DNA of 64,000 nucleotides, from NCBI GenBank assembly GCA_902827205.1, contig LR792634.1, positions 682,001 to 746,000 of the forward strand, read 5' to 3'. The position numbers and the translations under genes are program-made. Positions 1 to 64,000 of the stretch are shown here, piece after piece (within the stretch, counting starts at the first letter, position 1; every line of letters begins with the position of its first letter). The DNA comes from Methanocaldococcus lauensis (lineage in GTDB: Archaea; AGJL01; Methanococci; Methanococcales; Methanocaldococcaceae). The notes beneath the pieces are model-generated. The model was not told the origin of the DNA. It did not search any database and saw only the letters and a list, made by a program, of their open reading frames with translations.

Positions 1-550
1 CTTTCTTTCTTGGACATTCATCACATACAATTTTTGTTGGTAATTTTGGTTCTTCTCCATTCAATAAAGCTATAATGGCATCAGCGATCATTTTTGGTGT
101 TGGTGGGCATCCTGGAATTACATAATCGACTTTTATGTAATCACTTATTGGCTTAACATAATCTTTTAAAGCCGGAATTTCTTCAGAAGGAATTTCTCCT
201 TTATTATCAGTTGAATCAGTTGAATATACCGTATTTAATAATTCTTCTTTTGTATATAAGTTAGCCAATCCTGGAATACCTCCATAAGCGGCACATGTTC
301 CCCAAGCAATAACAATTTTTGATTTTTCTCTTATTTCATGAAGTAGATGCTCATCATGCTCATTCCTAACTCCACCCTCAACTAAAAACACATCTATTCC
401 TTCAGGAATTTCTTTTGGATCTGCAATTATTGGGGCATAGACTATCTCTAAATTTGGCAATACATCTAATAACTTTTCATGTAAGTCTAACAATGATATG
501 TGGCATCCTGAACATCCACATAACTGTATCATTCCAACTTTAACTGCCAA
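1..550 (-). CDS. vhuG: F420-non-reducing hydrogenase small subunit VhuG (partial, C-terminus outside window)
   Basis: Small subunit of the [NiFe] hydrogenase that passes electrons from H2 through iron-sulfur clusters to VhuD and HdrA for CoM-S-S-CoB reduction in the cytoplasm. The N-terminal CGCSGCH motif (proximal cluster), GTCAAYGG and PGCPP are all visible. I place the start at a TTG (548-550, minus strand), because GGTGA lies five bases upstream and no ATG fits as well. The gene runs off the left edge. It is third in the operon hdrA-vhuD-vhuG, and the large subunit genes should follow outside the window. The vhu name rests on the selenocysteine-containing VhuD next door. Confidence 0.9.
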   Translation of the reverse strand, partial: MAVKVGMIQLCGCSGCHISLLDLHEKLLDVLPNLEIVYAPIIADPKEIPEGIDVFLVEGGVRNEHDEHLLHEIREKSKIVIAWGTCAAYGGIPGLANLYTKEELLNTVYSTDSTDNKGEIPSEEIPALKDYVKPISDYIKVDYVIPGCPPTPKMIADAIIALLNGEEPKLPTKIVCDECPRKK

Positions 551-590
551 GGTAATCACCCTAAAAACTTTAAAAAATTTTATTTAAATT

Positions 591-673
591 GCCGGAGAAC
601 CCCTCACATAGGGGCGGTTGTTCTCTCGGTCCCTTTCGGGTTCCCGAGAGAACTCATCCCTTTAATCTCCGGC
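591..673 (-). promoter_or_regulatory. SECIS element of vhuD (3' UTR)
   Basis: Read on the minus strand, the core is a hairpin with stem GTTCTCTCGG, GAA on one side, a 3-bp GGG/CCC-type stem closed by a GAAA loop, a single A on the other side, then CCGAGAGAAC (620-653). The GAA/A internal loop with a short GC stem is the archaeal SECIS signature. An outer 8-bp stem (591-598 with 666-673) and a small CCCC/GGGG hairpin (600-614) make a three-way junction. It begins two bases after the vhuD stop codon, the 3'-UTR position known for methanococcal SECIS elements. Confidence 0.92.
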
Positions 674-674
674 T

Positions 675-1082
675 TTACTGAGCTTTGAGAGGGTTAGGTC
701 CTAACTTTTTAACTCTTTCAGTCATTTCATTAGCTGCGGCAACGAATTTATCTGCCTCGGCAGCAGACATGAAAAACATTTCTATTCTCTCTCCACCAAT
801 ACCTAACTCATCTAATAATTTTTTAGCGAACCTAACCCTCTCTTCGGCCTTAAAATTTCCTGTTTCATAAACACATTCTCCTTTTTTACATCCTGCAACC
901 ATAACGGCATCGGCTCCCTTTTGGAAGGCCCTTAATGCATAAGTAATGTCAAACTTACCTGTGCAAGGGAGCCTAACGATTCTTACGGTTGCAGGATATT
1001 GCATTTTACTGGTTCCTGCCAAGTCTGCAGCCCCATATCCTCATTGATAGCAACAGAATGCAATTATTATTGGATCACTCAT
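675..1082 (-). CDS. vhuD: F420-non-reducing hydrogenase subunit VhuD, selenoprotein
   Basis: Iron-sulfur subunit that links the Vhu hydrogenase to HdrA. The reading frame opens at ATG 1080-1082 (MSDPIIIAFCCYQ), runs through an in-frame UGA at 1041-1043 and continues GYGAADLAG to a TAA at 675; 135 residues including selenocysteine. Selenocysteine replaces the cysteine that non-seleno MvhD/VhcD homologues carry in the CCxxC [2Fe-2S] motif. A plain ORF caller starts at 1022 and loses the first 20 residues. A SECIS hairpin follows at once, and hdrA lies upstream in the same operon. Confidence 0.93.
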
Positions 1083-1187
1083 ACACATCCCCTTATAATT
1101 TGAATTTTATTAGTTTTAAATAGCGATCTATTAAATTAGTAAAGAGAAATTAGAAAGAGATAATTACGGGCACATGCCCTCCCATCA

Positions 1188-1220
1188 GCACCATCCTGGC
1201 AAAAAGCCTTCGGATGGTGC
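1188..1220 (-). promoter_or_regulatory. SECIS element of hdrA (3' UTR)
   Basis: On the minus strand this is a 9-bp stem GCACCATCC, then GAA, stem GGC, loop TTTTT, stem GCC, a single A, and the closing GGATGGTGC. It has the same GAA/A internal-loop architecture as the vhuD element. It lies 84 bases after the hdrA stop, before vhuD. A small companion hairpin, GGGCA/TGCCC (1168-1179), sits beside it, as one does next to the vhuD SECIS. Confidence 0.93.
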
Positions 1221-1303
1221 CTCATTTGGTATTTATCTACCCCCAATGTTGAGCTCATAACCTATGCCATAGTTATATGAATAGATGTGGAGCCTGTGCC
1301 TTT

Positions 1304-3277
1304 TTAACTCTCTAATTTTTGGTGAGCTTCTAATACTCCATCAATAAATGAAATTATTTGCTCATCTCTGTAATATCTCAACTGCATAGCACCACTTGGA
1401 CATGCTCCAGCACATGCTCCACAACCTTTACAGGCAACATCATTAACTTGAGCTACTTTATGTCCATCTTTTTCTACATAAGTTATAGCATTATATGGAC
1501 ACATTTTAGCACAAACTTCACATCCTCCACAAATATCTTCATCAACAACTGCTCTAATCATCTCAATCTTAAACTCTCCCTGAGCCATTGGTATTGACAC
1601 TGCACTTGCAGCCCCTTTCGCTTGAGCAACTGTATCTGGAATGTCTTTTGGTCCTTGAGCAACTCCTGCAATTGCTACACCATCAACTTTTGTATTTACT
1701 GGAGCTAACTTTGGATGTAATTCTTTGAAGAATCCATCTGGACTTAATTCTATACCAAGCATTTTTGCTAATTTTGGATTGTCTGGTCTTGGTGATAATC
1801 CTGCTGACAATACAACTAAATCAGCTTCAATTTCTACAATTTCTCCTAACAATGTATCTTCTACTCTAACGATTAAGTTCTTTGTCTCTGGATCTTCCAT
1901 TATGCATGCTGGTCTTCCTCTAATGAACTTAACTCCAAACTGTTCCTGAGCTCTTCTGTAATACTCTTCATATCCTTTACCGAAAGCCCTGATATCCATA
2001 TAGCAGATATAAACTTCAGTGTTTGGATCATGCTGTTTAAGTAACTGAGCATTTTTTAAGGCAAACATACAGCAAATTCTTGAACAGTATGGTTTTCCAA
2101 CTTTAGCATCTCTTGAACCTACACACTGTATAAATACTACTCTATGAGGATGCTTTCCATCACTTGGTCTTATTTCATGCCCACCAGTAGGACCTGCGGG
2201 ATTAATCATTCTCTCTAATTCTAATGTTGTTATGACGTTGTCATAAACTCCATATCCATACTCTTCTTTTAATGTTGCATCAAATTCATCATAACCTACT
2301 GCACAGATTATTGTTCCTACTTTCAATTTAATCTCTTCTGGTTTTTGATCGTATCTTATAGCTCCAGGGCCACAAGCTTTTTCACAGAGTCCACATCTTA
2401 TACAGTGTTCCATATCTATTGTATATACCAATGGAACTGCCTGAGCAAATGGAACATAAATTGCTTTTCTTGTACCTAATCCTAAATCAAACTCATTTGG
2501 AACTTCAATTGGACAAACTGCGGCACAGGCTCCACATCCAGTACAAATATTTTCATCAACATATCTTGGCTTTTTTTCAATTGTAACTTCAAAGTTTCCG
2601 ATGTATCCTTCGACATTTTTAACTTCGGCATAGGTTATGAGCTCAACATTGGGGTGGTTTGCAACGCTAACCATCTTTGGAGCCAAAATTCACATAGCAC
2701 AGTCATCAGTTGGGAATGTCTTAGCAAGTTGAGCCATCCTTCCTCCAATTGATGGCTCTTTCTCTACTAAATATACTTTATAACCTTGATCTCCCAAGTC
2801 AAGAGCTGCCTGGATTCCTGCAATACCTCCTCCAATTATAAGGCAAGATTTATCCACATTAACAACTTTTTGAGGAACATCTTCTAATTTCTTAGCTCTT
2901 TCTACACCTCCTGCAACTAACTCCATTGCTTTTTTAGTAGCTTTTTCTGGATCATTCATATGTACAAATGCACACTGTTCTCTAATATTTACGAACTCCA
3001 AGTAATATGGAGATAACCCTGCTTCTTTTATACAATTTCTAAAAGTAGGCTCGTGGATCTTTGGAGTACATGCAGCTACAACGATCCTGTCTAAGTTATA
3101 TTCCTTTATACATTCTTTAATCAAGTTTTGACCTGGATCAGCACACATAAAAGGATATGTTTTAGCAACAACAACTCCATCTAATTTTTCTGCAAAATCT
3201 CTAACTGCCTCACAATCTACAACACCATTAATGTTAGATCCACAATAACAGACAAATACCCCAACTCTTGGGGACAT
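1304..3277 (-). CDS. hdrA: Heterodisulfide reductase subunit HdrA, selenoprotein
   Basis: FAD- and iron-sulfur-containing core of the electron-bifurcating HdrABC-Vhu complex (H2 to ferredoxin and to CoM-S-S-CoB). Two apparent ORFs (2690-3304 and 1304-2686) are one 657-residue protein joined through UGA at 2690-2692 (context DDCAM-U-ILAPK). The expected FAD-binding [14 protein letters not shown], two ferredoxin motifs near [12 protein letters not shown] and [12 protein letters not shown], and two more at the C-terminus ([24 protein letters not shown]) are present. Start ATG 3275-3277 has GGAGGTGA upstream. The SECIS is at 1188-1220. Homology continues on both sides of the UGA and the reading frame does not shift, so this is not a pseudogene. 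Confidence 0.95.
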
Positions 3278-3477
3278 AGATTCACCTCCAAGAATAGAAA
3301 TCACAAATAGTTAATTATACGGCACCCTATAAAAATGTATATTCTTAAAATGCCTAATAGAAGCTATTAAATTGTTTAATAAATTTACTAATATTAAGCT
3401 TTTTTAAATCTAACTTAACCAAAACTCGTAATAATATTAAAATATTTTTTACCTATGTTTAAATGTTTTTAATAGAA

Positions 3478-3490
3478 AACTTTATATATG
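3478..3490 (+). promoter_or_regulatory. TATA/BRE promoter of the small RNA gene at 3511
   Basis: AACTTTATATATG sits about 26 bases before the first base of a GC-rich hairpin, the usual archaeal spacing between TATA-box centre and transcription start. No coding gene starts at this distance. Confidence 0.6.
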
Positions 3491-3510
3491 GGAAATATTA
3501 ATTACTATGT

Positions 3511-3571
3511 TCGGCGCTGGTGGGATAGTGATGGGCTCCCCCACCCCATCGCTGATAACCAGCGCCTTTTT
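3511..3571 (+). ncRNA. Small GC-rich structured RNA (Hgc-like)
   Basis: An island of high GC in AT-rich DNA. A 9-bp terminal stem GGCGCTGGT (3513-3521) pairs with ACCAGCGCC (3558-3566) and is followed directly by T5, a likely terminator. An inner 9-bp stem AGTGATGGG (3526-3534) pairs with CCCATCGCT (3546-3554), enclosing a C-rich loop that could also pair with GGTGGGA near the 5' side. A strong TATA box precedes it. This fits the high-GC small RNAs (Hgc family) found by GC screens in M. jannaschii, but I cannot assign the family by eye. It is not a tRNA, and the GAA/A SECIS loop is absent. Confidence 0.7.
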
Positions 3572-3755
3572 AGAATGATTAAACACAATTTACAGAATAC
3601 ACACCCCTCCCCCACATAATTTTTTATACAAATCTTTATTTATTTATTTAAATATATTGATTAATATAGTGAAAATAGTAAATGATAAATATTTGAAAAT
3701 ATTCAAAAATTATTATTTAAATTATAAGCTCATTTTAAAATTTTGGGGGGTTGAA

Positions 3756-4616
3756 ATGAGAAAGATAGATGAATATATATCCGAAGCATTTAAGTATGCT
3801 TTTTCTGATATAAAAAAAGGATTGGTTGGGGGATTTTTATATGCAATCTCTGGAACTTTAGGTGTTTTAATTTCTGTAGTATTTGCACGATTAATAAATC
3901 CTATGTCTATGAGTTATCATAATTTTGGAGGAAAATTAACGATGTTCTTTGGAATCACTTTAATAATATTTTTAATTGGTTTAATAGTTGGATTTTTAGT
4001 AGATGGTTATTATATTAGAGTTATGAAAACAACAGTTGAAGGTTCCAATACTTTGCCAGAATGGAATAATATATCTGATTTACTCGTAAAAGGATTTTTA
4101 TATACAATAGGAACGCTTATTTTAGTAATTATTTTTATGCTACCATTGATTATTTTGTTTATTATTGGAATATTCGCTATGGCTATAGATAGTAGTGGAA
4201 TTATAGGATTACCATTACTGTTAATTTCGTTACTGTTAATGATACCATTAATTATTCTCCTTATATTATATTCATATCTCGCAGAGGTTAATTTTTCTGT
4301 TAAAGGATTCTTTGGATTTTTTGAGTTTAAGAAAATATTTAAGTTAATGTCTTTAAAATATGTTGTTTTATTAATTCTTGTAGTAATTATAACAGTAATT
4401 GTATTACTTATTGTGTCATCTCCGTTCATTATAGTTTATATGCTCTATGCGGCACAGACACCTTCATTCTATTATGAATATATCCCCTCAACGCCAATGA
4501 TTATTATTAAATTAATTTCAACAATTGTTTCCAGTTTTGTTGGATTTTTTATGGAGGTATTCTCAAAGAGAGCAATTGCTTTATATTATAAAGATAAAAT
4601 TGAAAAATTAGAATAA
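3756..4616 (+). CDS. DUF4013-type integral membrane protein
   Basis: About 286 residues with a short soluble N-terminus (MRKIDEYISEAFKYAF) followed by six or so strongly hydrophobic helices rich in I, L, V and G. The layout matches the DUF4013 membrane family of methanogens, whose function is unknown. I start at ATG 3756 because a strong GGGGGGTTGAA lies just upstream; the in-frame TTG at 3657 would add 33 residues with no ribosome site. It is monocistronic and transcribed away from hdrA, with the small RNA gene in the shared gap. No catalytic motif is visible. Confidence 0.7.
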   Translation: MRKIDEYISEAFKYAFSDIKKGLVGGFLYAISGTLGVLISVVFARLINPMSMSYHNFGGKLTMFFGITLIIFLIGLIVGFLVDGYYIRVMKTTVEGSNTLPEWNNISDLLVKGFLYTIGTLILVIIFMLPLIILFIIGIFAMAIDSSGIIGLPLLLISLLLMIPLIILLILYSYLAEVNFSVKGFFGFFEFKKIFKLMSLKYVVLLILVVIITVIVLLIVSSPFIIVYMLYAAQTPSFYYEYIPSTPMIIIKLISTIVSSFVGFFMEVFSKRAIALYYKDKIEKLE

Positions 4617-4661
4617 AAATAATCATAAAAATAATCAATATAAAATAATAAAAAACAACTT

Positions 4662-5567
4662 TTAACCAAATTTAAGATTATATAAATATTTAGCCAAATT
4701 GAAAATAAATTCTTTATTTTTTAAATTATCTATCCATTTTTTTGGAATATTTTTAAAACCATAGTATGCTCCAGATATTGCTCCATACATAGAGGCTAAA
4801 CTGTCAGTATCTCCTCCAGCATTTATGCATTTAATCATTCCCTCCTTAAAATTATCTGTCAGTAGATATGTCCCTATAGCTGAGGGAACAACCTCTCTCG
4901 TTAAAACACCAGTTCCAAAGTAGTTATAAAGTGAATCAATATCATTAAATTCTTTAATCTTTAATAATCTTTTAGCAAAATTTTCATCAACCTCTTTTAT
5001 AAAATTATAGCATTCCTCCAACAAATTAAAATCTTTTTTATCTTTTAAAGCACTACTTATAAAAAACGCAATTGCCAAAGAGCCAGCAATTGCCTCCTTA
5101 TTATTGTGGGTTATCTTTGAAACCTTTATAATTTCTTCTTTTAATTTCTCTAAATTGTCATAATATAAAATAGCGATTGGATAAACCCTCATTGCCGCTC
5201 CACATGTTGGGCTATCTATTCCAGAAAAATCATTGTTTTTTAATTTTTCAATTGCTTTTAAAGATGTTAATCCAATGTGAGGAGGATTTTTATTTCCCCA
5301 CTTTATTAAATATTCTGCAAATTTTTTTATATCAACACCATTTTTATTTAAACTTTTGATAATAAAAATTGCCTGCTCTGTATCATCAGTCCACTCTCCT
5401 TTTTCACATTTTCCTGCTAAATAATTTTTTGGCTCAACATAATCATCTACAATTCCATAAATCTTTTTTATCTCCTCTTTTTTTAATTCTTCAGTAGCCA
5501 TTCCTAAGGCATCTCCAATAACAGCCCCAAAAACGCAACCAAATACTTTATCTTTCATCTTATCCAT
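4662..5567 (-). CDS. ADP-ribosylglycohydrolase family protein
   Basis: A 301-residue all-helical enzyme of the DraG/ARH family, which removes ADP-ribose or a related adduct using two Mg2+. The binding residues are visible: [10 protein letters not shown] at the N-terminus, WTDDTEQAI near residue 65, [12 protein letters not shown] in the middle and [13 protein letters not shown] near the C-terminus. The ATG at 5567 is favoured because GGTTGAG precedes it; an ATG at 5579 is possible. It stands alone between two divergent or convergent neighbours. The substrate cannot be deduced; no DraT is seen in the window. Confidence 0.85.
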
Positions 5568-5643
5568 ATTCTCAACCATACATTATTATACATTTATCCA
5601 CCATATTGTATTATTATAATTAAAAATATTTTAGGTGGGCAAT

Positions 5644-7487
<1,844 letters not shown>

Positions 7488-7631
7488 TCACCTTTTTTAA
7501 TTAGGTTTCTAAAAGTAAATGTATTTTGGTTTCATATTTAAATATTATGTTTATTATTTTCAATTAACAAAATTTATAAATTAATACTATTTACAAAAAT
7601 AATTTATGAAGAAAAAATTAAAATTACAAAA

Positions 7632-9521
7632 ATGCGAGGCATGAGATTTATGAAAAATGCTCTAATAAATGCAACAACAAAAAAGTTTGAGATTATAGAG
7701 AAAAATATTTTACCAATAGATTGGGGATTATATTGGCACAATAAATTTGAGACATGGAAGTATGATGTCTATGATGAAAAAAATGTCTTTTGTTTTGGAA
7801 TTGGAGGATTGCCAGTAATCGGAGGGCATAGATTAATATTTTCTTTTAGATCTCCACTCTGGGATGGGTTCTATTTTTCATCAATGGGTGGAGCGGGATA
7901 TCAGTTTAAAAATACTGGATTAAACAATGTAGGTATTATAGGAAGATGTGAAAAGCCATCATTTTTAGTTATAGAATATGAAGGACAATTAAAGATTGAT
8001 TTTATTGAAGTTAAAGAGGACTTAAAGACAGTTTATGAAGTTAGCAACTATGCATTAGAACTTTACAAAGATAAGAATATGAGGAGTGTAGTTGTTGGAG
8101 AAGCAGCAAAAAGAACAAATATGGGAGGTTTATTTTCTCAAACTATTAGAAATGGTAAATTTATTGAAGGTTCAGAAGATTGGGCCGCAAGGGGAGGAGG
8201 AGGCTCTGTTTTATATAGATCACACAACATCATTGGAATTATATTCTTTGGTGATGGAAAGGAAAATAAAGAAAAAAAAGAAAAGGCTAAGGAAATTATT
8301 GAAAATTACTATAAAAAACCAATGAGTAAAGTTGTATTAGAACATACTAAAAAATATAGATATAATGATGAAACGAAAACTGGGGGAACCTTTGGAAATA
8401 ACTGGCTTTTATATAAAGAAAAGGTTCCAATATTCAATTGGAAAATGCCATATATTAGCAAAGAGGACAGAAAAAAGATCTTAGAGAGGATATTAAAATA
8501 CTATCTTGAACCTTTCAACAAAGAGAGTATAGAGACAAAAAAATGGACTAACTGTGGAGAACCTTGTCCAGTTCTATGTAAAAAATATAGAAATAGAAAT
8601 AAAGTTGATTATGAGCCATATGCGGCAAATGGGACATTATTAGGAATCTTTGATTTGTATGAGGCTGATAAAGTTACAAAAACCGTAGATGAGTTAGGAT
8701 TTGATGCTATTGAAGTAGGAAATTTAATTGCATGGGTTTTTGAACTTTTAGATGTAGGATTATTAAAAGAAGAGGAATTAAAGATAAAAAAACCAATATT
8801 TGACTATAAAAAAATTATTGAAAGTAGTGAGGAAGATATTAAAGAAATATCTAAGCATAATGCAGAGCAGGCAGTTAAATTTTTACACAATTTAGTTAAA
8901 GAAGAAAATGAAATCTACAAAATTTTATCATTTGGAAAAAGAAAGGCATCAAGGATATTAAATGAAAAATATAAAGATAGAGTTAATAAAGTTGGAAAAA
9001 AATTCAACGACTTTGCCGCCTATATCCCATTTGGTAACTGGGGAGAAATTGCTCCAAATCTATACTGGACTCCTGGATTCTTTATCCCTATGGTTGTTCA
9101 AGGGAGGTATTTAACATATTACAAACCAGAATTTAACGAGCCAGAAAAATTGGCAGAGTTAATTGTTGATAGTATAAAATTAGAACTACCAATAGAAAAT
9201 TTAGGAATTTGTAGATTCCATAGAAGATGGTTAAAACCTATATTAAATGAATTAACTAAAGAACTTTTAGGCATAGAGAATATTGTAGAAGATTCTTTAA
9301 AGTTATATAGAGACATCTGCGAATACAATAAAAAATTAGGATGTCCTGTTAAAATAGAAAGTGAAAGGGTTAAAGATTTAATTATAGGTCTTGCAAAAGA
9401 GTATAATAATGAAGAATGGTCTAAAAAATTTGAAGATGACAAAAATAATGTAGATGAATATGTAAAAAGAGTTTTAGAGAAATATTCTGAATTGTTGGGA
9501 ATTAACTGGCGAATTAATTAA
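7632..9521 (+). CDS. Tungsten-containing aldehyde:ferredoxin oxidoreductase family protein
   Basis: A 629-residue cytoplasmic enzyme of the AOR family, which oxidises aldehydes to acids with a tungsten bis-pterin and one [4Fe-4S] cluster. The N-terminal pterin domain (FGIGGLPVIGGHRL, SSMGGAGYQFKNTGLNNVGI, AARGGGGSVL) is intact, and cluster cysteines are at CGEPCPVLC. The length is normal for the family (about 600-650). The start is uncertain: ATG 7632 is used, but ATG 7641 or 7650 is possible. Paired head-to-head with wtpA. Substrate unknown. Confidence 0.88.
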   Translation: MRGMRFMKNALINATTKKFEIIEKNILPIDWGLYWHNKFETWKYDVYDEKNVFCFGIGGLPVIGGHRLIFSFRSPLWDGFYFSSMGGAGYQFKNTGLNNVGIIGRCEKPSFLVIEYEGQLKIDFIEVKEDLKTVYEVSNYALELYKDKNMRSVVVGEAAKRTNMGGLFSQTIRNGKFIEGSEDWAARGGGGSVLYRSHNIIGIIFFGDGKENKEKKEKAKEIIENYYKKPMSKVVLEHTKKYRYNDETKTGGTFGNNWLLYKEKVPIFNWKMPYISKEDRKKILERILKYYLEPFNKESIETKKWTNCGEPCPVLCKKYRNRNKVDYEPYAANGTLLGIFDLYEADKVTKTVDELGFDAIEVGNLIAWVFELLDVGLLKEEELKIKKPIFDYKKIIESSEEDIKEISKHNAEQAVKFLHNLVKEENEIYKILSFGKRKASRILNEKYKDRVNKVGKKFNDFAAYIPFGNWGEIAPNLYWTPGFFIPMVVQGRYLTYYKPEFNEPEKLAELIVDSIKLELPIENLGICRFHRRWLKPILNELTKELLGIENIVEDSLKLYRDICEYNKKLGCPVKIESERVKDLIIGLAKEYNNEEWSKKFEDDKNNVDEYVKRVLEKYSELLGINWRIN

Positions 9522-9533
9522 TTTTTTATTTTA

Positions 9534-10013
<480 letters not shown>

Positions 10014-10020
10014 TTATTGT

Positions 10021-10500
10021 TTATATTTTATAAATAGAAACTTTTATATATCCATCTATTAAGTAGTCAAAATTTATTTCTCTATCCCATCCTGCTTTTT
10101 GGAAGATACTCATAAAACATATTCCAATAACTAATTTAGGAGATAGTTTATTTATTAATTCCTTAATTTTTTCTACATCAACCCTGTATTTAGGCATTGC
10201 TAATCCTCCAAACAATATAACAGCATCTACTTTACTTAAACTTTTAAAATCCTCCATCTGTATTCCTATATCTTTCACAACAAGTTTTTTAACATTGTTC
10301 AAATCACCATTAGGAATAAAATATCCTTCTTTATTTCTAATTGCATATCCAAACAATTCAGCAAATGGTTGGCAAACTCCTACAGAACCAACAAATGCAA
10401 CACTTTTTATATTATTATTGCTATCTATTAGATTTTTAAACTCTCTTAGCATTGGAGTTAAACCCTCATCTTCTTTTAATAATTTTAATAATGATGACAT
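10021..10500 (-). CDS. DUF2124-like conserved protein
   Basis: A 159-residue soluble protein with alternating alpha/beta segments: SVAFVGSVGVCQPFAELFGYAIR, then VDAVILFGGLAMPKYR and LVIGICFMSIFQ. I take it for the DUF2124 family, found mainly in methanogens and without known function. It lies between a geranylgeranyl reductase-like gene and ribC on the same strand with gaps of 13 and 16 bases, so they are likely co-transcribed. No membrane segment or metal-binding cluster is visible. Confidence 0.65.
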   Translation of the reverse strand: MSSLLKLLKEDEGLTPMLREFKNLIDSNNNIKSVAFVGSVGVCQPFAELFGYAIRNKEGYFIPNGDLNNVKKLVVKDIGIQMEDFKSLSKVDAVILFGGLAMPKYRVDVEKIKELINKLSPKLVIGICFMSIFQKAGWDREINFDYLIDGYIKVSIYKI

Positions 10501-10513
10501 TTTTTCACCATTT

Positions 10514-11590
10514 TTAATATATAGACTTAAATAGAATTTTCATAGATTCGTGAGTAGGGATGTTATAGTATTCTTTAAGTAGTTTTGTAATCTTTAATAA
10601 ATTAAGATTCTTTAAAGATTTTTTATCCTTATCTAGCCAGTCAAAATTTTTTAACATATAATTTTTATATTTCACTACTCCTTCACGAGGTTCATATTTA
10701 TTTATGAATTTTGATAGAATATATGCTGAAATAATTGCGTAAACATTACCATGACCAAATGGACTTACTAATCCTATACTTTCACCAATACTTGCTATAC
10801 ATTTTTTTTGATAATGACCACTTATAAAACTTTCAAATAATAGGTTTCCATTAATTTTTGAGATACATGAACAAATTTTAGTGTAATCATTACCAAAAAT
10901 CTTCTTTACATAGATAGTTAAATAATCTAATAACTTATTGGAATTTTTATAATAAGCACATCCTATGTGATACATTTCATTTTCTATAGGAATTACCCAA
11001 GAGTAACCTATAAGTGGTTTTCTATGAGATATTTTTATATTATCAATTAAGATATTATCAATTTTTTTTGAAGAATTTATTAAAAATTGACATACTTTAA
11101 TATCATTTGTAGATTTATTATTTAATTGAAGAACTTTAGCATTTCCTGAGGCGTCTACAACTAAATCATAATATTTAGCCTCATCTTCTGTAGAAAACTC
11201 CCTGACTATAGTCCCTGTCGTACTAACTTTTGTAATAAATCTATTAATAGCAGGCTTAAATTCTCTCTGATTGATTAAAGTCCTTGGAACTAAATCTTCA
11301 ATTAATTTAGGTTTATTTACAATGTAAATTTTTTTATTTAAAAAATAACTAACTCCATTAATGTCTATTTCGTTAATCTCTTTAACAATATAATCTTGAA
11401 AGTGAATATTTAATTTTTTAAAAATTTTTTTTACTAGTAAATATTCACTCTTTTTAGAAAATACAAAGGTTGAGCTTTTACAACCTCTAACTAATAATGG
11501 GTCATAAATATTTATATAGAAACCTTTTTCATACAACAATCTATATAATACAGAACCAGAAACCCCTGCTCCTATAATCCCTACACGCAT
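10514..11590 (-). CDS. FAD-dependent oxidoreductase, geranylgeranyl reductase-like
   Basis: A 358-residue flavoprotein. The N-terminal Rossmann motif GIIGAGVSGSVLYRLL ends in an acidic position after the beta-alpha-beta unit (NIYDP). A second conserved stretch, YDLVVDASGNAK, and the late FAD motif SIGESIGLVSPFGHGNVYA are typical of the geranylgeranyl reductase/GGR and related hydroxylase family. Archaeal members saturate isoprenoid chains of membrane lipids, but this protein is divergent and its substrate is not evident. ATG 11590 is chosen because GGGGGAGATT lies before it. Confidence 0.75.
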   Translation of the reverse strand: MRVGIIGAGVSGSVLYRLLYEKGFYINIYDPLLVRGCKSSTFVFSKKSEYLLVKKIFKKLNIHFQDYIVKEINEIDINGVSYFLNKKIYIVNKPKLIEDLVPRTLINQREFKPAINRFITKVSTTGTIVREFSTEDEAKYYDLVVDASGNAKVLQLNNKSTNDIKVCQFLINSSKKIDNILIDNIKISHRKPLIGYSWVIPIENEMYHIGCAYYKNSNKLLDYLTIYVKKIFGNDYTKICSCISKINGNLLFESFISGHYQKKCIASIGESIGLVSPFGHGNVYAIISAYILSKFINKYEPREGVVKYKNYMLKNFDWLDKDKKSLKNLNLLKITKLLKEYYNIPTHESMKILFKSIY

Positions 11591-11748
11591 AATCTCCCCC
11601 ATACATTTTACAAGCCCAAAGAGTTACATTTTTATTAATCATATATCTTATTAAAAAATATTTATAATTTTTGATTCATAATTAGTTATTCAAATACATC
11701 CAAATATATGAATATGATATAAAATAAAAAAGATAAAGATTTTTTTAA

Positions 11749-12900
11749 TTATTTATTTATTATTCCTTTATATGTTTTTAAATCAAATATTATATTTTCT
11801 GCCTCCTTATCAGAGACATTTTTTAATCTACCATTAATTAATTCCTGCAATTCCATTGCATTTACGAACTTTATAACTTTTGGAATGACAGGTTCTAATC
11901 TATAATCGTATTTTATATGTTTTACTGATGATTCCTCAACTGTTATATTAGTTCCAAGCCATTTTGCTGATGCTTTTACAGCTAACTCCTTATTTTTATT
12001 AATTTCATCTGTTGCATCTTTTAAGAGTTTAGCAAAAGTAATAACTGCTTCTTTTTTGTTAGTTAATGCGTTTTCAGATGCTACTACACAACAACATGGG
12101 TGGTTTGCCCATGTACCTCCAGTAGCACTTGGTAAATCACCACTGTATATAATTACTTTACCAATACCTCTACTTTGTATAATTTCAGGCATTGGCTCCC
12201 ATGCAATTACTGCATCTATTTGCTTTTGAGATAACATTTGAGGCATGTTTCCTTGTCCTTTACAATTGTCTAAATAAACCATAGCACTTTTGTTGTTTGG
12301 ATTTTCAGTGTATGTTATTCCCTCTGCTTTTAAGGCATCTTTAATCATAACATATTGAATAGATGTTGGTAATGGATGTCCTATCTTTACTTGATAACCT
12401 TTTTCATGCTGTTCTTTTATCCAATTTACAAATTCTTTCCAATTGTTTACAGGAATATCATTTCTAACTACAACTGCTGAACCTTCTGTATGCAAGTTCA
12501 TTATAACCTTTGCCTTTGTTCCGCTATCAATATAAAAGATTGCTGGAGGATATCCTAATAAGGCAACATCAACTTGTCCTTGTGACATTAAATTCATTAT
12601 ACTTGCTCCACCAGTTTTAACTATAACGAGTTTTACATTAGCGATTTTTTTGTCATCTTTATATAGTTCATATTCTTCCTTAGGTTTTACTTCTTTTAAA
12701 TATATTCCATAACTTTTCTTAAATATATCTGGATAGTAGCATGCTACAAATAACGCTGCATGGTGGTCTGTTGGTAAATATGCCACAGTCAATGTAGGAA
12801 CTTCTGAGCTTTCCTGATTTTGAACACATCCAGATAATGATACTACAAATATTAGGGATATTATTGATATTGATATTCCTACAAGATAAGGCATTTTCAC
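11749..12900 (-). CDS. NitT/TauT-type ABC transporter substrate-binding lipoprotein
   Basis: A 383-residue extracytoplasmic binding protein. The signal peptide ends at lipobox VSLSGC (lipidated Cys near residue 25), followed by the NMT1/SsuA-like fold: [75 protein letters not shown]. The start is GTG with GAGGTGA upstream. The family binds nitrate, sulfonates, thiamine precursors or other small molecules; the ligand is unknown. No permease or ATPase gene adjoins it. Confidence 0.82.
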
Positions 12901-13062
12901 GATATCACCTCAGTATGCTATTAAAAGAAAAATGTTAATTATGTGATATATAAAATTTTTTATTTTTTTGCATAAGATTTTTCTTATAAGAAAATGGATA
13001 TATTGTAATATATTAGTTACGATAAGTTGATGAATTAAGAAATATTTAAATAATTAAATAAT

Positions 13063-13518
13063 TTAAATTTTAATTTCCTTATTACAAAATCTTCTAATAA
13101 TTTCTTTAACTATATCAAAAGAACTGTGAAATGGACATTTTACATAATTATTAAATCTAACTATTTCAGGATGCAAATTATATTTTTCAAGTTCTTTTTT
13201 TAGAGTTTCTTCATCAAAAGTTGTTTGGTCAGGTCCTAAAACAATTACATCTGGCTTTAGTTTTAATATTGGCTCTAATTTATTTTTTAAACTTCCCAAT
13301 ATTGCTTTATCAACTGGTTTTAATGCTTCAACCATTATTCTCCTTTGTTCTTCTGGAATTATTGGAGTTCTACCTTTTATTTTTTTAACGGTTTCGTCCC
13401 TTGCAACGATAACTATAAGTTCATCACCTAAACTCTTACAAAATTTTAATAGCTCATAATGTCCGGGATGCAAAATATCAAAAGTTCCAGCAGTAACTAC
13501 TCTTTTTTTCTTGTTCAT
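13063..13518 (-). CDS. ribL: Archaeal FAD synthetase RibL
   Basis: Transfers AMP from CTP/ATP to FMN, giving FAD. The 151-residue nucleotidyltransferase has the HxGH motif ([13 protein letters not shown]) near residue 15, [12 protein letters not shown] in the middle and the lysine/glycine-rich [13 protein letters not shown]. Late cysteines (VKCPF, RRFCN) are characteristic of RibL. ATG 13518 has AGAGGT upstream. The AI-2E-type permease gene upstream ends 11 bases away, so they probably share a transcript. Together with ribC this window holds two of the flavin genes. Confidence 0.92.
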
Positions 13519-13529
13519 ATTCTACCTCT

Positions 13530-14531
13530 TTAAATTTTTTTGTCTCTATACTTTGCCAAATAAAATGCATTTAAAGCACCAACAACCAAAGGACCTATGG
13601 CAAACCCACTAAATCCTAATGAAAGAGGAGCCATTAAAAATGCAACAACTACGAGAACTGGATGTATATCTACTTCTTTTTTTACTAAGTAAGGTCTTAT
13701 TATAAAATCAGGAGCTATTGATAAAAATAACTCTCCATAGATAAAGATAAAAATCGCTTTTGTATAATCTTGGCTTAAAAAATAATATATGGCTATAGGG
13801 ATATATACCATCCATCCTCCTAATATTGGAAGAAGAGCAAATATTCCAGTTACTGCCGCAAACAGTTCTGAATATGGAACATTTATAATTTTATATCCAA
13901 TATATGACAATATAGTTATTATCAATGAAATAGTGATACAACTTATAAATAGATTTTTATAAGATTCATGCAAATATTCGAGATATATTTCCATTTTTTC
14001 TCGATAATTGTAAGGAATAAAGGAAACAATTAAATTCTTAATTTTTGCACCATCTCTTAAGAAGTAGAATGTTATAAATATAACCATAATAACTTTTATT
14101 ATTAAATATCCAAGATCTACAATTTTGTTAGAAATTACGCCAATCAAATATTTTAAGAAATCGTTAATATATTTTATAACAGTTTGTTCGTCTATAAATT
14201 TATTCAATGGAGTGTTGTATAAATTATTAAAAATAAAATTTAAATACCTTCCAATAGTTTCTGGATTGAAAGAATATGCTATATCTATAAGTGTAACTAA
14301 TGTATAAATACCTATTATCATAATTGGTAAAATAAATATAACAATTGCTAAACCTGCTGATATAGTTTTACTAAATTTTTTATTTAATAATTTATACAAT
14401 GGTAAAGCCATATACGAAAATGCTACTGAATAAGCTAAAACATCTATAAATGGAAAAATAATATAAATTAACATTATCAACAGTCCTATAATTATCGCTT
14501 TCCTAATTATTCTAAATTCCGAATCTTTCAT
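13530..14531 (-). CDS. AI-2E family transporter (UPF0118) membrane protein
   Basis: A 333-residue polytopic membrane protein with about seven to eight helices. It has the family layout: paired N-terminal helices, a soluble middle with amphipathic segments (YREKMEIYLEYLHESYKNLF), and C-terminal helices with conserved VTGIFALLPILGGWMVYIP and PLSLGFSGFAIGPLVVG. Members export small molecules or exchange Na+/H+; the substrate here is unknown. Divergent from the glycosyltransferase gene with only 18 bases between start codons, so the two promoters must overlap the coding starts. Confidence 0.85.
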   Translation of the reverse strand: MKDSEFRIIRKAIIIGLLIMLIYIIFPFIDVLAYSVAFSYMALPLYKLLNKKFSKTISAGLAIVIFILPIMIIGIYTLVTLIDIAYSFNPETIGRYLNFIFNNLYNTPLNKFIDEQTVIKYINDFLKYLIGVISNKIVDLGYLIIKVIMVIFITFYFLRDGAKIKNLIVSFIPYNYREKMEIYLEYLHESYKNLFISCITISLIITILSYIGYKIINVPYSELFAAVTGIFALLPILGGWMVYIPIAIYYFLSQDYTKAIFIFIYGELFLSIAPDFIIRPYLVKKEVDIHPVLVVVAFLMAPLSLGFSGFAIGPLVVGALNAFYLAKYRDKKI

Positions 14532-14549
14532 AACTATCCCGTGATGCCA

Positions 14550-15593
14550 ATGAAGGTTTTAATGCCAACTATATACTACCCACACATTGGAGGAATTACG
14601 ATACATGTAGAGAATATTGTTAGACATTTAAAGGATATTGAATTCCATATATTAACCTATGATAAGTTTGAAGAAAACAGATATAAAAATGTAATTGTTC
14701 ATAAAGTTCCTCATCTTAAAAAATTTAGAGGAATTAGTTATTTGATAAACGCTTACAAGATAGGAAAAGATATCATTAAAAAGGAAGAAATTGATATAAT
14801 TCATTCTCACTATGCATTTCCGCAAGGATGTATAGGGGGATTATTAAAGAACAAATTTTCCATTCCACATATTTTAACTCTTCACGGCAGTGATGCATTA
14901 ATATTAAAAAACTCTGCAATAGGAAAATATTTTTTTAAATATGCTGTAAAAAATTCAGATAAAATAATCTGTGTAAGTAATTATATAAAAAATCAACTAA
15001 ATGATAAAATTAAAGATAAGGCAGTAGTTATTTACAATGGAATTAATAGAGAGCATTTATATTATGAGAGCGATGATAACTTTGGTTTATTTGTTGGAGC
15101 TTTTGTGCCACAAAAAGGAGTAGATATTTTAATAAAGGCTATTGAAGATATAGATTTTAATTTTAAACTTATAGGGAGTGGTAAATTATATAAAAAAATA
15201 GAAGATTATATTATAAAAAATAAATTAGAGAATATTCAACTTTTAGGTAAAAAAAGTTTTAATGAAACTGCTTCATTTATGAGAAAGTGTAGTTTTTTAG
15301 TAATTCCTTCAAGAAGTGAGGGTTTTGGTCTTGTAGCAGTTGAGGCAATGGCTTGCTCTAAACCAGTAATTGCTTCGGATGTTGGTGGTTTAAAAGAGGT
15401 AGTTGTTGATGAATACAATGGATTATTATTTAAAAGAGAGAATATTATAGATTTAAAAGAAAAAATTCAAAAATTGATAGATGATAAGGATTTAAGAAAA
15501 ACATTAGGTAAGAATGGTGAAAAATTTTCAAAAAAATTCTCTTGGAAAAAATGTGCTGAAAGTGTTAGAGAAATATATGAAAATTTATCTTAG
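14550..15593 (+). CDS. Glycosyltransferase family 4 (GT-B fold)
   Basis: A 347-residue cytoplasmic or membrane-associated glycosyltransferase. The N-terminal domain has [15 protein letters not shown] and [11 protein letters not shown]. The C-terminal nucleotide-sugar domain has [28 protein letters not shown] and the EX7E signature [20 protein letters not shown], followed by VGGLKEVV. Both glutamates are present, so it should be a retaining enzyme. ATG 14550 is preferred with GTGAT just upstream; an ATG at 14544 is in frame. The last four bases overlap the convergent moaC. Acceptor unknown; a cell-envelope or N-glycan role is likely. Confidence 0.87.
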
Positions 15594-16057
15594 AATTCAG
15601 TATTTTTTACTTTTTTAACAACACTTATTCCAAAAATCTCAGCAGTTTTATACTGCCCATTTTCATCTTTTTCAACAGATTTAACCATATCCCAAATTGT
15701 CAATAGAGCTATAGAGACACCAGTCAAAGCTTCCATTTCAATTCCTGTCTTATATGTGGTTTTTACAGCACATATTGCTTTTATTTTATCTTCAAATATT
15801 TCAAAGTCAATTTTTACTGAAGTTATTGGTATAGGGTGGCACATTGGAATTAGATCATAGGTTTTTTTAACTGCTAAGATTCCAGCTATTTGTGCAGTTG
15901 TTAAAACATTACCTTTTTTAATTTTTTGTTCCTTTATCAATTTAATAGTTTCTGGCTTTAATTTTATATAACCTTCAGCAATACATTCTCTATTAACATC
16001 TTCTTTTTTAGAAATATCAACCATCTTAACTCCTTTATCATCAACATGGGTTAGCAT
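15590..16057 (-). CDS. moaC: Cyclic pyranopterin monophosphate synthase MoaC
   Basis: Second step of molybdopterin biosynthesis, converting the 3',8-cyclo-GTP product of MoaA to cPMP. The 155-residue protein carries the core motifs [39 protein letters not shown] and [32 protein letters not shown] precedes the ATG. It is divergent from elp3. The pterin is needed here by tungsten enzymes such as the aldehyde oxidoreductase in this window. Confidence 0.95.
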
Positions 16058-16193
16058 TTAATCACCATTAAAGTTACCATTAAGTTAATTATTTTGGTTG
16101 AATAATATAAGAAGTATTATTTAGTTATGTTATATTTTTATAGATTTATGAGTATATTTATATATGTAACTTTATACTTAATTGGTGATGATT

Positions 16194-17807
16194 ATGGATG
16201 AAAAAACAAAGTTAATGAGATGTATAATTAAAAGAATCTTAGAAGAATATCAAAAAAATAAATCTTTAGATAAAAAAAGAATAGAACAAATTAAAGCAGA
16301 ATGTTTAAGAATTTATAAATTGGGAATTGGACATCCATCTAATTCAGAAATTTTGCAGTATGCTACAGAGGAAGAAAAAAAATTGCTAATTCCTATATTG
16401 AGGAAAAAACCTGTTAGAACAATCTCTGGTGTTGCTGTTGTAGCAGTAATGACTTCTCCAGAAAAATGTCCTCATGGAAAATGTATATTCTGTCCGGGAG
16501 GAGTAGGGAGTGTATTTGGAGATGTCCCACAAAGTTATACTGGGAGAGAGCCAGCAACTATGAGAGGCTTAATGTTTAACTTCGACCCATATTTACAAAC
16601 AAAAGCAAGAATTGAGCAGTTAGAAAAAGTAGGTCATCCAACGAACAAAATAGAACTTATAATAATGGGTGGAACATTTCCAGCGAGAGAGATAGATTAT
16701 CAAGATTGGTTTATTAAGAGATGCTTAGATGGTATGAATAAAGTTGAGGCAAAAAGTTTAGAAGAGGCTCAAAAAATTAACGAAACGGCAGAGCATAGAT
16801 GTGTAGCTCTCTGCATTGAAACAAGACCAGATTACTGTGGAGAGAAAGAGATAAATCAAATGTTAAAATTAGGAACTACAAGAGTAGAGTTGGGTGTTCA
16901 AACAATTTACAATGAGATTTTAGAATTCTGCAAGAGAGGACATACAGTTGAAGATACCATAAAGGCAACTCAATTATTAAAAGATAGTGGTTTAAAAGTG
17001 TCATATCACTTAATGCCTGGAATGCCTGGCTCTGATATGGAGATGGATAAAAAGATGTTTAAAGAAATTTTTACAAACCCAGATTTTATGCCTGATATGG
17101 TTAAAATCTATCCATGTTTGGTTATAGAAGGGACTGAACTTTATGAGATGTGGAAGAGAGGGGAATATAAGCCATACAGAGAAGAGGAGGCTATTGAGGT
17201 TATAAGTTATGCCAAATCAATAATGCCTAAGTGGGTTAGAACTTCAAGAATTCAGAGGGATATTCCAGCCACTGTAATAGTTGATGGAGTAAAAAAGAGC
17301 AACTTAGGAGAGTTAGTCTATAAGTATATGGAAAAACATGGAATTAAGTGTATATGTATAAGATGCAGAGAAGTAGGACATGTGATGTATAAAAAAAGAA
17401 TAATGCCTGATTTAGATTATATAAAGTTATGTAGAGAAGAGTATGAAGCCAGTGGTGGAACTGAGATATTCCTATCCTATGAAGATGTAAAAAATGATAT
17501 ATTAATTGCCTTCTTAAGATTGAGGGTTCCATATAAACCATTTAGAAAAGAGATTGATGATAATACTATGTTAGTTAGACAACTTCATGTATGTGGTCAA
17601 GAAAAACCTTTAACTAAGGATTTGAAAGAAATTACTTGGCAACATAAAGGATATGGAAGAAAACTCTTAGAAGAGGCAGAAAGAATTGCTAAAGAGGAAT
17701 TTGGTAAAAAGAAAATCTTAGTAACGAGTGGTATAGGTGTTAGAGAATACTACAGAAAGTTAGGATATGAAAAAATTGGAGTTTATATGGGCAAATACTT
17801 AAAATAA
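16194..17807 (+). CDS. elp3: Elp3-family tRNA uridine acetyltransferase (radical SAM/GNAT)
   Basis: Installs the carboxymethyl group on wobble U34 of tRNAs from acetyl-CoA. The radical SAM cluster is CPHGKCIFCPGG (C-x4-C-x2-C) near residue 100, followed by PATMRG, ELIIMGGTFPA, CIETRPD, LGVQTIY. The C-terminal GNAT domain shows CGQEKPL and GYGRKLLEEAERIAKE. About 537 residues, normal for the family. ATG 16194 has GGTGATG upstream, and a TATA-like TTTATATATG lies before it. The 3' end overlaps the opposite-strand membrane protein by 68 bases. Confidence 0.94.
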   Translation: MDEKTKLMRCIIKRILEEYQKNKSLDKKRIEQIKAECLRIYKLGIGHPSNSEILQYATEEEKKLLIPILRKKPVRTISGVAVVAVMTSPEKCPHGKCIFCPGGVGSVFGDVPQSYTGREPATMRGLMFNFDPYLQTKARIEQLEKVGHPTNKIELIIMGGTFPAREIDYQDWFIKRCLDGMNKVEAKSLEEAQKINETAEHRCVALCIETRPDYCGEKEINQMLKLGTTRVELGVQTIYNEILEFCKRGHTVEDTIKATQLLKDSGLKVSYHLMPGMPGSDMEMDKKMFKEIFTNPDFMPDMVKIYPCLVIEGTELYEMWKRGEYKPYREEEAIEVISYAKSIMPKWVRTSRIQRDIPATVIVDGVKKSNLGELVYKYMEKHGIKCICIRCREVGHVMYKKRIMPDLDYIKLCREEYEASGGTEIFLSYEDVKNDILIAFLRLRVPYKPFRKEIDDNTMLVRQLHVCGQEKPLTKDLKEITWQHKGYGRKLLEEAERIAKEEFGKKKILVTSGIGVREYYRKLGYEKIGVYMGKYLK

Positions 17808-18333
17808 ATGACACAATGAAGGGGAGATATAAGTTATCATCTATTTTTATTTTTTTGCTTATAAATTCAAAGAATGCCGCAAGTAATGAGACAAAAATTC
17901 CATAAATTCCATAAAATGGAAATAATATCAATAATGACGATATAAAGAATGCTAAAAATCCCTCAATTGTTTTATCAAAATATTTTATTTTAATTTTTCC
18001 ATTTATTCCAACAATTGTGGCTAATGAATCTCCAATAGCAAATACTAAGGTTCCAAAAAATATTGCCTTTATATCATTAATAAAAATTAAAGATATTAAT
18101 AAACCAACAGCAAAATATATAGCCCCTTCTCCATTTTCACCTTCTCTTTTACATAGATTTAGTAAATCAGAAATTATTGGAATATAAAGTTTTTTACACA
18201 AAAAATATAAAAAAATCCCTACTATTACACTGACAAATAAAGGAATTATTAAAAGTTTTTTAAATATCAAGACAGAAAAAGATATTAAAACTCCCGCAAT
18301 TAAATGAATTGTTTGTCTATATAACTCTCTCAA
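17740..18333 (-). CDS. CTP transferase/phytol-dolichol kinase-like membrane protein
   Basis: A 197-residue protein with six or seven hydrophobic segments. The conserved stretch GDSLATIVGINGKIKIKYFD, followed by KTIEGFLAFF, corresponds to the cytidylyltransferase/polyprenol kinase family (CdsA, dolichol kinase, phytol kinase). A role in isoprenoid or lipid phosphorylation is likely, but the substrate is unknown. The last 68 bases overlap the opposite-strand 3' end of elp3. The hydrophobic sequence continues almost to the end, so I consider the overlap real, although the last 20 residues could be an extension peculiar to this species. Confidence 0.72.
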   Translation of the reverse strand: MRELYRQTIHLIAGVLISFSVLIFKKLLIIPLFVSVIVGIFLYFLCKKLYIPIISDLLNLCKREGENGEGAIYFAVGLLISLIFINDIKAIFFGTLVFAIGDSLATIVGINGKIKIKYFDKTIEGFLAFFISSLLILFPFYGIYGIFVSLLAAFFEFISKKIKIDDNLYLPFIVSFILSICPYKLQFFHILTFCSIL

Positions 18334-18422
18334 GCTTTCAACCTTTTTTATTTAATACAAAAATGTTTATATATAATATAATACTAAAATTTAATTATTA
18401 TTTATACATATGGAGGGAAAAT

Positions 18423-18953
18423 ATGGTGATTAAAAAAATATTCTTCATACTAATACCAATGATAATTGTAGTTGGCACATCAGGATGCTTAGAACAGCCA
18501 AAAGTTGAAATTGTTGGTCAAAAAATCCAAAAATTAAACGCAGATAATACAAAGATAGAAATTCAAGTATTGGTAAGTAATCCAAATCCTATTGGAATAA
18601 CTATAAATAAAATATCATTTGATATATATGCATTGGTTAATGGTGAAAAAGTTTATTTAGGACATGGAGAGCAGAGAAATATTAAAATAACCTCTGGAAA
18701 TAATACTTTCACTTTACCAATAGAAATATCTAACAAAAAACTTATTGAAGTTGCTGTAAAGGGTAAAAGCACAAAAATACCTATTGAAATTAAAGGAAAT
18801 ATATCAATTAACTTAATAGTTACAACAGTAAGTATTCCAATAGATATTCAACAGGAAATAGATGTCTCTGCAATAGTAAAAGAAGAGATGTTAAATCAAT
18901 TAAGTAATTTAAATAACTTAAACACTAACCAAATACAATCAGTAACTCAATAA
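18423..18953 (+). CDS. LEA14-like lipoprotein
   Basis: A 176-residue secreted lipoprotein with signal peptide and lipobox VGTSGC (Cys near residue 21). The rest is one LEA14/WHy-type beta-sandwich domain: conserved VLVSNPNPIGITINKISFDIYALVNG and the late GNISINLIVTTVSIPID. These domains are found in desiccation and envelope proteins; the role in methanogens is unknown. ATG 18423 is chosen for GGAGGGAAAAT upstream; the longer frame from 18309 would bury the signal peptide. Confidence 0.78.
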   Translation: MVIKKIFFILIPMIIVVGTSGCLEQPKVEIVGQKIQKLNADNTKIEIQVLVSNPNPIGITINKISFDIYALVNGEKVYLGHGEQRNIKITSGNNTFTLPIEISNKKLIEVAVKGKSTKIPIEIKGNISINLIVTTVSIPIDIQQEIDVSAIVKEEMLNQLSNLNNLNTNQIQSVTQ

Positions 18954-18998
18954 TTTAAGATGACTTTTGCAGTTTTATTAAAAAAAATTTATTCTTTT

Positions 18999-19688
18999 TC
19001 ACTCTTTTATAATTTCAACTCCATATCTAACAACATTATCCTTCATTAAATAATCTCTAAATTCGCATATTTTATAAGTGGTTTCCATAATTTTTTTTGA
19101 ATAATTGACATCTACCAAAGTGTTTAAAAATGCTCTTAAATCGTAGGGATTTTTAATTTGGTATTTATTTTCAGCATCCGTAGAAATTACAACTGGAACA
19201 TCATACTTTTTTGCTAATTTTAAGTTATTTCTAAAAAATAGTAATGTTCTCGCCCTTTCATAACCATCTTTACTTAAAAGATTTTTTAAATTTATTTCAA
19301 TAGCCACTCTGTGAGTTGATGCCAATCTTGCCAATACATGGTCTATTCCGCTATCTTTTCTACCCAATTCAGGAGTTGATAGTATATCCACATTGTGCAT
19401 TTCCACAGATGCTCTATTTATTTTTAAAATTCCTCCTTCAACTAATATTATATGACATTTATTTCTAAATTTCTTTACCTTTTTTCTCAATTCTTTAGAA
19501 TTCTCTGTTTTTATTTTCACTCCTGAATAAACTTTTAATTTATAACTTTCACCAATAGATTTTACCTCCTCAAATAATTCTTTGTCAAATTCATAATCAT
19601 ACTGATAAAAAACAAATCCGTTCCATTTTAACTCTTTTAGCATTTTAATATCTTCTTCATCTTTTATTCTATTAATGTCAATTCTCAT
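18999..19688 (-). CDS. rnp3: Ribonuclease P protein component 3 (Rpp30/Rnp3)
   Basis: Protein subunit of archaeal RNase P, which matures the 5' end of tRNA; forms a pair with Pop5. The 229-residue sequence has the PHP/TIM-barrel-like fold of Rpp30: MRIDINRIKDE, GFVFYQYDYEF, VHNVDILSTPELGRKDSGIDH with VLARLASTHRVAIEIN, then VVISTDAENKYQIKNPYDLRAF. GTGATAAT precedes the ATG. The gene lies 13 bases downstream of comB. Confidence 0.9.
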   Translation of the reverse strand: MRIDINRIKDEEDIKMLKELKWNGFVFYQYDYEFDKELFEEVKSIGESYKLKVYSGVKIKTENSKELRKKVKKFRNKCHIILVEGGILKINRASVEMHNVDILSTPELGRKDSGIDHVLARLASTHRVAIEINLKNLLSKDGYERARTLLFFRNNLKLAKKYDVPVVISTDAENKYQIKNPYDLRAFLNTLVDVNYSKKIMETTYKICEFRDYLMKDNVVRYGVEIIKE

Positions 19689-19701
19689 ATTATCACAAAG
19701 T

Positions 19702-20379
19702 TTATTTAACTCTTACAACTTTGTTATCTTCTTTTTTGTAAATTCCTACAGTATCAATGCTATTTTCCAACATTGCAAAGGTTATATCTTTTTCATATCC
19801 AAGATTTTTTAAATTTTTAGCAGACGATGATTCTAAGATTAAAGACATCCAGTCATATTTAGTTAATTCTACTGCCACTTTGGTAAATTCGTCATACTCA
19901 TTATTTAAATATTTAGCTATAATCCCACAGCCAATAAAATCGTCTATTGAAAAATTGTTTTCTCTATGACATGGAACTAAACTGACATTTTCAAAATCCT
20001 TAACTGCTTCAGCGACATACTTTGCATTAACTATCGCTCCTATAAAAATATATTTAGAGTTTAAGTTTTTTAAAACTCTCGTTCCGTTTGTTGTTGATAA
20101 TATAACCTTTTCTCCATTTTCATATCTTTCCTTTATAATATCTTTATTTGCTAAAATCTCTGTTGGAGAGTTTCCAAAATCAAAGTTCTCTATTTTTCTG
20201 CCCTTTCTCTCTCCAATGTATATGGCATTTTCTTCTTCTCTCTGTATAGATGTAGTTATATATACCTCATCGATAAATGATAGAAGAGTTACTATTGTAG
20301 TTGATGCTCTTAAAACATCTACAACTATTGCTATATCATAACATTTATGATCAGCAAATTTATTACATAAAGCTATCAT
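19702..20379 (-). CDS. comB: 2-phosphosulfolactate phosphatase ComB
   Basis: Second step of coenzyme M biosynthesis: hydrolyses 2-phosphosulfolactate to sulfolactate, Mg2+ dependent. The 225-residue protein contains IAIVVDVLRASTTIVTLL, GERKGRKIENFDFGNSPTE, VILSTTNGTRVL and SLVPCHRENNFSIDDFIGCGIIAKYL, all characteristic of ComB. ATG 20379 follows GGGATAG. The gene lies upstream of rnp3 in one transcript, and its 5' end is divergent from the DUF116 gene. Confidence 0.94.
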   Translation of the reverse strand: MIALCNKFADHKCYDIAIVVDVLRASTTIVTLLSFIDEVYITTSIQREEENAIYIGERKGRKIENFDFGNSPTEILANKDIIKERYENGEKVILSTTNGTRVLKNLNSKYIFIGAIVNAKYVAEAVKDFENVSLVPCHRENNFSIDDFIGCGIIAKYLNNEYDEFTKVAVELTKYDWMSLILESSSAKNLKNLGYEKDITFAMLENSIDTVGIYKKEDNKVVRVK

Positions 20380-20435
20380 ATCTATCCCATCATTTTTTAT
20401 TTTATATTAAGGAATATAAAAAGGAGGGATATGTT

Positions 20436-21068
20436 TTGATTTTAGAGGAATTTTTGCAGATTGTAGGTTTGATAACATTAACAGTATTTATATTAATATT
20501 TATAGTATCCATCTTAATTTTAATTATTGGATATATATTATTAAAAAAGGATAGGTTGATATTTCCAAATTTGGCTTTATTCTTAATGGATAATTTTTAT
20601 TCAATACTATTAAAAGTTTTTCTATTAATTGGAACAGAAGATACTTTTTATAGAGTAGGAATAGAATTTTACAATAAATATTATGAAGAGAAATTTAAAA
20701 AAGCAAAAAATAAGGTTTTGGTTCTTCCACACTGTTTAAGAGATTCAAAATGTCCTGCTAAATTAACTCCTAATGGTGTTGAATGCATATTCTGTGGAAG
20801 ATGTAAAATAGGAGACATTATAAAAGTGGCAAAGGAAAACAATTACAAAGTTTATATAGTCCCAGGCTCAACATTCTTAAAGAGAATTTTAAAAGAAGAA
20901 AAGCCAGATGCTGTGTTTGGTGTTGCGTGCAATAGGGATTTATTTTATGGAATGAATATGTTATCAAGAAAAGGAATTCCTTCACAAGGACAACCTTTAT
21001 TAAGGGATGGGTGTATAAATACTTTGGTTGATGTTGATGAACTCATATCAAGATTAAAATCATTATAA
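20436..21068 (+). CDS. DUF116 family protein, cysteine-rich membrane-anchored
   Basis: A 210-residue protein with one or two N-terminal membrane helices (residues 8-35) and a soluble domain. It has LPHCLRDSKCPAKLTPNGVE, then CIFCGRCKIGD, YIVPGSTF, GVACNRDL and a late RDGCINT; the cysteines suggest an iron-sulfur or zinc site. This is the DUF116 family (function unknown). The start is a TTG (20436-20438), seven bases after GGAGGG; no ATG fits this frame. The Get3-like ATPase gene starts 18 bases downstream, so they may work together. Confidence 0.8.
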   Translation: MILEEFLQIVGLITLTVFILIFIVSILILIIGYILLKKDRLIFPNLALFLMDNFYSILLKVFLLIGTEDTFYRVGIEFYNKYYEEKFKKAKNKVLVLPHCLRDSKCPAKLTPNGVECIFCGRCKIGDIIKVAKENNYKVYIVPGSTFLKRILKEEKPDAVFGVACNRDLFYGMNMLSRKGIPSQGQPLLRDGCINTLVDVDELISRLKSL

Positions 21069-21086
21069 TAATTAAGGTGAGATTGA

Positions 21087-23079
<1,993 letters not shown>

Positions 23080-23142
23080 ACTGCATCACAAAAAGTTTTT
23101 ATCTAAGTTTATTGTAAAATAGTATCTATGAGGTGGGTATTT

Positions 23143-23382
23143 ATGGGTTTGGAACATCTAATTTTATTGATATTAATAATTGCAGTAGGGATTTTATTCT
23201 TTAAGCTAACTTATAAAATATTAAGATATTTAGCGGTAAATACAATAATTGGTTTAATATTGGTAGGAATTTTAAATTTCCTCGGAATTGTGCATATAAA
23301 ACTAACCTTAATAAACTTGTTAATAATAGCATTTGGGGGATTAATTGGAGTATTTATCTTAATTTTACTCTCAATTTTATGA
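23143..23382 (+). CDS. BofA-like small membrane protein
   Basis: A 79-residue protein of two or three hydrophobic helices with the pattern of the pro-sigma-K processing inhibitor BofA family: VNTIIGLILVGILNFLGI followed by INLLIIAFGGLIGVFIL. The archaeal role is unknown, as sigma-K does not exist here. ATG 23143 follows GAGGTGGG. It is divergent from cbiG and convergent with a small acidic/basic protein gene. Confidence 0.65.
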   Translation: MGLEHLILLILIIAVGILFFKLTYKILRYLAVNTIIGLILVGILNFLGIVHIKLTLINLLIIAFGGLIGVFILILLSIL

Positions 23383-23397
23383 AAAACAAAAAAGATA

Positions 23398-23595
23398 TTA
23401 AGCTTTCATTGAATACTCATATGCCTGACAAGCCCAATAATCTAAAACATCTTTTATTGACTTTAAGTTTTTATCTTTTCTTTTTTTAATTTTTGCTAAG
23501 TCCCTTAATATTTTTAAAGTTTTTTCTATCTCATTTTCGCTCATTAAGGTGGCGTTAATTAATAAATTTATAGCCCTCTTATCAATGTCATCCAT
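23398..23595 (-). CDS. Small conserved helical protein (unknown function)
   Basis: A 65-residue charged, probably all-helical protein ([18 protein letters not shown], then [18 protein letters not shown]). AAGGTGGTATT precedes the ATG, which supports a real gene. I do not recognise the family. Its position between the BofA-like gene and gap agrees with the M. jannaschii gene order as I recall it. It ends with a tryptophan- and cysteine-bearing tail ([14 protein letters not shown]). Confidence 0.6.
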
Positions 23596-23802
23596 AATAC
23601 CACCTTTTAATACTATATTTTAGATTAGTATTATCATATATAAAATTTTTGGTTAAAAATATGAAAAATATTCATTATAATCCAAATTAAAATTTATTTT
23701 ATTAATATTAAAATTTTTTGTAGTTTTATTAATTTAAATATTTAAAATATACACTTAATATTCTGAAAATAAAAAATGAAAAATAAAATAAAAAAATTAA
23801 TT

Positions 23803-24831
23803 TTATTTGATTCCCATAGCCTTATTAGTTTTTTCAATTGATTTAAATTTATCATCTTCTAATTGAAGCATAGCCCTTATACAGTCAATATTCTCTGGAA
23901 TAACTATACTCTCTTGATGAACTGCCTGCATTAAGAATATTTCATTATCTACAACATTAACACTTTCTTCCCAAACAACTAACTCATTTATATCGTATCT
24001 CAATCTACCTAAATCTCTTCCATACTCTATTATCTGTGCAGTTGATGTAAATCCATCTTCATATTTAACAGTTATAATTCTTGGAGTTTTCTCAATAGAT
24101 TCTAAAACTTCATCTCTACTAACATTATTTTCTACTTCAACCATCAATGTATGCTGATGCATCAAAGTTGTAGGAACAATTACAGCTGATGTCACTATTT
24201 TCCCCTCAAACTCAGGGACTACTGAAACTACATCAGGACCATGATGGGAAGGGACAGTTACAGGATTAGGAACTATAGCATTAACAGGCCCTCTTTTGTC
24301 ATCATTTGGATCTGCCGCTCTTCTAACTAATACTACTCTTGCCTTTTTAATGCCTGCAACTGAATTTATAGCGTATAATATTCTACATAAACCAGTTGTA
24401 TTACAAGAGACAACCCTTACATAATCTTTTCCATAACATCTGTCATAACTCCAAAGAGCGTTGAAATTATCTTCAACATCCTTAGCCTTTTCTCCTCCTT
24501 GTAGTATAGCCTTAACTTTGTGTGGCTTATAAATATTTTCTAAATTCTGCTTTCCTATCTTTTTTGGGGCACCATCAACGACAATATCAACATCTTCTAT
24601 AATATCTAATATTGTTCCTTCTACAGGGATTCCAGCATCTTCAAATAATTTAACTCTCTCTTTATCTGGAATTGCTACAAATAACTTGTAACCTTTTTCT
24701 ACTGCTAACCTTGCTTCAAAATCAGGTTTGGTTTTAGTAACTCCTACAACCTTCATATCATCTTGGATTGAAACAGCATCTGCCACTCTTTTACCAATTG
24801 ACCCATAACCGTTTATTAAAACATTAACCAT
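23803..24831 (-). CDS. gap: Archaeal glyceraldehyde-3-phosphate dehydrogenase (phosphorylating)
   Basis: Interconverts glyceraldehyde 3-phosphate and 1,3-bisphosphoglycerate, chiefly in gluconeogenesis in methanogens. The 342-residue archaeal-type enzyme starts [19 protein letters not shown] (dinucleotide fold). The catalytic cysteine lies in [11 protein letters not shown] near residue 140, and [15 protein letters not shown] and [14 protein letters not shown] follow. ATG 24831 is preferred for GGTGATTTTA upstream. Its promoter lies in the 325-bp gap shared with the structured RNA at 24979-25109. Confidence 0.95.
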
Positions 24832-24978
24832 TAAAATCACCTTTGATTTAAAACAGCTATTTTGATAATAAATTTTTAATTAGTTCTGAATATTTATTGT
24901 TTATGATTTAAATTATATTACTTTATCTAAATATATAGATTAATGTTAATAAAATAATATTTTTGGGTATTAATAATC

Positions 24979-25109
24979 AAAAAAATGTGTATCTACCCTT
25001 GGAAAACCGTGGCCTTCATCGAAGCCATAACAGCTACTCGGCACGGCCGCCTTGTGGGTAGAATGTCGAGGTGGTTTCATTCCCTATGGAGGGTCGCCAC
25101 CTGAGACAT
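24979..25109 (-). ncRNA. GC-rich structured RNA, two stem domains, possible H/ACA-type guide RNA
   Basis: A GC-rich segment with no ORF. On the minus strand a TATA-like AAATATATAC lies about 26 bases before the 5' end, and the segment ends in T7 (24979-24985), so minus-strand transcription is favoured. First hairpin: AGGTGG/CCACCT (25097-25102 with 25069-25074) enclosing CCCT/AGGG. Second: TCTACCC/GGGTAGA (25056-25062 with 24992-24998) enclosing CCGTG/CACGG and a CTTC/GAAG tip, with opposed unpaired pockets between the stems. An ATACA follows the second stem, as the ACA box does in H/ACA RNAs. Family assignment is inference. Confidence 0.65.
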
Positions 25110-25156
25110 ATATTTATTTATTAAAAATGGGGTATATATTTTTTACCACAAAATTA

Positions 25157-26068
25157 TTATTTCTCAAGCCAGCCAAAGTATTTTTCTATAATATACCAAG
25201 CACCTTGAGGAGGGATTAAACCAACCTCTGTAATTATTGCATCTATATACTTAGAGGGAGTTACATCAAATGCAGGATTCCTCACTTTAATTCCTTTATA
25301 TTTATCTTCAAATACTACCACTTCCTTAGGGTCTCTTTCTTCAATCTCTATTAACTCTCCTACTATAGTTTTTGGATGAAATTTGTAAGTTTCTGCGGCT
25401 GTTAAAAAAGGAACTCTACTTTCGTTAGCAATTAATGCAATTTGAGAAGTCCCTATTTTATTTACAAGACAGCCGTTTGCAGTTATAGCATCAGCCCCCA
25501 CAATTACAATATCTATATCTTTTATAAAGTATCTAACTGCAGAATCTACTATTAAAGTTACATTAATTCCGTAGTCATAGAGAGTTTTTGCAGTAATATA
25601 TCCTTGGTTTTTTGGTCTTGTTTCTGTGCAAAAAACTTTAATATCTTTTCCTTCATCATAGGCAGTTTTTATAACACTTATAGCAGCTTCAGAATTGCAG
25701 TGAGTTAGTATTGTATATCCATCTTTTATTCTATTTGCCCCATACTTTCCTATTTTTTCAATAGCCTTTAATGAGGATTCTATAAATTCATCAGATCTCT
25801 CTATAACTCTCTCCTTTGGATTATCTTCATTTAATCCTTTTAATACATATTTAACTGCATTTGGTAAGGAGACAGCAGTAGGTCTGGCAGAGATTAATAA
25901 ATTTCCTGCCTCTTTCATTTTTTTTATAAATTCATCATCACTTAAATGAGAGATTTTTATAGCATATTCTTTTAATGCCTTTGCAGCAGCCCTCCCTATT
26001 CTTCCAGCCCCTCTAATTTCCATATTTTTAATTTTTTCATAAGTTTCTTTTATAATGTCTTCACTCAT
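25157..26068 (-). CDS. Ribose-1,5-bisphosphate isomerase
   Basis: Converts ribose 1,5-bisphosphate to ribulose 1,5-bisphosphate in the archaeal AMP pathway that feeds type III RuBisCO. The 303-residue protein has the eIF2B-like/R15Pi fold: IRGAGRIGRAAAKALKEYA, SARPTAVSLPNAVKYVL, ILTHCNSEAAISVI, CTETRPKNQGYITAK, DSAVRYFI and GADAITANGCLVNKIGTSQIAL. The catalytic cysteine (THCNS) and aspartate (VGADAI) are in place. ATG 26068 with GGTGCTTAAA upstream. It lies 20 bases downstream of a TIM-barrel gene on the same strand. Confidence 0.92.
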   Translation of the reverse strand: MSEDIIKETYEKIKNMEIRGAGRIGRAAAKALKEYAIKISHLSDDEFIKKMKEAGNLLISARPTAVSLPNAVKYVLKGLNEDNPKERVIERSDEFIESSLKAIEKIGKYGANRIKDGYTILTHCNSEAAISVIKTAYDEGKDIKVFCTETRPKNQGYITAKTLYDYGINVTLIVDSAVRYFIKDIDIVIVGADAITANGCLVNKIGTSQIALIANESRVPFLTAAETYKFHPKTIVGELIEIEERDPKEVVVFEDKYKGIKVRNPAFDVTPSKYIDAIITEVGLIPPQGAWYIIEKYFGWLEK

Positions 26069-26088
26069 TTTAAGCACCATAAATATTT

Positions 26089-26895
26089 TTATAGTTCATT
26101 ATAACACTTCATAAGCAAAACAGTATCATATTCCAATAAAGGACTTTCACATATTACAGTTCCAGAAGTATTAAAATCTTTCAACGCCTTTAATGCATCC
26201 TTATAATTAAAATTAGATTCTTTTAAAGGGAGATGCCTTCTTTCCCCTCCCTTTCCATATTCTATTCCTGATAGATGAATATGCATATCCTTTATAGCGT
26301 TTTTTCCTAACATATTCTCAACTTTTTCAAGTATCTTACAAAAGGAATCATAATTATTTATTCTTCCTCTACTTCTTGCATAAATATGGGCAAAGTCGAT
26401 ACATGGGAGAAGATTTAAGTCATAGCATAAATTTAAAGTTTCATCAACATCTCCAAATTGAGATACTCTTCCAGAAGTTTCTGGTCTTAACATAATATTT
26501 AAATTTAATAATTCTAATTTTTCTAAAATTTTTTGAATGTTTGATTTTATTATATTATATGTAGTTTCTTTACTTTTCTTTAAGTAATATCCAGGATGAA
26601 AAACTAAGTTTCTTCCACAGTTATTTAAAACCTTTGCAGTTTTAATAATTCTCTCAATACTATTTTTAATCTTATACTCTTCATTTGCATTGAGATTTAT
26701 AAAGTGAGGGGCATGAGCAGAGAAAACAATATCTTTTCCATACTCTTTTAACTTTTTAGCATAGTCCTCTTTCATATAAACTCCTTTAACAAATTCCAAT
26801 TCCATAGCTCCTAAATTTAATTTTCTTAAAACATCTACTCCTTTAAATTCATCCTCTGCAGATATTGGAACTCCAGCAGTGCCAAATATTAACAT
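26089..26895 (-). CDS. Endonuclease IV-like TIM-barrel protein
   Basis: A 268-residue protein of the AP endonuclease 2 superfamily. Visible metal-site motifs: FSAHAPHFINL, NLVFHPGYYLK, MLRPETSG, PCIDFAHIYARSRG, DMHIHLSGIEYGKGGERRHLPL and VICESPLLEYD. These agree with endonuclease IV, which cuts abasic DNA, but sugar isomerases share the fold. AAAGGGGGCAAT precedes the ATG. It is probably co-transcribed with the isomerase gene downstream; a GC-rich hairpin cluster separates it from trmI. Confidence 0.75.
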   Translation of the reverse strand: MLIFGTAGVPISAEDEFKGVDVLRKLNLGAMELEFVKGVYMKEDYAKKLKEYGKDIVFSAHAPHFINLNANEEYKIKNSIERIIKTAKVLNNCGRNLVFHPGYYLKKSKETTYNIIKSNIQKILEKLELLNLNIMLRPETSGRVSQFGDVDETLNLCYDLNLLPCIDFAHIYARSRGRINNYDSFCKILEKVENMLGKNAIKDMHIHLSGIEYGKGGERRHLPLKESNFNYKDALKALKDFNTSGTVICESPLLEYDTVLLMKCYNEL

Positions 26896-26942
26896 ATTGC
26901 CCCCTTTACTAATAAAATCTTTATTAAATTTTTATTTTTCTT

Positions 26943-27022
26943 CCATAGGGCTCCGCCCTATTGTTATCCCCCCATAGGGGGTGGAACCCCCTATGGATGT
27001 ATTACCTCGCTTACGCTCGGTA
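26943..27022 (-). repeat. Cluster of three GC-rich hairpins in the trmI 3' gap
   Basis: Three hairpins stand side by side in otherwise AT-rich DNA, starting 8 bases after the trmI stop. In minus-strand order: TACC/GGTA with tandem G.A pairs, a GC pair step and a GUAA tetraloop (27003-27022); a perfect 10-bp hairpin CCATAGGGGG/CCCCCTATGG with a 5-base loop (26972-26996); and ATAGGGC/GCCCTAT with a 3-base loop (26945-26961). The CCATAGGG word occurs in the second and third. No ORF covers the region. It may be a processed RNA, an attenuator/terminator or a small palindromic mobile unit. Confidence 0.65.
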
Positions 27023-27029
27023 GTGCCTC

Positions 27030-27866
27030 TTATTCTTCATCAATTGGTTTAGGTGGAACCCTTGCAACAGTTATATATCCAGTATGACCTATCATCCTCG
27101 TTGATGGTCTAACTCCCTTCTCAGAAACTTCAATTTCTCTTTCAATGAGTTCATAAGTATGTATATCCCAAAATCCTTCTTCTTTAAGTTTTTCAACAGT
27201 TTTTTTAACCTGCTCTATATATGGAAGATATGTAACTATCCTCCCTCTTTTTTTATTCAATGCCTTTTTTGCATTCTCTACAACATTCCAAGGATCTGGT
27301 AAGTCTAAGACTATTACATCAACATCCTTTTCATCTATCTTCTCTCTAACATCTCCAATTTTTTGAATTACATTAAATAAACCATCTTCTATTTCAATTT
27401 CATCCTCATCGTCAAAATCTTCATCCAATCCAATAATTTTTTGTCCTTTTCTTATGGCCCCAACTCTTAATAAATTTTTTCTTGCAACTTTGGCAAATTC
27501 TGGTCTAATATCGTAGGTTATTACTTTCCCAGTTTTTCCAACGGCATTTGACAAATACATAGTTAATGCACCTGAACCAGTTCCTGCTTCTACAACAGTT
27601 TCTCCTTCTCTAATTCCAGATATACTTATAATAAAGCCAATATCTTTTGGTAATAAAGTAGTTACAGTTCTCTTCATTCTTTTTAATATGTCAAACATTG
27701 TAGGCTCTACCAAATAAAATCTATACCCTTTATGAGATTTTAGTTCAACACCTTCTTTAACATTCTCTAAATCTACTATCCCCAAATCTGTTCCAAATTT
27801 TTTAACATCCTTTTTTAATAAATATCTCTTCCCTCTCTCATCTACTAATAGTTTATAGGCAAACAT
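27030..27866 (-). CDS. trmI: tRNA (adenine-57/58-N1)-methyltransferase TrmI
   Basis: Makes m1A at positions 57 and 58 of the tRNA T-loop, a thermostability modification. The 278-residue protein has an N-terminal beta-rich region, then the class I SAM fold: VVEAGTGSGALTMYLSNAVG (motif I), VITYDIRPEFAKVARKNL, DVIVLDLPDPWNVVENAKKAL (motif IV) and VTYLPYIEQVKKTVE. ATG 27866 has GTGATATTT upstream. It lies 9 bases downstream of rnhB. An acidic insertion (DEDFDDEDEIEIEDG, about residue 155) is notable. Confidence 0.93.
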   Translation of the reverse strand: MFAYKLLVDERGKRYLLKKDVKKFGTDLGIVDLENVKEGVELKSHKGYRFYLVEPTMFDILKRMKRTVTTLLPKDIGFIISISGIREGETVVEAGTGSGALTMYLSNAVGKTGKVITYDIRPEFAKVARKNLLRVGAIRKGQKIIGLDEDFDDEDEIEIEDGLFNVIQKIGDVREKIDEKDVDVIVLDLPDPWNVVENAKKALNKKRGRIVTYLPYIEQVKKTVEKLKEEGFWDIHTYELIEREIEVSEKGVRPSTRMIGHTGYITVARVPPKPIDEE

Positions 27867-27875
27867 AAATATCAC

Positions 27876-28565
27876 TCATAAAGTTAATTTTGTTTGTTTA
27901 TATTTGTTTATTATATTTTGGCACGTTTTCCAGTGTATCCTTGTAATGTCTGGAAGTTTCTTATGCTTTTTATAATAATCTTCAAGGAATTTTATAGTTT
28001 TTCTATCAGATGGATAACCACTTCCAAAATCTCCGTAAATTTTTTTATATTTTTCAATCAAATTATCCCTCTCAACTTTTGCAATTATTGAAGCACTTGA
28101 AACTATAGGATACTTAGCATCAGCCTTATGCTCTGCTATAATTTTAACATCTAAATTTCTCTCTTTAATTATGTCTTCTATCTTATCTCTAAACCTATCT
28201 TCAAATTTTTTAGCATTTGTGCTACATGCATCTAAATAAATCTCAACCTCTTCATCTTTTATATCTAATTTTTCTATTAAATTTTTAGTAACTTTAGAGA
28301 AAGCATTAATTTCAATCTCATTTAAATTAGTTCTATTCATTAGTTCATTTATTTTCTCTGCCTCTAAGATTAACTTTTCAGAGTATCCCAAACTTTCAAG
28401 AGATTTTTTTAATTGACTTCTTTTATTTTTAGTTAATGCTTTACTATCTTTAACTCCTAATTTTTTTAACTCTCCGTCTTTCTCCTTTTCAATGGCATAG
28501 GCGCATACTACCATAGGTCCTAAAACTGGTCCTCTTCCTGCCTCATCAACTCCTATAATTATCAT
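27876..28565 (-). CDS. rnhB: Ribonuclease HII
   Basis: Cleaves RNA in RNA-DNA hybrids and at single ribonucleotides in DNA. The 229-residue protein has the type 2 signature IIGVDEAGRGPVLGPMVV (first Asp and Glu), LGVKDSKALTKNKR, VEIYLDACSTNAKKF (Asp) and HKADAKYPIVSSASIIAKVERD, and FGSGYPSDRKTIKFL. All four acidic catalytic residues are visible. ATG 28565 has GGTGATTAAA upstream. It forms an operon with trmI. Confidence 0.96.
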   Translation of the reverse strand: MIIIGVDEAGRGPVLGPMVVCAYAIEKEKDGELKKLGVKDSKALTKNKRSQLKKSLESLGYSEKLILEAEKINELMNRTNLNEIEINAFSKVTKNLIEKLDIKDEEVEIYLDACSTNAKKFEDRFRDKIEDIIKERNLDVKIIAEHKADAKYPIVSSASIIAKVERDNLIEKYKKIYGDFGSGYPSDRKTIKFLEDYYKKHKKLPDITRIHWKTCQNIINKYKQTKLTL

Positions 28566-28744
28566 TTTAATCACCAATATAAATTGAAGTTTTTTAAGGT
28601 TAAGTTTTACCTATTTAAAAATTTCTACTTAATTTAAGAAGTAAGCGTTTTATATTATTTCCCCTAAAAGATATTTTAAACAGTTCTTAATTTAACTTTT
28701 TTTAAATTTAGATTTTTAAAATTTCAGAATTTTGGAGGGATACA

Positions 28745-29830
28745 ATGATTTCAAAGAACGAGATTTTAGAAGTTTTTGAAAAATATAATAAAGATGAGAT
28801 AACAATAGCAACATTGGGAAGCCATACATCCTTACATATTTTAAAAGGGGCAAAATTGGAAGGTTTTTCTACTGTCTGTATAACTATGAAGGGAAGAGAT
28901 GTTCCATACAAGAGGTTTAAAGTTGCTGATAAATTTATATATGTCGATAATTTCTCAGATATAAAAAATGAAGAGATTCAAGAAAAGTTGAGGGAGTTAA
29001 ACGCTATAGTTGTTCCTCATGGCTCTTTTATAGCCTATTGTGGTTTAGACAATGTAGAAAATAATTTTTTAGTTCCAATGTTTGGTAATAGAAGAATTTT
29101 AAGATGGGAATCTGAAAGAAGTTTAGAAAGAAAACTATTAAAAGAATCTGGAATAAGAGTTCCTAAAAAATATGAGAGTCCGGAAGACATTGATAAAACT
29201 GTTATCGTTAAATTCCCTGGAGCAAGAGGAGGGAGGGGATACTTTATAGCATCATCAACAGAGGAGTTTTATAAGAAGGCAGAAGATTTAAAGAAGAGAG
29301 GAATATTGACTGATGAAGATATTGCCAATGCACATATAGAAGAATATGTCGTTGGAACTAATTTTTGTATACACTACTTTTACTCTCCATTAAAGGATGA
29401 AGTAGAATTGTTGGGAATGGATAGAAGATATGAAAGTAATATAGATGGATTAGTTAGGATTCCAGCAAAAGACCAATTAGAATTAAATGTTAATCCAAGT
29501 TATGTAATTACTGGAAATATTCCTGTTGTAATTAGAGAAAGTTTATTGCCACAAGTTTTTGAAATTGGAGATAAATTAGTAAGTAAGGCAAAAGAACTAA
29601 TACCTCCTGGAATGATTGGTCCATTCTGCTTACAGTGTTTGTGCAATGAAGACTTAGAATTAGTCGTCTTTGAAATGAGTGCAAGAACTGATGGAGGTTC
29701 TAATACCTTTATGAATGGAAGTCCATACTCTTTCTTATACAATGGTGAGCCATTAAGTATGGGACAAAGAATTGCAAGAGAAATTAAAATGGCTTTACAG
29801 TTGAATATGATTGATAAGGTAATCTCATAA
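28745..29830 (+). CDS. purP: 5-formaminoimidazole-4-carboxamide ribonucleotide synthetase PurP
   Basis: Formate- and ATP-dependent step from AICAR to FAICAR in archaeal purine synthesis, replacing the folate-dependent PurH step. The 361-residue ATP-grasp enzyme has an N-terminal ATLGSHTSLHILKGAKLEG, KFPGARGGRGYFIASS (nucleotide loop), HIEEYVVGTNFCIHYFYS, and PGMIGPFCLQCLC with EMSARTDGGSNTFMNGSPYS. GGAGGGATACA precedes the ATG, which follows a 180-bp gap divergent from rnhB. Confidence 0.96.
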   Translation: MISKNEILEVFEKYNKDEITIATLGSHTSLHILKGAKLEGFSTVCITMKGRDVPYKRFKVADKFIYVDNFSDIKNEEIQEKLRELNAIVVPHGSFIAYCGLDNVENNFLVPMFGNRRILRWESERSLERKLLKESGIRVPKKYESPEDIDKTVIVKFPGARGGRGYFIASSTEEFYKKAEDLKKRGILTDEDIANAHIEEYVVGTNFCIHYFYSPLKDEVELLGMDRRYESNIDGLVRIPAKDQLELNVNPSYVITGNIPVVIRESLLPQVFEIGDKLVSKAKELIPPGMIGPFCLQCLCNEDLELVVFEMSARTDGGSNTFMNGSPYSFLYNGEPLSMGQRIAREIKMALQLNMIDKVIS

Positions 29831-29912
29831 TATTTAAAATTTTTTAAGTTTGTGACACTATTATACACTTTTAAGTAATATTTAAATATAAGATGATAAT
29901 TAATTACACTTT

Positions 29913-29966
29913 GTTCAATTCGTTCAAAATTTTTTGAACATATTAGACATTTTGAATATATTGAAC
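29913..29966 (+). promoter_or_regulatory. Palindromic operator and promoter region of the exporter operon
   Basis: The gap before the regulator gene holds GTTCAAAATTTTTTGAAC, an 18-bp palindrome (29922-29939). It is flanked by a half site TTGTTCAA (29911-29918) and a second looser palindrome ending TATATTGAAC (29952-29966). A TATA-like TTTAAATATAAG lies just upstream near 29881-29892, so bound regulator would cover the expected transcription start. Autoregulation by the adjacent GbsR/MarR-type protein is inferred. Confidence 0.55.
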
Positions 29967-29983
29967 TAAGGGATGGGATTGTT

Positions 29984-30430
29984 ATGGAAAATGCTAAAGA
30001 AATTATTATTAAGCTATTTTCTGGAATTGCTGAGATTCACGGATTGAGTAGGTCTGTTGGAGCAGTTTATGGTATTTTATTTTTTTACGAAAAGCCGATG
30101 ACGATCTCTGAAATTATGGAGGAATTGAAAATTAGCAAAGGAAATGTAAGTATGTCATTAAGAAAGTTGGAAGAACTTGGATTAATTAGAAAAGTCTGGA
30201 TAAAAGGAGAAAGAAAGAATTATTATGAGGCAGTTGGTGATTTTTCTTCAATTAAAGACATTGCTAAAAAGAAGCATAAACTAATCTCAGAATCTTATGA
30301 ATCTTTAAAAAATATCGCTCAAAGTAATAAAGAAAATAAAGAATTTATTAGCAAAAAATTGGACAAAATAGAAAAAATGAAGAAGGTTTCAGAAAAGATT
30401 TTAGATGTTCTTAATAGCGAATTATCCTAA
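29984..30430 (+). CDS. GbsR/MarR-family winged-helix transcription regulator
   Basis: A 148-residue DNA-binding protein. The winged helix-turn-helix lies at about residues 25-85: [20 protein letters not shown], then [28 protein letters not shown]. The C-terminal half is a charged helix suited to dimerisation. The type matches GbsR-like regulators of transport operons. It is first in a tightly spaced operon with an RND protein, a large surface-type protein and possibly an MFS exporter, and the palindromes upstream are its likely sites. The inducer is unknown. Confidence 0.83.
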
Positions 30431-30443
30431 ATGGTGATTAAGA

Positions 30444-31598
30444 ATGATAAGAAACATTTTAAGAAATCTTGCAAATTTTGCAGAAAAAAAGCCATTTCTT
30501 ATGGTTTTGATTATTTTAATTATTACAATATTCGCAGGAATTTCTGCTACAAATATAAAGACACAGACATCTTTTGAAAAAATGCTTCCTCAAAATAATC
30601 CTATAGTTCAAACATTATATGAGGTTAGAGATGAATTTGGAGGAACAGATGTTGTAATTTTAGCAGTAAAAATAAAACCATCAAATAATCCAGACAAGGT
30701 TGTGGATATAAGGGACCCAAGAGTTTTAAGGGCTGTAAAAGAGTTGGAAGAAAGTTTAAGAACTGTAGATGGAATTACTGGGGTAAGTTCTCCAGTAGAT
30801 ACTCTTGAAAAATTAAATGGAGGGGTTTTACCTCAAGATATTGACACAGTTAAAAGATTACTAAATAAACTTCCAGAAGATCAAAGAAAGAAATTATTTA
30901 ATTCAGACTATTCAATGATGACAATAAATGCATTTACAGATGTTGGAGGAAATGAGAAAAAGAATGTCAGATTGATGCAGGATATTAAAGAAAGAATTGA
31001 AGAAACTCCTTTACCTCCAGGAGTAGAAATTATACCAACAGGAACTCCAGCATTAAGAGATTTATTAAGCATTCTTATGAAAGAAAGTCAAGAATTTACA
31101 ACGATATTTGGTTTGTTAGGAATTTTAGTAATATTAATAGCATACTTTAAGAGACCTATAGCCTCAATACTTCCACTGTTGCCAGTCATTATCTCTGTCA
31201 TTTGGACTGGTGGGGCTATGGGGTTTTTGGGAATTCCATTAGATATGGCTACCGCTGGTATTGGGTCGCTAATTCTTGGATTGGGTATTGATTATGGAAT
31301 TCATCTAATACACAGATTCAACGAAGAGAAGAAAAAAGGATTACCTACTGAAAAGGCTATAGAAATAGCAGTTGTTGAAACTGGAACTGCTGTATTGGCT
31401 ACAACTGCAACAACCGTAGTTGGTTTTTTAGCATTGGTGTTAGCTCCACTGCCTATGATGAAACATTTAGGGGAAACATGTGCTTTAGGTATAACATTCT
31501 CAATGATTGTTGTCTTAACCCTATTACCTGCCTTAATTGTTATTGAAGATTATTACATAATTCCATTTATTAGAAAAATAAGATCAAAAGGTGAGTAA
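30444..31598 (+). CDS. RND/MMPL-family membrane exporter (half-size)
   Basis: A 384-residue protein with one N-terminal helix (LMVLIILIITIFAGISA), a large external domain with the MLPQNNPIVQ motif, and five C-terminal helices with GIPLDMATAGIGSLILGLGIDYGIHLIHRF, which includes the GxGIDY proton-relay motif of the MMPL/HpnN group. It is half the length of a normal RND pump, so it must dimerise or be the archaeal single-repeat type. Its stop is two bases before the next start, which suggests a shared complex with the following protein. Confidence 0.85.
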   Translation: MIRNILRNLANFAEKKPFLMVLIILIITIFAGISATNIKTQTSFEKMLPQNNPIVQTLYEVRDEFGGTDVVILAVKIKPSNNPDKVVDIRDPRVLRAVKELEESLRTVDGITGVSSPVDTLEKLNGGVLPQDIDTVKRLLNKLPEDQRKKLFNSDYSMMTINAFTDVGGNEKKNVRLMQDIKERIEETPLPPGVEIIPTGTPALRDLLSILMKESQEFTTIFGLLGILVILIAYFKRPIASILPLLPVIISVIWTGGAMGFLGIPLDMATAGIGSLILGLGIDYGIHLIHRFNEEKKKGLPTEKAIEIAVVETGTAVLATTATTVVGFLALVLAPLPMMKHLGETCALGITFSMIVVLTLLPALIVIEDYYIIPFIRKIRSKGE

Positions 31599-31600
31599 AT

Positions 31601-33268
31601 ATGAATCTTAGAAAATTATTAATTGGTTTGTTATCTATGCTTATAATTTCTACCATATCTTACGGATTACAGATAGAGGAACCAGAATACCAACCAAAGA
31701 TAATACATCCAGGAGACGATGTAGATTTGTGGATTAAAATTGTAAATGATAATTATGAAAATAAAGTTAAAAATATCGTTGTTGAAGTAACTCCTCACTA
31801 TCCATTTGAGTTGAGACAGGTTAATCCTACTAAAGGAAAAGTTATTATTAACAGTTTAAATCCTGGAGAACCTTATACAGCATACTTCAAACTACATGTT
31901 AATGAAAATGCTCCATCAAACGACTATAGAATAGATGTTAAAGTGAATTACGATGAAATATATAAAGACAATGGAAAAGAGACTGTTGTTCATTATAACT
32001 TTACTAAAGTATATTATATTCACATATATGGAACTGCAAGTTTTGAAATTCGTGGAAATACAAATTTAACCCCAGCAAAAACAGAAGTAGTTCCAATAAC
32101 TATAAAAAATACTGGAACTGGAACTGCTAAAGAAGTTAATGTATATATAGGTTATAAATTAAATCCTACATCAATAGGATCAGAAACAAAAACCGTTGAG
32201 TATCCTGGAGGGATTACTACAGAAGAACAAAAAAATATTATTTATCCAACAGTTATTTCTTTAACTGATCTTCAAATCTCTCCGGTAGATATAACAAAGT
32301 TTTACCTCGGAGCTTTAAAGCCAGATAGTAAAAAAACTATAAATGTAAAGTTCCACGTATCTCCTAATCTTGTTGAAGGAGTTTATCAAATTCCTATAGT
32401 CGTTACATGGACAGATGAAGATGGTAGTAAGAAAGCGGAGCAAATAAGTTTAGGAGTTTATGTAAAGGGAGATATTATTTTAAGTATATCAAATGTTGTT
32501 ACTGACCCAAAAGAGATTAAGCCTGGAGATAACTATGTAAGAATTGATACTACTATAACTAACAACGGCCACGCAGAGGCAAAAGATGTAAAATTGAAGT
32601 TAATTACAAAATATCCATTTAAAGATAGTTGGAGTAACTGTAATATAAAAGATATAGGTAATTTAAAACCCGGAGAGTCAAAGACAGTTTCTTTCTTTGT
32701 GGATGTGAATAAGTATGCAAAAACAGAGCATTATCAATTGCCAATAGAATTTAGTTATTTAGACCCACAAGATAATAAGCATAAAGGGATTAAATATATT
32801 GATATATATGTTAAATCAAAACCACTGTTTGAAATTTTAACAAAAGAGGTAAATGTAACTGCAGGAAAAGAAAATAAAGTTTATATAAAAATAAAAAATA
32901 TAGGTTCAGAAAAAGCAGAAAGGGTTAAAATTTCAGTAATCAAAAATTCAGGTCAGCCATTTGATTATCCTATAAAGTCAGATACTATAGGAACACTATA
33001 TCCTAATCAAACTGGAGTGGGTGTTATAAGTATAGATGTTGATAAATCAGCTCCTAAAAAACCATACATAATAACACTTGAAATACGATGTGCTGGAGAT
33101 AGTGATGAAGGCGATAATAATGTCTATATTTATCAGGAACCTTTAAAAGTTAATGTTATTAGTTCTAATGGAAGCACAATAGTTCCTATATTGATAGGAG
33201 CAATAATATTGGTGATAATTGTAGGGGGATATATAAAGTTTATGAAAAATAGAAAAAACCATGAATAA
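31601..33268 (+). CDS. COG1361-type surface protein with CARDB-like repeats
   Basis: A 555-residue exported protein. A signal peptide (LLIGLLSMLIISTISYG) is followed by three or four immunoglobulin-like units sharing the pattern PGDxVxLxxxIxNxG (near residues 35, 160, 300 and 410), then a C-terminal membrane anchor (STIVPILIGAIILVIIVGGY) and a basic tail. Such proteins are often coupled to RND exporters, possibly as the external adaptor. GGTGAGTAAAT precedes the ATG; the operon with the RND gene is clear. Confidence 0.78.
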   Translation: MNLRKLLIGLLSMLIISTISYGLQIEEPEYQPKIIHPGDDVDLWIKIVNDNYENKVKNIVVEVTPHYPFELRQVNPTKGKVIINSLNPGEPYTAYFKLHVNENAPSNDYRIDVKVNYDEIYKDNGKETVVHYNFTKVYYIHIYGTASFEIRGNTNLTPAKTEVVPITIKNTGTGTAKEVNVYIGYKLNPTSIGSETKTVEYPGGITTEEQKNIIYPTVISLTDLQISPVDITKFYLGALKPDSKKTINVKFHVSPNLVEGVYQIPIVVTWTDEDGSKKAEQISLGVYVKGDIILSISNVVTDPKEIKPGDNYVRIDTTITNNGHAEAKDVKLKLITKYPFKDSWSNCNIKDIGNLKPGESKTVSFFVDVNKYAKTEHYQLPIEFSYLDPQDNKHKGIKYIDIYVKSKPLFEILTKEVNVTAGKENKVYIKIKNIGSEKAERVKISVIKNSGQPFDYPIKSDTIGTLYPNQTGVGVISIDVDKSAPKKPYIITLEIRCAGDSDEGDNNVYIYQEPLKVNVISSNGSTIVPILIGAIILVIIVGGYIKFMKNRKNHE

Positions 33269-33335
33269 CGGTTATTTTAATCCTTAAATCTACTTTATTT
33301 AATTTTATTTTTTTATAATTTTTTTGGGTGGTAAT

Positions 33336-34505
33336 ATTAATGACGATTTTAACAAAATCAGTAATTTAGCAGTTATTTGGATTACTACATTTACAACAAT
33401 GCTTGGGATTGGTTTAATAGCTCCTATAATGTCAATATTTGCAGAAAGTTTGGGAGCCACAAATACAGAGATAGGTATTATATTTGGAGTTTTTGCTTTA
33501 TTTAGGACTATATCTCAAATACCAGTTGGAATTTTGTCAGATATTTTTGGAAAAAAGCCATTCATTGTTATAGGAACATTTTTTTATGGAGTTTTTACTC
33601 TAATGTATAATATTGTTGGTTCTGTTTTAGGATTATTAATTATTAGAAGTATTACAGGATTTTTTTCTGCTTTTGTAACTCCTATTGCTGGGTCTTATGT
33701 TGCTAACCTTGCTCCAAAGGAAAGATTAGGAGAATATATGGGAATTTTTAATGCATCAGTAAATTTAGGTTTTGCTATAGGTCCATTTATTGGAGGTTTT
33801 TTGGCAGATATGTATGGAATAAAGACGCCATTTTATATATGCGGATTTTTGGGAATATTAGCATCTATCATAGCACTTATAAAATTGGAAGAACTGCCAA
33901 TAAAGAGAGAAGTAGAGATAAATATAAACAAACTGTTTTCCATAGAATTTTTAAAAAATAGATTATTTTTATTGTCATATATTATTAACACATTATCTAT
34001 TATCTCAAACGCAAGTATTATAGTTTATTTAGCAATATATGCAGTATCCTTTAAAATAACCTTAACGCAAGTCGGTTTTATGATTGCATCAACAAATATA
34101 TTATCTGCATTATTACAAAGATATATAGGCAGATTGTTTGATAAGTTTGGAATTGTAGTTATAATATTGGGAATAATAATTTTGTCTATAGGGATGTATC
34201 TTATCTCTTTATCAACAACATTTTTTACGCTTATATTTTCTTTAATGGTTGTAGCAATAGGAATGGCGATAGTTGGGACTTCTGCAATGTCATTGGCTAT
34301 TAGAGATATTCCTCCAGAGAGAAAAGGAGAGGCAATGGGGCTATTTACTACGAGTTTTAACATAGGTATGTTTTTTGGAGCAGTAATCTTTGGAGTATTG
34401 GCAGATTTTGTAGGATTATCTAATATGTATAAGATTTCATCTATTTTAGTGCTATTTTTAGGTAGTTTGTGCTATTTAAAAATTAAAAAACAACTAAATA
34501 ATTAG
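33336..34505 (+). CDS. MFS multidrug/sugar exporter, probable AUU start
   Basis: A major facilitator protein of about 390 residues with twelve hydrophobic segments. MFS motif A is GILSDIFGKKPFIVIG between helices 2 and 3, and the second half repeats it as GRLFDKFG. The PIAGSYVANLAPKERLGEYMG stretch agrees with drug-type antiporters. No ATG fits the start of this frame. GGGTGG ends four bases before ATT 33336, the spacing seen for ATG starts elsewhere here; TTG 33324 has no ribosome site. It lies 67 bases after the surface-protein gene. Confidence 0.83.
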   Translation: MNDDFNKISNLAVIWITTFTTMLGIGLIAPIMSIFAESLGATNTEIGIIFGVFALFRTISQIPVGILSDIFGKKPFIVIGTFFYGVFTLMYNIVGSVLGLLIIRSITGFFSAFVTPIAGSYVANLAPKERLGEYMGIFNASVNLGFAIGPFIGGFLADMYGIKTPFYICGFLGILASIIALIKLEELPIKREVEININKLFSIEFLKNRLFLLSYIINTLSIISNASIIVYLAIYAVSFKITLTQVGFMIASTNILSALLQRYIGRLFDKFGIVVIILGIIILSIGMYLISLSTTFFTLIFSLMVVAIGMAIVGTSAMSLAIRDIPPERKGEAMGLFTTSFNIGMFFGAVIFGVLADFVGLSNMYKISSILVLFLGSLCYLKIKKQLNN

Positions 34506-34774
34506 ATTCTATGCATATATTTTAAAATATCTTCGTGCTGAACTATAACTTGAACTCCTAACTGTTTTCCTACATCTTCAAGTTCTTTTTTTAATGTTGT
34601 AAAATCTATCTTAGATTTTGAAATATCTACGAGCATAATCATCGCAAAGAGGTCATTTAAAATTGTTTGGCTAATATCTAAAATATTTATATTATTCTCT
34701 GCTAAAACTTTTGATATTCCCGCAACAATTCCCGTTCTGTCCTGTCCAATTACAGAAATAACCACTCTACTCAT
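34502..34774 (-). CDS. ACT-domain protein (UPF0237)
   Basis: A 90-residue protein made of a single ACT domain, with an amino-acid-binding loop VISVIGQDRTGIVAGISKVLAENNINILDI. This is the UPF0237 family (a glycine-cleavage-repressor-like ACT protein). It probably senses an amino acid; its partner is not known. GAGGAGAAAAA precedes the ATG. The 3' end overlaps the convergent MFS gene by four bases. Confidence 0.85.
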   Translation of the reverse strand: MSRVVISVIGQDRTGIVAGISKVLAENNINILDISQTILNDLFAMIMLVDISKSKIDFTTLKKELEDVGKQLGVQVIVQHEDILKYMHRI

Positions 34775-34815
34775 TTTTTCTCCTCGTTATGTTTTTTTAT
34801 TTTAATTTTATTTTT

Positions 34816-35559
34816 TTATAATTTTTTAAATTCAGCATCTACAACTATATGCCATACACCAGGAGCATATTTTTTAATTTTTACTATTTTATAATTAAGG
34901 AGATTATAATTATTTTTTTTAGAATAAAATTTTAATCTCTCAATAGGTCTCTCAAACATAATTTTTTCTGCAACAGTTTCGTGATAATGTATAACACCTC
35001 TATCTTTCAAAAATTCAAATGCTTTATCTAAAAATTTGTGAGTTTTATGAACATAGCCCATAATTACTCTGTCAGCAACATCTTTTAATTTAACATTTCT
35101 ATTGTCAGATAAAATTGGAGTAACATTATTTAACTTATTTAATTTAATGTTTTCGCATAAGTAATGATAGGCTATAGGGTTTTTTTCAATTGCATAAACT
35201 AATTTTGGCTTTGAATATTTAGCCAAAGGAATTGTAAAATATCCAATTCCAGCAAACATATCTATGACAGTTTCATTCTCATTACTTATATGAGCCATTC
35301 TTATCCTTTCTTTAATATTTCCCTGACTCCACATTATTTTAGCCACATCTAACTTAAATAGACAGCCATATTCTTTATGTATCGTTTCTGTTTCACTTCC
35401 ATATAAAATTTTTATATGAGGAGTTCTAAACTCTCCCGTTATTTGTGTAGTATATAGAACAATAGTTTTACATTTAGTTTTATTTATAATTTCATCAATT
35501 TCATTTTTATTTAACTCTTTTTTAACAATAACAACATCTCCTACCTTTTGATATTTCAT
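34816..35559 (-). CDS. taw2: tRNA wybutosine-pathway aminocarboxypropyltransferase Taw2
   Basis: Transfers the 3-amino-3-carboxypropyl group of SAM to the wybutosine precursor at G37 of tRNA-Phe. The 247-residue Trm5/TYW2-type fold has TVIDMFAGIGYFTIPLAKYS (SAM loop), VYAIEKNPIAYHYLCENIKLN, VADRVIMGYVHKTHKFL and GVIHYHETVAE. The MGYVHKT stretch, in place of a Trm5 NLPxxA motif, favours Taw2. ATG 35559 with AAAGGATGAAATT upstream. Confidence 0.88.
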   Translation of the reverse strand: MKYQKVGDVVIVKKELNKNEIDEIINKTKCKTIVLYTTQITGEFRTPHIKILYGSETETIHKEYGCLFKLDVAKIMWSQGNIKERIRMAHISNENETVIDMFAGIGYFTIPLAKYSKPKLVYAIEKNPIAYHYLCENIKLNKLNNVTPILSDNRNVKLKDVADRVIMGYVHKTHKFLDKAFEFLKDRGVIHYHETVAEKIMFERPIERLKFYSKKNNYNLLNYKIVKIKKYAPGVWHIVVDAEFKKL

Positions 35560-35676
35560 AATTTCATCCTTTTCAATATAAGAATTAAAAATTTTGCACA
35601 CGTAATTTCTGACCTTAGGGTTCTACAATAATTAATATAAATTAATATATAATAAAAATATTTTTTGGTGAATATT

Positions 35677-36936
35677 ATGAAAAATTACAAAGTTTATGTG
35701 GAAGGATACGGATGTGTATTAAACACTGCTGACACTGAAATTATAAAAAATTCTCTAAGAGAGTGTGGCTTTATAGTAGTTGATAACTTAAAAGAGGCAA
35801 ATATCGTAATAATAAACACATGCGTTGTTAGATTAGAAACTGAAAATAGAATGATTTACAGAATAAATGAGATTAAAAATTTAGGAAAAGAGGTAGTGGT
35901 TGCTGGATGCTTACCAAAGGCTTTAAAAAATAAGGTTAAGGGATTTTTACACATATATCCAAGAGAAGCACATAAAGCAGGAGAAATTTTAAAATATTAT
36001 TTGGAGAATAAAAAAAGAATAAAATATGTTGAGGAAGAGATTAATAAAACACTATACAGGAAGTTAGATTATATAAAACCTTCATTAATCACTCCACTAC
36101 CAATATGTGAAGGATGTATAGGAAACTGCTCATACTGTATAGTAAAAATAGCAAGAGGTAATTTAATATCTTATCCAAGAGAAAAAATCGTTAAAAAGGC
36201 TGAAGAATTAATAAAAAGTGGTGTTAAGTGTTTATTTATTACTGCCCAAGATACTGCATGCTATGGTTTAGATATTGGAGATAACTTAGTTAATTTATTA
36301 AATGACTTAACCAAAATAGAAGGAGAGTTTATAATGAGAGTAGGAATGATGCACGCTAAAAATGTTCAGCCAATTTTAGATGAACTAATAGAGGTTTATC
36401 AAAATGAAAAAGTTGGAAAATTTTTACATCTACCTATTCAAAGTGGAGACGACAAAATTTTAAAGAAAATGAAGAGAGGATATACGGTAGATGAATTTAA
36501 AGAAATTGTTAATGAATTTAAAAGAAAAGTTAAAAATCTCTGTTTTACCACTGACATTATAGTTGGATTTCCTGGAGAGACAGAGGAACAATTTCAAAAC
36601 ACCTTAGAAGTTTTAAAAGAGTTAAAGCCAGATTATATTCATGGAGCAAAGTATTCGCAAAGAAAAGGAACAGAAGCGGCAAAGATGAAACAAGTAGATA
36701 CAAAGATTAGAAAAAGGAGGAGTGAAATATTAGATAAGTTAAGGAGAGAATTAAGTTATTTGAACAATAAAAAATACATTGGAAAAACTTTGAGAACCTT
36801 AGTTTTAGAGAATGGTAAAGGATACACTGAGAACTTTAAAGTAGTTAAGTTTGAAGGTGGAGAAATTGGAGAGTTTGTAAAAGTAAAAATAACTGACGCT
36901 AAAACTTTTGGATTAAAAGGGGAGATTATTCCTTAA
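35677..36936 (+). CDS. tRNA t6A37 methylthiotransferase (MtaB/CDKAL1 type)
   Basis: Adds a methylthio group to t6A37 of tRNA. The 419-residue protein has three N-terminal cluster cysteines (VEGYGCVLNTADTEI, INTCVV, VAGCLPK), the radical SAM cluster CIGNCSYC near residue 150, the TDIIVGFPGETEEQF motif and a C-terminal TRAM domain (LRTLVLENGKGYTEN). The archaeal/eukaryal CDKAL1-type subfamily is indicated by the compact N-terminus. ATG 35677 with GGTGAATATT upstream. Its end overlaps the HIT gene by 11 bases. Confidence 0.92.
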   Translation: MKNYKVYVEGYGCVLNTADTEIIKNSLRECGFIVVDNLKEANIVIINTCVVRLETENRMIYRINEIKNLGKEVVVAGCLPKALKNKVKGFLHIYPREAHKAGEILKYYLENKKRIKYVEEEINKTLYRKLDYIKPSLITPLPICEGCIGNCSYCIVKIARGNLISYPREKIVKKAEELIKSGVKCLFITAQDTACYGLDIGDNLVNLLNDLTKIEGEFIMRVGMMHAKNVQPILDELIEVYQNEKVGKFLHLPIQSGDDKILKKMKRGYTVDEFKEIVNEFKRKVKNLCFTTDIIVGFPGETEEQFQNTLEVLKELKPDYIHGAKYSQRKGTEAAKMKQVDTKIRKRRSEILDKLRRELSYLNNKKYIGKTLRTLVLENGKGYTENFKVVKFEGGEIGEFVKVKITDAKTFGLKGEIIP

Positions 36937-37315
36937 TTTCATTTAAAACTTCATCTAAATCAATTTTTTTAACTTCTCCAAATTTAACAACTTCTCCATC
37001 TCCTTCATATCTTGGTATTATGTGAAAATGAACATGATTAACTTCCTGTCCAGCCACTTTACCATTGTTATTTACTATATTGTATCCATCAAAACCTAAT
37101 TTTTTTAAAATAGTAACAGTTTTTTTTACTCCTTTTATAAAATTACATAATTCCTCATCTGGTATCTCGTCAAATCTCTCATAGTGCTTTTTTGGAACAA
37201 CTAATGTGTGCCCTTTATTTCTTGGATTAATATCTAAAAATGCCAAAACATTCTCATCTTCATAAACAATCTTTGCTGGAATTTCTCCATTTACTATTTT
37301 GCAGAATATACACAT
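36926..37315 (-). CDS. HIT-family nucleotide hydrolase
   Basis: A 129-residue HIT protein: CIFCKIVNGEIPAKIVYEDE at the N-terminus, including the CxxC, FLDINPRNKGHTLVVPKKHYERFDEI, and the catalytic triad HVHFHIIPR at the C-terminus. Family members hydrolyse dinucleotide polyphosphates or AMP adducts. AAGGTGAAATT precedes the ATG. It lies 15 bases downstream of the MJ0865-type radical SAM gene. Confidence 0.93.
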   Translation of the reverse strand: MCIFCKIVNGEIPAKIVYEDENVLAFLDINPRNKGHTLVVPKKHYERFDEIPDEELCNFIKGVKKTVTILKKLGFDGYNIVNNNGKVAGQEVNHVHFHIIPRYEGDGEVVKFGEVKKIDLDEVLNEIKE

Positions 37316-37330
37316 AATTTCACCTTTTAT

Positions 37331-38653
37331 TTATTTTTGGAGTAATATGTCCCTATACTTAAATAATAGTTCAGTTATATCTCTTATATCTTTTCCCTGC
37401 ATCTTTGCCTCATTTAAATATATATTATAGAGTTGTGGAGTTAAAGGTTTTGGATTAGATTTCCACATTTCAGAATGTATTAATAAATCAAAACACCTTG
37501 CCTCTGCCTCACTTAATCCAAGTTTTTTATAAATTCCTTCATGTGGCTTATATAATAAATTTTCTTCTTTTGGAGTTGATAAAACTAAATCACATAGTTC
37601 TGTTGTAGGAATTGGCTCTGCAATTGATACAAAAACATCATCAAGTTCAGCATCTACAATTAAATCTTTGGTTAATAGATAATCTTTCTCTGTCTCTGTT
37701 GGATAAGATACTATAAAACTTCCTCCTACCTTAACATTACAATCTTTTGCCAACTTTATAGCATCTAATACTTTTTCTCTATTAATTCCTTTTTTCATAT
37801 CTCTTAATACTTTATCACTTCCACTCTCTATTCCATAAAACACCCATCCAATAGTATAATTTTTTATAGCCTCTAAGATGTCTTCATCAACATAATCCAC
37901 TCTCATATCTGGAACTGATAAATTGTTTTTCCCAACAATTTCTGAAATTTTTTCTAACAACTCAAAGAACTTATTTTTATTTACTGACTTTTTAAATGCA
38001 TACAAACTTCCAGTTCCTCCACTTATCGCTATTCTCTTAGCTCCAGCCTTTTTAAAAGCTTTAACTTCTTCAACAACATCTTCAACTTCTCTACTTCTAA
38101 TTTTCTTTCCAAAAAATTTTGGAACTTGACAAAAAGTGCAATTTCCTAAACAACCCCTATGAGTTTCTATATAAACATTAGCCCCTCTAATCCACTGTTG
38201 TCCAATGTCTTTTGGTATTAAAGGAATTGGATGATTTAAATCTGGTTTTTCTTTTGAATAATTTACTACAATTTCATCTCCATTTTTGTATGCTAAACCT
38301 TCCTCATCTCCCTCTATAATTTTTGGAGTAGTTATTTCACCTTCTCCAACTATAACTCCATCTACATTTAGTTCATTTAATATAATCTCTGGATATGCTG
38401 AAACACATCCAGCAATGTATATTTTAATTTTATTCTTTTTAGATTTTTTTAAAATTTCAATAGTTTCTCTAATTTTTTTATCTAATATGTGCAAAGTAGA
38501 ATATAAACTAAATATAACTACATCTGATTTTAAAAATAGTGTTTTATCCATTTTTCTAATTAAATAAACTTTATGTCCTTTATCTTTTAAAATCCTTCCA
38601 ACAATCATAGAACCATAAGTATAAACTTCTGGACAGTAAATTGTAATTCTCAT
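37331..38653 (-). CDS. B12-binding-domain radical SAM protein (MJ0865 family)
   Basis: A 440-residue protein. The N-terminus resembles a cobalamin-binding Rossmann domain (MRITIYCPEVYTYGSMIVGRI, IYIAGCVSAYPEIILNEL, GVIVGEGE). The radical SAM cluster is HRGCLGNCTFCQVPKFFG near residue 170, with AISGGTGSLYA, YGIESGSDKVLRDMKKG and VSYPTETEKDY after it. I recall this as the MJ_0865 family in methanogens; the substrate is unknown, possibly a protein or RNA methylation. AAGGGGTTTAT precedes the ATG. Confidence 0.82.
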   Translation of the reverse strand: MRITIYCPEVYTYGSMIVGRILKDKGHKVYLIRKMDKTLFLKSDVVIFSLYSTLHILDKKIRETIEILKKSKKNKIKIYIAGCVSAYPEIILNELNVDGVIVGEGEITTPKIIEGDEEGLAYKNGDEIVVNYSKEKPDLNHPIPLIPKDIGQQWIRGANVYIETHRGCLGNCTFCQVPKFFGKKIRSREVEDVVEEVKAFKKAGAKRIAISGGTGSLYAFKKSVNKNKFFELLEKISEIVGKNNLSVPDMRVDYVDEDILEAIKNYTIGWVFYGIESGSDKVLRDMKKGINREKVLDAIKLAKDCNVKVGGSFIVSYPTETEKDYLLTKDLIVDAELDDVFVSIAEPIPTTELCDLVLSTPKEENLLYKPHEGIYKKLGLSEAEARCFDLLIHSEMWKSNPKPLTPQLYNIYLNEAKMQGKDIRDITELLFKYRDILLQK

Positions 38654-38792
38654 ATAAACCCCTTTATATTGTTTTATAATTATGTAATATTTTAATAATT
38701 ACTATTTTACAGATGTCAAATGCAAATACTCAAAGTTTCTATATATATATAATGTCTCAATAATTAAATTAGTTATAATGTGAGGTGATAGT

Positions 38793-39353
38793 ATGGCTGT
38801 AATAAATATGAACAAGGTTAATAAAAATTTCGTAAATGAAGTTGTAGAGGAAGGAAAGTTGGTTTTAGGTGAAGATGTTGTAAAATCTATTAAAGCATGC
38901 TATCAGTGTGGAACTTGCACAGGAAGTTGCCCAAGTGGAAGAAGAACTGCTTATAGAACACGAAAAGTTTTAAGAAAAGTTCTATTAGGTTTAGATGATG
39001 TATTAGATTCAGACGATATTTGGTATTGCACAACATGCTATACTTGCTATGAGAGATGTCCAAGAGATGTAAAAATTACTGAGATTATAAAAACATTGAG
39101 AAACATTGCCGCTAAAAAGGGGAATATGGCATTGGCTCATAGAAAAACAGCATCTTATGTTTTGAGATTTGGTCATGCAGTTCCAGCAAATAAGCAAATT
39201 GTTGAATTAAGAGGAAAGTTAGGATTGCCTCCAGAATCACCAACAGCTCAATTTTCTGAAAAAGAGTTAGAAGAAGTTAGAACATTAGTTAAAGAGTTAA
39301 AATTTGATGAATTAATAGGATTTGATTGGGAAAAAATGGACTTAAAAGAATAA
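38793..39353 (+). CDS. hdrC: Heterodisulfide reductase subunit HdrC
   Basis: Electron-transfer subunit carrying two [4Fe-4S] clusters between HdrA and HdrB. The 186-residue protein has CYQCGTCTGSCPSGRR and CTTCYTCYERCPRDVK with the expected CxxCxxCxxxC spacing, then helices (TASYVLRFGHAVPANKQI). GAGGTGATAGT precedes the ATG and TTTCTATATATATATAATG lies 40 bases upstream as a promoter. hdrB follows; hdrA is far away in the window, as usual in this genus. Confidence 0.95.
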   Translation: MAVINMNKVNKNFVNEVVEEGKLVLGEDVVKSIKACYQCGTCTGSCPSGRRTAYRTRKVLRKVLLGLDDVLDSDDIWYCTTCYTCYERCPRDVKITEIIKTLRNIAAKKGNMALAHRKTASYVLRFGHAVPANKQIVELRGKLGLPPESPTAQFSEKELEEVRTLVKELKFDELIGFDWEKMDLKE

Positions 39354-39389
39354 AATTAATTTAAATAAAATTATATTATGGTGATAACA

Positions 39390-40277
39390 ATGAAATATGC
39401 ATTTTTCTTAGGTTGTATAATGCCACATAGATATCCAGGAGTTGAATTAGCTACAAAAAAAGTTATGGGCGAGTTAGGAGTTGAATTAGAATACATGCCA
39501 GGAGCATCTTGCTGTCCTGCTCCAGGGGTATTTGGTTCTTTCGATTTAAAGACTTGGCTTACAATTGCCGCAAGAAACTTGTGCATTGCTGAGGAGTTAG
39601 GGTTAGATATAGTAACAGTATGTAACGGATGTTATGGTTCCTTATTTGAAGCGGCACATATATTACATGAGAATAAAGAAGCATTAGATTTTGTTAATGA
39701 GAAATTAGATAAAATTGGTAAGCAGTATAAAGGAACTGTTAAAGTTTATCATTTTGCAGAATTAATTTATAAGGAGATAGGAACTGAAAAAATAAAAGAA
39801 AAAGTTGTGAGACCATTAGATAAGTTAAATGTTGCTATACACTATGGATGTCACTTTTTAAAGCCAAGTGATGTTAAGCATCTTGACAGCCCAGAAAGGC
39901 CAAAACTGTTAGAAGAAATCGTTTCAGCAACAGGAGCAAAGCCAGTTATGTATAGAGATTACTTAATGTGTTGTGGAGCAGGAGGAGGAGTTAGAGCAAG
40001 ATTTTTACCAACAGCATTGGATATGACAAGAGAAAAAATTAGAAACATGTTAGATGCAAATGCTGACTGTACTGTCAATGTCTGTCCATTCTGTCACTTG
40101 CAGTTTGATAGAGGACAGGTAGAAATTAAAGAAAAGTTTGGTGAGGAATACAAACTTCCTGTTTTGCACTTAAGTCAGTTGTTAGGTTTAGCATTTGGAA
40201 TGAAACCTGAAGAATTAGCAGTTAGTGTCCACGCTATTCCTGTAGATCCAGTTTTAAAGAAATTGGGTATTGAATAA
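39390..40277 (+). CDS. hdrB: Heterodisulfide reductase subunit HdrB
   Basis: Catalytic subunit for CoM-S-S-CoB reduction on two non-cubane [4Fe-4S] clusters. The 295-residue protein has two cysteine-rich CCG domains: [14 protein letters not shown] and CNGCYGSL in the first half, then [23 protein letters not shown] and [11 protein letters not shown]. Start ATG 39390 with TATGGTGATAACA upstream; GTG 39378 would overlap the ribosome site. Second gene of hdrCB. Confidence 0.95.
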
Positions 40278-40345
40278 ATAAAATTACTTTTACTTTTTTA
40301 ATTCTAAAATGAACTTTTTAAAAAGTTTCATCAAAAAACTTTAAT

Positions 40346-41353
40346 TTAACAAACTCTTGGTATAGGATCACCGATTGGCATATCTACAATTCTCCTACCT
40401 ACAATAGTTTCCATTATAACTCCTTTATGCTCTTTTGTAGCATAGCCAATAATTTCTGCATTTTTTCCCAATGGATGTTCTCTTAAAATCTCTAAACATC
40501 TTTCGGCATCTTCTTTTTTAACAGCCATTACTACTTTTCCCTCATTAGCTATTGTTAATGGATCTAAACCTAAAATATCACAAATTGACTGAACCTCCTC
40601 AGTTATTGGGATTTTGTCCTCAAATATTGTTATTCCTATATTGCTTTTTTCAGCCATTTCATTTAATGCATCTGCCAAACCTCCCCTTGTAGGATCTTTC
40701 ATTGCATTTATTTGAATTCCTTCTTCTAAAACCTTCTCAATCAATTTATTTATTGGAGCTACATCTGATTTTATATTAACATCAAAATCAAAACCTTCCC
40801 TCGACAATAAAATAGATAATCCATGCTCTCCAATATTTCCAGAGACAATTATTGCATCTCCTTCCTTAACATTACAGTCTCTTATAGCTTTACCTCTATC
40901 AACTATTCCTATCCCAGAAGTTGAAATAATAATATCATCAACACCATCAGAAACTTTAGTGTCTCCAGTTATTATAGCCACTTCAGCCTCTTTGGAAGTT
41001 TCATTTATAGATTTAATAATCCTCTCCAAGTCTTCTAACTTAAAACCTTCAGGAATTATTAAAGATAGAGATAATGCCAATGGCTTAGCTCCCATAACTG
41101 CTAAGTCATTTACTGTTCCACTAACTGCTAATCTGCCAATATCTCCGCCTGGGAAAAAAATAGGTTTAACTGTATGTCCATCTACTGTAAAAACAATCTC
41201 TTTATCGCCTATTGGGATAGTTGCTGAATCATCTAAACTCTCTAACCCAATTCCTCCATTAACTGATGTTATCTCTAAATTTTTCAATATTACATCTTTT
41301 ATAAGTTCCTGCATTACCTTTCCTCCAGCTCCATGCATTCTTGTGATTTTCAT
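40346..41353 (-). CDS. hypE: Hydrogenase maturation protein HypE
   Basis: Dehydrates the carbamoyl group on its C-terminal cysteine to a cyano ligand for the [NiFe] hydrogenase active site. The 335-residue PurM-like protein has RMHGAGGKVMQELIKD, GLESLDDSATIP, VDGHTVKPIFFPGGDIGRLAVSGT-type core, TRGGLADALNEMAE, and it ends DPIPRVC with the terminal cysteine at the last position. ATG 41353 follows AGTGAGATT. It stands alone and must serve the Vhu hydrogenase, among others. Confidence 0.96.
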   Translation of the reverse strand: MKITRMHGAGGKVMQELIKDVILKNLEITSVNGGIGLESLDDSATIPIGDKEIVFTVDGHTVKPIFFPGGDIGRLAVSGTVNDLAVMGAKPLALSLSLIIPEGFKLEDLERIIKSINETSKEAEVAIITGDTKVSDGVDDIIISTSGIGIVDRGKAIRDCNVKEGDAIIVSGNIGEHGLSILLSREGFDFDVNIKSDVAPINKLIEKVLEEGIQINAMKDPTRGGLADALNEMAEKSNIGITIFEDKIPITEEVQSICDILGLDPLTIANEGKVVMAVKKEDAERCLEILREHPLGKNAEIIGYATKEHKGVIMETIVGRRIVDMPIGDPIPRVC

Positions 41354-41490
41354 AATCTCACTCTTTAACTTTATTGAATACTTAAATATTTTGATGTTTA
41401 ATTTATAGTCCTTCACTGAATCTAAGTTTAATCAACATGACCAAAAATAATTACTAAAATAAATAAAAAAATAGAGATAAATAACCAAAT

Positions 41491-42483
41491 TTAATCTCCT
41501 CTATATTGCATTTTTTCATCTTCGCTTATTTGGGTTATATCTATTCCTTTCATAGGTTCTCCTAAGTTCTTACTAACCTCTGCAATAATTTCTGGCTTAT
41601 CATAGTTATAGGTAGCTTCAACAATTGCTCTTGCTCTTTCTAATGGATTTTCTGATTTAAATATTCCTGAACCTACGAAAACTCCATCAGAACCAAGTTG
41701 CATCATTAATGCCGCATCTGCTGGTGTAGCAACTCCACCAGCGGCGAAATTAACTACTGGCAATCGTCCTAATTTTTTAACATCTAATAAAACTTTATAC
41801 AATCCATCAACAATCTCAGCCAATGTAAAGCCTTCGTAGATTGGCTCATTTTCTAAAACAGTTGCTGGCAATCCCATACCTTCTCTAACTGTTTTAGATA
41901 GTTCTGCATATCTTTGAGCGTAAAATTTAGCAACTCTATAAACTTCTTCATCACTCATTCTTTGTAGTTGAGCTATAGCTTCATTCATCAATCTCATGTG
42001 TCTAACAGCTTCAACTATGTTTCCAGTTCCTGCCTCTCCTTTTGTTCTTATCATTGCCGCTCCTTCCCAGATTCTTCTAACTGCCTCTCCCAAGTTTCTT
42101 GCCCCACAAACAAATGGAACTTTAAATTTCTTCTTATATATGTGGAAGAATGGGTCTGCCTGGGTTAAAACTTCACTTTCATCAATCATATCCACTCCAA
42201 TTGCTTCTAAAACTTCTGCCTCTTTTGTATGTCCAATTCTACACTTAGCCATAACCGGAATTGAAACAGCATCCATTATCTCCTCAATTAAAGCTGGGTC
42301 TGACATCCTTGCAACTCCACCAGAGGCTCTAATATCGGCTGGAACTTTCTCCAAAGCCATAACTGCTACAGCCCCTGCCTCTTCGGCTATTTGAGCTTGT
42401 TCTACATTAGTTACATCCATAACTACTCCATGTTTAACCATTTTAGCAAATCCTTTTTTTAATAAATCAGTTCCTTTTTTCAT
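41491..42483 (-). CDS. pdxS: Pyridoxal 5'-phosphate synthase subunit PdxS
   Basis: Synthase subunit that makes PLP from ribose 5-phosphate, glyceraldehyde 3-phosphate and ammonia from PdxT. The 330-residue TIM barrel has [39 protein letters not shown] (first lysine), [34 protein letters not shown] and [32 protein letters not shown] precedes the ATG. It heads a group of pentose phosphate genes on the same strand, whose ribulose/ribose products are its substrates. Confidence 0.97.
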
Positions 42484-42564
42484 ACTCTCCCTCCAAAAAT
42501 TTAATTATTAATGATAAATTTAAATTAATTATTTTGATTTAATATTAATTATTTCATAGGTTGT

Positions 42565-43506
42565 TTAATATATTTCTATTATTTTTTTTGCTATGCTTTC
42601 TCCATCTAAGCCATAGTATTTTAATAACTCTTCTGCCTTCCCACTTCTTCCAAATACATCATTTATTCCTATTCTTAAAAGTTTTTTGTTCAAACCTTTT
42701 GATGCAATAACTTCAGCTACAGCCCCTCCTAAACCTCCGATAATACTGTGATCTTCAACTGTAACAATAAAATCTTTTGATTTTTTTATAATCTTTTCAT
42801 CTATTGGTTTTATTGTAGCCATCTCTACGATTTCAGCAGAGATACCATTTTCTTTTAAAATATTTGCCGCCTTTAAAGCTTCTGGCACTTCTTCTCCTGT
42901 TGCTATAATAGTTAAATCATCTCCATCATTTAAAATTTTCCCTTTTCCAATCTCAAATGTAGCCTCTTCCTCATTTTCATAAATTATCTCCGTATCTCTT
43001 CTTGGCATTCTAACATAAACTGGCCCTTTATACTCTGCTATAGTTCTAATGACATTTTTTGTATGATAGTAATCAGTCGGTGCAATAACTACCATGTTTG
43101 GAATAACCCTCATTATTGCTATGTCTTCGCACATTTGGTGGGAAGCTCCATCTTCTCCAACGGTAATTCCTGCGTGTGTAGCAACTACTTTAACATTTAA
43201 ATTAGGATATGCTACTAAGTTCCTTATAATCTCCCACGCTCTTCCACTGGCAAACATTGAGAATGAGGAAGCAAAGACAATTTTTCCAGTAGTTGCCAAA
43301 CCTGCCGCCATTCCAATCATATTTTGCTCTGCAACTCCAGCATTAAAAAATCTTTCAGGAAATTCCTTAGCAAACATCGCTGTCTGTGTGGAGCCAGATA
43401 AATCTGCATCTAAAACTACAACATTTTCATATTTTTTACCTAACTCTATAAGTGTCTCTCCATATCCTTTTCTCATACCCTTATAAATACCAGTTAGTTT
43501 AACCAT
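42565..43506 (-). CDS. Transketolase, C-terminal subunit
   Basis: Pyrimidine-binding and C-terminal half of a split transketolase. The 313-residue protein has VVVLDADLSGSTQTAMFAKEFPERFFNAGVAEQNMIGMAAGLA (glutamate near residue 60 activates ThDP), FSMFASGRAWEIIR, HAGITVGEDGASHQ and VTVEDHSIIGGLGGAVAE. ATG 43506 with AGGTGAAACTT upstream. The N-terminal half lies two genes upstream with rpe between, so the enzyme works as a heterotetramer. Confidence 0.93.
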   Translation of the reverse strand: MVKLTGIYKGMRKGYGETLIELGKKYENVVVLDADLSGSTQTAMFAKEFPERFFNAGVAEQNMIGMAAGLATTGKIVFASSFSMFASGRAWEIIRNLVAYPNLNVKVVATHAGITVGEDGASHQMCEDIAIMRVIPNMVVIAPTDYYHTKNVIRTIAEYKGPVYVRMPRRDTEIIYENEEEATFEIGKGKILNDGDDLTIIATGEEVPEALKAANILKENGISAEIVEMATIKPIDEKIIKKSKDFIVTVEDHSIIGGLGGAVAEVIASKGLNKKLLRIGINDVFGRSGKAEELLKYYGLDGESIAKKIIEIY

Positions 43507-43542
43507 AAGTTTCACCTAAGTAATTGATTTTATTATTTTTAT

Positions 43543-44208
43543 TTATTTTGACTGTAAAGAACTTAAAGCCGATTCTCTTAAGTTTTTAACAGCTGTTTTT
43601 ACATCATCACTTCCAAATATTGCTGATGCCGCAATTAATACATCTGCTCCAGCTTTAACTGCTAAAGGAGCTGTTTTAATATTAATTCCACCATCAACGA
43701 AGATTTTAGTATCATATTTATTTTCAACAATCATATTTTTTAATTTTTCAATCTTTTTGGTCATGATTGGAATAAATTTCTGTCCAGAAAATCCAGGTTC
43801 AACTGTCATTACTAACACTCCATAAACATCATTCAAAATATATTCAATTGTATCTAATGGTGTTGCTGGATTTATAGCCACTATTGGTTTAATTCCCATA
43901 TTTTTAATTTTGTTTATTATTCTAAAAGGAAATTTTACAGCCTCTATGTGAAATGTTATATAATCCATATCTTTAAACTCATCAATAAATAAATCAACAT
44001 TATTAACCATCAGATGCACATCAACTGGCAGTTTTGTTATCTTTTTAACATACTTGGCTATTCCAATACCCATACTAATGTTAGGAACAAAATGTCCATC
44101 CATCATATCAACATGAATTAAATCTACTCCTGCTTCTTCAACTTTCTCAATTTCTTTTTTTAAATATCCGAAATCAGCAGATAATATCGAGGCTCCAATT
44201 TTAACCAT
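43543..44208 (-). CDS. rpe: Ribulose-phosphate 3-epimerase
   Basis: Interconverts ribulose 5-phosphate and xylulose 5-phosphate. The 221-residue TIM barrel has ASILSADFGYLKKEI, HVDMMDGHFVPNISMG, DVHLMVNNVDLF, MTVEPGFSGQKFIP and FVDGGINIKTAPLAVKAGADVL; both catalytic aspartates and the metal histidines are present. GGTGAGTTAAC precedes the ATG. It lies between the two transketolase genes, completing a compact xylulose-phosphate module. Confidence 0.96.
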   Translation of the reverse strand: MVKIGASILSADFGYLKKEIEKVEEAGVDLIHVDMMDGHFVPNISMGIGIAKYVKKITKLPVDVHLMVNNVDLFIDEFKDMDYITFHIEAVKFPFRIINKIKNMGIKPIVAINPATPLDTIEYILNDVYGVLVMTVEPGFSGQKFIPIMTKKIEKLKNMIVENKYDTKIFVDGGINIKTAPLAVKAGADVLIAASAIFGSDDVKTAVKNLRESALSSLQSK

Positions 44209-44273
44209 GTTAACTCACCAAAAATAAATTTTAAAAGTATATTCAATTATTAAATTATTATACTAAACTTTAA

Positions 44274-45107
44274 TTATTCACTCAATTCTTCTAATGCTTT
44301 CTTTAACTGCTCTTCATTTGGAGCTTTTCCATGAAATCCAACATTATGCTCCATAAATGAAACGCCTTTACCTTTAACTGTATATGCAATAATCATTTTT
44401 GGCTTTCCATTTTTTAAGCTTTTAGCTTTTTCAACGGTATTTATAATTTCTTCAAAGTTATGGCCATCTATTTCAAAAACATCCCAGCCAAACGCTTCAA
44501 ATTTAGCTTTTAAATCTCCTAAACTCATAACATCTTCAGTATTTCCATCAATCTGCAACATATTTCTATCTATAAATGCAATTAAGTTGTCCAATTTGTA
44601 ATGAGATGCTGCCATTGCCGCTTCCCATACAATGCCTTCTTGACATTCACCATCACCCAATAAAACATAGATATAGTTGTTTAATTTATCTAATCTACAT
44701 CCTAAAGCCATTCCAACACTTGCTGAAAACCCTTGCCCTAAAGAACCTGTACAAATTTCAACTCCAGGAGTATCCATTGAGGGATGTCCCTGTAATTTAC
44801 CTTCCAATCTTCTCAATTTCCAAAGTTCTTCTTCCTCTATAATTCCTAACTCAGATAAAACGGCATACAATGCTGGAGCCGCATGACCTTTACTCAAAAC
44901 AAACCTATCTCTATCTTTTTTATATGGATTTTTTGGGTCGTAGTTCATTATTTTAAAATACAAAGCTACAATTATATCAGTTGCTGATAAACTACCTCCA
45001 GGATGTCCCGACTTTGCTAAACCTACCATTTTTACAATTTTGTATCTAACCCTTTTTGCAATTTTTTTTAGTTTTTCAATTTCATCTTTATTAACTTTAT
45101 TAACCAT
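44274..45107 (-). CDS. Transketolase, N-terminal subunit
   Basis: ThDP pyrophosphate-binding half of the split transketolase. The 277-residue protein has [56 protein letters not shown] and [20 protein letters not shown], then [18 protein letters not shown] (GDG plus about 28 residues to N, the ThDP motif). GGTGAAACT precedes the ATG. First gene of the cluster with rpe, the C-terminal subunit and pdxS. Confidence 0.94.
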
Positions 45108-45332
45108 AGTTTCACCTTTTTATTAGTTAAATTTCAAAAATACTAAAAAAATAAAAAATAAAACTAAAAACTTAATTACTAAAATAGAGAATCCATATCT
45201 TTACTTTACTGTAAAATAATTGATAGTTATATTTAAAACTTATTACTTCAAATTAACTGACAGTAATATATTAGAAATCTTTAAAAGTTTATTAAAAGTT
45301 AAAAAAATTAGAATACGTTGAAAATATTTGGA

Positions 45333-48300
45333 TTATCCTTTAATAACCCCTAATGGCTTCATTCTTGCTACTTTTAAAGATATTCCTGCTATATGGCATG
45401 TATCAGCGACTAAGTCTATGTTTTTATATGCGTCTGGAGCTTCCTCAGCCAATACTGCCTTTGAATCACTCAATGCGATAATTCCCATTTCAGCTAATTT
45501 TCTTTGAATTTCTTTACCCTTCCATAGCTTTAAAGCTTTAGCTCTACTTAACTTTCTACCTGCACCATGAGCGGTTGAACCAAAAGTTTCTCTCATTGCT
45601 ATTTCAGTTCCTTTCATTAAATATGATGCAGTTCCCATGTCTCCTGGAAGCAATACTGGTTGTCCAACTACTCTATATTCCTTAGGAATATCTGGATGAT
45701 TTGGAGGAAATGCTCTTGTAGCTCCTTTTCTATGGACAATAACTTTAACCATTCTATTATCAATTTTATGCTTCTCTCTCTTTGCAATGTTGTGGGCCAC
45801 ATCATAAACTATACTCATCTCTAAATCCTCAGCATGTATTTTAAATACTTCCTCAAAGCTCTCTCTAACCCAGTGTGTAATCATCTGTCTATTTGCCCAC
45901 GCATAGTTTGCTCCACAACACATTGCCTTAAAGTAACTCTGCCCCTCCTCTGATTCAAATGGAGCACATGCCAATTGTCTATCTGGCAACTTTATTCCAT
46001 AGTTCTTAGCTGCTTTCTCTAAAATTCTTAAATAATCTGTACAGATTTGATGTCCAAGCCCTCTTGAACCTGTATTACTAACTATGAAATTATTTGCAAT
46101 GAAGTTATGATTTTCGTTATCTATTGTTAAATCATAAACTATATCTATGTTTTCTTTAACTTCTTCTACTGATACTACAATATCCCATAAGGTTAAGTCC
46201 CCGTTAGAATACTTTGATATATATGTGTCAAATTGCTCCATTTTTGTTTTCCTATATTTGTATGAAGTTATTAGTAATTTTTCTTCACTTATTCCAGTTT
46301 CAATTGACTCTTGTTTTATAATTTTTTTCTTGTATATGTAATATTGTAATGATTTCATTAGCATTGACTGTCTCTTCTTATTGTATTCGTATCCAATTTT
46401 ACTTGCAAATTTTATAACATTATCTATTTTTCCACTCAATTTTAGTATTATTTTGTAACTTGTTTTTCCATCTTTTCTTTTGGTGTATGGTTTTACATAG
46501 ATACTTCCTTTAATATCGAATTCTTCTAATAATTGTTTAATTTCTTCCATAAATTTAATTCCATTATCTACTAAATCCTCAACTTTATTTAAAGACACTT
46601 TTAGGTTTTCTACTCTATATGGTTCATTTTTTCTTGGACTAATAATATTCATTTCAGCCCCAAAGTATCCAGCTAAGAACAATCTTTTTATCCATTTTGG
46701 ACTTTGTTTTATCCATTCTGGGACAGAGAATGGAATATCTGATTTTTTACCATATGGAACTCCTAATGCTTTTAGGAATATGGCAAAGGATGGGGCTCTA
46801 ACTACTAATTGATATCCTTCTTCCTCAAAATTATGCTTTATTAGGTCTCCATTACTATTAATGTGAGTTATTTCTGATTTATGTTTCTTTAATTTTACTA
46901 ATGTTGATGAAAAGCCCAACTCTTCCAAATCAGATTTTATTTCATTTAATACATCTAAATTATCAATAAATTTAACTGTTGGTCTTTTTCCACCTACCCA
47001 TGCATCACCAATGGCATATCCTACCAATCTTGCAATAATTCCTATCTTTTCATGGTTTAATTTTAGAGGTAGTAATCCTTTTTTCTTTAGATTTTTAATC
47101 ATTCTTGGAGTTCCCCCTGCTTTAATGATATCTCCATCATCTACTATTGTAATATCGTCTGGTTTTTCATATTCAACACCTTCATAAGGATATATTAAAA
47201 CCAAATCATTTATTTTTAAATCTTTACATTGTTTCCATCCTGAGGGCGTCCATATTGGATGGTCTTCTGTGCAAATAAGTTCTTTTCCAGTGAAAGTTTT
47301 TATTTTATATATTTTCTTATTATTTTTGAATTTCCAAAACTTTTTAATTTTTGCTGGAATTAATGTTTTATTTTCTTTGTCATAGATTAGAAGTTTAACT
47401 TTATCATAACAGTTTTCTAAATCTTTAATTTTTACATAATATCCATATTCAGTCATTATTTTTGCATCTTCCGGTAGGCAATGCACCATAACAACGACTT
47501 GATTTTCCTCAATTCCATAAATTTCAGCAGCTTCTTCATCAAATACTCCCTCAACATACTGAACTTCTAAGAAATGATTTCCACTTCCTAAACTACCTAA
47601 CTGAACTCTACCTCTCTCTTTTGCTTTATCTGATACATAAGAAGAATCAGCCTCTTCCATACATCCATTTTCTTCAATAAACTCTAAATCATCTTTCCAA
47701 CCATAACCTTCTCTAACAGCCCATCTAACTCCCTCTTCTAAAACTTCGTCCATCACACTCTTACTGAACTTTATAATTCCTTTACTACCTAAACCAGAAG
47801 GAACATTTTTAAATAATGTTCTTATAAGCTCTTTTATTTTTGGTTCTACTTCATCTTTTGTTAAATTGGTTCTTATTAATCTAACTCCACAGTTATGGAC
47901 AACTATATTGTTTGCTATAAAGTTGTGTTCCTTACTTACTATTCCAACATCATATAATTTTGAATCATAAGAAATCTCTTCAATTTTTATTATTTTATCT
48001 ATTACAAACCCTCCTTTTACTCCATATTTTTTAATAAATTCTTCAAACTTTGGGAATTTTGTTGAAACCCTTACATCATCTAACTTTCCATATATTGCTC
48101 TTTCAATTAACCTTCTGTTTATAAACTTATTTCTGAATTCATCCATCTTTAAAATTTCTGAAATAGATAACCCCTTGTTATATAGTTCTTTTGCTTTTTC
48201 AACACATTTCTTCCTTATCTCTTTTATAGCATCTTTTCTCTTTAAGTATTCATAAGATAATAATCCAATAACTTTCTTCTCTTCTGAATAATCATAGTTT

Positions 48301-51104
48301 ATTTTTCCTAAGAAGTTTCTTATACTCTCTTCTTCAACAATTGCTAATCTATATGAAACTCTTCCATCTAATGATTTTATCTCATAAATCACACTTTCAA
48401 TTTCAAATTCTTTTAACATATTTCTTATTTCATTTAAAAACTCTAAAATGTTATCTTTTACCTCTGACATTGTTAGGTTTATTGGCAATGGTGTGTAGTT
48501 TTTAAACACTACTCTACTCCCATCTGCTCCAAACAAACCAGACAAGAAATTTCTCTTTACCCATTTTGGTGCCTTCTTTATCCACTCTGGAACATTATAT
48601 TTTTGTTCTGTCTTTTTACCAATTGGCATTCCTAATTTATGCATAAACAACGCAAATGCCTTTGAAGTTATTTTTATATAGTTGTCTTCACATAAACTTG
48701 TATATTCATCTCCATAAGCATTTTTTATCTCAATTTCTCTCTTCCTTGAATATATTTTTGAGGATTTTATTCCCAATTTCTTTAAATCTTCTTTAATCTT
48801 AATAAGTGTCTCTCTCTTTCCATAGAATTCTAAATATAATTTACCTCTTTCTTTAACTATACTTCCATCTCCATAAGCAAAGCCCAACAACCTTGCAATA
48901 ATTCCAATATTTTTATTGTTCATTTTAAATGGTAACAAATCCCTATCCTTTAGATATTTAATTATTTGTTTATCACAATCTGCAAAATCTTTTTCATCTA
49001 ATATTACTTCATCTGATGGTTCTTCATATTCAACGCCTTCAAATGGATAAACTATTATATCATCTCCTTCTTTTAGCATACCCATTGGAACATAGCCATT
49101 TAATGTTAAAACTGGATGGTCTTTACTACCCTCTAATATTCTTCCAGATTCTGTTTTTATTCTTATTATTTTTTCTTCTGCATTCCTTTCAGAAACAAAT
49201 AATATATTAGAAGATTTTTCTTTTCCTTCCTCTGTGTTATAAATCTTAACATACAAATCTAATTTTTCTTTTAGTTTTTCCAATTTTATGAAATATCCGT
49301 CTTCTGTTAATATTTTTGCATCTTGAGTAAGGCAATTTATATCAAAACCAACTCCTCCAGGGCTTATAATTCCCTCTCTCTGGTCAAAAGCCGCTACGCC
49401 TCCAATACAATTTGAAACTAAGAAGTTATCTGCTATAAAGTTGTGGTCTTTGTGATTTATAGTAAAGTCATAAACTTCATCTATGTCATTAACTTCCTCT
49501 ATACTTTCAATCTCATCCCAAATTAGTCCATCTCCAACCTTTTTTTCTTTAATAAATTCTTCAAATCTTGGGAATTTTGAGGAAATTCTTATATCATTAA
49601 TATCTTTTCCATTTTTCAATTTATTCCAAACATCTTTGACAAATCTTTCATCAGATTTATCTAAATTTAATAGTTTTATAATTTCTGAAGGTTTTTTTCC
49701 TTTTTCAAATAACTCTTTTACTTTTTCTACGAGTTCTTTTTTTCTATTTATTTCTCTTTCTCTATACTTTATATATGCCACTGCATAACATCCGAGTTCT
49801 TGTATCTCTCTATTGTATTCATAGCCAATCTTAGACCATAGATTTATTAAGTTCTTAGAAGTTCCATTTATTGTTAAAACATATCTAACTGTCTCTACAC
49901 CATCTTTTCTTTTGTGTGTTGAATTTCTCTTTTTAATTGTTGCTTCAATACCAAATTCACTTAACAATTTGACAATATTTCCTAAGAATTTTAAAGCATC
50001 TTCTTTAATCTTTACATCTTTAGCCATTTCTAATGTTGGAGATGTAAATAATGCCTTTCTATCTTTTCTTGGATATGGTTTTCTCAACTCTGCTCCAAAG
50101 AATGACGCTAAGAACAACCTCTTCTGCCATAATTTACATTTGAATATCCATTCTGGGAAGTCATATTCTTTTAATGTCTTATTTCCTATTGGAACCCCTA
50201 AAGTATAGAGATAAACTAATAAACTTGAGGAATTTACCATAAAGAAGTAGCAATTATTCTTTTCATAAACTTTTGAAGGAGTGTATCCTAATTTTATAAT
50301 GTCTTTTCTAATATCCTCTAAGTCATTTGGATTTTTTGAAGAGAATTGAATTATTCCATCTTTTCTTTTTCCTATGAAGTTCATAGAGCCATCTCCAAAG
50401 ATATAGCCTATAATTTTCAATAAGTAAGGCAATTTTTTATGATTATAAGTTAATGGAATTAAATCGTTTTCTTTCAATTTCCTTAAAATTATTTCTTTAC
50501 TCTTTTCACTTAACTTTAAGTCATTCATACATTCAATTATATCATTCTCATCAATAATTATTTCATCTGAAGGTTCTTCATATTCAATTCCTTCAAATGG
50601 ATAAATTCCTATAGAATCACCAATCTTTAAGTTTTTGAGTTCTATCATTCCATAAGGAGTATAGAAAGGATGGTCTTCTGTGGCTATTGTTTCATATCCT
50701 AATTTAGTTTTAACTCTATAAACTTTACAATAAGGTTTTAATTTGAAGAACTTTTCAACATCTGTATTTTCCATTTTTTTGTCTTCTGTATTGAAAACCT
50801 TAACTTTTTCATCTTTTAAGTTTTCATAATCTTTTATTTTATAGTAGAAACCATGTTCAGTTAATACTTTTGCATTTGGATGAAGACAGAATCCATATCC
50901 ATAATGCACATCTGGCATGGCTATAGAATGCTTATAAATTCCAGGTAGGCATGCAACATTGGCTACTTGCTCTAAAACCTCTGGCTCTAACTCATCTAAA
51001 AGAATCTCATTTAAATATATTCTTCCAGAAACTCTCATACATTCTTTATAACCTTTAGGTAATTCCCAAACTACATCAGAAACTCTCTTTAAAATATCTT
51101 TCAT
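45333..51104 (-). CDS. rtcB: RNA-splicing ligase RtcB with three inteins
   Basis: Joins 2',3'-cyclic phosphate and 5'-OH RNA ends (tRNA exon ligation) with GTP and Mn2+. The 1923-residue precursor contains 480 residues of RtcB in four exteins: 1-72, 566-590, 1072-1208 and 1678-1923. Active-site motifs are GGVGFDIN+CGVR (Cys metal ligand), [13 protein letters not shown] (His), VVVMVH+TGSRG (His), [11 protein letters not shown] (His) and [12 protein letters not shown] (guanylylated His). Inteins interrupt the first and third of these and YGYGF+CIGG. After splicing no residue is missing. ATG 51104 has GGGTGAAAATT upstream. Monocistronic between the transketolase genes and apcT. Confidence 0.96.
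46074..47480 (-). mobile_element. RtcB intein 3 (469 aa, LAGLIDADG type)
   Basis: Residues 1209-1677. Block [15 protein letters not shown], block [12 protein letters not shown], block [20 protein letters not shown] ending IVSN, then +1 Thr. Endonuclease motifs [15 protein letters not shown] and [14 protein letters not shown] are recognisable, with Glu in the second active position. It is inserted straight after the metal-binding His of VVVMVH, before TGSRGLGHQ. The C-terminal DNA-binding part differs from inteins 1 and 2. Confidence 0.95.
47892..49334 (-). mobile_element. RtcB intein 2 (481 aa, LAGLIDADG type)
   Basis: Residues 591-1071. Block [15 protein letters not shown], block B with [10 protein letters not shown] (Ser in place of the usual Thr), C-terminus [21 protein letters not shown] and +1 Cys. 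Endonuclease motifs [15 protein letters not shown] and [15 protein letters not shown] are both canonical, making this the most likely active homing enzyme of the three. The +1 Cys is the conserved metal-binding Cys of the RtcB GFDINCGVR motif. The late [13 protein letters not shown] stretch matches intein 1 closely. Confidence 0.95.
49410..50888 (-). mobile_element. RtcB intein 1 (493 aa, LAGLIDADG type)
   Basis: Residues 73-565 of the precursor. Block A begins [14 protein letters not shown], block B has [11 protein letters not shown], and block F/G has [18 protein letters not shown] ending LVSN, then +1 Cys. The homing endonuclease domain has [14 protein letters not shown] (motif C, about residue 165 of the intein) and [14 protein letters not shown] (motif E, Glu in place of Asp). 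It sits between YGYGF and CIGGVAAFD of RtcB. All splicing residues are present, so it should splice; endonuclease activity is less certain. Confidence 0.95.
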
Positions 51105-51140
51105 AATTTTCACCCATAATAATTTTAAATTCTAATTTTA

Positions 51141-51206
51141 ATAGGACTTTCGCAGTTTATATATTTAATATATGCATTTACGTATCTATTTTTGTGAAAG
51201 TCCCAT
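51141..51206. repeat. Palindromic repeat, copy 1
   Basis: ATAGGACTTTCGCA at the left and TGTGAAAGTCCCAT at the right form a 12-of-14 inverted pair around about 38 AT-rich bases. A second copy at 55506-55582 has the same terminal sequence with a perfect 15-bp inversion. Only the ends and an inner ATGCA are shared. It lies between rtcB and apcT. Confidence 0.75.
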
Positions 51207-51314
51207 TCTAAGTTAAAATATATGTTTTCATAGTATATTATTATAATTAATAAAACTCTTATATATTCTTTAAATAAACTTAATAAACTCATTATATTTA
51301 TTTTAGGGGGTAGT

Positions 51315-52595
51315 ATGAAAAATAAAAAACTTTCCTTATATGAAGCTGTTTCTATGGGCATTGGTGTAATGATAGGAGCAAGTATTTTCTCCATATTTGG
51401 GACAGGTATTAAAATAGCTGGAAATTTGCTACCTGAAGCTTTTGTATTGGCAGGAATCTATGCTTTTTTAGTAGCTTATTCATATATTAAGTTAAGCAGA
51501 GTTATTGTTTCTGATGCTGGACCTATAGCTTATATTCACAAAGCCTTTGGAGATAGTATAATTACTGGGGTTTTAGCTATTTTGATGTGGTTGAGTTACG
51601 TTATCTCTATAGCTTTATTTGCTAAGGGATTTGCAGGATACTTTTTACCTCTGGTTAATATAGGTATAACTCCATTAACTACTGGTTTAGTTGAATTAAT
51701 AATAATAGCGTTCTTTGTGGTATTGAACTTTTTTGGTAGTAAAGCTGTTGGAAAAGCTGAGTTTCTTATTGTTTCAATTAAAGTTTCCATACTCTTATTA
51801 TTTATATTATCTGGATTTTTAGTTTTAAATCCTTCTTATTTATACCCTCCTAACTCCACAATATTTGGTTTATTTTCAGCATCTGCTATATTTTTCTTAT
51901 CCTATATGGGTTTTGGTGTAATAACTAACGCATCTGAACATATTGAAAATCCAAAGAAAAATGTTCCTTTAGCAATACTACTTAGTATTATTATTGTGAT
52001 GTTTATATATGTTGGAGTTTCTGTAGTAGCTTTAGGTTCTTTACCAATTGATGAATTAATAAAATATAGTGAAAATGCTTTGGCAGTGGCAGCTAAACCT
52101 GTTTTGGGGAATTTAGGATTTTTATTAATATCTATTGGGGCGTTATTTTCTATATCCTCAGCAATGAATGCCACAATTTATGGTGGGGCAAATATTGCCT
52201 ATGCTTTAGCAAAAGAAGGGGAGTTGCCAGAATTTTTTGAAAGAAAAGTTTGGTTTGGATCCTCTGAAGGGTTGTATATAACCGCTATCTTAGGTTATCT
52301 ATTTGCATTACTTTTTAATATGGAGGGAGTAGCTTCAATAACAAGTGCTGTCTTTATAATGATATATTTGTTTGTAATCTTATCCCATTATAAACTTATA
52401 AACGAAGTTGGAGGAAAAAAATGGATTCTTAAATTTAATTTTTCTATAATATTTATTGTTTTTTTAATCCTTTTATATTATCAATGGTGTAACAATAAAC
52501 TGGCTTTCTATGGAATCATTATAACATTTTTATTAGCATTTTTATTTGAGTGTTTCTATAGAAAAAGAAGAACATTTAGCTTAAAACTTAATTAA
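51315..52595 (+). CDS. ApcT-like amino acid/proton symporter (APC family)
   Basis: A 426-residue permease with twelve hydrophobic helices. It starts KLSLYEAVSMGIGVMIGASIFSIFGTG (helix 1 with the GxGIGAxIF-like unwound region) and is highly similar along its length, as I recall it, to M. jannaschii ApcT (MJ0609), a broad-specificity amino acid transporter: SYVISIALFAKGFAGYF, SYMGFGVITNASEHIENPKKNVP, SAMNATIYGGANIAYALAKEGELPEFFER. AGGGGGTAGT precedes the ATG. In M. jannaschii it lies away from rtcB, so its place here may be derived. Confidence 0.88.
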   Translation: MKNKKLSLYEAVSMGIGVMIGASIFSIFGTGIKIAGNLLPEAFVLAGIYAFLVAYSYIKLSRVIVSDAGPIAYIHKAFGDSIITGVLAILMWLSYVISIALFAKGFAGYFLPLVNIGITPLTTGLVELIIIAFFVVLNFFGSKAVGKAEFLIVSIKVSILLLFILSGFLVLNPSYLYPPNSTIFGLFSASAIFFLSYMGFGVITNASEHIENPKKNVPLAILLSIIIVMFIYVGVSVVALGSLPIDELIKYSENALAVAAKPVLGNLGFLLISIGALFSISSAMNATIYGGANIAYALAKEGELPEFFERKVWFGSSEGLYITAILGYLFALLFNMEGVASITSAVFIMIYLFVILSHYKLINEVGGKKWILKFNFSIIFIVFLILLYYQWCNNKLAFYGIIITFLLAFLFECFYRKRRTFSLKLN

Positions 52596-52687
52596 AGCAT
52601 TTAAAGATAATTTATTTAAAATCCAAAATCTTTCTTAATAAATTCTTTATTTAATATAAATTTAAAAGTTAGAAAGTTTTAAATACT
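52596..52687. other. Non-coding gap after apcT
   Basis: AT-rich bases between the permease stop and the aminotransferase remnant. No ORF, hairpin or repeat was seen here; the rest of the gap up to the tnpB stop codon at 52933 is the remnant and the insertion element's right end. Confidence 0.6.
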
Positions 52688-52750
52688 TTATCTCTCATCT
52701 AAAAATTCTTTGATCCTTTCTAAACCCTCTTTAATGTTTTCATAAGAGTT
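52688..52750 (-). pseudogene. C-terminal remnant of an aminotransferase gene
   Basis: Twenty codons and a stop on the minus strand read NSYENIKEGLERIKEFLDER. They match the end of the intact aminotransferase gene at 54326 (NSYEKIKEGMERIKEFIE) in 15 of 18 shared positions, but many synonymous bases differ. The remnant starts exactly where the insertion element's right end stops being recognisable. It is either the displaced original tail or a tail brought in by transfer. Confidence 0.75.
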
Positions 52751-52960
52751 GGGGTTCTCCCAACGTGGTCATTTATAGACAAAAATAGACATTTAGGAAA
52801 TTTTAATTAAATGCTTTCCGTTATAATCGACTTTATAGACCACATTGGGATTGGGCGTCATCAGTTTCCTAATGGAAACCTCTGCCCCTGTCATGGACAT
52901 AAAACCCTTATGGTTTTTAAGTTCTCGTCGCTTCACTCCGAGATAACCCTCAAGCCACCC
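52751..52960 (-). ncRNA. Probable omega/reRNA region of the TnpB element
   Basis: In IS605-type elements the TnpB guide RNA covers the 3' end of tnpB and the right end, with the guide taken from flanking DNA. Here the 170 bases after the tnpB stop hold stable potential pairings (52759-52770 with 52838-52849; 52796-52800 with 52815-52819). The guide would be the aminotransferase remnant next to it. Position follows from the family; no direct evidence of the transcript. Confidence 0.45.
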
Positions 52961-54084
52961 ATAATCTCTTTAACTTTTCCTAAACCTCTTTTAAAGATGT
53001 TAAAGCAACCAACTAACTGTCGATTAAAAGAGTTTTCACAATTAAAGCAATAAACAACCTGTCCTTCTTGGGACTCCATTTTATTCCCGCATATAGGACA
53101 GGTTGTCGATGTATAGGCGGGATTAACTAAAATCGTTATCGCTTTATAACTAATTTTTTGTATTATGCTATTCCAATTACTCCTATCTAACTTTCGATTG
53201 AACGTTTTATTTTTATACATCTTTCTTTTATTTAAGTTCTCAAAAATAAAAATTGCGTTAGGAAATAATCGAGATAATTGAGTAGTTAATTTATGTAAAA
53301 AGTCATAAACTCTATTTTTTCTTCTTTCTAACAATCTTTTTATTTTTCTTAAAGCTCTCAAAGGGCATTTTTTAAGTAATGATTTAAGTAAATCGATTTT
53401 TTTATCGTAAATTTCTTTAATTCTGTGTAATTCGGATAAATCTATTCTTATCCAACCTTCCATAGGGAGGTATAAATCGAGTGACTTTAAGTTGCTATCT
53501 ACTCCAACGATTATCTCCTTGTCTGAATAAGTTAAATTATCTTTGAATGTTAAGAATGCCTCATTTTCTTTTAAAATAATCTCTCCTATTGGTAAATCCT
53601 TAACCTTATCGAAAAACCATTCATTTTTAATGTTTAAAACTAAATATTCTTTTCTTGGTTTTATCGTTATTCTTATCTCTCCTTTATCTTTATCGTATTT
53701 TATTAATGTTGTTTTAACTCTAACAAATAATCTTTTAACTATCGGTTTTGTTTTTTTCCTATAACCATTTTTATAATTCGAAGCCCAACTATTTAGGATA
53801 GAATAGGCAGTTTTAATAATTCCATCTATATAATGAGAAGCATAACTCCAATTCTTTAGCAGTTTGTTTCTTAAATTTCTTTTGAATTCATTAGATTTTT
53901 GTAGTTTTGGTTTGTCTTTTTTAGTCCATTCGATATTATTCCAAATTATATCTATGCATTCGTTTAATTTATCTCTACATTCGGTTAAAAATGTTTTAAT
54001 TTGATAGTTGTGGCTAACCTTGTAAGATAAGACGATTTGATAATCCAATTCTTTGTCATTTTTTGATTTTATTTCGTTCGGCAT
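52933..54084 (-). CDS. tnpB: TnpB-family RNA-guided endonuclease with degenerate RuvC-III
   Basis: A 383-residue TnpB. The N-terminal domain is basic and helical (KNDKELDYQIVLSYKVSH); RuvC-I is EIIVGVDSNLKSLDL with its Asp, RuvC-II is AIFIFENLNKRKM with its Glu, and the zinc finger is TCPICGNKM...YCFNC. The third RuvC motif, usually DRDxNAAxNI, reads NRQLVGCFNI: both aspartates are replaced. It may be nuclease-dead or use a rearranged active site. Length is normal. Sequence is full length with no frameshift, so it does not look like a decaying gene. Confidence 0.88.
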   Translation of the reverse strand: MPNEIKSKNDKELDYQIVLSYKVSHNYQIKTFLTECRDKLNECIDIIWNNIEWTKKDKPKLQKSNEFKRNLRNKLLKNWSYASHYIDGIIKTAYSILNSWASNYKNGYRKKTKPIVKRLFVRVKTTLIKYDKDKGEIRITIKPRKEYLVLNIKNEWFFDKVKDLPIGEIILKENEAFLTFKDNLTYSDKEIIVGVDSNLKSLDLYLPMEGWIRIDLSELHRIKEIYDKKIDLLKSLLKKCPLRALRKIKRLLERRKNRVYDFLHKLTTQLSRLFPNAIFIFENLNKRKMYKNKTFNRKLDRSNWNSIIQKISYKAITILVNPAYTSTTCPICGNKMESQEGQVVYCFNCENSFNRQLVGCFNIFKRGLGKVKEIMGGLRVISE

Positions 54085-54176
54085 AATAATCTTTTGGAAT
54101 TTGTTTTTAGATTATTGTATTTCTATATATTTTAACATATATTTAAAAATTTCTCTGAATATTTGTCTATAAATGT

Positions 54177-54317
54177 CTATGGTTGTCTATGAATAATTAA
54201 ATAGTTCCAAACGGCAAGATTTATTAATTGGGAAGCATATTTTGGAAATTCTGGATTAGGGAGGGAAAGTAAATCTCTAACTTCATCATATTTTAATTTA
54301 GTTTTCCCATCTTGCAT
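54177..54317 (-). pseudogene. N-terminal remnant resembling an MjaI-type restriction endonuclease
   Basis: A 46-codon ORF: MQDGKTKLKYDEVRDLLSLP, then NPEFPKYASQLINLA, followed by unrelated residues that run into the insertion element and a stop. The first 35 residues resemble, from memory, the start of the MjaI family (recognises CTAG), with the LPNPEFPKY stretch. AGGTGACATT is placed correctly before the ATG, nine bases after the aminotransferase stop, so it was once an expressed operon gene. The insertion element seems to have cut it off. The family match is tentative. Confidence 0.5.
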
Positions 54318-54325
54318 AATGTCAC

Positions 54326-55432
54326 CTACTCAATAAATTCCTTTATTCTCTCCATCCCTTCTTTTATTTTTTCATATGAATTTGCGTAAGAAATTCTAAC
54401 ACAATTCTTTCCTTTACTTCCAAAACCTATTCCAGGAGTTAAAGCGACATATTTCTCTTTCAATAATTTGTAAGCAAATTCTCTCCCATCCTCTCCAATG
54501 TTTGGAAAGACATAATAGGCAGCAATTGGATTATTAACTTTCCATCCAAAATAGTTAACATATTTTAAAACCAATTTTCTCCTTCTATTAAATTCTTTTA
54601 TCATATTATTTATTTCTTTTTCAGTTTCTTTTTCAAATGCCTTTAACGCGGCATATTGAGACATTGTTGGAGCTGAGATGAATAAATTTTGCTGTAATTT
54701 TAACACTGCTTCAATAATTTTCTCATTTGATATAACATAACCAATTCTCCATCCAGTCATCGCATAAAGCTTAGAGAATCCATTAACCAATATTGTTTTT
54801 TCTAAATTTTCATCAAACTCAATTGCTGAATAGCATTTTCCTTCATAAACTAAACCGTTGTAGATTTCATCTGAGATAATGTAAGGAATATATTCATAAG
54901 CAAATTCATAAATCTCTTTATCTACAACCTCTCCTAATGGATTGGATGGGGAATTTATGATTATTGCCTTAGTTTTATTAGATATTGCCTTTTCTAAACT
55001 TTCAACTGTAAAATCACAAAATACTGGTTTTCCCCCTAAAAACTTAATAAAATTTTTATAACATGGATATGAGGGATTTTGAATTAAAACTTCATCTCCC
55101 TCATCAATTATTGAAGATAGAGCAAAAAATAAACCTAAAGAACTACCTCCAGTAATGATTATGTTATCTGGATTTATATCTGCTCTATATTTACCTTTAT
55201 ATAAATTTCTAATCTTCTCCCTCAACTCCAAAATCCCTCTACTGTCTGTATAATGAGTAAATCCTTCTTTTAAAGCTTTAATCCCCTCTTCAACTATTGA
55301 CTTTGGAGTATTAAAATCTGGCTCCCCAATCTCTAAATGTATAACTTTTTTTTCACTTTCAAGTTTTTGAGCTAAAGCCAAAATATCCATAACTTCAAAT
55401 GATTCAAAATTTAAAAGTCTTTTTGATAACAT
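54326..55432 (-). CDS. Class I/II PLP-dependent aminotransferase (aspartate aminotransferase-like)
   Basis: A 368-residue fold-type I aminotransferase (AspC/AlaT group). Motifs: IHLEIGEPDFNTP, HYTDSRGILELREKI, IITGGSSLGLFFALSS, IIINSPSNPLGEVVDKE, PYIISDEIYNGLVYEG, NGFSKLYAMTGWRIGYVIS (PLP lysine in SKLYA) and GKNCVRISYANSY. ATG 55432 with GGTGGTGCTT upstream. Its last 18 codons have a diverged double at 52688-52750 beyond the insertion element. Substrate not certain; aspartate is likely by family. Confidence 0.9.
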   Translation of the reverse strand: MLSKRLLNFESFEVMDILALAQKLESEKKVIHLEIGEPDFNTPKSIVEEGIKALKEGFTHYTDSRGILELREKIRNLYKGKYRADINPDNIIITGGSSLGLFFALSSIIDEGDEVLIQNPSYPCYKNFIKFLGGKPVFCDFTVESLEKAISNKTKAIIINSPSNPLGEVVDKEIYEFAYEYIPYIISDEIYNGLVYEGKCYSAIEFDENLEKTILVNGFSKLYAMTGWRIGYVISNEKIIEAVLKLQQNLFISAPTMSQYAALKAFEKETEKEINNMIKEFNRRRKLVLKYVNYFGWKVNNPIAAYYVFPNIGEDGREFAYKLLKEKYVALTPGIGFGSKGKNCVRISYANSYEKIKEGMERIKEFIE

Positions 55433-55505
55433 AAGCACCACCATTATAAATGTTAAAGATAAATAGTTATTAATTATTAATACTAAAAATAATGGATAAA
55501 CAACT

Positions 55506-55582
55506 ATAGGACTTTCGCAATATATTTATTTAATTAAGGTAGTTGGATGCAAATAGACGATTTATTCTTGCGAAAGTCCTAT
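55506..55582. repeat. Palindromic repeat, copy 2
   Basis: ATAGGACTTTCGCAA (55506-55520) and TTGCGAAAGTCCTAT (55568-55582) form a perfect 15-bp inverted repeat around 47 AT-rich bases. Same ends as copy 1 at 51141-51206. It lies upstream of both the aminotransferase and the MinD-like gene, which diverge here. No poly-T follows, so it is not a simple terminator. Confidence 0.8.
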
Positions 55583-55615
55583 ACTAAATCAAATATTTTA
55601 CTATGGTGACATAAA

Positions 55616-56371
55616 ATGATTATTGCTGTTAGTGGAAAAGGTGGTGTAGGAAAGACGGTATTTACAACATTATTAATTAAAGCGTTATCTAAAAAAACAA
55701 ATAGTATCTTAGTTGTAGATGCTGACCCCGACTCAAATTTACCAGAAACCTTAGGTGTTGATGTTGAAAAAACTGTTGGAGATATTAGAGAGGAATTAAA
55801 AAGGTTAATTGAAAAAAATGAAATACCCTCAGGAATGACAAAATTTGATTATTTGAAAAGTAAAATATACGAAATTTTAGTTGAGACAGATAATTATGAT
55901 TTATTGGTTATGGGAAGACCAGAAGGTAGTGGTTGTTATTGTAGTGTAAATAACTGGCTAAGGCAAATAATTGATAATTTATCTAAATATTATGAATTTG
56001 TGATTATAGACACTGAGGCGGGTTTAGAGCATCTTAGTAGAAGAACTACTCAGAATGTAGATGTTATGATTGTTATAACTGACGCATCAAAAAGAGGTTT
56101 AGGAACTGCTAAGAGAATAAAAAAATTGGCAAATGAGTTAGAGGTTAAATTTAAAGATATTTATGTAGTGGCAAATAAGGTTAAGCCAGAGTATGAAAAA
56201 TTAATTGAAGAGTATGCAAAGGAACTTAATTTAAATTTGATTGGAAAACTTCCTTATAACAAAGAAATAGCAGAATATGACTTAAAAGGAATTCCTCTCT
56301 GGAACCTTCCAGAGGATAATGAGGTTTATAAAAAAGTTGAAGAAATTGCTGAGAAAATAATTAAAAAATAA
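55616..56371 (+). CDS. MinD/CooC-type P-loop ATPase
   Basis: A 251-residue cytoplasmic ATPase of the deviant Walker A group: [56 protein letters not shown] and IVITDASKRGLGTAKRIKKLA. The middle contains GRPEGSGCYCSVNNWLR, the CxC found in CooC nickel-insertion ATPases for CO dehydrogenase. A nickel or metallocluster maturation role is likely. GGTGACATAAA precedes the ATG. Confidence 0.85.
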   Translation: MIIAVSGKGGVGKTVFTTLLIKALSKKTNSILVVDADPDSNLPETLGVDVEKTVGDIREELKRLIEKNEIPSGMTKFDYLKSKIYEILVETDNYDLLVMGRPEGSGCYCSVNNWLRQIIDNLSKYYEFVIIDTEAGLEHLSRRTTQNVDVMIVITDASKRGLGTAKRIKKLANELEVKFKDIYVVANKVKPEYEKLIEEYAKELNLNLIGKLPYNKEIAEYDLKGIPLWNLPEDNEVYKKVEEIAEKIIKK

Positions 56372-56384
56372 TTATTTATGAATT

Positions 56385-57380
56385 TTACTCAATCATTGAA
56401 TTTGCTATTTTTATTACTTCATCTTTGCTTAATTTACTCATTATACTTACTCTAACTCCATTATAGGAGAATGTTAATGATGCATATCCGTTATTTTCAT
56501 AGATTGTAGCATTAACTCCATTATTTAATGTAATTTTATTTCCAACATCTATCTGATTACCTATATCTTTCATTTCTATAATATTTAAATCTCCCATATT
56601 TCCATAGATTAAATTAACCATTTCGAACTCTTCTCCATTTATATCTTGTTTTATTAACTTAGCACTTTGTAGTTTAAGATTTGCAGTGTATTTTGGAACT
56701 AATATTTTGAAATTAACCTCTTTTTGAATCTCATCTATATTAGTTGAAGTTAATACTTTTCCAGAACCTATTAACTCAGCCCCTTTTGGAGGTGTAAATA
56801 TAAACTTACTGTCTGGAATATCTACATTAAATTTAACATTTTTATATTCAATAGTCATATCTTTTGATTCTATTTTAAGAGGTTGCCAGTAATTTTCATC
56901 AACATACATTTTTATTTTGTCGTTAGGGTTTTCTTTAGAAATTAACTCTAAAACATAGCACTTTTTATTATCATAAGTTTCTTCTCCTAAGTATTTGACA
57001 TCATATAACTTTAACATATTTTTAATAAATTTCCCGTAATCTGGATTGTATGGATTTTCTTCTCCATTAATTTCTGTTTTCATATATTTGTTGCTCTTCT
57101 TATCATAAATATACATTGTCTTTCCATCTGAAACTATTAACATATCTTTATTTTCCATATAGAATTTATTTGGCTTTTTAAAAGCATAATTATATTCCAC
57201 TGATTTTGTTATTCCATTTACTGTTAGTGTTATCTTCATATTTCCTTCCATAGTATTAATATTATTATACTTTTCTTGCATTTTCTTTGCTATCTCATCT
57301 GCATTCATCTGCTGGGTACATCCTGCAAAGAAAACAGCCACAACTAAAAATAGAGAAAGAAATATGTATTTATATTTCAT
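56385..57380 (-). CDS. LolA-like outer lipoprotein (DUF4367/outer-membrane-sorting type)
   Basis: A 331-residue exported lipoprotein with lipobox VAVFFAGC (Cys near residue 21). The middle half has the LolA/LppX-like beta fold (KMQEKYNNINTMEGNMKITL, YKNVKFNVDIPDSKFIFTPP with a GAEL end); the C-terminal third resembles a DUF4367-type domain. A carrier of lipids or a cell-envelope sensor is possible; the role in archaea is unknown. GGAGGGGTAGG precedes the ATG. Convergent with the MinD-like gene, 13 bases apart. Confidence 0.75.
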   Translation of the reverse strand: MKYKYIFLSLFLVVAVFFAGCTQQMNADEIAKKMQEKYNNINTMEGNMKITLTVNGITKSVEYNYAFKKPNKFYMENKDMLIVSDGKTMYIYDKKSNKYMKTEINGEENPYNPDYGKFIKNMLKLYDVKYLGEETYDNKKCYVLELISKENPNDKIKMYVDENYWQPLKIESKDMTIEYKNVKFNVDIPDSKFIFTPPKGAELIGSGKVLTSTNIDEIQKEVNFKILVPKYTANLKLQSAKLIKQDINGEEFEMVNLIYGNMGDLNIIEMKDIGNQIDVGNKITLNNGVNATIYENNGYASLTFSYNGVRVSIMSKLSKDEVIKIANSMIE

Positions 57381-57462
57381 CCTACCCCTCCAAAGTTTAA
57401 TGAAAATTAATTATACACAAATAAGTATTTAAACATTTCTAAATCTTTAAAGATGTGATAAA

Positions 57463-57888
57463 ATGAATGTAAATGTAATAGTTGAATTTATAAAAAATTA
57501 TGCAGAAAAATACAAATCCAAAAAAATTGCTGAGGTTGGGATTGGGTTTAAATTTGACATTGCAAAAGAGTTAAATAAGTATTTTGATGTAATGGTTACA
57601 GATATTAATAAAAAATCTATTGAAAAAGGCAAATTGTTGGGATTAAACGCTTATGAAGATAATCTATTTAATCCAAATATTGAACTATATAAAAATATTG
57701 ATTTAATATATTCCATAAGACCTCCAAGAGATTTACAGATATATATTTTAAATTTATCAAAAAAAGTTAAAGCCCATTTAATAATAAGACCTCTCTTAAA
57801 TGAGGAAGTTATAGAAGAATTAAAATTAAAATCGTACAAAGGAGAAGTGTTTTACATATACGAAAATAGAAAACAAAGATCCATATAA
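57463..57888 (+). CDS. UPF0146 family protein
   Basis: A 141-residue protein with a shortened SAM-methyltransferase-like Rossmann fold: KKIAEVGIGFKFDIAKELNKYF, VMVTDINKKSIEKGKLLG and NIDLIYSIRPPRDLQIYIL. This is the UPF0146 family (M. jannaschii MJ0688-like). The function is unknown; the fold would suggest a truncated methyltransferase, but the catalytic half is missing in the family. GTGATAAA precedes the ATG. Its stop abuts the convergent L39e gene. Confidence 0.85.
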   Translation: MNVNVIVEFIKNYAEKYKSKKIAEVGIGFKFDIAKELNKYFDVMVTDINKKSIEKGKLLGLNAYEDNLFNPNIELYKNIDLIYSIRPPRDLQIYILNLSKKVKAHLIIRPLLNEEVIEELKLKSYKGEVFYIYENRKQRSI

Positions 57889-57889
57889 A

Positions 57890-58045
57890 TTATGCCTTTA
57901 ATTTAGTTCTTCTCCAGTATCTCATTTTTGGGTGGTATCTTACAGCTCCTCTTGTTTTAACAATAACAAACAATGGAACTCTTCTATTCTGCTTTAAAGC
58001 CTTAGCTAATCTCAACTTTTTTCCTAATGGCTTGTTACTCCCCAT
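57890..58045 (-). CDS. rpl39e: 50S ribosomal protein L39e
   Basis: A 51-residue basic protein that lines the ribosome exit tunnel: [20 protein letters not shown] at the start, WRRTKLKA at the end, with [20 protein letters not shown] between. Length and sequence match archaeal L39e exactly in kind. AGGTGAGAAAA precedes the ATG at 58043-58045. The gene is too short for a 60-residue ORF cut-off. It belongs to the operon with S19e, the PDCD5-like protein and the PP-loop protein. Confidence 0.97.
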
Positions 58046-58054
58046 TTTTCTCAC

Positions 58055-58648
58055 CTAAATTTCCTTTTTTAAACCTATAACTCTCGTCTGCTTATGTTCA
58101 GGAAAATATCTTTCAGGATTTTCTCCTCTCTCTTTAAGAATATGTCTAATTTCAGCCTCGTAATCAGAACTCAATTTAGTTCCACTTTTTATCTCTTCCA
58201 ATATGAAAAATTCATTTGCTAAATCTCTTAAGGTTTTATATCCAAAACCCATAAGTGGGGTTATATATTGAATATTTTTCCTCATCTCTAAACTTTGAAC
58301 TTCTGAATAGCTAAGTTTTGGAACTTTATCATCTCTTCTTGTTCCATCTGCTAAAATCTTGTATTCATCAGCCAATGTTTCTAAGACAGTTTTATGAACA
58401 TACTGTATTGCAGGAGAGGGATATTTATATTCAACAACCATATCAGCCGCTTTTTCAACGATTTTTCTATCCAATGTTATAACTTTATGCTTAAATCCCA
58501 AAATCTTAGCTGTCTCTTCAGCTAATTTATAAGAGGGAATAACACCAAAATTTATTGTTATTAAATGAGGATTGTATCCAAGTTTTTTTAATATAACCGC
58601 CGATAGGGAACTATCCTTCCCTCCACTAAATAGAACATAAACATCCAT
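58055..58648 (-). CDS. PP-loop (ExsB-like) ATP pyrophosphatase family protein
   Basis: A 197-residue protein with the N-terminal PP-loop VLFSGGKDSSLSAVIL, adenylating an unknown substrate. Later conserved parts: LADGTRRDDKVPKLSYSEVQSLE, ITPLMGFGYKTLRDLA and an end with RHILKERGENP. The group is related to tRNA thiolation and QueC enzymes, but no family-specific Cys pair is seen. It is nine bases before L39e and six bases after the PDCD5 gene, in the ribosomal operon, so an RNA-related role is possible. Confidence 0.78.
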   Translation of the reverse strand: MDVYVLFSGGKDSSLSAVILKKLGYNPHLITINFGVIPSYKLAEETAKILGFKHKVITLDRKIVEKAADMVVEYKYPSPAIQYVHKTVLETLADEYKILADGTRRDDKVPKLSYSEVQSLEMRKNIQYITPLMGFGYKTLRDLANEFFILEEIKSGTKLSSDYEAEIRHILKERGENPERYFPEHKQTRVIGLKKEI

Positions 58649-58654
58649 ACTGTT

Positions 58655-58984
58655 TCACTTTCTAATGATTTTAATATCTCTCTTCTTCTTAGTCATAGCA
58701 CTTAATTTTTCAAGTAATGCTTTAAATTCTTTATCTTTTAGAGGAATTGGTAATCTTCCAAGTTGAGCCAGTTGAATTAATTGAACTTCTACCATTTCAG
58801 CAAACTCTGGTCTTGCCAATCTTATTCTCTCTAATCTTTCTCTGGCTTCAGGAGTTAGTATTTTTCTTAATAATGCTCTTTTTTGAAGTTCAGCCTCTAA
58901 CAATGCCTCTTCTTGCTGTTGTTGTTCAGCCAATTTTTTTTGTAATTCAAGAAGTTTTTTTCTTTTAATTTCTTCAATATCCAT
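58655..58984 (-). CDS. PDCD5-like DNA/nucleic-acid-binding protein
   Basis: A 109-residue, mostly helical protein. The N-terminal coil is glutamine-rich (KKLAEQQQQEEALLEAELQK), then ILTPEARERLERIRLARPEF and VQLIQLAQLGRLPIPLKDKEF form the conserved three-helix core. Archaeal PDCD5 homologues (MTH1615 group) bind DNA; the role is not settled. Together with S19e upstream and L39e downstream it is a standard archaeal order. Confidence 0.92.
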   Translation of the reverse strand: MDIEEIKRKKLLELQKKLAEQQQQEEALLEAELQKRALLRKILTPEARERLERIRLARPEFAEMVEVQLIQLAQLGRLPIPLKDKEFKALLEKLSAMTKKKRDIKIIRK

Positions 58985-58995
58985 AAAATATCCCC

Positions 58996-59442
58996 TTAGT
59001 ATTTAGCAAGAGCTGGGATTTCTTTAACTATTTCGTCATAAACTTCTTTGGCAATGTTATCCAAGAAACTTCTACCTTTTGAAGTTATTACTCTTCCTTC
59101 TGGTCTCTTTTCAACTAAACCTAATTTTTCTAATTCTTGTAAGGCTTTCCTTATAATATTTCCACTACCCTTATAAAAGTGCTCTGGCTCGTGTCCTCTG
59201 TTCTTTCTTCCACCGTAAGCTGTTCTTAATCTTGAAACTCCAACAGGGCCATATATGTATATTTTTCTTAAAATAGAAGCACATCTAATATACCACCAAT
59301 CATCTTGCTCAGGTCTCCTTTCTCTACTAACTCCCGTTTTAACAAAAGGAACCCACTCTGGAACTTCTATATCCATTTCTTTTAATTTTTCAGCAGTTTT
59401 TTGGATTAATTTATCTGCAGGAACATCATAGACAGTTACCAT
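58996..59442 (-). CDS. rps19e: 30S ribosomal protein S19e
   Basis: A 148-residue protein of the small subunit, archaeal/eukaryal only. Motifs: [60 protein letters not shown] and [35 protein letters not shown] precedes the ATG. First gene of the operon. Confidence 0.97.
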
Positions 59443-59622
59443 TTTTACACCTCTTCCAATTAGTTTTTTAGATTTTCTAAATTTTAAATGAATTAAAATT
59501 ATAAAACAAGACTTAGTATTAATTTGGTAAGGTTATATTTATATCTTATTATCCTACTAAATAAAAAACAAAAAAAGAAAGTTAGTGAAACATTGTTAGT
59601 TAATAAAAAACCTATAAAAAAA
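59443..59622. other. Intergenic region, AT-rich
   Basis: The first part of a 499-bp gap between S19e and L37e. It holds promoter-like AT stretches for S19e (TATATTTATATC near 59532-59543) but no ORF or stable hairpin. The tRNA-Cys gene follows at 59623; beyond it, 59698-59941 is also plain AT-rich DNA with a TTTATATATC for the tRNA (minus strand, near 59744). Confidence 0.55.
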
Positions 59623-59697
59623 TGGAGCCGGGGGTGGGATTTGAACCCACGTAAGGCGGATCTGCAGTCCGCTGCCTAGCCCCTAGACTACCCCGGC
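59623..59697 (-). tRNA. tRNA-Cys (GCA)
   Basis: A complete cloverleaf on the minus strand: acceptor GCCGGGG/CCCCGGC, D arm with GGGGCTAGGC, anticodon stem GCGGA/TCCGC with loop CTGCAGA (anticodon GCA), T arm GTGGG-TTCAAAT-CCCAC. The discriminator is U and CCA is encoded (59623-59625). No intron. In this genus Cys-tRNA is often made by the SepRS/SepCysS route; the U discriminator and GCA anticodon are consistent with either. Confidence 0.97.
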
Positions 59698-59941
59698 TCT
59701 TTATATCCTATCAGATACTTTGCATACATTAACTATAAAGAAGTGATATATAAATTTTATGGTTCAGCATTTATATAATTAGATATATAATTAGAAACCA
59801 ATAAATTAAATAAGAGTAATGAAAGTAAAGTTTAAATAGCACAATTTAATATTACATCATTTAATATTTTAATCTTAAAATTTTTATTATTTTTAGATAG
59901 TTGAAAAATAAACACTAGTTAAGATTTTAAGGTGATAAATT

Positions 59942-60127
59942 ATGTCAAAAGGTACTCCATCAATGGGTAAAAGAAACAAAGGTTCATATCACATTAGATG
60001 TAGAAGATGTGGAAGAAGAGCATACCATGTAAGAAAAAAGAGATGTGCTGCATGTGGTTATCCAAATAAAAGAATGAGAAAATACTCATGGCAAAACAAA
60101 AAAGTTAATGGAAGGAGAATTAGATAA
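59942..60127 (+). CDS. rpl37e: 50S ribosomal protein L37e
   Basis: A 61-residue zinc-finger protein: [20 protein letters not shown], two CxxC pairs (CRRCG and CAACG) binding zinc, ending [25 protein letters not shown] precedes the ATG. The aIF2-beta gene follows after 80 bases on the same strand. Confidence 0.97.
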
Positions 60128-60207
60128 GAATAATACTTAAAATTACCTAAAAATTAAATTTTATTTTACTATTTTTTAGTTTATTATATTGAGATAGTGG
60201 TGATAAT

Positions 60208-60636
60208 ATGAATCTTGAAAATATCGATTACTACGATTATAAAACGTTATTAAAGAGAGCAAGAAGTCAGATTCCAGATTATGTTTTTCAGAAAGATAGA
60301 TTTGAACTCCCTCCAATTGAAATATTAATAGAAGGAAATAGAACTATAATTAGGAACTTTAGAGAATTATCTAAAGCTGTTAATAGGGATGAGGAGTTTT
60401 TTGCTAAGTATCTTTTAAAGGAAACTGGTAGTGCTGGTAACTTAGAAGGAGGTAGATTAATACTTCAAAGAAAAATCAACCCAGAACTATTGAAATCAAG
60501 AATTAATGATTTTTTAAGGGAATATGTTATTTGTAGAGAGTGCGGTAAGCCAGATACTAAAATTATCAAAGAGGGAAGAGTTCATTTACTTAAATGTATG
60601 GCTTGTGGGGCAATAAGACCAATAAGAATGATTTAA
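60208..60636 (+). CDS. Translation initiation factor aIF2 subunit beta
   Basis: Part of the aIF2 heterotrimer bringing initiator tRNA to the small subunit. The 142-residue protein has an N-terminal helix (LENIDYYDYKTLLKRARSQI), the middle alpha/beta domain with LLKETGSAGNLEGGRLILQ, and the C-terminal zinc ribbon CRECGKPDT...CMACG. GGTGATAAT precedes the ATG. Confidence 0.97.
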   Translation: MNLENIDYYDYKTLLKRARSQIPDYVFQKDRFELPPIEILIEGNRTIIRNFRELSKAVNRDEEFFAKYLLKETGSAGNLEGGRLILQRKINPELLKSRINDFLREYVICRECGKPDTKIIKEGRVHLLKCMACGAIRPIRMI

Positions 60637-60654
60637 CAATTATTTAGTGAAAAT

Positions 60655-61434
60655 ATGAAGGAAAAATTGATAAAGTATTTTAAAAAATATCTGTCTTTAA
60701 ATATTATTAAAAAAGTTTTTATAACATATCTCTTATGTTGGACAGGGTTTTTATTTTCATTTTCAGTGGGAAAATTTTTATTATATTTATCATCTATTTT
60801 AAAAAATAATTATATATTAAAACCAGCCAAAGTTGCGCAAACTATTGGAACAGCTAAATTTACTACTGTTTCTCATACAATATCAAAAACAGTTGGCGTT
60901 AAAAATATGTATTTAGATTACTCTTTTTCTTATATAATTTCTAATTTTACCAGTTGTTTAATTATAATTTTTGCTTTAGCTACTCTTGGATATTTATATA
61001 AAAAAGATTTAGAGAAAGTAAGCTCAATTAAAGAAAGAGAGGAGATAATTAAAAACTACACAAAATATTTATTTATACTGTTTGTATTCACTGTTATAAA
61101 TCCTCTAACTGGATTAATTGGTATAAATCTTAAATATTTAGATTTAATCGTTGTTTTACCTCATGGTTTATTTGAATTTTTAGGATTTGCAATAGCCATA
61201 GTTGTAGGATTAGAAATAGCAAACAAAATTTGTCCAATAGTTAAAAAAAATATATCTTACAAAAAAATTATGGCATTAATTTTATGTTCATTTATTTTTA
61301 TTTTCATTGCTGGAATGTTAGAACCTATAGATTGGGCAATATATTACTATTCACAAATATATAACATTCCATTATTACATGCTATTATAACAATATATAA
61401 ACATCTACTTTTAAGTTTAGTATATATTATTTAG
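60655..61434 (+). CDS. SpoIIM/DUF95-like membrane protein
   Basis: A 259-residue protein with about six hydrophobic helices. The LTGLIGINLKYLDLIVVLPH and GLFEFLGFAIAIVVGLEIAN stretches fit the stage II sporulation protein M family, common in archaea with unknown function. AGTGAAAAT precedes the ATG; 18 bases after aIF2-beta. It might be co-transcribed with it. Confidence 0.75.
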   Translation: MKEKLIKYFKKYLSLNIIKKVFITYLLCWTGFLFSFSVGKFLLYLSSILKNNYILKPAKVAQTIGTAKFTTVSHTISKTVGVKNMYLDYSFSYIISNFTSCLIIIFALATLGYLYKKDLEKVSSIKEREEIIKNYTKYLFILFVFTVINPLTGLIGINLKYLDLIVVLPHGLFEFLGFAIAIVVGLEIANKICPIVKKNISYKKIMALILCSFIFIFIAGMLEPIDWAIYYYSQIYNIPLLHAIITIYKHLLLSLVYII

Positions 61435-61454
61435 TTTTATTTTGAGGTGATAAG

Positions 61455-61862
61455 ATTAAAGTATTGGCTATAGATATTTCTGGAAGACATCACGAAGATG
61501 ATAAATTTTTTAGAGTCTATGCTGGAGTTTTAGTAGAAATTAAGGCAGATAGAATTGTCCATGTTGAAAAAATAGATATTATGGTTAAAGAGAAAGAATC
61601 TCAAAAGTTGAGAGATATTATTAAAGAGGTTAAAGAACTAATTGAAAAAATTGGGAAAGATTTTGACTATATCCTTTGTGAAAAAGGGGAATTCTTTAAT
61701 ATATCTAAGGATATAATATCAACTATTTTAAAAAAAGAAGTTATTCATCCAAAGACACAGGGAGAGTTTGAAGCTATAAATATTGCTCATCATGTATCAT
61801 ATTCAGTTAGAAAGATATTAATAGAAAAACAGAAAATATGTAAAAATAAAAACAATGAATAA
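61455..61862 (+). CDS. DUF2209 protein, probable AUU start
   Basis: About 136 residues, probably starting (M)KVLAIDISGRHHED. It contains VYAGVLVEIKADRIVHVEKIDI, a CEKGEFFNI stretch and a late TQGEFEAINIAHHVSYSVRK. This is the DUF2209 family of methanogens; the start suggests an actin/RNase-H-like fold, inferred only. GAGGTGA ends four bases before ATT 61455, exactly the spacing used for ATG by its neighbours, whereas TTG 61464 is 13 bases away. Confidence 0.75.
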   Translation: MKVLAIDISGRHHEDDKFFRVYAGVLVEIKADRIVHVEKIDIMVKEKESQKLRDIIKEVKELIEKIGKDFDYILCEKGEFFNISKDIISTILKKEVIHPKTQGEFEAINIAHHVSYSVRKILIEKQKICKNKNNE

Positions 61863-61887
61863 CTGTAAATAACTGTTGGTGATTTTG

Positions 61888-62808
61888 ATGTATGAAATAG
61901 TTAGATATGAAGGAGGAGTTTATAAAAACAACATTTTCAAAGAATGGATTGAAGATATAGGGGGTTTTATCTTACAGGAACATATTATGCAGTTAGATGT
62001 TTATATGACATTGGCTATTCCACAAAATGAATTAGAAAATCTTAAAGAAGAGGCTAAGAAATATAAAGGGAAGATAATAGAAACACCATTGGCTGGAACT
62101 GAAATAGCAGTTGTAGCCCCAAGTTTGTCAAGGCATCATCTTCCCCATATTGCCTGTGATGTTTCTGAATACCTAAGAAGATTTGGAGCTAAGCCAAATA
62201 TGATTGGCTTAGCAAGAGGAGTAGGGAAAGATATTGCTCAATTAAGAGAAAAAGAGAAAAGATTAATAGAAGAGCATGATTTGGCTGTTTATGTAATGGG
62301 TAATTTTGAAGCGTGTATTAAAGATAAAACTCATTTATTTGATGTAGATATTCCAGTTGTAGTTACTGGAGGTCCTGAAAAGGTAGATATTCCTTATCCT
62401 TATGTTGGTAATTTAGGAAGGAGAAGTCATAGATTGAGACATGGAGAAGAAATTAGAGCCTTAAGAAAAATGGTTGAAGTGATAACTGAACTTATAAATG
62501 AAAAAAGAAAAGAATTGTCTTACGATCCTCCAATCGTTCCACCAGTAGTCGTTAAAGATGAAATTGAAAAGCAAGTTGATGAAATATATTCTATACTATC
62601 CCCTATGCCTATAGTTACACAGTTGGATGGTCTGAGAGTTAAGTTAGATTATGATAAATTTGTTGATAATATAAAAGAAGTTAAAGTTAAAAATTACATT
62701 TTGAAAGATATTGCAAACATTAAAAGAAGTGAAATGAAGAATTATATACTTATAAAGATAAAGCCAAAGTCAGAAGTAGAATTTGAAATGCACATTAAGA
62801 ATGAATAA
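61888..62808 (+). CDS. Methanogenesis marker protein 7
   Basis: A 306-residue protein conserved in methanogens: MYEIVRYEGGVYKNNIFKEW, LAGTEIAVVAPSLSRHHLPH, ACDVSEYLRRFGAKPNMIGL and VTGGPEKVDIPYPYVGNLGR. Its detailed role is unknown; genes of this group are associated with methyl-coenzyme M reductase maturation or activation. ATG 61888 with GGTGATTTTG upstream. Followed after 15 bases by an MJ0093-like gene. Confidence 0.88.
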   Translation: MYEIVRYEGGVYKNNIFKEWIEDIGGFILQEHIMQLDVYMTLAIPQNELENLKEEAKKYKGKIIETPLAGTEIAVVAPSLSRHHLPHIACDVSEYLRRFGAKPNMIGLARGVGKDIAQLREKEKRLIEEHDLAVYVMGNFEACIKDKTHLFDVDIPVVVTGGPEKVDIPYPYVGNLGRRSHRLRHGEEIRALRKMVEVITELINEKRKELSYDPPIVPPVVVKDEIEKQVDEIYSILSPMPIVTQLDGLRVKLDYDKFVDNIKEVKVKNYILKDIANIKRSEMKNYILIKIKPKSEVEFEMHIKNE

Positions 62809-62823
62809 TTTGGGGGAAATATT

Positions 62824-63252
62824 ATGAATGACTTTGGATTTAAATGCTATGATATTGATGAAAAGGAATTAGTTCTTCCTCCAGGTTTGCCTCAGTCAAT
62901 AATCGCCAGATTAATAGAACTATGTGATGTAAAATTTGATGTTAGAGAGGATGAATTTTATAATGTAAAATATCCTGTCTTAATTGGAAAAGAGGAACAG
63001 TTAAAAAAAGCAAAAGAGTATTTAAAATTACTCACTGAGGCAAAGTTAGCGTTGAGAGATATTGCAAGATTGGCAAGGAAGTTTAAGGTTAAAGCAAAGA
63101 TTTATACTGATGATGAAGAATTAAAATATATACTAAATGTTTTAAGCAATGATATTGCTAATAGAGATTATATTGAAATAGTTGAAGAGATGCCAGAAGG
63201 AGAAAAGGAAGTTATAGAAATCTTAGACAAAAAAATATATGTTGGAATTTAG
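62824..63252 (+). CDS. Conserved methanogen protein (MJ0093-like)
   Basis: A 142-residue soluble protein beginning NDFGFKCYDIDEKELVLPPG. The helical middle is basic (LKKAKEYLKLLTEAKLALRD) and the C-terminus acidic (EEMPEGEKEVIEILDK). I do not recognise a characterised family. Its position beside methanogenesis marker protein 7 suggests a methanogenesis-linked role. GGGGGAAATATT precedes the ATG. Convergent with tfrB. Confidence 0.72.
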   Translation: MNDFGFKCYDIDEKELVLPPGLPQSIIARLIELCDVKFDVREDEFYNVKYPVLIGKEEQLKKAKEYLKLLTEAKLALRDIARLARKFKVKAKIYTDDEELKYILNVLSNDIANRDYIEIVEEMPEGEKEVIEILDKKIYVGI

Positions 63253-63259
63253 AATTATT

Positions 63260-64000
63260 TTAAATCACTTTACTTAGTAATGAAACAATATTCATAACTT
63301 CTATGTCTTTTTTTAAGTTATTTTCTTCTTTGTATTTTTTTAAGGAATCTTTTAAGTGATATTCGCAAAATGGACAAACTGTAATTACTGCATCTGCATT
63401 AGTATCATAAATCATCTTAGCCCTTCTTTTACCAATTAAGTATGCAATATCTGGCTTTCCACTTCTAACTCCTCCTCCAGCTCCACAACATCTCGCCTCC
63501 ATATCTATGAATTCAATTTCTGGAATACTCTTAATTATTTTTCTTGGTTGCTCATATATTCCTTGTCCCCTCTTTAAATGGCATGGATCGTGATAGGTTA
63601 CTCTAATTTTCAGTGGTTTGTATTTTAATAAGCCAACCTCAGTTAAAACCTCTGTAATATCCTTAACTTCAAACTCTCTTTCATTTTTATAATCATTTTT
63701 TAATGTTGAACCACAGCCAGCACATATAGTAACTATATAATCAACATCTAATTTATTAAATATCTCCAAATTTTTCTTTTTTAACTTTTCAGCGACATCT
63801 CTCTGTCCAGTTCTAAAAAATGGAGAACCACAGCAAACTTGCTCTTTTGGTATATATACAGAGACACCATGAGCATTTAAAACCTTTATAGCGTCTTTAC
63901 CAACATCTTGTAGTCTGAAATCTACCAAACAGCCAGTAAAAAACGCCACTCTTAACTTTTCATTTTCTGCTTCATAAATGTTATTTACTTGCTTTAATAG
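63260..64000 (-). CDS. tfrB: CoM/CoB-fumarate reductase (thiol:fumarate reductase) subunit TfrB, C-terminal part
   Basis: The frame is open to the right edge, so the N-terminal iron-sulfur region is outside. The visible 246 residues carry two HdrB-like CCG domains: [70 protein letters not shown] and VCPFCEYHL. This agrees with TfrB, which reduces fumarate with CoM-SH and CoB-SH; a succinate dehydrogenase/HdrD-type subunit is the alternative. The GTG at 63947-63949 is internal. Confidence 0.85.
   Translation of the reverse strand, partial: LLKQVNNIYEAENEKLRVAFFTGCLVDFRLQDVGKDAIKVLNAHGVSVYIPKEQVCCGSPFFRTGQRDVAEKLKKKNLEIFNKLDVDYIVTICAGCGSTLKNDYKNEREFEVKDITEVLTEVGLLKYKPLKIRVTYHDPCHLKRGQGIYEQPRKIIKSIPEIEFIDMEARCCGAGGGVRSGKPDIAYLIGKRRAKMIYDTNADAVITVCPFCEYHLKDSLKKYKEENNLKKDIEVMNIVSLLSKVI

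Follow-up and report, generated by a model that had tools for sequence, protein, structure and literature searches.

A GC-rich stretch of Methanocaldococcus lauensis DNA lies between gap, which encodes a type II GAPDH, and the gene for ribose-1,5-bisphosphate isomerase (both named from family models, both on the minus strand), and it raises the question of whether an RNA is encoded there and, if so, of what kind. A preliminary description made from the letters alone had read it as an uncatalogued two-domain RNA of about 130 nt on the minus strand, either an H/ACA pseudouridylation guide or a new class. Here, the window means the whole stretch of DNA that was analyzed, 64,000 nt from a source genome of 1,479,331 bp (G000), and the positions in Table 1 are those of the window.

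Conservation, strand and autonomy of the RNA gene

No Rfam family reached its cut-off over the RNA, either in the window or in ten loci carrying orthologs or paralogs. The best match in the window was to PyrR201, an H/ACA RNA, at chance level (15.9 bits, E 2.4, cut-off 49), and the best in the ortholog and paralog loci was to HgcG, whose name belongs to the series hgcA to hgcG, with 18.2 bits in L010 (cut-off 77). The RNA is thus absent from Rfam and, as supposed, uncatalogued. We found no description of it in the accessible parts of the literature consulted (PMC4652768, PMC5539422, PMC7668247, PMC7823788, PMC3608112, PMC7991803, PMC3491384, PMC8716108, PMC6705878). According to the accessible text of one of these sources, a GC-content screen in AT-rich hyperthermophiles by Klein et al. 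2002 gave 10 candidates in M. jannaschii (PMC7823788); the RNA would suit such a screen and may have been seen earlier as one of its anonymous candidates.

A BLAST search recovered the RNA from 21 of 61 genomes, all of one order. A covariance model of the second hairpin (R1), built from 16 sequences in a plain MAFFT alignment in which 16 of 20 pairs had changes on both sides, matched 35 of the 36 genomes of the order Methanococcales, including all 27 of good quality; the sole miss (G034) is 54% complete, and the phylum-level search set consisted of the same 36 genomes. In a wider set of 297 genomes, the model matched 34 of 35 from the order and, weakly, 1 of 262 others, under strict filters that lose weak matches, so that distant relatives may be missed. 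The match outside the order (G177; 25.5 bits, E 0.02) lies inside a reading frame that looks by eye like an ABC transporter and was set aside as chance.

It is clear from the ortholog comparison that the second hairpin has been maintained as a structure. Among 35 aligned orthologs (30 distinct; the copy in G008 lies at C1:118051-118192), 17 of 21 domain 2 pairs changed on both sides, and the count of 98 compensatory cells was not reached in any of 500 shuffles. Sliding the partners by one column lowered the proportion of paired cells from 92% to 47-48%. This alignment was fitted to the model and hence leans towards the structure, and a plain MAFFT alignment that was not so fitted gave the same answer. 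Covariation is present in the lower stem, the upper stem, and the C-stem alike.

Folding energy alone is weak evidence and does not pick the strand. The minus strand folds at -41.9 kcal/mol (z -1.93, matched or bettered by 9 of 200 shuffles), with both domains of the preliminary description in its minimum free energy structure, and reaches z -2.66 (2 of 200) when two more 5' bases are included; the plus strand of the same stretch folds at -44.8 (z -2.59; 1 of 200). The strand call rests on comparison. The pair that closes the pocket of domain 2 is G.U in 28 of the 30 distinct sequences and A-U in two (L122 and L124), and other G.U pairs occur as well; on the plus strand these would be A.C, which places the RNA on the minus strand, where the ANA box and the T-run also stand. 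The better plus-strand z score could be cited in favor of a GC-rich fold that arose by chance or of transcription from the plus strand, and yet given the covariation, the G.U pairs, and the strand of both 3' elements, we regard either as extremely improbable.

The ends proposed earlier, 24979-25109, fit the minus-strand positions of the TATA-like element, the ACA, and the seven T, and the TATA box claimed at about -26 and the terminal T7 are both found there (Table 1). The start near 25111 follows from assuming 26 nt from the center of the TATA-like element. The stretch had also been said to lack an ORF, which is mostly the case; among frames of at least 40 aa, the sole overlap is a 55-aa TTG frame on the plus strand (25052-25219), and it covers the RNA only in part.

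Table 1. Features of the presumed RNA gene, with positions in the window
Feature	Position	Strand	Basis or detail
Whole presumed RNA, about 130 nt	24979..25111	minus	sequence, covariance-model matches, and ortholog comparison; ends inferred
TATA-like element AAATATATA	25133..25141	minus	sequence; some 26 nt 5' of the presumed start (near 25111)
Domain 1 hairpin	25063..25109	minus	folding; AUGUC/GACAU, then AGGUGG/CCACCU, K-turn, C-stem CCCU/AGGG
Domain 1 K-turn	GA 25095-25094, bulge AAU 25081-25079, GA 25078-25077	minus	folding
Domain 2 lower stem, 5' side UUCUACCC	25056..25063	minus	covariation; outermost pair U.U here
5' guide arm of pocket ACAAGGCG	25048..25055	minus	ortholog conservation
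Upper (GA) stem, 5' side, including closing G of G.U	25040..25047	minus	covariation
Domain 2 K-turn	25016..25039	minus	GA 25039-25038, C-stem and loop, bulge 25020-25018, GA 25017-25016
Upper stem, 3' side, with bulged C and closing U	25006..25014	minus	covariation
3' guide arm of pocket UUUCCAA	24999..25005	minus	conservation
Lower stem, 3' side	24991..24998	minus	covariation
ANA box (ACA)	24988..24990	minus	15 nt from the closing pair of the pocket
T7 run, presumed terminator	24979..24985	minus	sequence

Similar signals flank the orthologs. Counted with an octamer list of our own choice and without a null, a TATA-like octamer starts 37-41 nt 5' of the domain 1 arm in 11 of the 14 same-genus sequences (29, 14, and none in the others) and 35-36 nt before domain 1 in both sequences of genus g3. 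By the same count, 17 of the other 18 sister-family sequences have it 27-33 nt 5' of domain 1, the exception (L134) being one in which the hairpin was mis-picked. In the sister family outside g3, the RNA should by this spacing begin with the hairpin. On the 3' side, a run of at least five T begins 0-3 nt past the ANA box in 14/14 same-genus sequences; in the sister family, such a run occurs within 40 nt of the ANA box in 12 of 20 and is absent in 8. In G002 (L011 1391-1465), the RNA follows a tRNA gene at a distance of about 35 nt and the octamer list finds no TATA-like element, so that tRNA and guide may be co-transcribed there.

The position of the RNA between two genes on its own strand could suggest a cis-acting element, either a leader or riboswitch for gap or a trailer of the isomerase gene. 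However, among 27 genomes in which neighbors within about 1.5 kb were compared, gap adjoins the RNA in only two, both of this species, and the isomerase gene in 11, all in the genus, while the RNA persists at other loci, most of them with a TATA-like element. Since its neighbors change, the RNA is not part of an mRNA leader, and a cis-acting role of this sort is hardly credible. Other RNA elements were seen in passing, namely a flpD cis-regulatory RNA (RF01737; 45.2 bits, above cut-off) at 1182-1229 and a tRNA-Cys gene at 59623-59697 of the window, both on the minus strand, and a C/D-box sRNA like sR41 (L016 407-463; 43.7 bits, below cut-off) about 1 kb from the RNA at that locus.

A probable guide hairpin preceded by a kinked hairpin

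Productive archaeal H/ACA folds have a GA stem of 10 layers and an ANA box 14-15 nt from the pair that closes the pocket, according to the accessible part of PMC4652768. The GA stem of domain 2 has 10 layers as well, made of seven pairs, the closing G.U or A-U, and two GA pairs; some species have bulges or mismatches in it, and individual pairs are open in as many as 8 of the 30 distinct sequences. The ANA box lies 15 nt from the closing pair in 34 of 35 orthologs and 14 nt in L123, and it reads ACA or AUA in every one of the 35 rows. The K-turn above the stem has GAG and AUGA columns that are invariant in 16/16 sequences. Below the pocket, the lower stem has eight pairs, within the 8-9 bp or so expected of an H/ACA RNA, six of which changed on both sides and the outermost of which does not form in 19 of the 30 distinct sequences.

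The pocket itself is the most constant part of the hairpin, and most upper-stem pairs vary by compensation. It has two opposed, near-invariant arms, as archaeal H/ACA RNAs do, with GGCG in the 5' arm of 35/35 orthologs and UUUCCAA intact in the 3' arm of 34/35 (L123 is without one U). The opposed pockets anticipated by the preliminary description are thus present, at 8 nt (ACAAGGCG) and 7 nt rather than the 8-9 nt given, because the upper stem ends in an additional, closing G.U pair. An A-N-A (25055 and 25053) stands at the base of the 5' arm, with both A invariant in 35/35; target pairing leaves these two letters unexplained, as the adjacent letters vary.

The lower stem, upper stem, and ACA after the base that had been read in domain 2 are therefore all there, and the hairpin follows the published rules for archaeal H/ACA guides with the support of covariation. 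It is the same agreement with the rules for productive folds that takes away the suggestion of a new class. We conclude that the locus is an independent gene for an H/ACA small RNA of the order Methanococcales, predicted to act as a pseudouridine guide, and place the probability of this reading at about 0.85.

Domain 1 departs from this plan. The CGA and AAUGAAA that the preliminary description saw around a short stem are indeed there and are better read as a K-turn. Most same-genus sequences read GGUGG-C-GA-CC...GG-GAU-GA-AA-CCACC, which is a K-turn, and in the sister family except g3, the domain reads GCAGU-U-GA-...-U-GA-U-ACUGC or a near variant, which forms a K-loop, or a K-turn where the loop is longer. 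With a script that seeks GA...GA flanked by at least four pairs, a kinked GA-GA hairpin with at least five pairs was found 5' of domain 2 in 34/34 distinct orthologs, compared with 4.4% of shuffles. By our reading, the hairpin picked is the homologous one in 33 of 34; an overlapping hairpin was preferred in L134.

The sister family outside g3 has an additional helix between the linker and the 3' tail (UGACAG/CUGUCA, AGACAG/CUGUCU, AGCAG/CUGCU, AGGC/GCCU), in which a sequence's own partners form a mean of 5.7 Watson-Crick pairs versus 4.7 with swapped partners; for L116, the script's best helix is another one. The genus and g3 gave no such signal (2.0 versus 1.9), with the exception of L115 (G010). 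This sequence has a 7-pair helix joining linker and tail, as in the sister family, and its domain 1 is a different stem of 10 pairs with the same GA-GA kink.

Below its GA stem, domain 1 has no pocket, as only an internal loop of 2 + 1 nt is present here, and no 5' arm is apparent in the sister family. Counting on beyond 10 layers nevertheless leads to an ANA at 14-15 nt in 19 of 34 sequences, 18 of the 20 from the sister family and 1 of the 14 from the genus, the background rate being 9.8% at each of the two positions tried. This ANA is the A-N-A inside the 5' guide arm of domain 2, that is, the one with two invariant A, and domain 1 could accordingly be imagined as a Pyrobaculum-type H/ACA-like motif without a lower stem that borrows its ANA from domain 2, with the two motifs mutually exclusive and the RNA switching between two states. 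However, the spacing fails in 13 of the 14 genus sequences, including that of the window, and in the sister family, the RNA would start so near the 5' arm of the hairpin that a 5' guide arm could hardly fit. Moreover, the 5' strand of the domain 2 lower stem, which covaries with its partner, falls within the intervening 14 nt. A second H/ACA-like motif in domain 1 is for the first two of these reasons unlikely, and the two-state RNA as a whole is in our view very unlikely.

The search for a substrate

If the locus encodes an H/ACA guide, its fixed arms predict a substrate of the form (UU)GGRRR-U-N-YGYY. Conserved uridines of rRNA were scanned with a control guide alongside, the HgcG-like L091 of the same genome (G000:C1:40657-40800), an H/ACA-like RNA found by the Rfam HgcG model only below cut-off. 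Its pocket matches 23S rRNA UAAC-UA-UAACCC at 2020, which we infer to be the equivalent of L2015 in the accessible text of PMC4652768. This site ranked first among 518 conserved uridine columns, and 6 of 60 shuffled guides scored as well, so the scan is of limited power. For the RNA studied here, the best conserved rRNA site scored -12.18, and 45 of 60 shuffled guides were as good or better. Another scan gave a best score of -19.62 against a null median of -16.68 (60 shuffles), and in further scans, 18 of 60 shuffles, or 21.5% of 200, were as good. There was no convincing site, judged without a null, in the tRNAs of G000 (34 of 36 places, the other two being repeats) or in the SRP and RNase P RNAs of three genomes. 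Matching the pocket against stable RNA, the course recommended with the original proposal, has thus yielded no site clearly better than those of shuffled guides. A lack of complementarity had been named there as grounds for dropping the proposal, and although no clear complementarity was found, a scan in which shuffles equal the control this often can carry only so much weight. The guide is an orphan for now.

Two sites deserve mention as leads. The first, U642 of 16S rRNA (GUGAAA-UG-CGUU), offers 4+4 contiguous pairs in all nine species compared, a result equaled by 10 of 150 shuffled guides. The second is the best site found beyond mature rRNA (rRNA flanks, tRNA, SRP RNA, and RNase P RNA) and lies in the 16S leader of G000, 118 nt before 16S on G000:C1 (L055 position 1383), where GGAGA-UG-CGUC is complementary to both arms with 5+4 pairs and a score of -13.38. 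A like site, RRR-UG-CGUY with 3-5 plus 4 pairs, occurs 111-118 nt before 16S in 5/5 genomes of the genus examined. Given that the control exposes the limited power of the scan, the target may be an rRNA after all, missed because real pairing tolerates mismatches; this would be a special case of the guide reading, and we hold it to be possible, though on balance doubtful. At U642, only four of the seven invariant letters of the 3' arm pair, the other side needs two G.U pairs (three in three sister-family genomes), and the contiguous-pair measure that singles out this site did not put the control's expected site on top. The leader site is absent from the homologous place in 4/4 sister-family genomes, despite an identical guide there.

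Several other candidates were rejected: 23S 599 and 1621, where the U is not conserved; 23S 2725, where one arm is strong and the site is not conserved; 16S 840, with 5+2 pairs only; and two tRNA sites at -13.17 with no pairs adjacent to the U. In the comparison of site conservation, the 16S rows include one genome (G021) with an incomplete 16S locus.

Near-invariant guide letters for which no stable RNA target can be detected might also mean that an RNA with an H/ACA fold does something other than guide rRNA modification, with its pocket pairing to mRNA or another RNA or serving as an assembly chaperone, and with the K-turn hairpin offering proteins an extra platform. In 16S rRNA, positions 810-840 contain three stretches complementary to the two arms, as might suit a chaperone, and yet 27 of 200 shuffled guides do as well. 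Across four genomes, the full-length substrate pattern had 14, 18, 9, and 22 matches compared with 5, 14, 9, and 7 for the reversed pattern. However, comparison of all 63 matches showed six groups whose positions in homologous coding genes coincide or nearly so (five shared by two genomes, one by three, namely G010, G008, and G022, and none by all four), and common descent of the coding sequence explains these. We consider a role of this kind unlikely.

Related RNAs turned up in two genomes. G002 has a second, divergent copy (L022; C1:1225314-1225384; 47.4 bits) with the same stems and K-turn and other pocket letters, a change such as retargeting would produce, to judge from sequence. Its 5' arm pairs well with 23S rRNA of G000 around 2819 (-26.5), the rRNA of that genome being the one compared, and its 3' arm pairs little. 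A weak third match in G002 (L127; C1:1071069-1071139) resembles HgcE below cut-off (24.4 bits) and is perhaps another H/ACA RNA. In G000, an H/ACA-like RNA found below cut-off with the HgcG model (L095; C1:315821-315967) had no site beating shuffles (32 of 60).

A predicted guide particle and its relation to known archaeal RNAs

We propose that L7Ae would bind the K-turn of domain 2, while Cbf5, Nop10, and Gar1 would bind the pocket, the lower stem, and the ACA box. The 5' side of the substrate would pair with UUUCCAA and its 3' side with GGCG. The U-N between them would stay unpaired at the top of the pocket, and this U would be converted to pseudouridine by Cbf5. Domain 1 would provide a second kinked hairpin of the L7Ae type at the 5' end of the RNA, and as it is without a pocket, its most likely role is to cap and stabilize the particle. 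On the guide reading, the RNA adds to the small set of archaeal pseudouridine guides a conserved member that is absent from Rfam, has an accessory kinked hairpin kept across the order though its sequence has changed, and offers a testable 11-letter target specification. Identifying the target would reveal whether archaeal H/ACA particles act on constrained substrates beyond the usual rRNA sites; should the target prove to be an ordinary rRNA, the result would be a useful annotation only. A bolder picture, which we consider unlikely, is of an order-wide particle in which a single guide RNA provides two platforms for L7Ae. Its near-invariant pocket would then act on something other than mature rRNA or tRNA, be it an mRNA, another small RNA, or the leader of the rRNA, or would chaperone assembly instead of guiding modification. 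In the boldest form, domain 1 would make use of the A-N-A in the pocket of domain 2, and the RNA would have two states.

With the archaeal H/ACA sRNAs of Pyrococcus (Pab91, Pab105/HgcE, Pab40/HgcG) and Pyrobaculum (sR201), the RNA shares the lower stem, the two-sided pocket, and the K-turn, as well as the 10-layer GA stem and the ANA at 14-15 nt as these appear in the accessible text of PMC4652768. It differs from them in that a pocketless K-turn hairpin leads the RNA, no Rfam cut-off is reached, no target was found, and its distribution, in a search with strict filters, is limited to one order. The HgcG-like L091 of the same genome has the same guide hairpin architecture, but no 5' kinked hairpin was seen in its flank and its pocket has a match in 23S rRNA at 2020. 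As far as the accessible part of PMC3491384 goes, a two-hairpin H/ACA sRNA of Nanoarchaeum equitans is similar in having two K-turn hairpins, its own promoter element, and a T-stretch; however, it has two ACA motifs, one of which separates the hairpins, whereas domain 1 here has neither a pocket nor an ANA of its own. C/D box sRNAs likewise present a K-turn or K-loop for L7Ae, and most sister-family domain 1 sequences read UUGA...UGAUA, but we saw no C/D and C'/D' pairs enclosing guides, the C/D models applied being those of Rfam. Set against these systems, the RNA is an H/ACA guide of a known kind with an unusual accessory hairpin, and it is this pocketless, kinked hairpin that makes it a variant within the H/ACA guides rather than a new class.

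What the first reader, a model, noticed from the sequence alone, without database searches (positions are those of the whole stretch)
52688..54328. Aminotransferase tail occurs twice, on both sides of an insertion
The last 18-20 codons of the intact gene (54326-55432) have a partner, NSYENIKEGLERIKEF..., at 52688-52750, in the same strand and order, with an insertion element and a restriction-enzyme-like fragment between. The copies differ at many synonymous bases, so this is no recent target duplication. It looks like a mobile block that enters at the 3' end of the gene and restores it with a foreign tail, as integrases and some restriction-modification systems do.
Basis: partly seen in the sequence, partly recalled or inferred. 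Interest (0 to 1): 0.7.

Follow-up and report, generated by a model that had tools for sequence, protein, structure and literature searches.

The report
Archaeal gene wearing a foreign tail
In this Methanocaldococcus genome an aminotransferase gene has lost its own last twenty or so codons to an insertion and ends instead in a tail from a different archaeal family (Methanotorris type), while its original tail lies stranded behind the inserted DNA (a restriction-enzyme stub plus a TnpB transposon): a clear natural gene graft, though of a generally known kind.

Summary
The aminotransferase (54326-55444, minus) is a mosaic: 202 of 221 diagnostic sites in its body are native, but none in its last 21 codons, where 10 of 11 match Methanotorris (Fisher p 2.5e-11). 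The breakpoint is at 54391-54398. The stranded copy at 52688-52750 is the native tail: a same-species genome has the single-copy site with that tail and the same downstream DNA.

Between the tails lie 35 codons of an MjaI-type (CTAG) restriction endonuclease gene and one complete IS607-type TnpB element (52751-54212). The element's right end abuts the native tail at a codon boundary that looks like a normal target (GCC|AAC). Only 9-15 native bases are missing. Best reading: DNA carrying [Methanotorris-type tail, R stub, element] joined into the native gene near its 3' end, replacing the tail and keeping the frame. No integrase is involved. The order of events and the donor locus are not recovered.

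Curiosity: the TnpB guide would be the native tail; the foreign tail mismatches it and lacks the GCC. A cut-and-rescue role is possible but untested; TnpB's RuvC-III aspartate is absent family-wide.

The parts
54398..55444 (-). Native body of the aminotransferase gene (class I/II, PF00155), CDS nt 1-1047
   Evidence: 96.6% identical to G005; 202 of 221 diagnostic body sites native; Pfam
54391..54398 (-). Left breakpoint, native to foreign (between CDS nt 1047 and 1054; shared AGAAT)
   Evidence: Last native-specific site at nt 1047, first Methanotorris-specific site at nt 1054
54326..54391 (-). Foreign, Methanotorris-type 3' end of the aminotransferase (SYANSYEKIKEGMERIKEFIE, stop TAG at 54326-54328)
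   Evidence: 56/63 nt to G034 and 55/63 to G035; best Methanocaldococcus 50/63; 10 of 11 diagnostic sites Methanotorris, 0 native
54213..54317 (-). First 35 codons of an MjaI-type (CTAG) restriction endonuclease gene, truncated by the element
   Evidence: 54213-54337 is 100% identical to G009 and 93% to G005's intact R gene; G005 R = PF09568, E 4.9e-69
52751..54212 (-). Complete IS607-type TnpB element without its own serine transposase; left end GTTTGGAAC.. after TTGCC, right end ..GGGAGAACCCC
   Evidence: Ends defined by comparison with other copies and one empty site; a relative carries an upstream serine recombinase
52933..54084 (-). tnpB, 383 aa, intact; RuvC-III motif FNRQLVGCFNIF lacks the usual Asp, as in all relatives aligned
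   Evidence: Pfam OrfB_IS605 and Cas12f1-like_TNB; PDB match to TnpB; alignment
52751..52888 (-). Predicted omega (right-end) RNA scaffold; its guide would run on from 52750 into the native tail
   Evidence: Consensus fold of 10 relatives: 17 pairs, 6 with compensatory changes
52688..52750 (-). Stranded native 3' end of the aminotransferase, NSYENIKEGLERIKEFLDER*
   Evidence: 51/54 nt to G005 and G010, 41/54 to Methanotorris-type G034
52596..52687 (.). Native downstream flank between the aminotransferase and the amino-acid permease gene
   Evidence: Aligns with the G005 flank with small gaps only

Best explanation
A piece of DNA consisting of the 3' end of a Methanotorris-type aminotransferase gene, the start of an MjaI-type R gene lying directly behind it, and an IS607-type TnpB element sitting in that R gene joined into the native aminotransferase about 20 codons before its stop. 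On the left, native and foreign genes were spliced in register at a short identity (AGAAT), so the frame runs on into the foreign tail and the gene stays whole. On the right, the element's right end is joined to the native gene at a normal IS607-like target, GCC|AAC, leaving the native tail as a dead remnant. Shown: the mosaic, the native identity of the remnant, the element's ends, the 9-15 base gap. Inferred: that the donor had the R gene directly behind its aminotransferase; that the right junction was made by the element (its own insertion into the native gene followed by exchange between two element copies, or a one-ended serine-recombinase exchange at a CC core); and the order of steps.
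For: Mosaic with a sharp breakpoint, Fisher p 2.5e-11. Ser codon TCT, EK, GM and FIE in the tail are shared with both Methanotorris-type genomes, while the Methanocaldococcus genes have AGT/AGC, EN or NK, GL. Native single-copy site in the same species. The left element junction is inside an R gene after TTGCC, where G009 continues uninterrupted; the right junction begins at the codon after an Ala codon that is GCC in 3 of 11 relatives. A relative's copy in another gene sits after GCC with no codon lost or gained. IS607 elements exchange at a GG (CC) core without target duplication (PMC6188088). G009's R gene carries TTTATTGAGTAGGTGACATT just upstream, equal to the end of the foreign aminotransferase and its spacer, a hint that this adjacency existed before.
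Against: No genome among 36 Methanococcales has an R gene directly behind the aminotransferase; in Methanotorris-type G034 the R remnant follows the release-factor gene. The R stub is identical to a Methanocaldococcus gene (G009) and clearly less like G034's, so the assembled block must have passed through a Methanocaldococcus or come from an unsampled donor. The native GCC codon at the right junction is inferred, not seen; G005 has GCA there. The TTTATTGAGTAG match could instead be the microhomology at which tail and R gene were fused.
Confidence: 0.6

Rival explanations
1. A whole MjaI R-M block headed by a Methanotorris-type aminotransferase tail first integrated at the 3' end of the native gene, restoring it. 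A TnpB element then landed in the R gene, and an element-linked deletion removed the rest of R, the methyltransferase and everything up to GCC in the native tail.
For: R-M systems are known to insert with target duplication and to move with insertion sequences (PMC3031569). The own genome has no MjaI methyltransferase. R sequences of the window and G009 are identical over 125 bases, so the R-M circulates in this clade.
Against: The two junctions lie only 9-15 bases apart in native coordinates, which a later deletion would hit only by chance or by using the nearest CC core. No trace of the R 3' end or the methyltransferase remains here.
Confidence: 0.3
2. The remnant is the relic of a second, tandem aminotransferase gene, the rest of which was deleted.
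For: Two tails in the same orientation, as a tandem pair would leave.
Against: No relative has a tandem copy; each has at most one close copy and at most one paralogue of about 46% elsewhere. The remnant's downstream flank is the native one, and the body upstream of the foreign tail is native too.
Confidence: 0.03
3. The tail at 54326 is not foreign but a fast-diverged native tail, and the insertion is an ordinary element insertion after a local duplication.
For: The stretch is short (63 bases).
Against: 14 differences from G005 in 54 bases have a probability of about 5e-10 at 3% divergence; the changes reproduce Methanotorris-specific bases at 10 of 11 sites.
Confidence: 0.02

Closest known systems
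Insertion of restriction-modification systems with long target duplication (Nobusato et al. 2000, as cited in PMC3031569) and IS-linked R-M movement (PMC3031569)
   Same: An R-M gene lies where a host gene end is present twice, and an insertion sequence sits at the junction.
   Different: The second copy is from another family rather than a duplication; only a stub of R remains and no methyltransferase; the element is of the IS607 type.
IS607-family elements with TnpB (serine transposase TnpA plus RNA-guided TnpB; PMC6188088)
   Same: Ends with a CC core, no target duplication, structured right-end RNA, relatives with an upstream serine recombinase.
   Different: This copy lacks tnpA; TnpB lacks the RuvC-III Asp; its two flanks come from two different genes.
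Integrative elements that enter the 3' end of a gene and restore it with their own copy (genomic islands in tRNA and other gene ends; own knowledge)
   Same: Net outcome: gene intact with a newly supplied tail, native tail displaced downstream.
   Different: No integrase, no shared attachment sequence beyond a few bases; the new tail differs at about a quarter of its bases.
MjaI (CTAG) type II R-M system (PF09568 with an N6_N4_Mtase methyltransferase)
   Same: The R stub is 97-100% identical in protein to R genes of this type in G005 and G009.
   Different: Here only a remnant.

Membership tests
IS607-type TnpB element | TnpB (OrfB) gene | tested here: met
   PF01385 and PF07282, PDB TnpB match
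IS607-type TnpB element | Serine transposase TnpA | tested here: not met
   Absent in this copy; present just upstream of tnpB in a relative (G002: PF00239 plus MerR-type HTH), with similar upstream sequence in several others. This copy is a TnpA-less derivative.
IS607-type TnpB element | GG/CC core at ends and target, no target duplication | tested here: met
   13 of 14 left junctions end in CC and all 12 right ends end in CCCC (two decayed copies deviate); one empty-site comparison shows no duplication
IS607-type TnpB element | Structured right-end RNA with the guide outside the element | tested here: inconclusive
   Covarying stems at the right end; the RNA itself and its use as a guide could not be tested
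Active TnpB nuclease | RuvC catalytic D/E/D | tested here: not met
   RuvC-III Asp replaced by Gln in all aligned relatives; clades with rearranged RuvC motifs exist, and one with a RuvC-II rearrangement is active (PMC10278001)
R-M insertion with long target duplication | Intact R-M between two copies of the target | tested here: not met
   Only 35 codons of R; no MjaI methyltransferase in the genome
R-M insertion with long target duplication | Empty site in a relative | tested here: met
   G005
Integrase-borne genomic island | Integrase gene and matching attachment repeats | tested here: not met
   No integrase gene between the tails; tails only 72% identical

The most novel reading that the evidence does not exclude
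The arrangement works as a natural cleave-and-rescue unit: TnpB, guided by an RNA whose guide is the native aminotransferase tail, cuts unoccupied native alleles, while the linked foreign tail keeps the host gene working and escapes the guide (4 mismatches in 20 bases and no GCC before the target). The G010 allele matches the first 20 guide bases exactly, the G005 allele with one mismatch.
Probability: 0.06. Interest if true: 0.85.

Novelty: new variant of a known kind. Interest (0 to 1): 0.45.

Why it matters
It is a base-level record of a gene 3' end being swapped between archaeal families together with the insertion of a transposon, leaving the original end behind as a label. That is direct evidence of gene flow between Methanotorris-type and Methanocaldococcus archaea, and it shows how a transposon insertion in a coding gene can be tolerated. 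It also poses a concrete question: whether recoding of a target by a foreign tail lets a TnpB element sit in a gene whose native alleles it could cut.

Tried and rejected
Tandem-paralogue relic: rejected. Random element-adjacent deletion as the cause of the right junction: disfavoured, because the junction falls on a target-like codon boundary within 15 bases of the left breakpoint. A donor like G013 (81% tail match): replaced by Methanotorris after the order-level search. Search for the donor junction: no exact match to a degenerate 28-mer in genome contigs or viral contigs; the second genome scan, with the aminotransferase, returned only two already known relatives; R in viral contigs, none; the block in phages, none; R in plasmids gave only Methanothermobacter homologues at 53%. 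Rfam found no known RNA in the region.

Full report
Observation. The aminotransferase gene 54326-55444 (minus) is intact (PF00155). At 52688-52750, same strand, stands NSYENIKEGLERIKEFLDER* with its stop. Both stretches are real and the coordinates are right.

Which tail is native. Regions around the gene were fetched from eleven other genomes of the genus. In G005, labelled same species, the gene is single, ends ...NSYENIKEGLERIKEFLDEK*, and is followed by the same flank and the same permease gene as the window remnant. The remnant matches the G005 and G010 tails at 51/54 bases. The remnant is therefore the native tail in its native place.

Which tail is foreign. The intact gene's body is 96.6% identical to G005 but its last 21 codons only 73.0%. 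An order-wide search found two genomes of another family and genus (G034; G035, 1,854,197 bases, the size of Methanotorris igneus by own knowledge, hence 'Methanotorris-type') whose tails read SYANSYEKIKEGMERIKEFIE and SYANSYEKIKEGMERIEEFIE. The window tail is SYANSYEKIKEGMERIKEFIE, 56/63 and 55/63 bases identical to these, against at most 50/63 for any Methanocaldococcus. At sites where the two Methanotorris-type genes agree and differ from G005, the body has 202 native, 14 Methanotorris and 5 other; the tail has 0, 10 and 1 (Fisher p 2.5e-11). The switch lies between CDS nt 1047 and 1054 (window 54398-54391), within a shared AGAAT.

What lies between. Directly after the foreign stop comes GTGACATT and the first 35 codons of a restriction endonuclease gene. 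Window 54337-54213 is 100% identical to G009 and 93% to G005, whose R gene is an MjaI family member (PF09568, E 4.9e-69) next to a convergent methyltransferase. The own genome has no such methyltransferase, and its cofE-phoU locus, where G005 carries the system, is empty. Then follows one complete TnpB element, 52751-54212.

The element. Other copies in this and related genomes define its ends: left, after (N)GCC or similar, RTTTGAAACTG...; right...GGGAGAACCCC or GGGAAGACCCC. In G006 a copy interrupts a gene at GAC GCC | TAT TAT, where eight relatives have an uninterrupted GAY GCN TAY TAY, so it inserts after GCC without duplication. A relative carries a serine recombinase with a MerR-type domain upstream (PF00239), which makes the group IS607-type; IS607 exchanges strands over a GG core without target duplication (PMC6188088). 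The right end folds into stems with compensatory changes at 6 of 17 pairs, as expected for the omega RNA whose guide lies outside the element (PMC10278001). TnpB is intact but has Gln where the RuvC-III Asp is expected, in all eleven proteins aligned.

The junctions. The left end is in the R gene after TTGCC; G009 continues ...TTGCCAATATATATTCC. The right end abuts the native tail at AAC, the codon after an alanine that is GCC in 3 of 11 relatives and GCA or GCT in the others. Both look like ordinary element insertion sites, but in two different genes. In native coordinates the two breakpoints are only 9-15 bases apart. Three histories fit: (a) the element entered the native tail, and exchange with a donor [foreign tail, R, element] rescued the gene; (b) a donor piece joined in one event, by gene homology on the left and by the element's right end on the right; (c) an R-M block with the foreign tail integrated first and the element then deleted most of it. 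I favour (a) or (b) because of the narrow gap. The data do not order the steps.

Hint about the donor. G009's R gene, at another locus, carries TTTATTGAGTAGGTGACATT upstream, equal to the last 12 bases of the foreign gene plus spacer, where G005 differs in a cluster of bases while the neighbouring sequence is nearly identical. This suggests that the R gene once stood behind a Methanotorris-type aminotransferase. It could also be the microhomology of a fusion. No sampled genome shows that adjacency, and the G034 R remnant lies behind a release-factor gene (gene named by eye).

Possible function. Because the guide of a TnpB RNA is read from the right flank, here it would be AACTCTTATGAAAACATTAAAG, the native tail. 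The foreign tail differs at positions 3, 6, 15 and 18 of the first 20 and has GCA rather than GCC before it. The rescued gene would thus be poorly recognised. Such resistance may be incidental, and whether this TnpB cuts at all is unknown. I give selected cut-and-rescue 6%.

Verdict. It is a new variant of known element- and R-M-linked rearrangements.

Noticed in passing
45333-51113 (-): RtcB-like gene of 1926 codons that appears to carry several in-frame inserts typical of inteins; in G002 (L036) the start of the corresponding gene reads through without the first two inserts.
   Followed up: no
51315-52595 (+): An amino-acid permease gene lies between the aminotransferase and rtcB in the window genome and G005; in six other relatives rtcB follows the aminotransferase directly.
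   Followed up: partly
55505-55583: Short element with perfect 16-base inverted ends TATAGGACTTTCGCAA upstream of the aminotransferase; not found in the fetched G005 region; looks like a MITE.
   Followed up: partly
L058 (G009:C17) and L059 (G005:C1): MjaI R-M system between cofE and phoU in G005: intact there, R gene broken in G009, absent in the window genome; a presence, decay and absence series.
   Followed up: partly
52933-54084 (-): All aligned Methanocaldococcus TnpB proteins of this group lack the RuvC-III Asp (RQLVG or RQFVG); whether they are nucleases with a rearranged site or inactive is open.
   Followed up: partly
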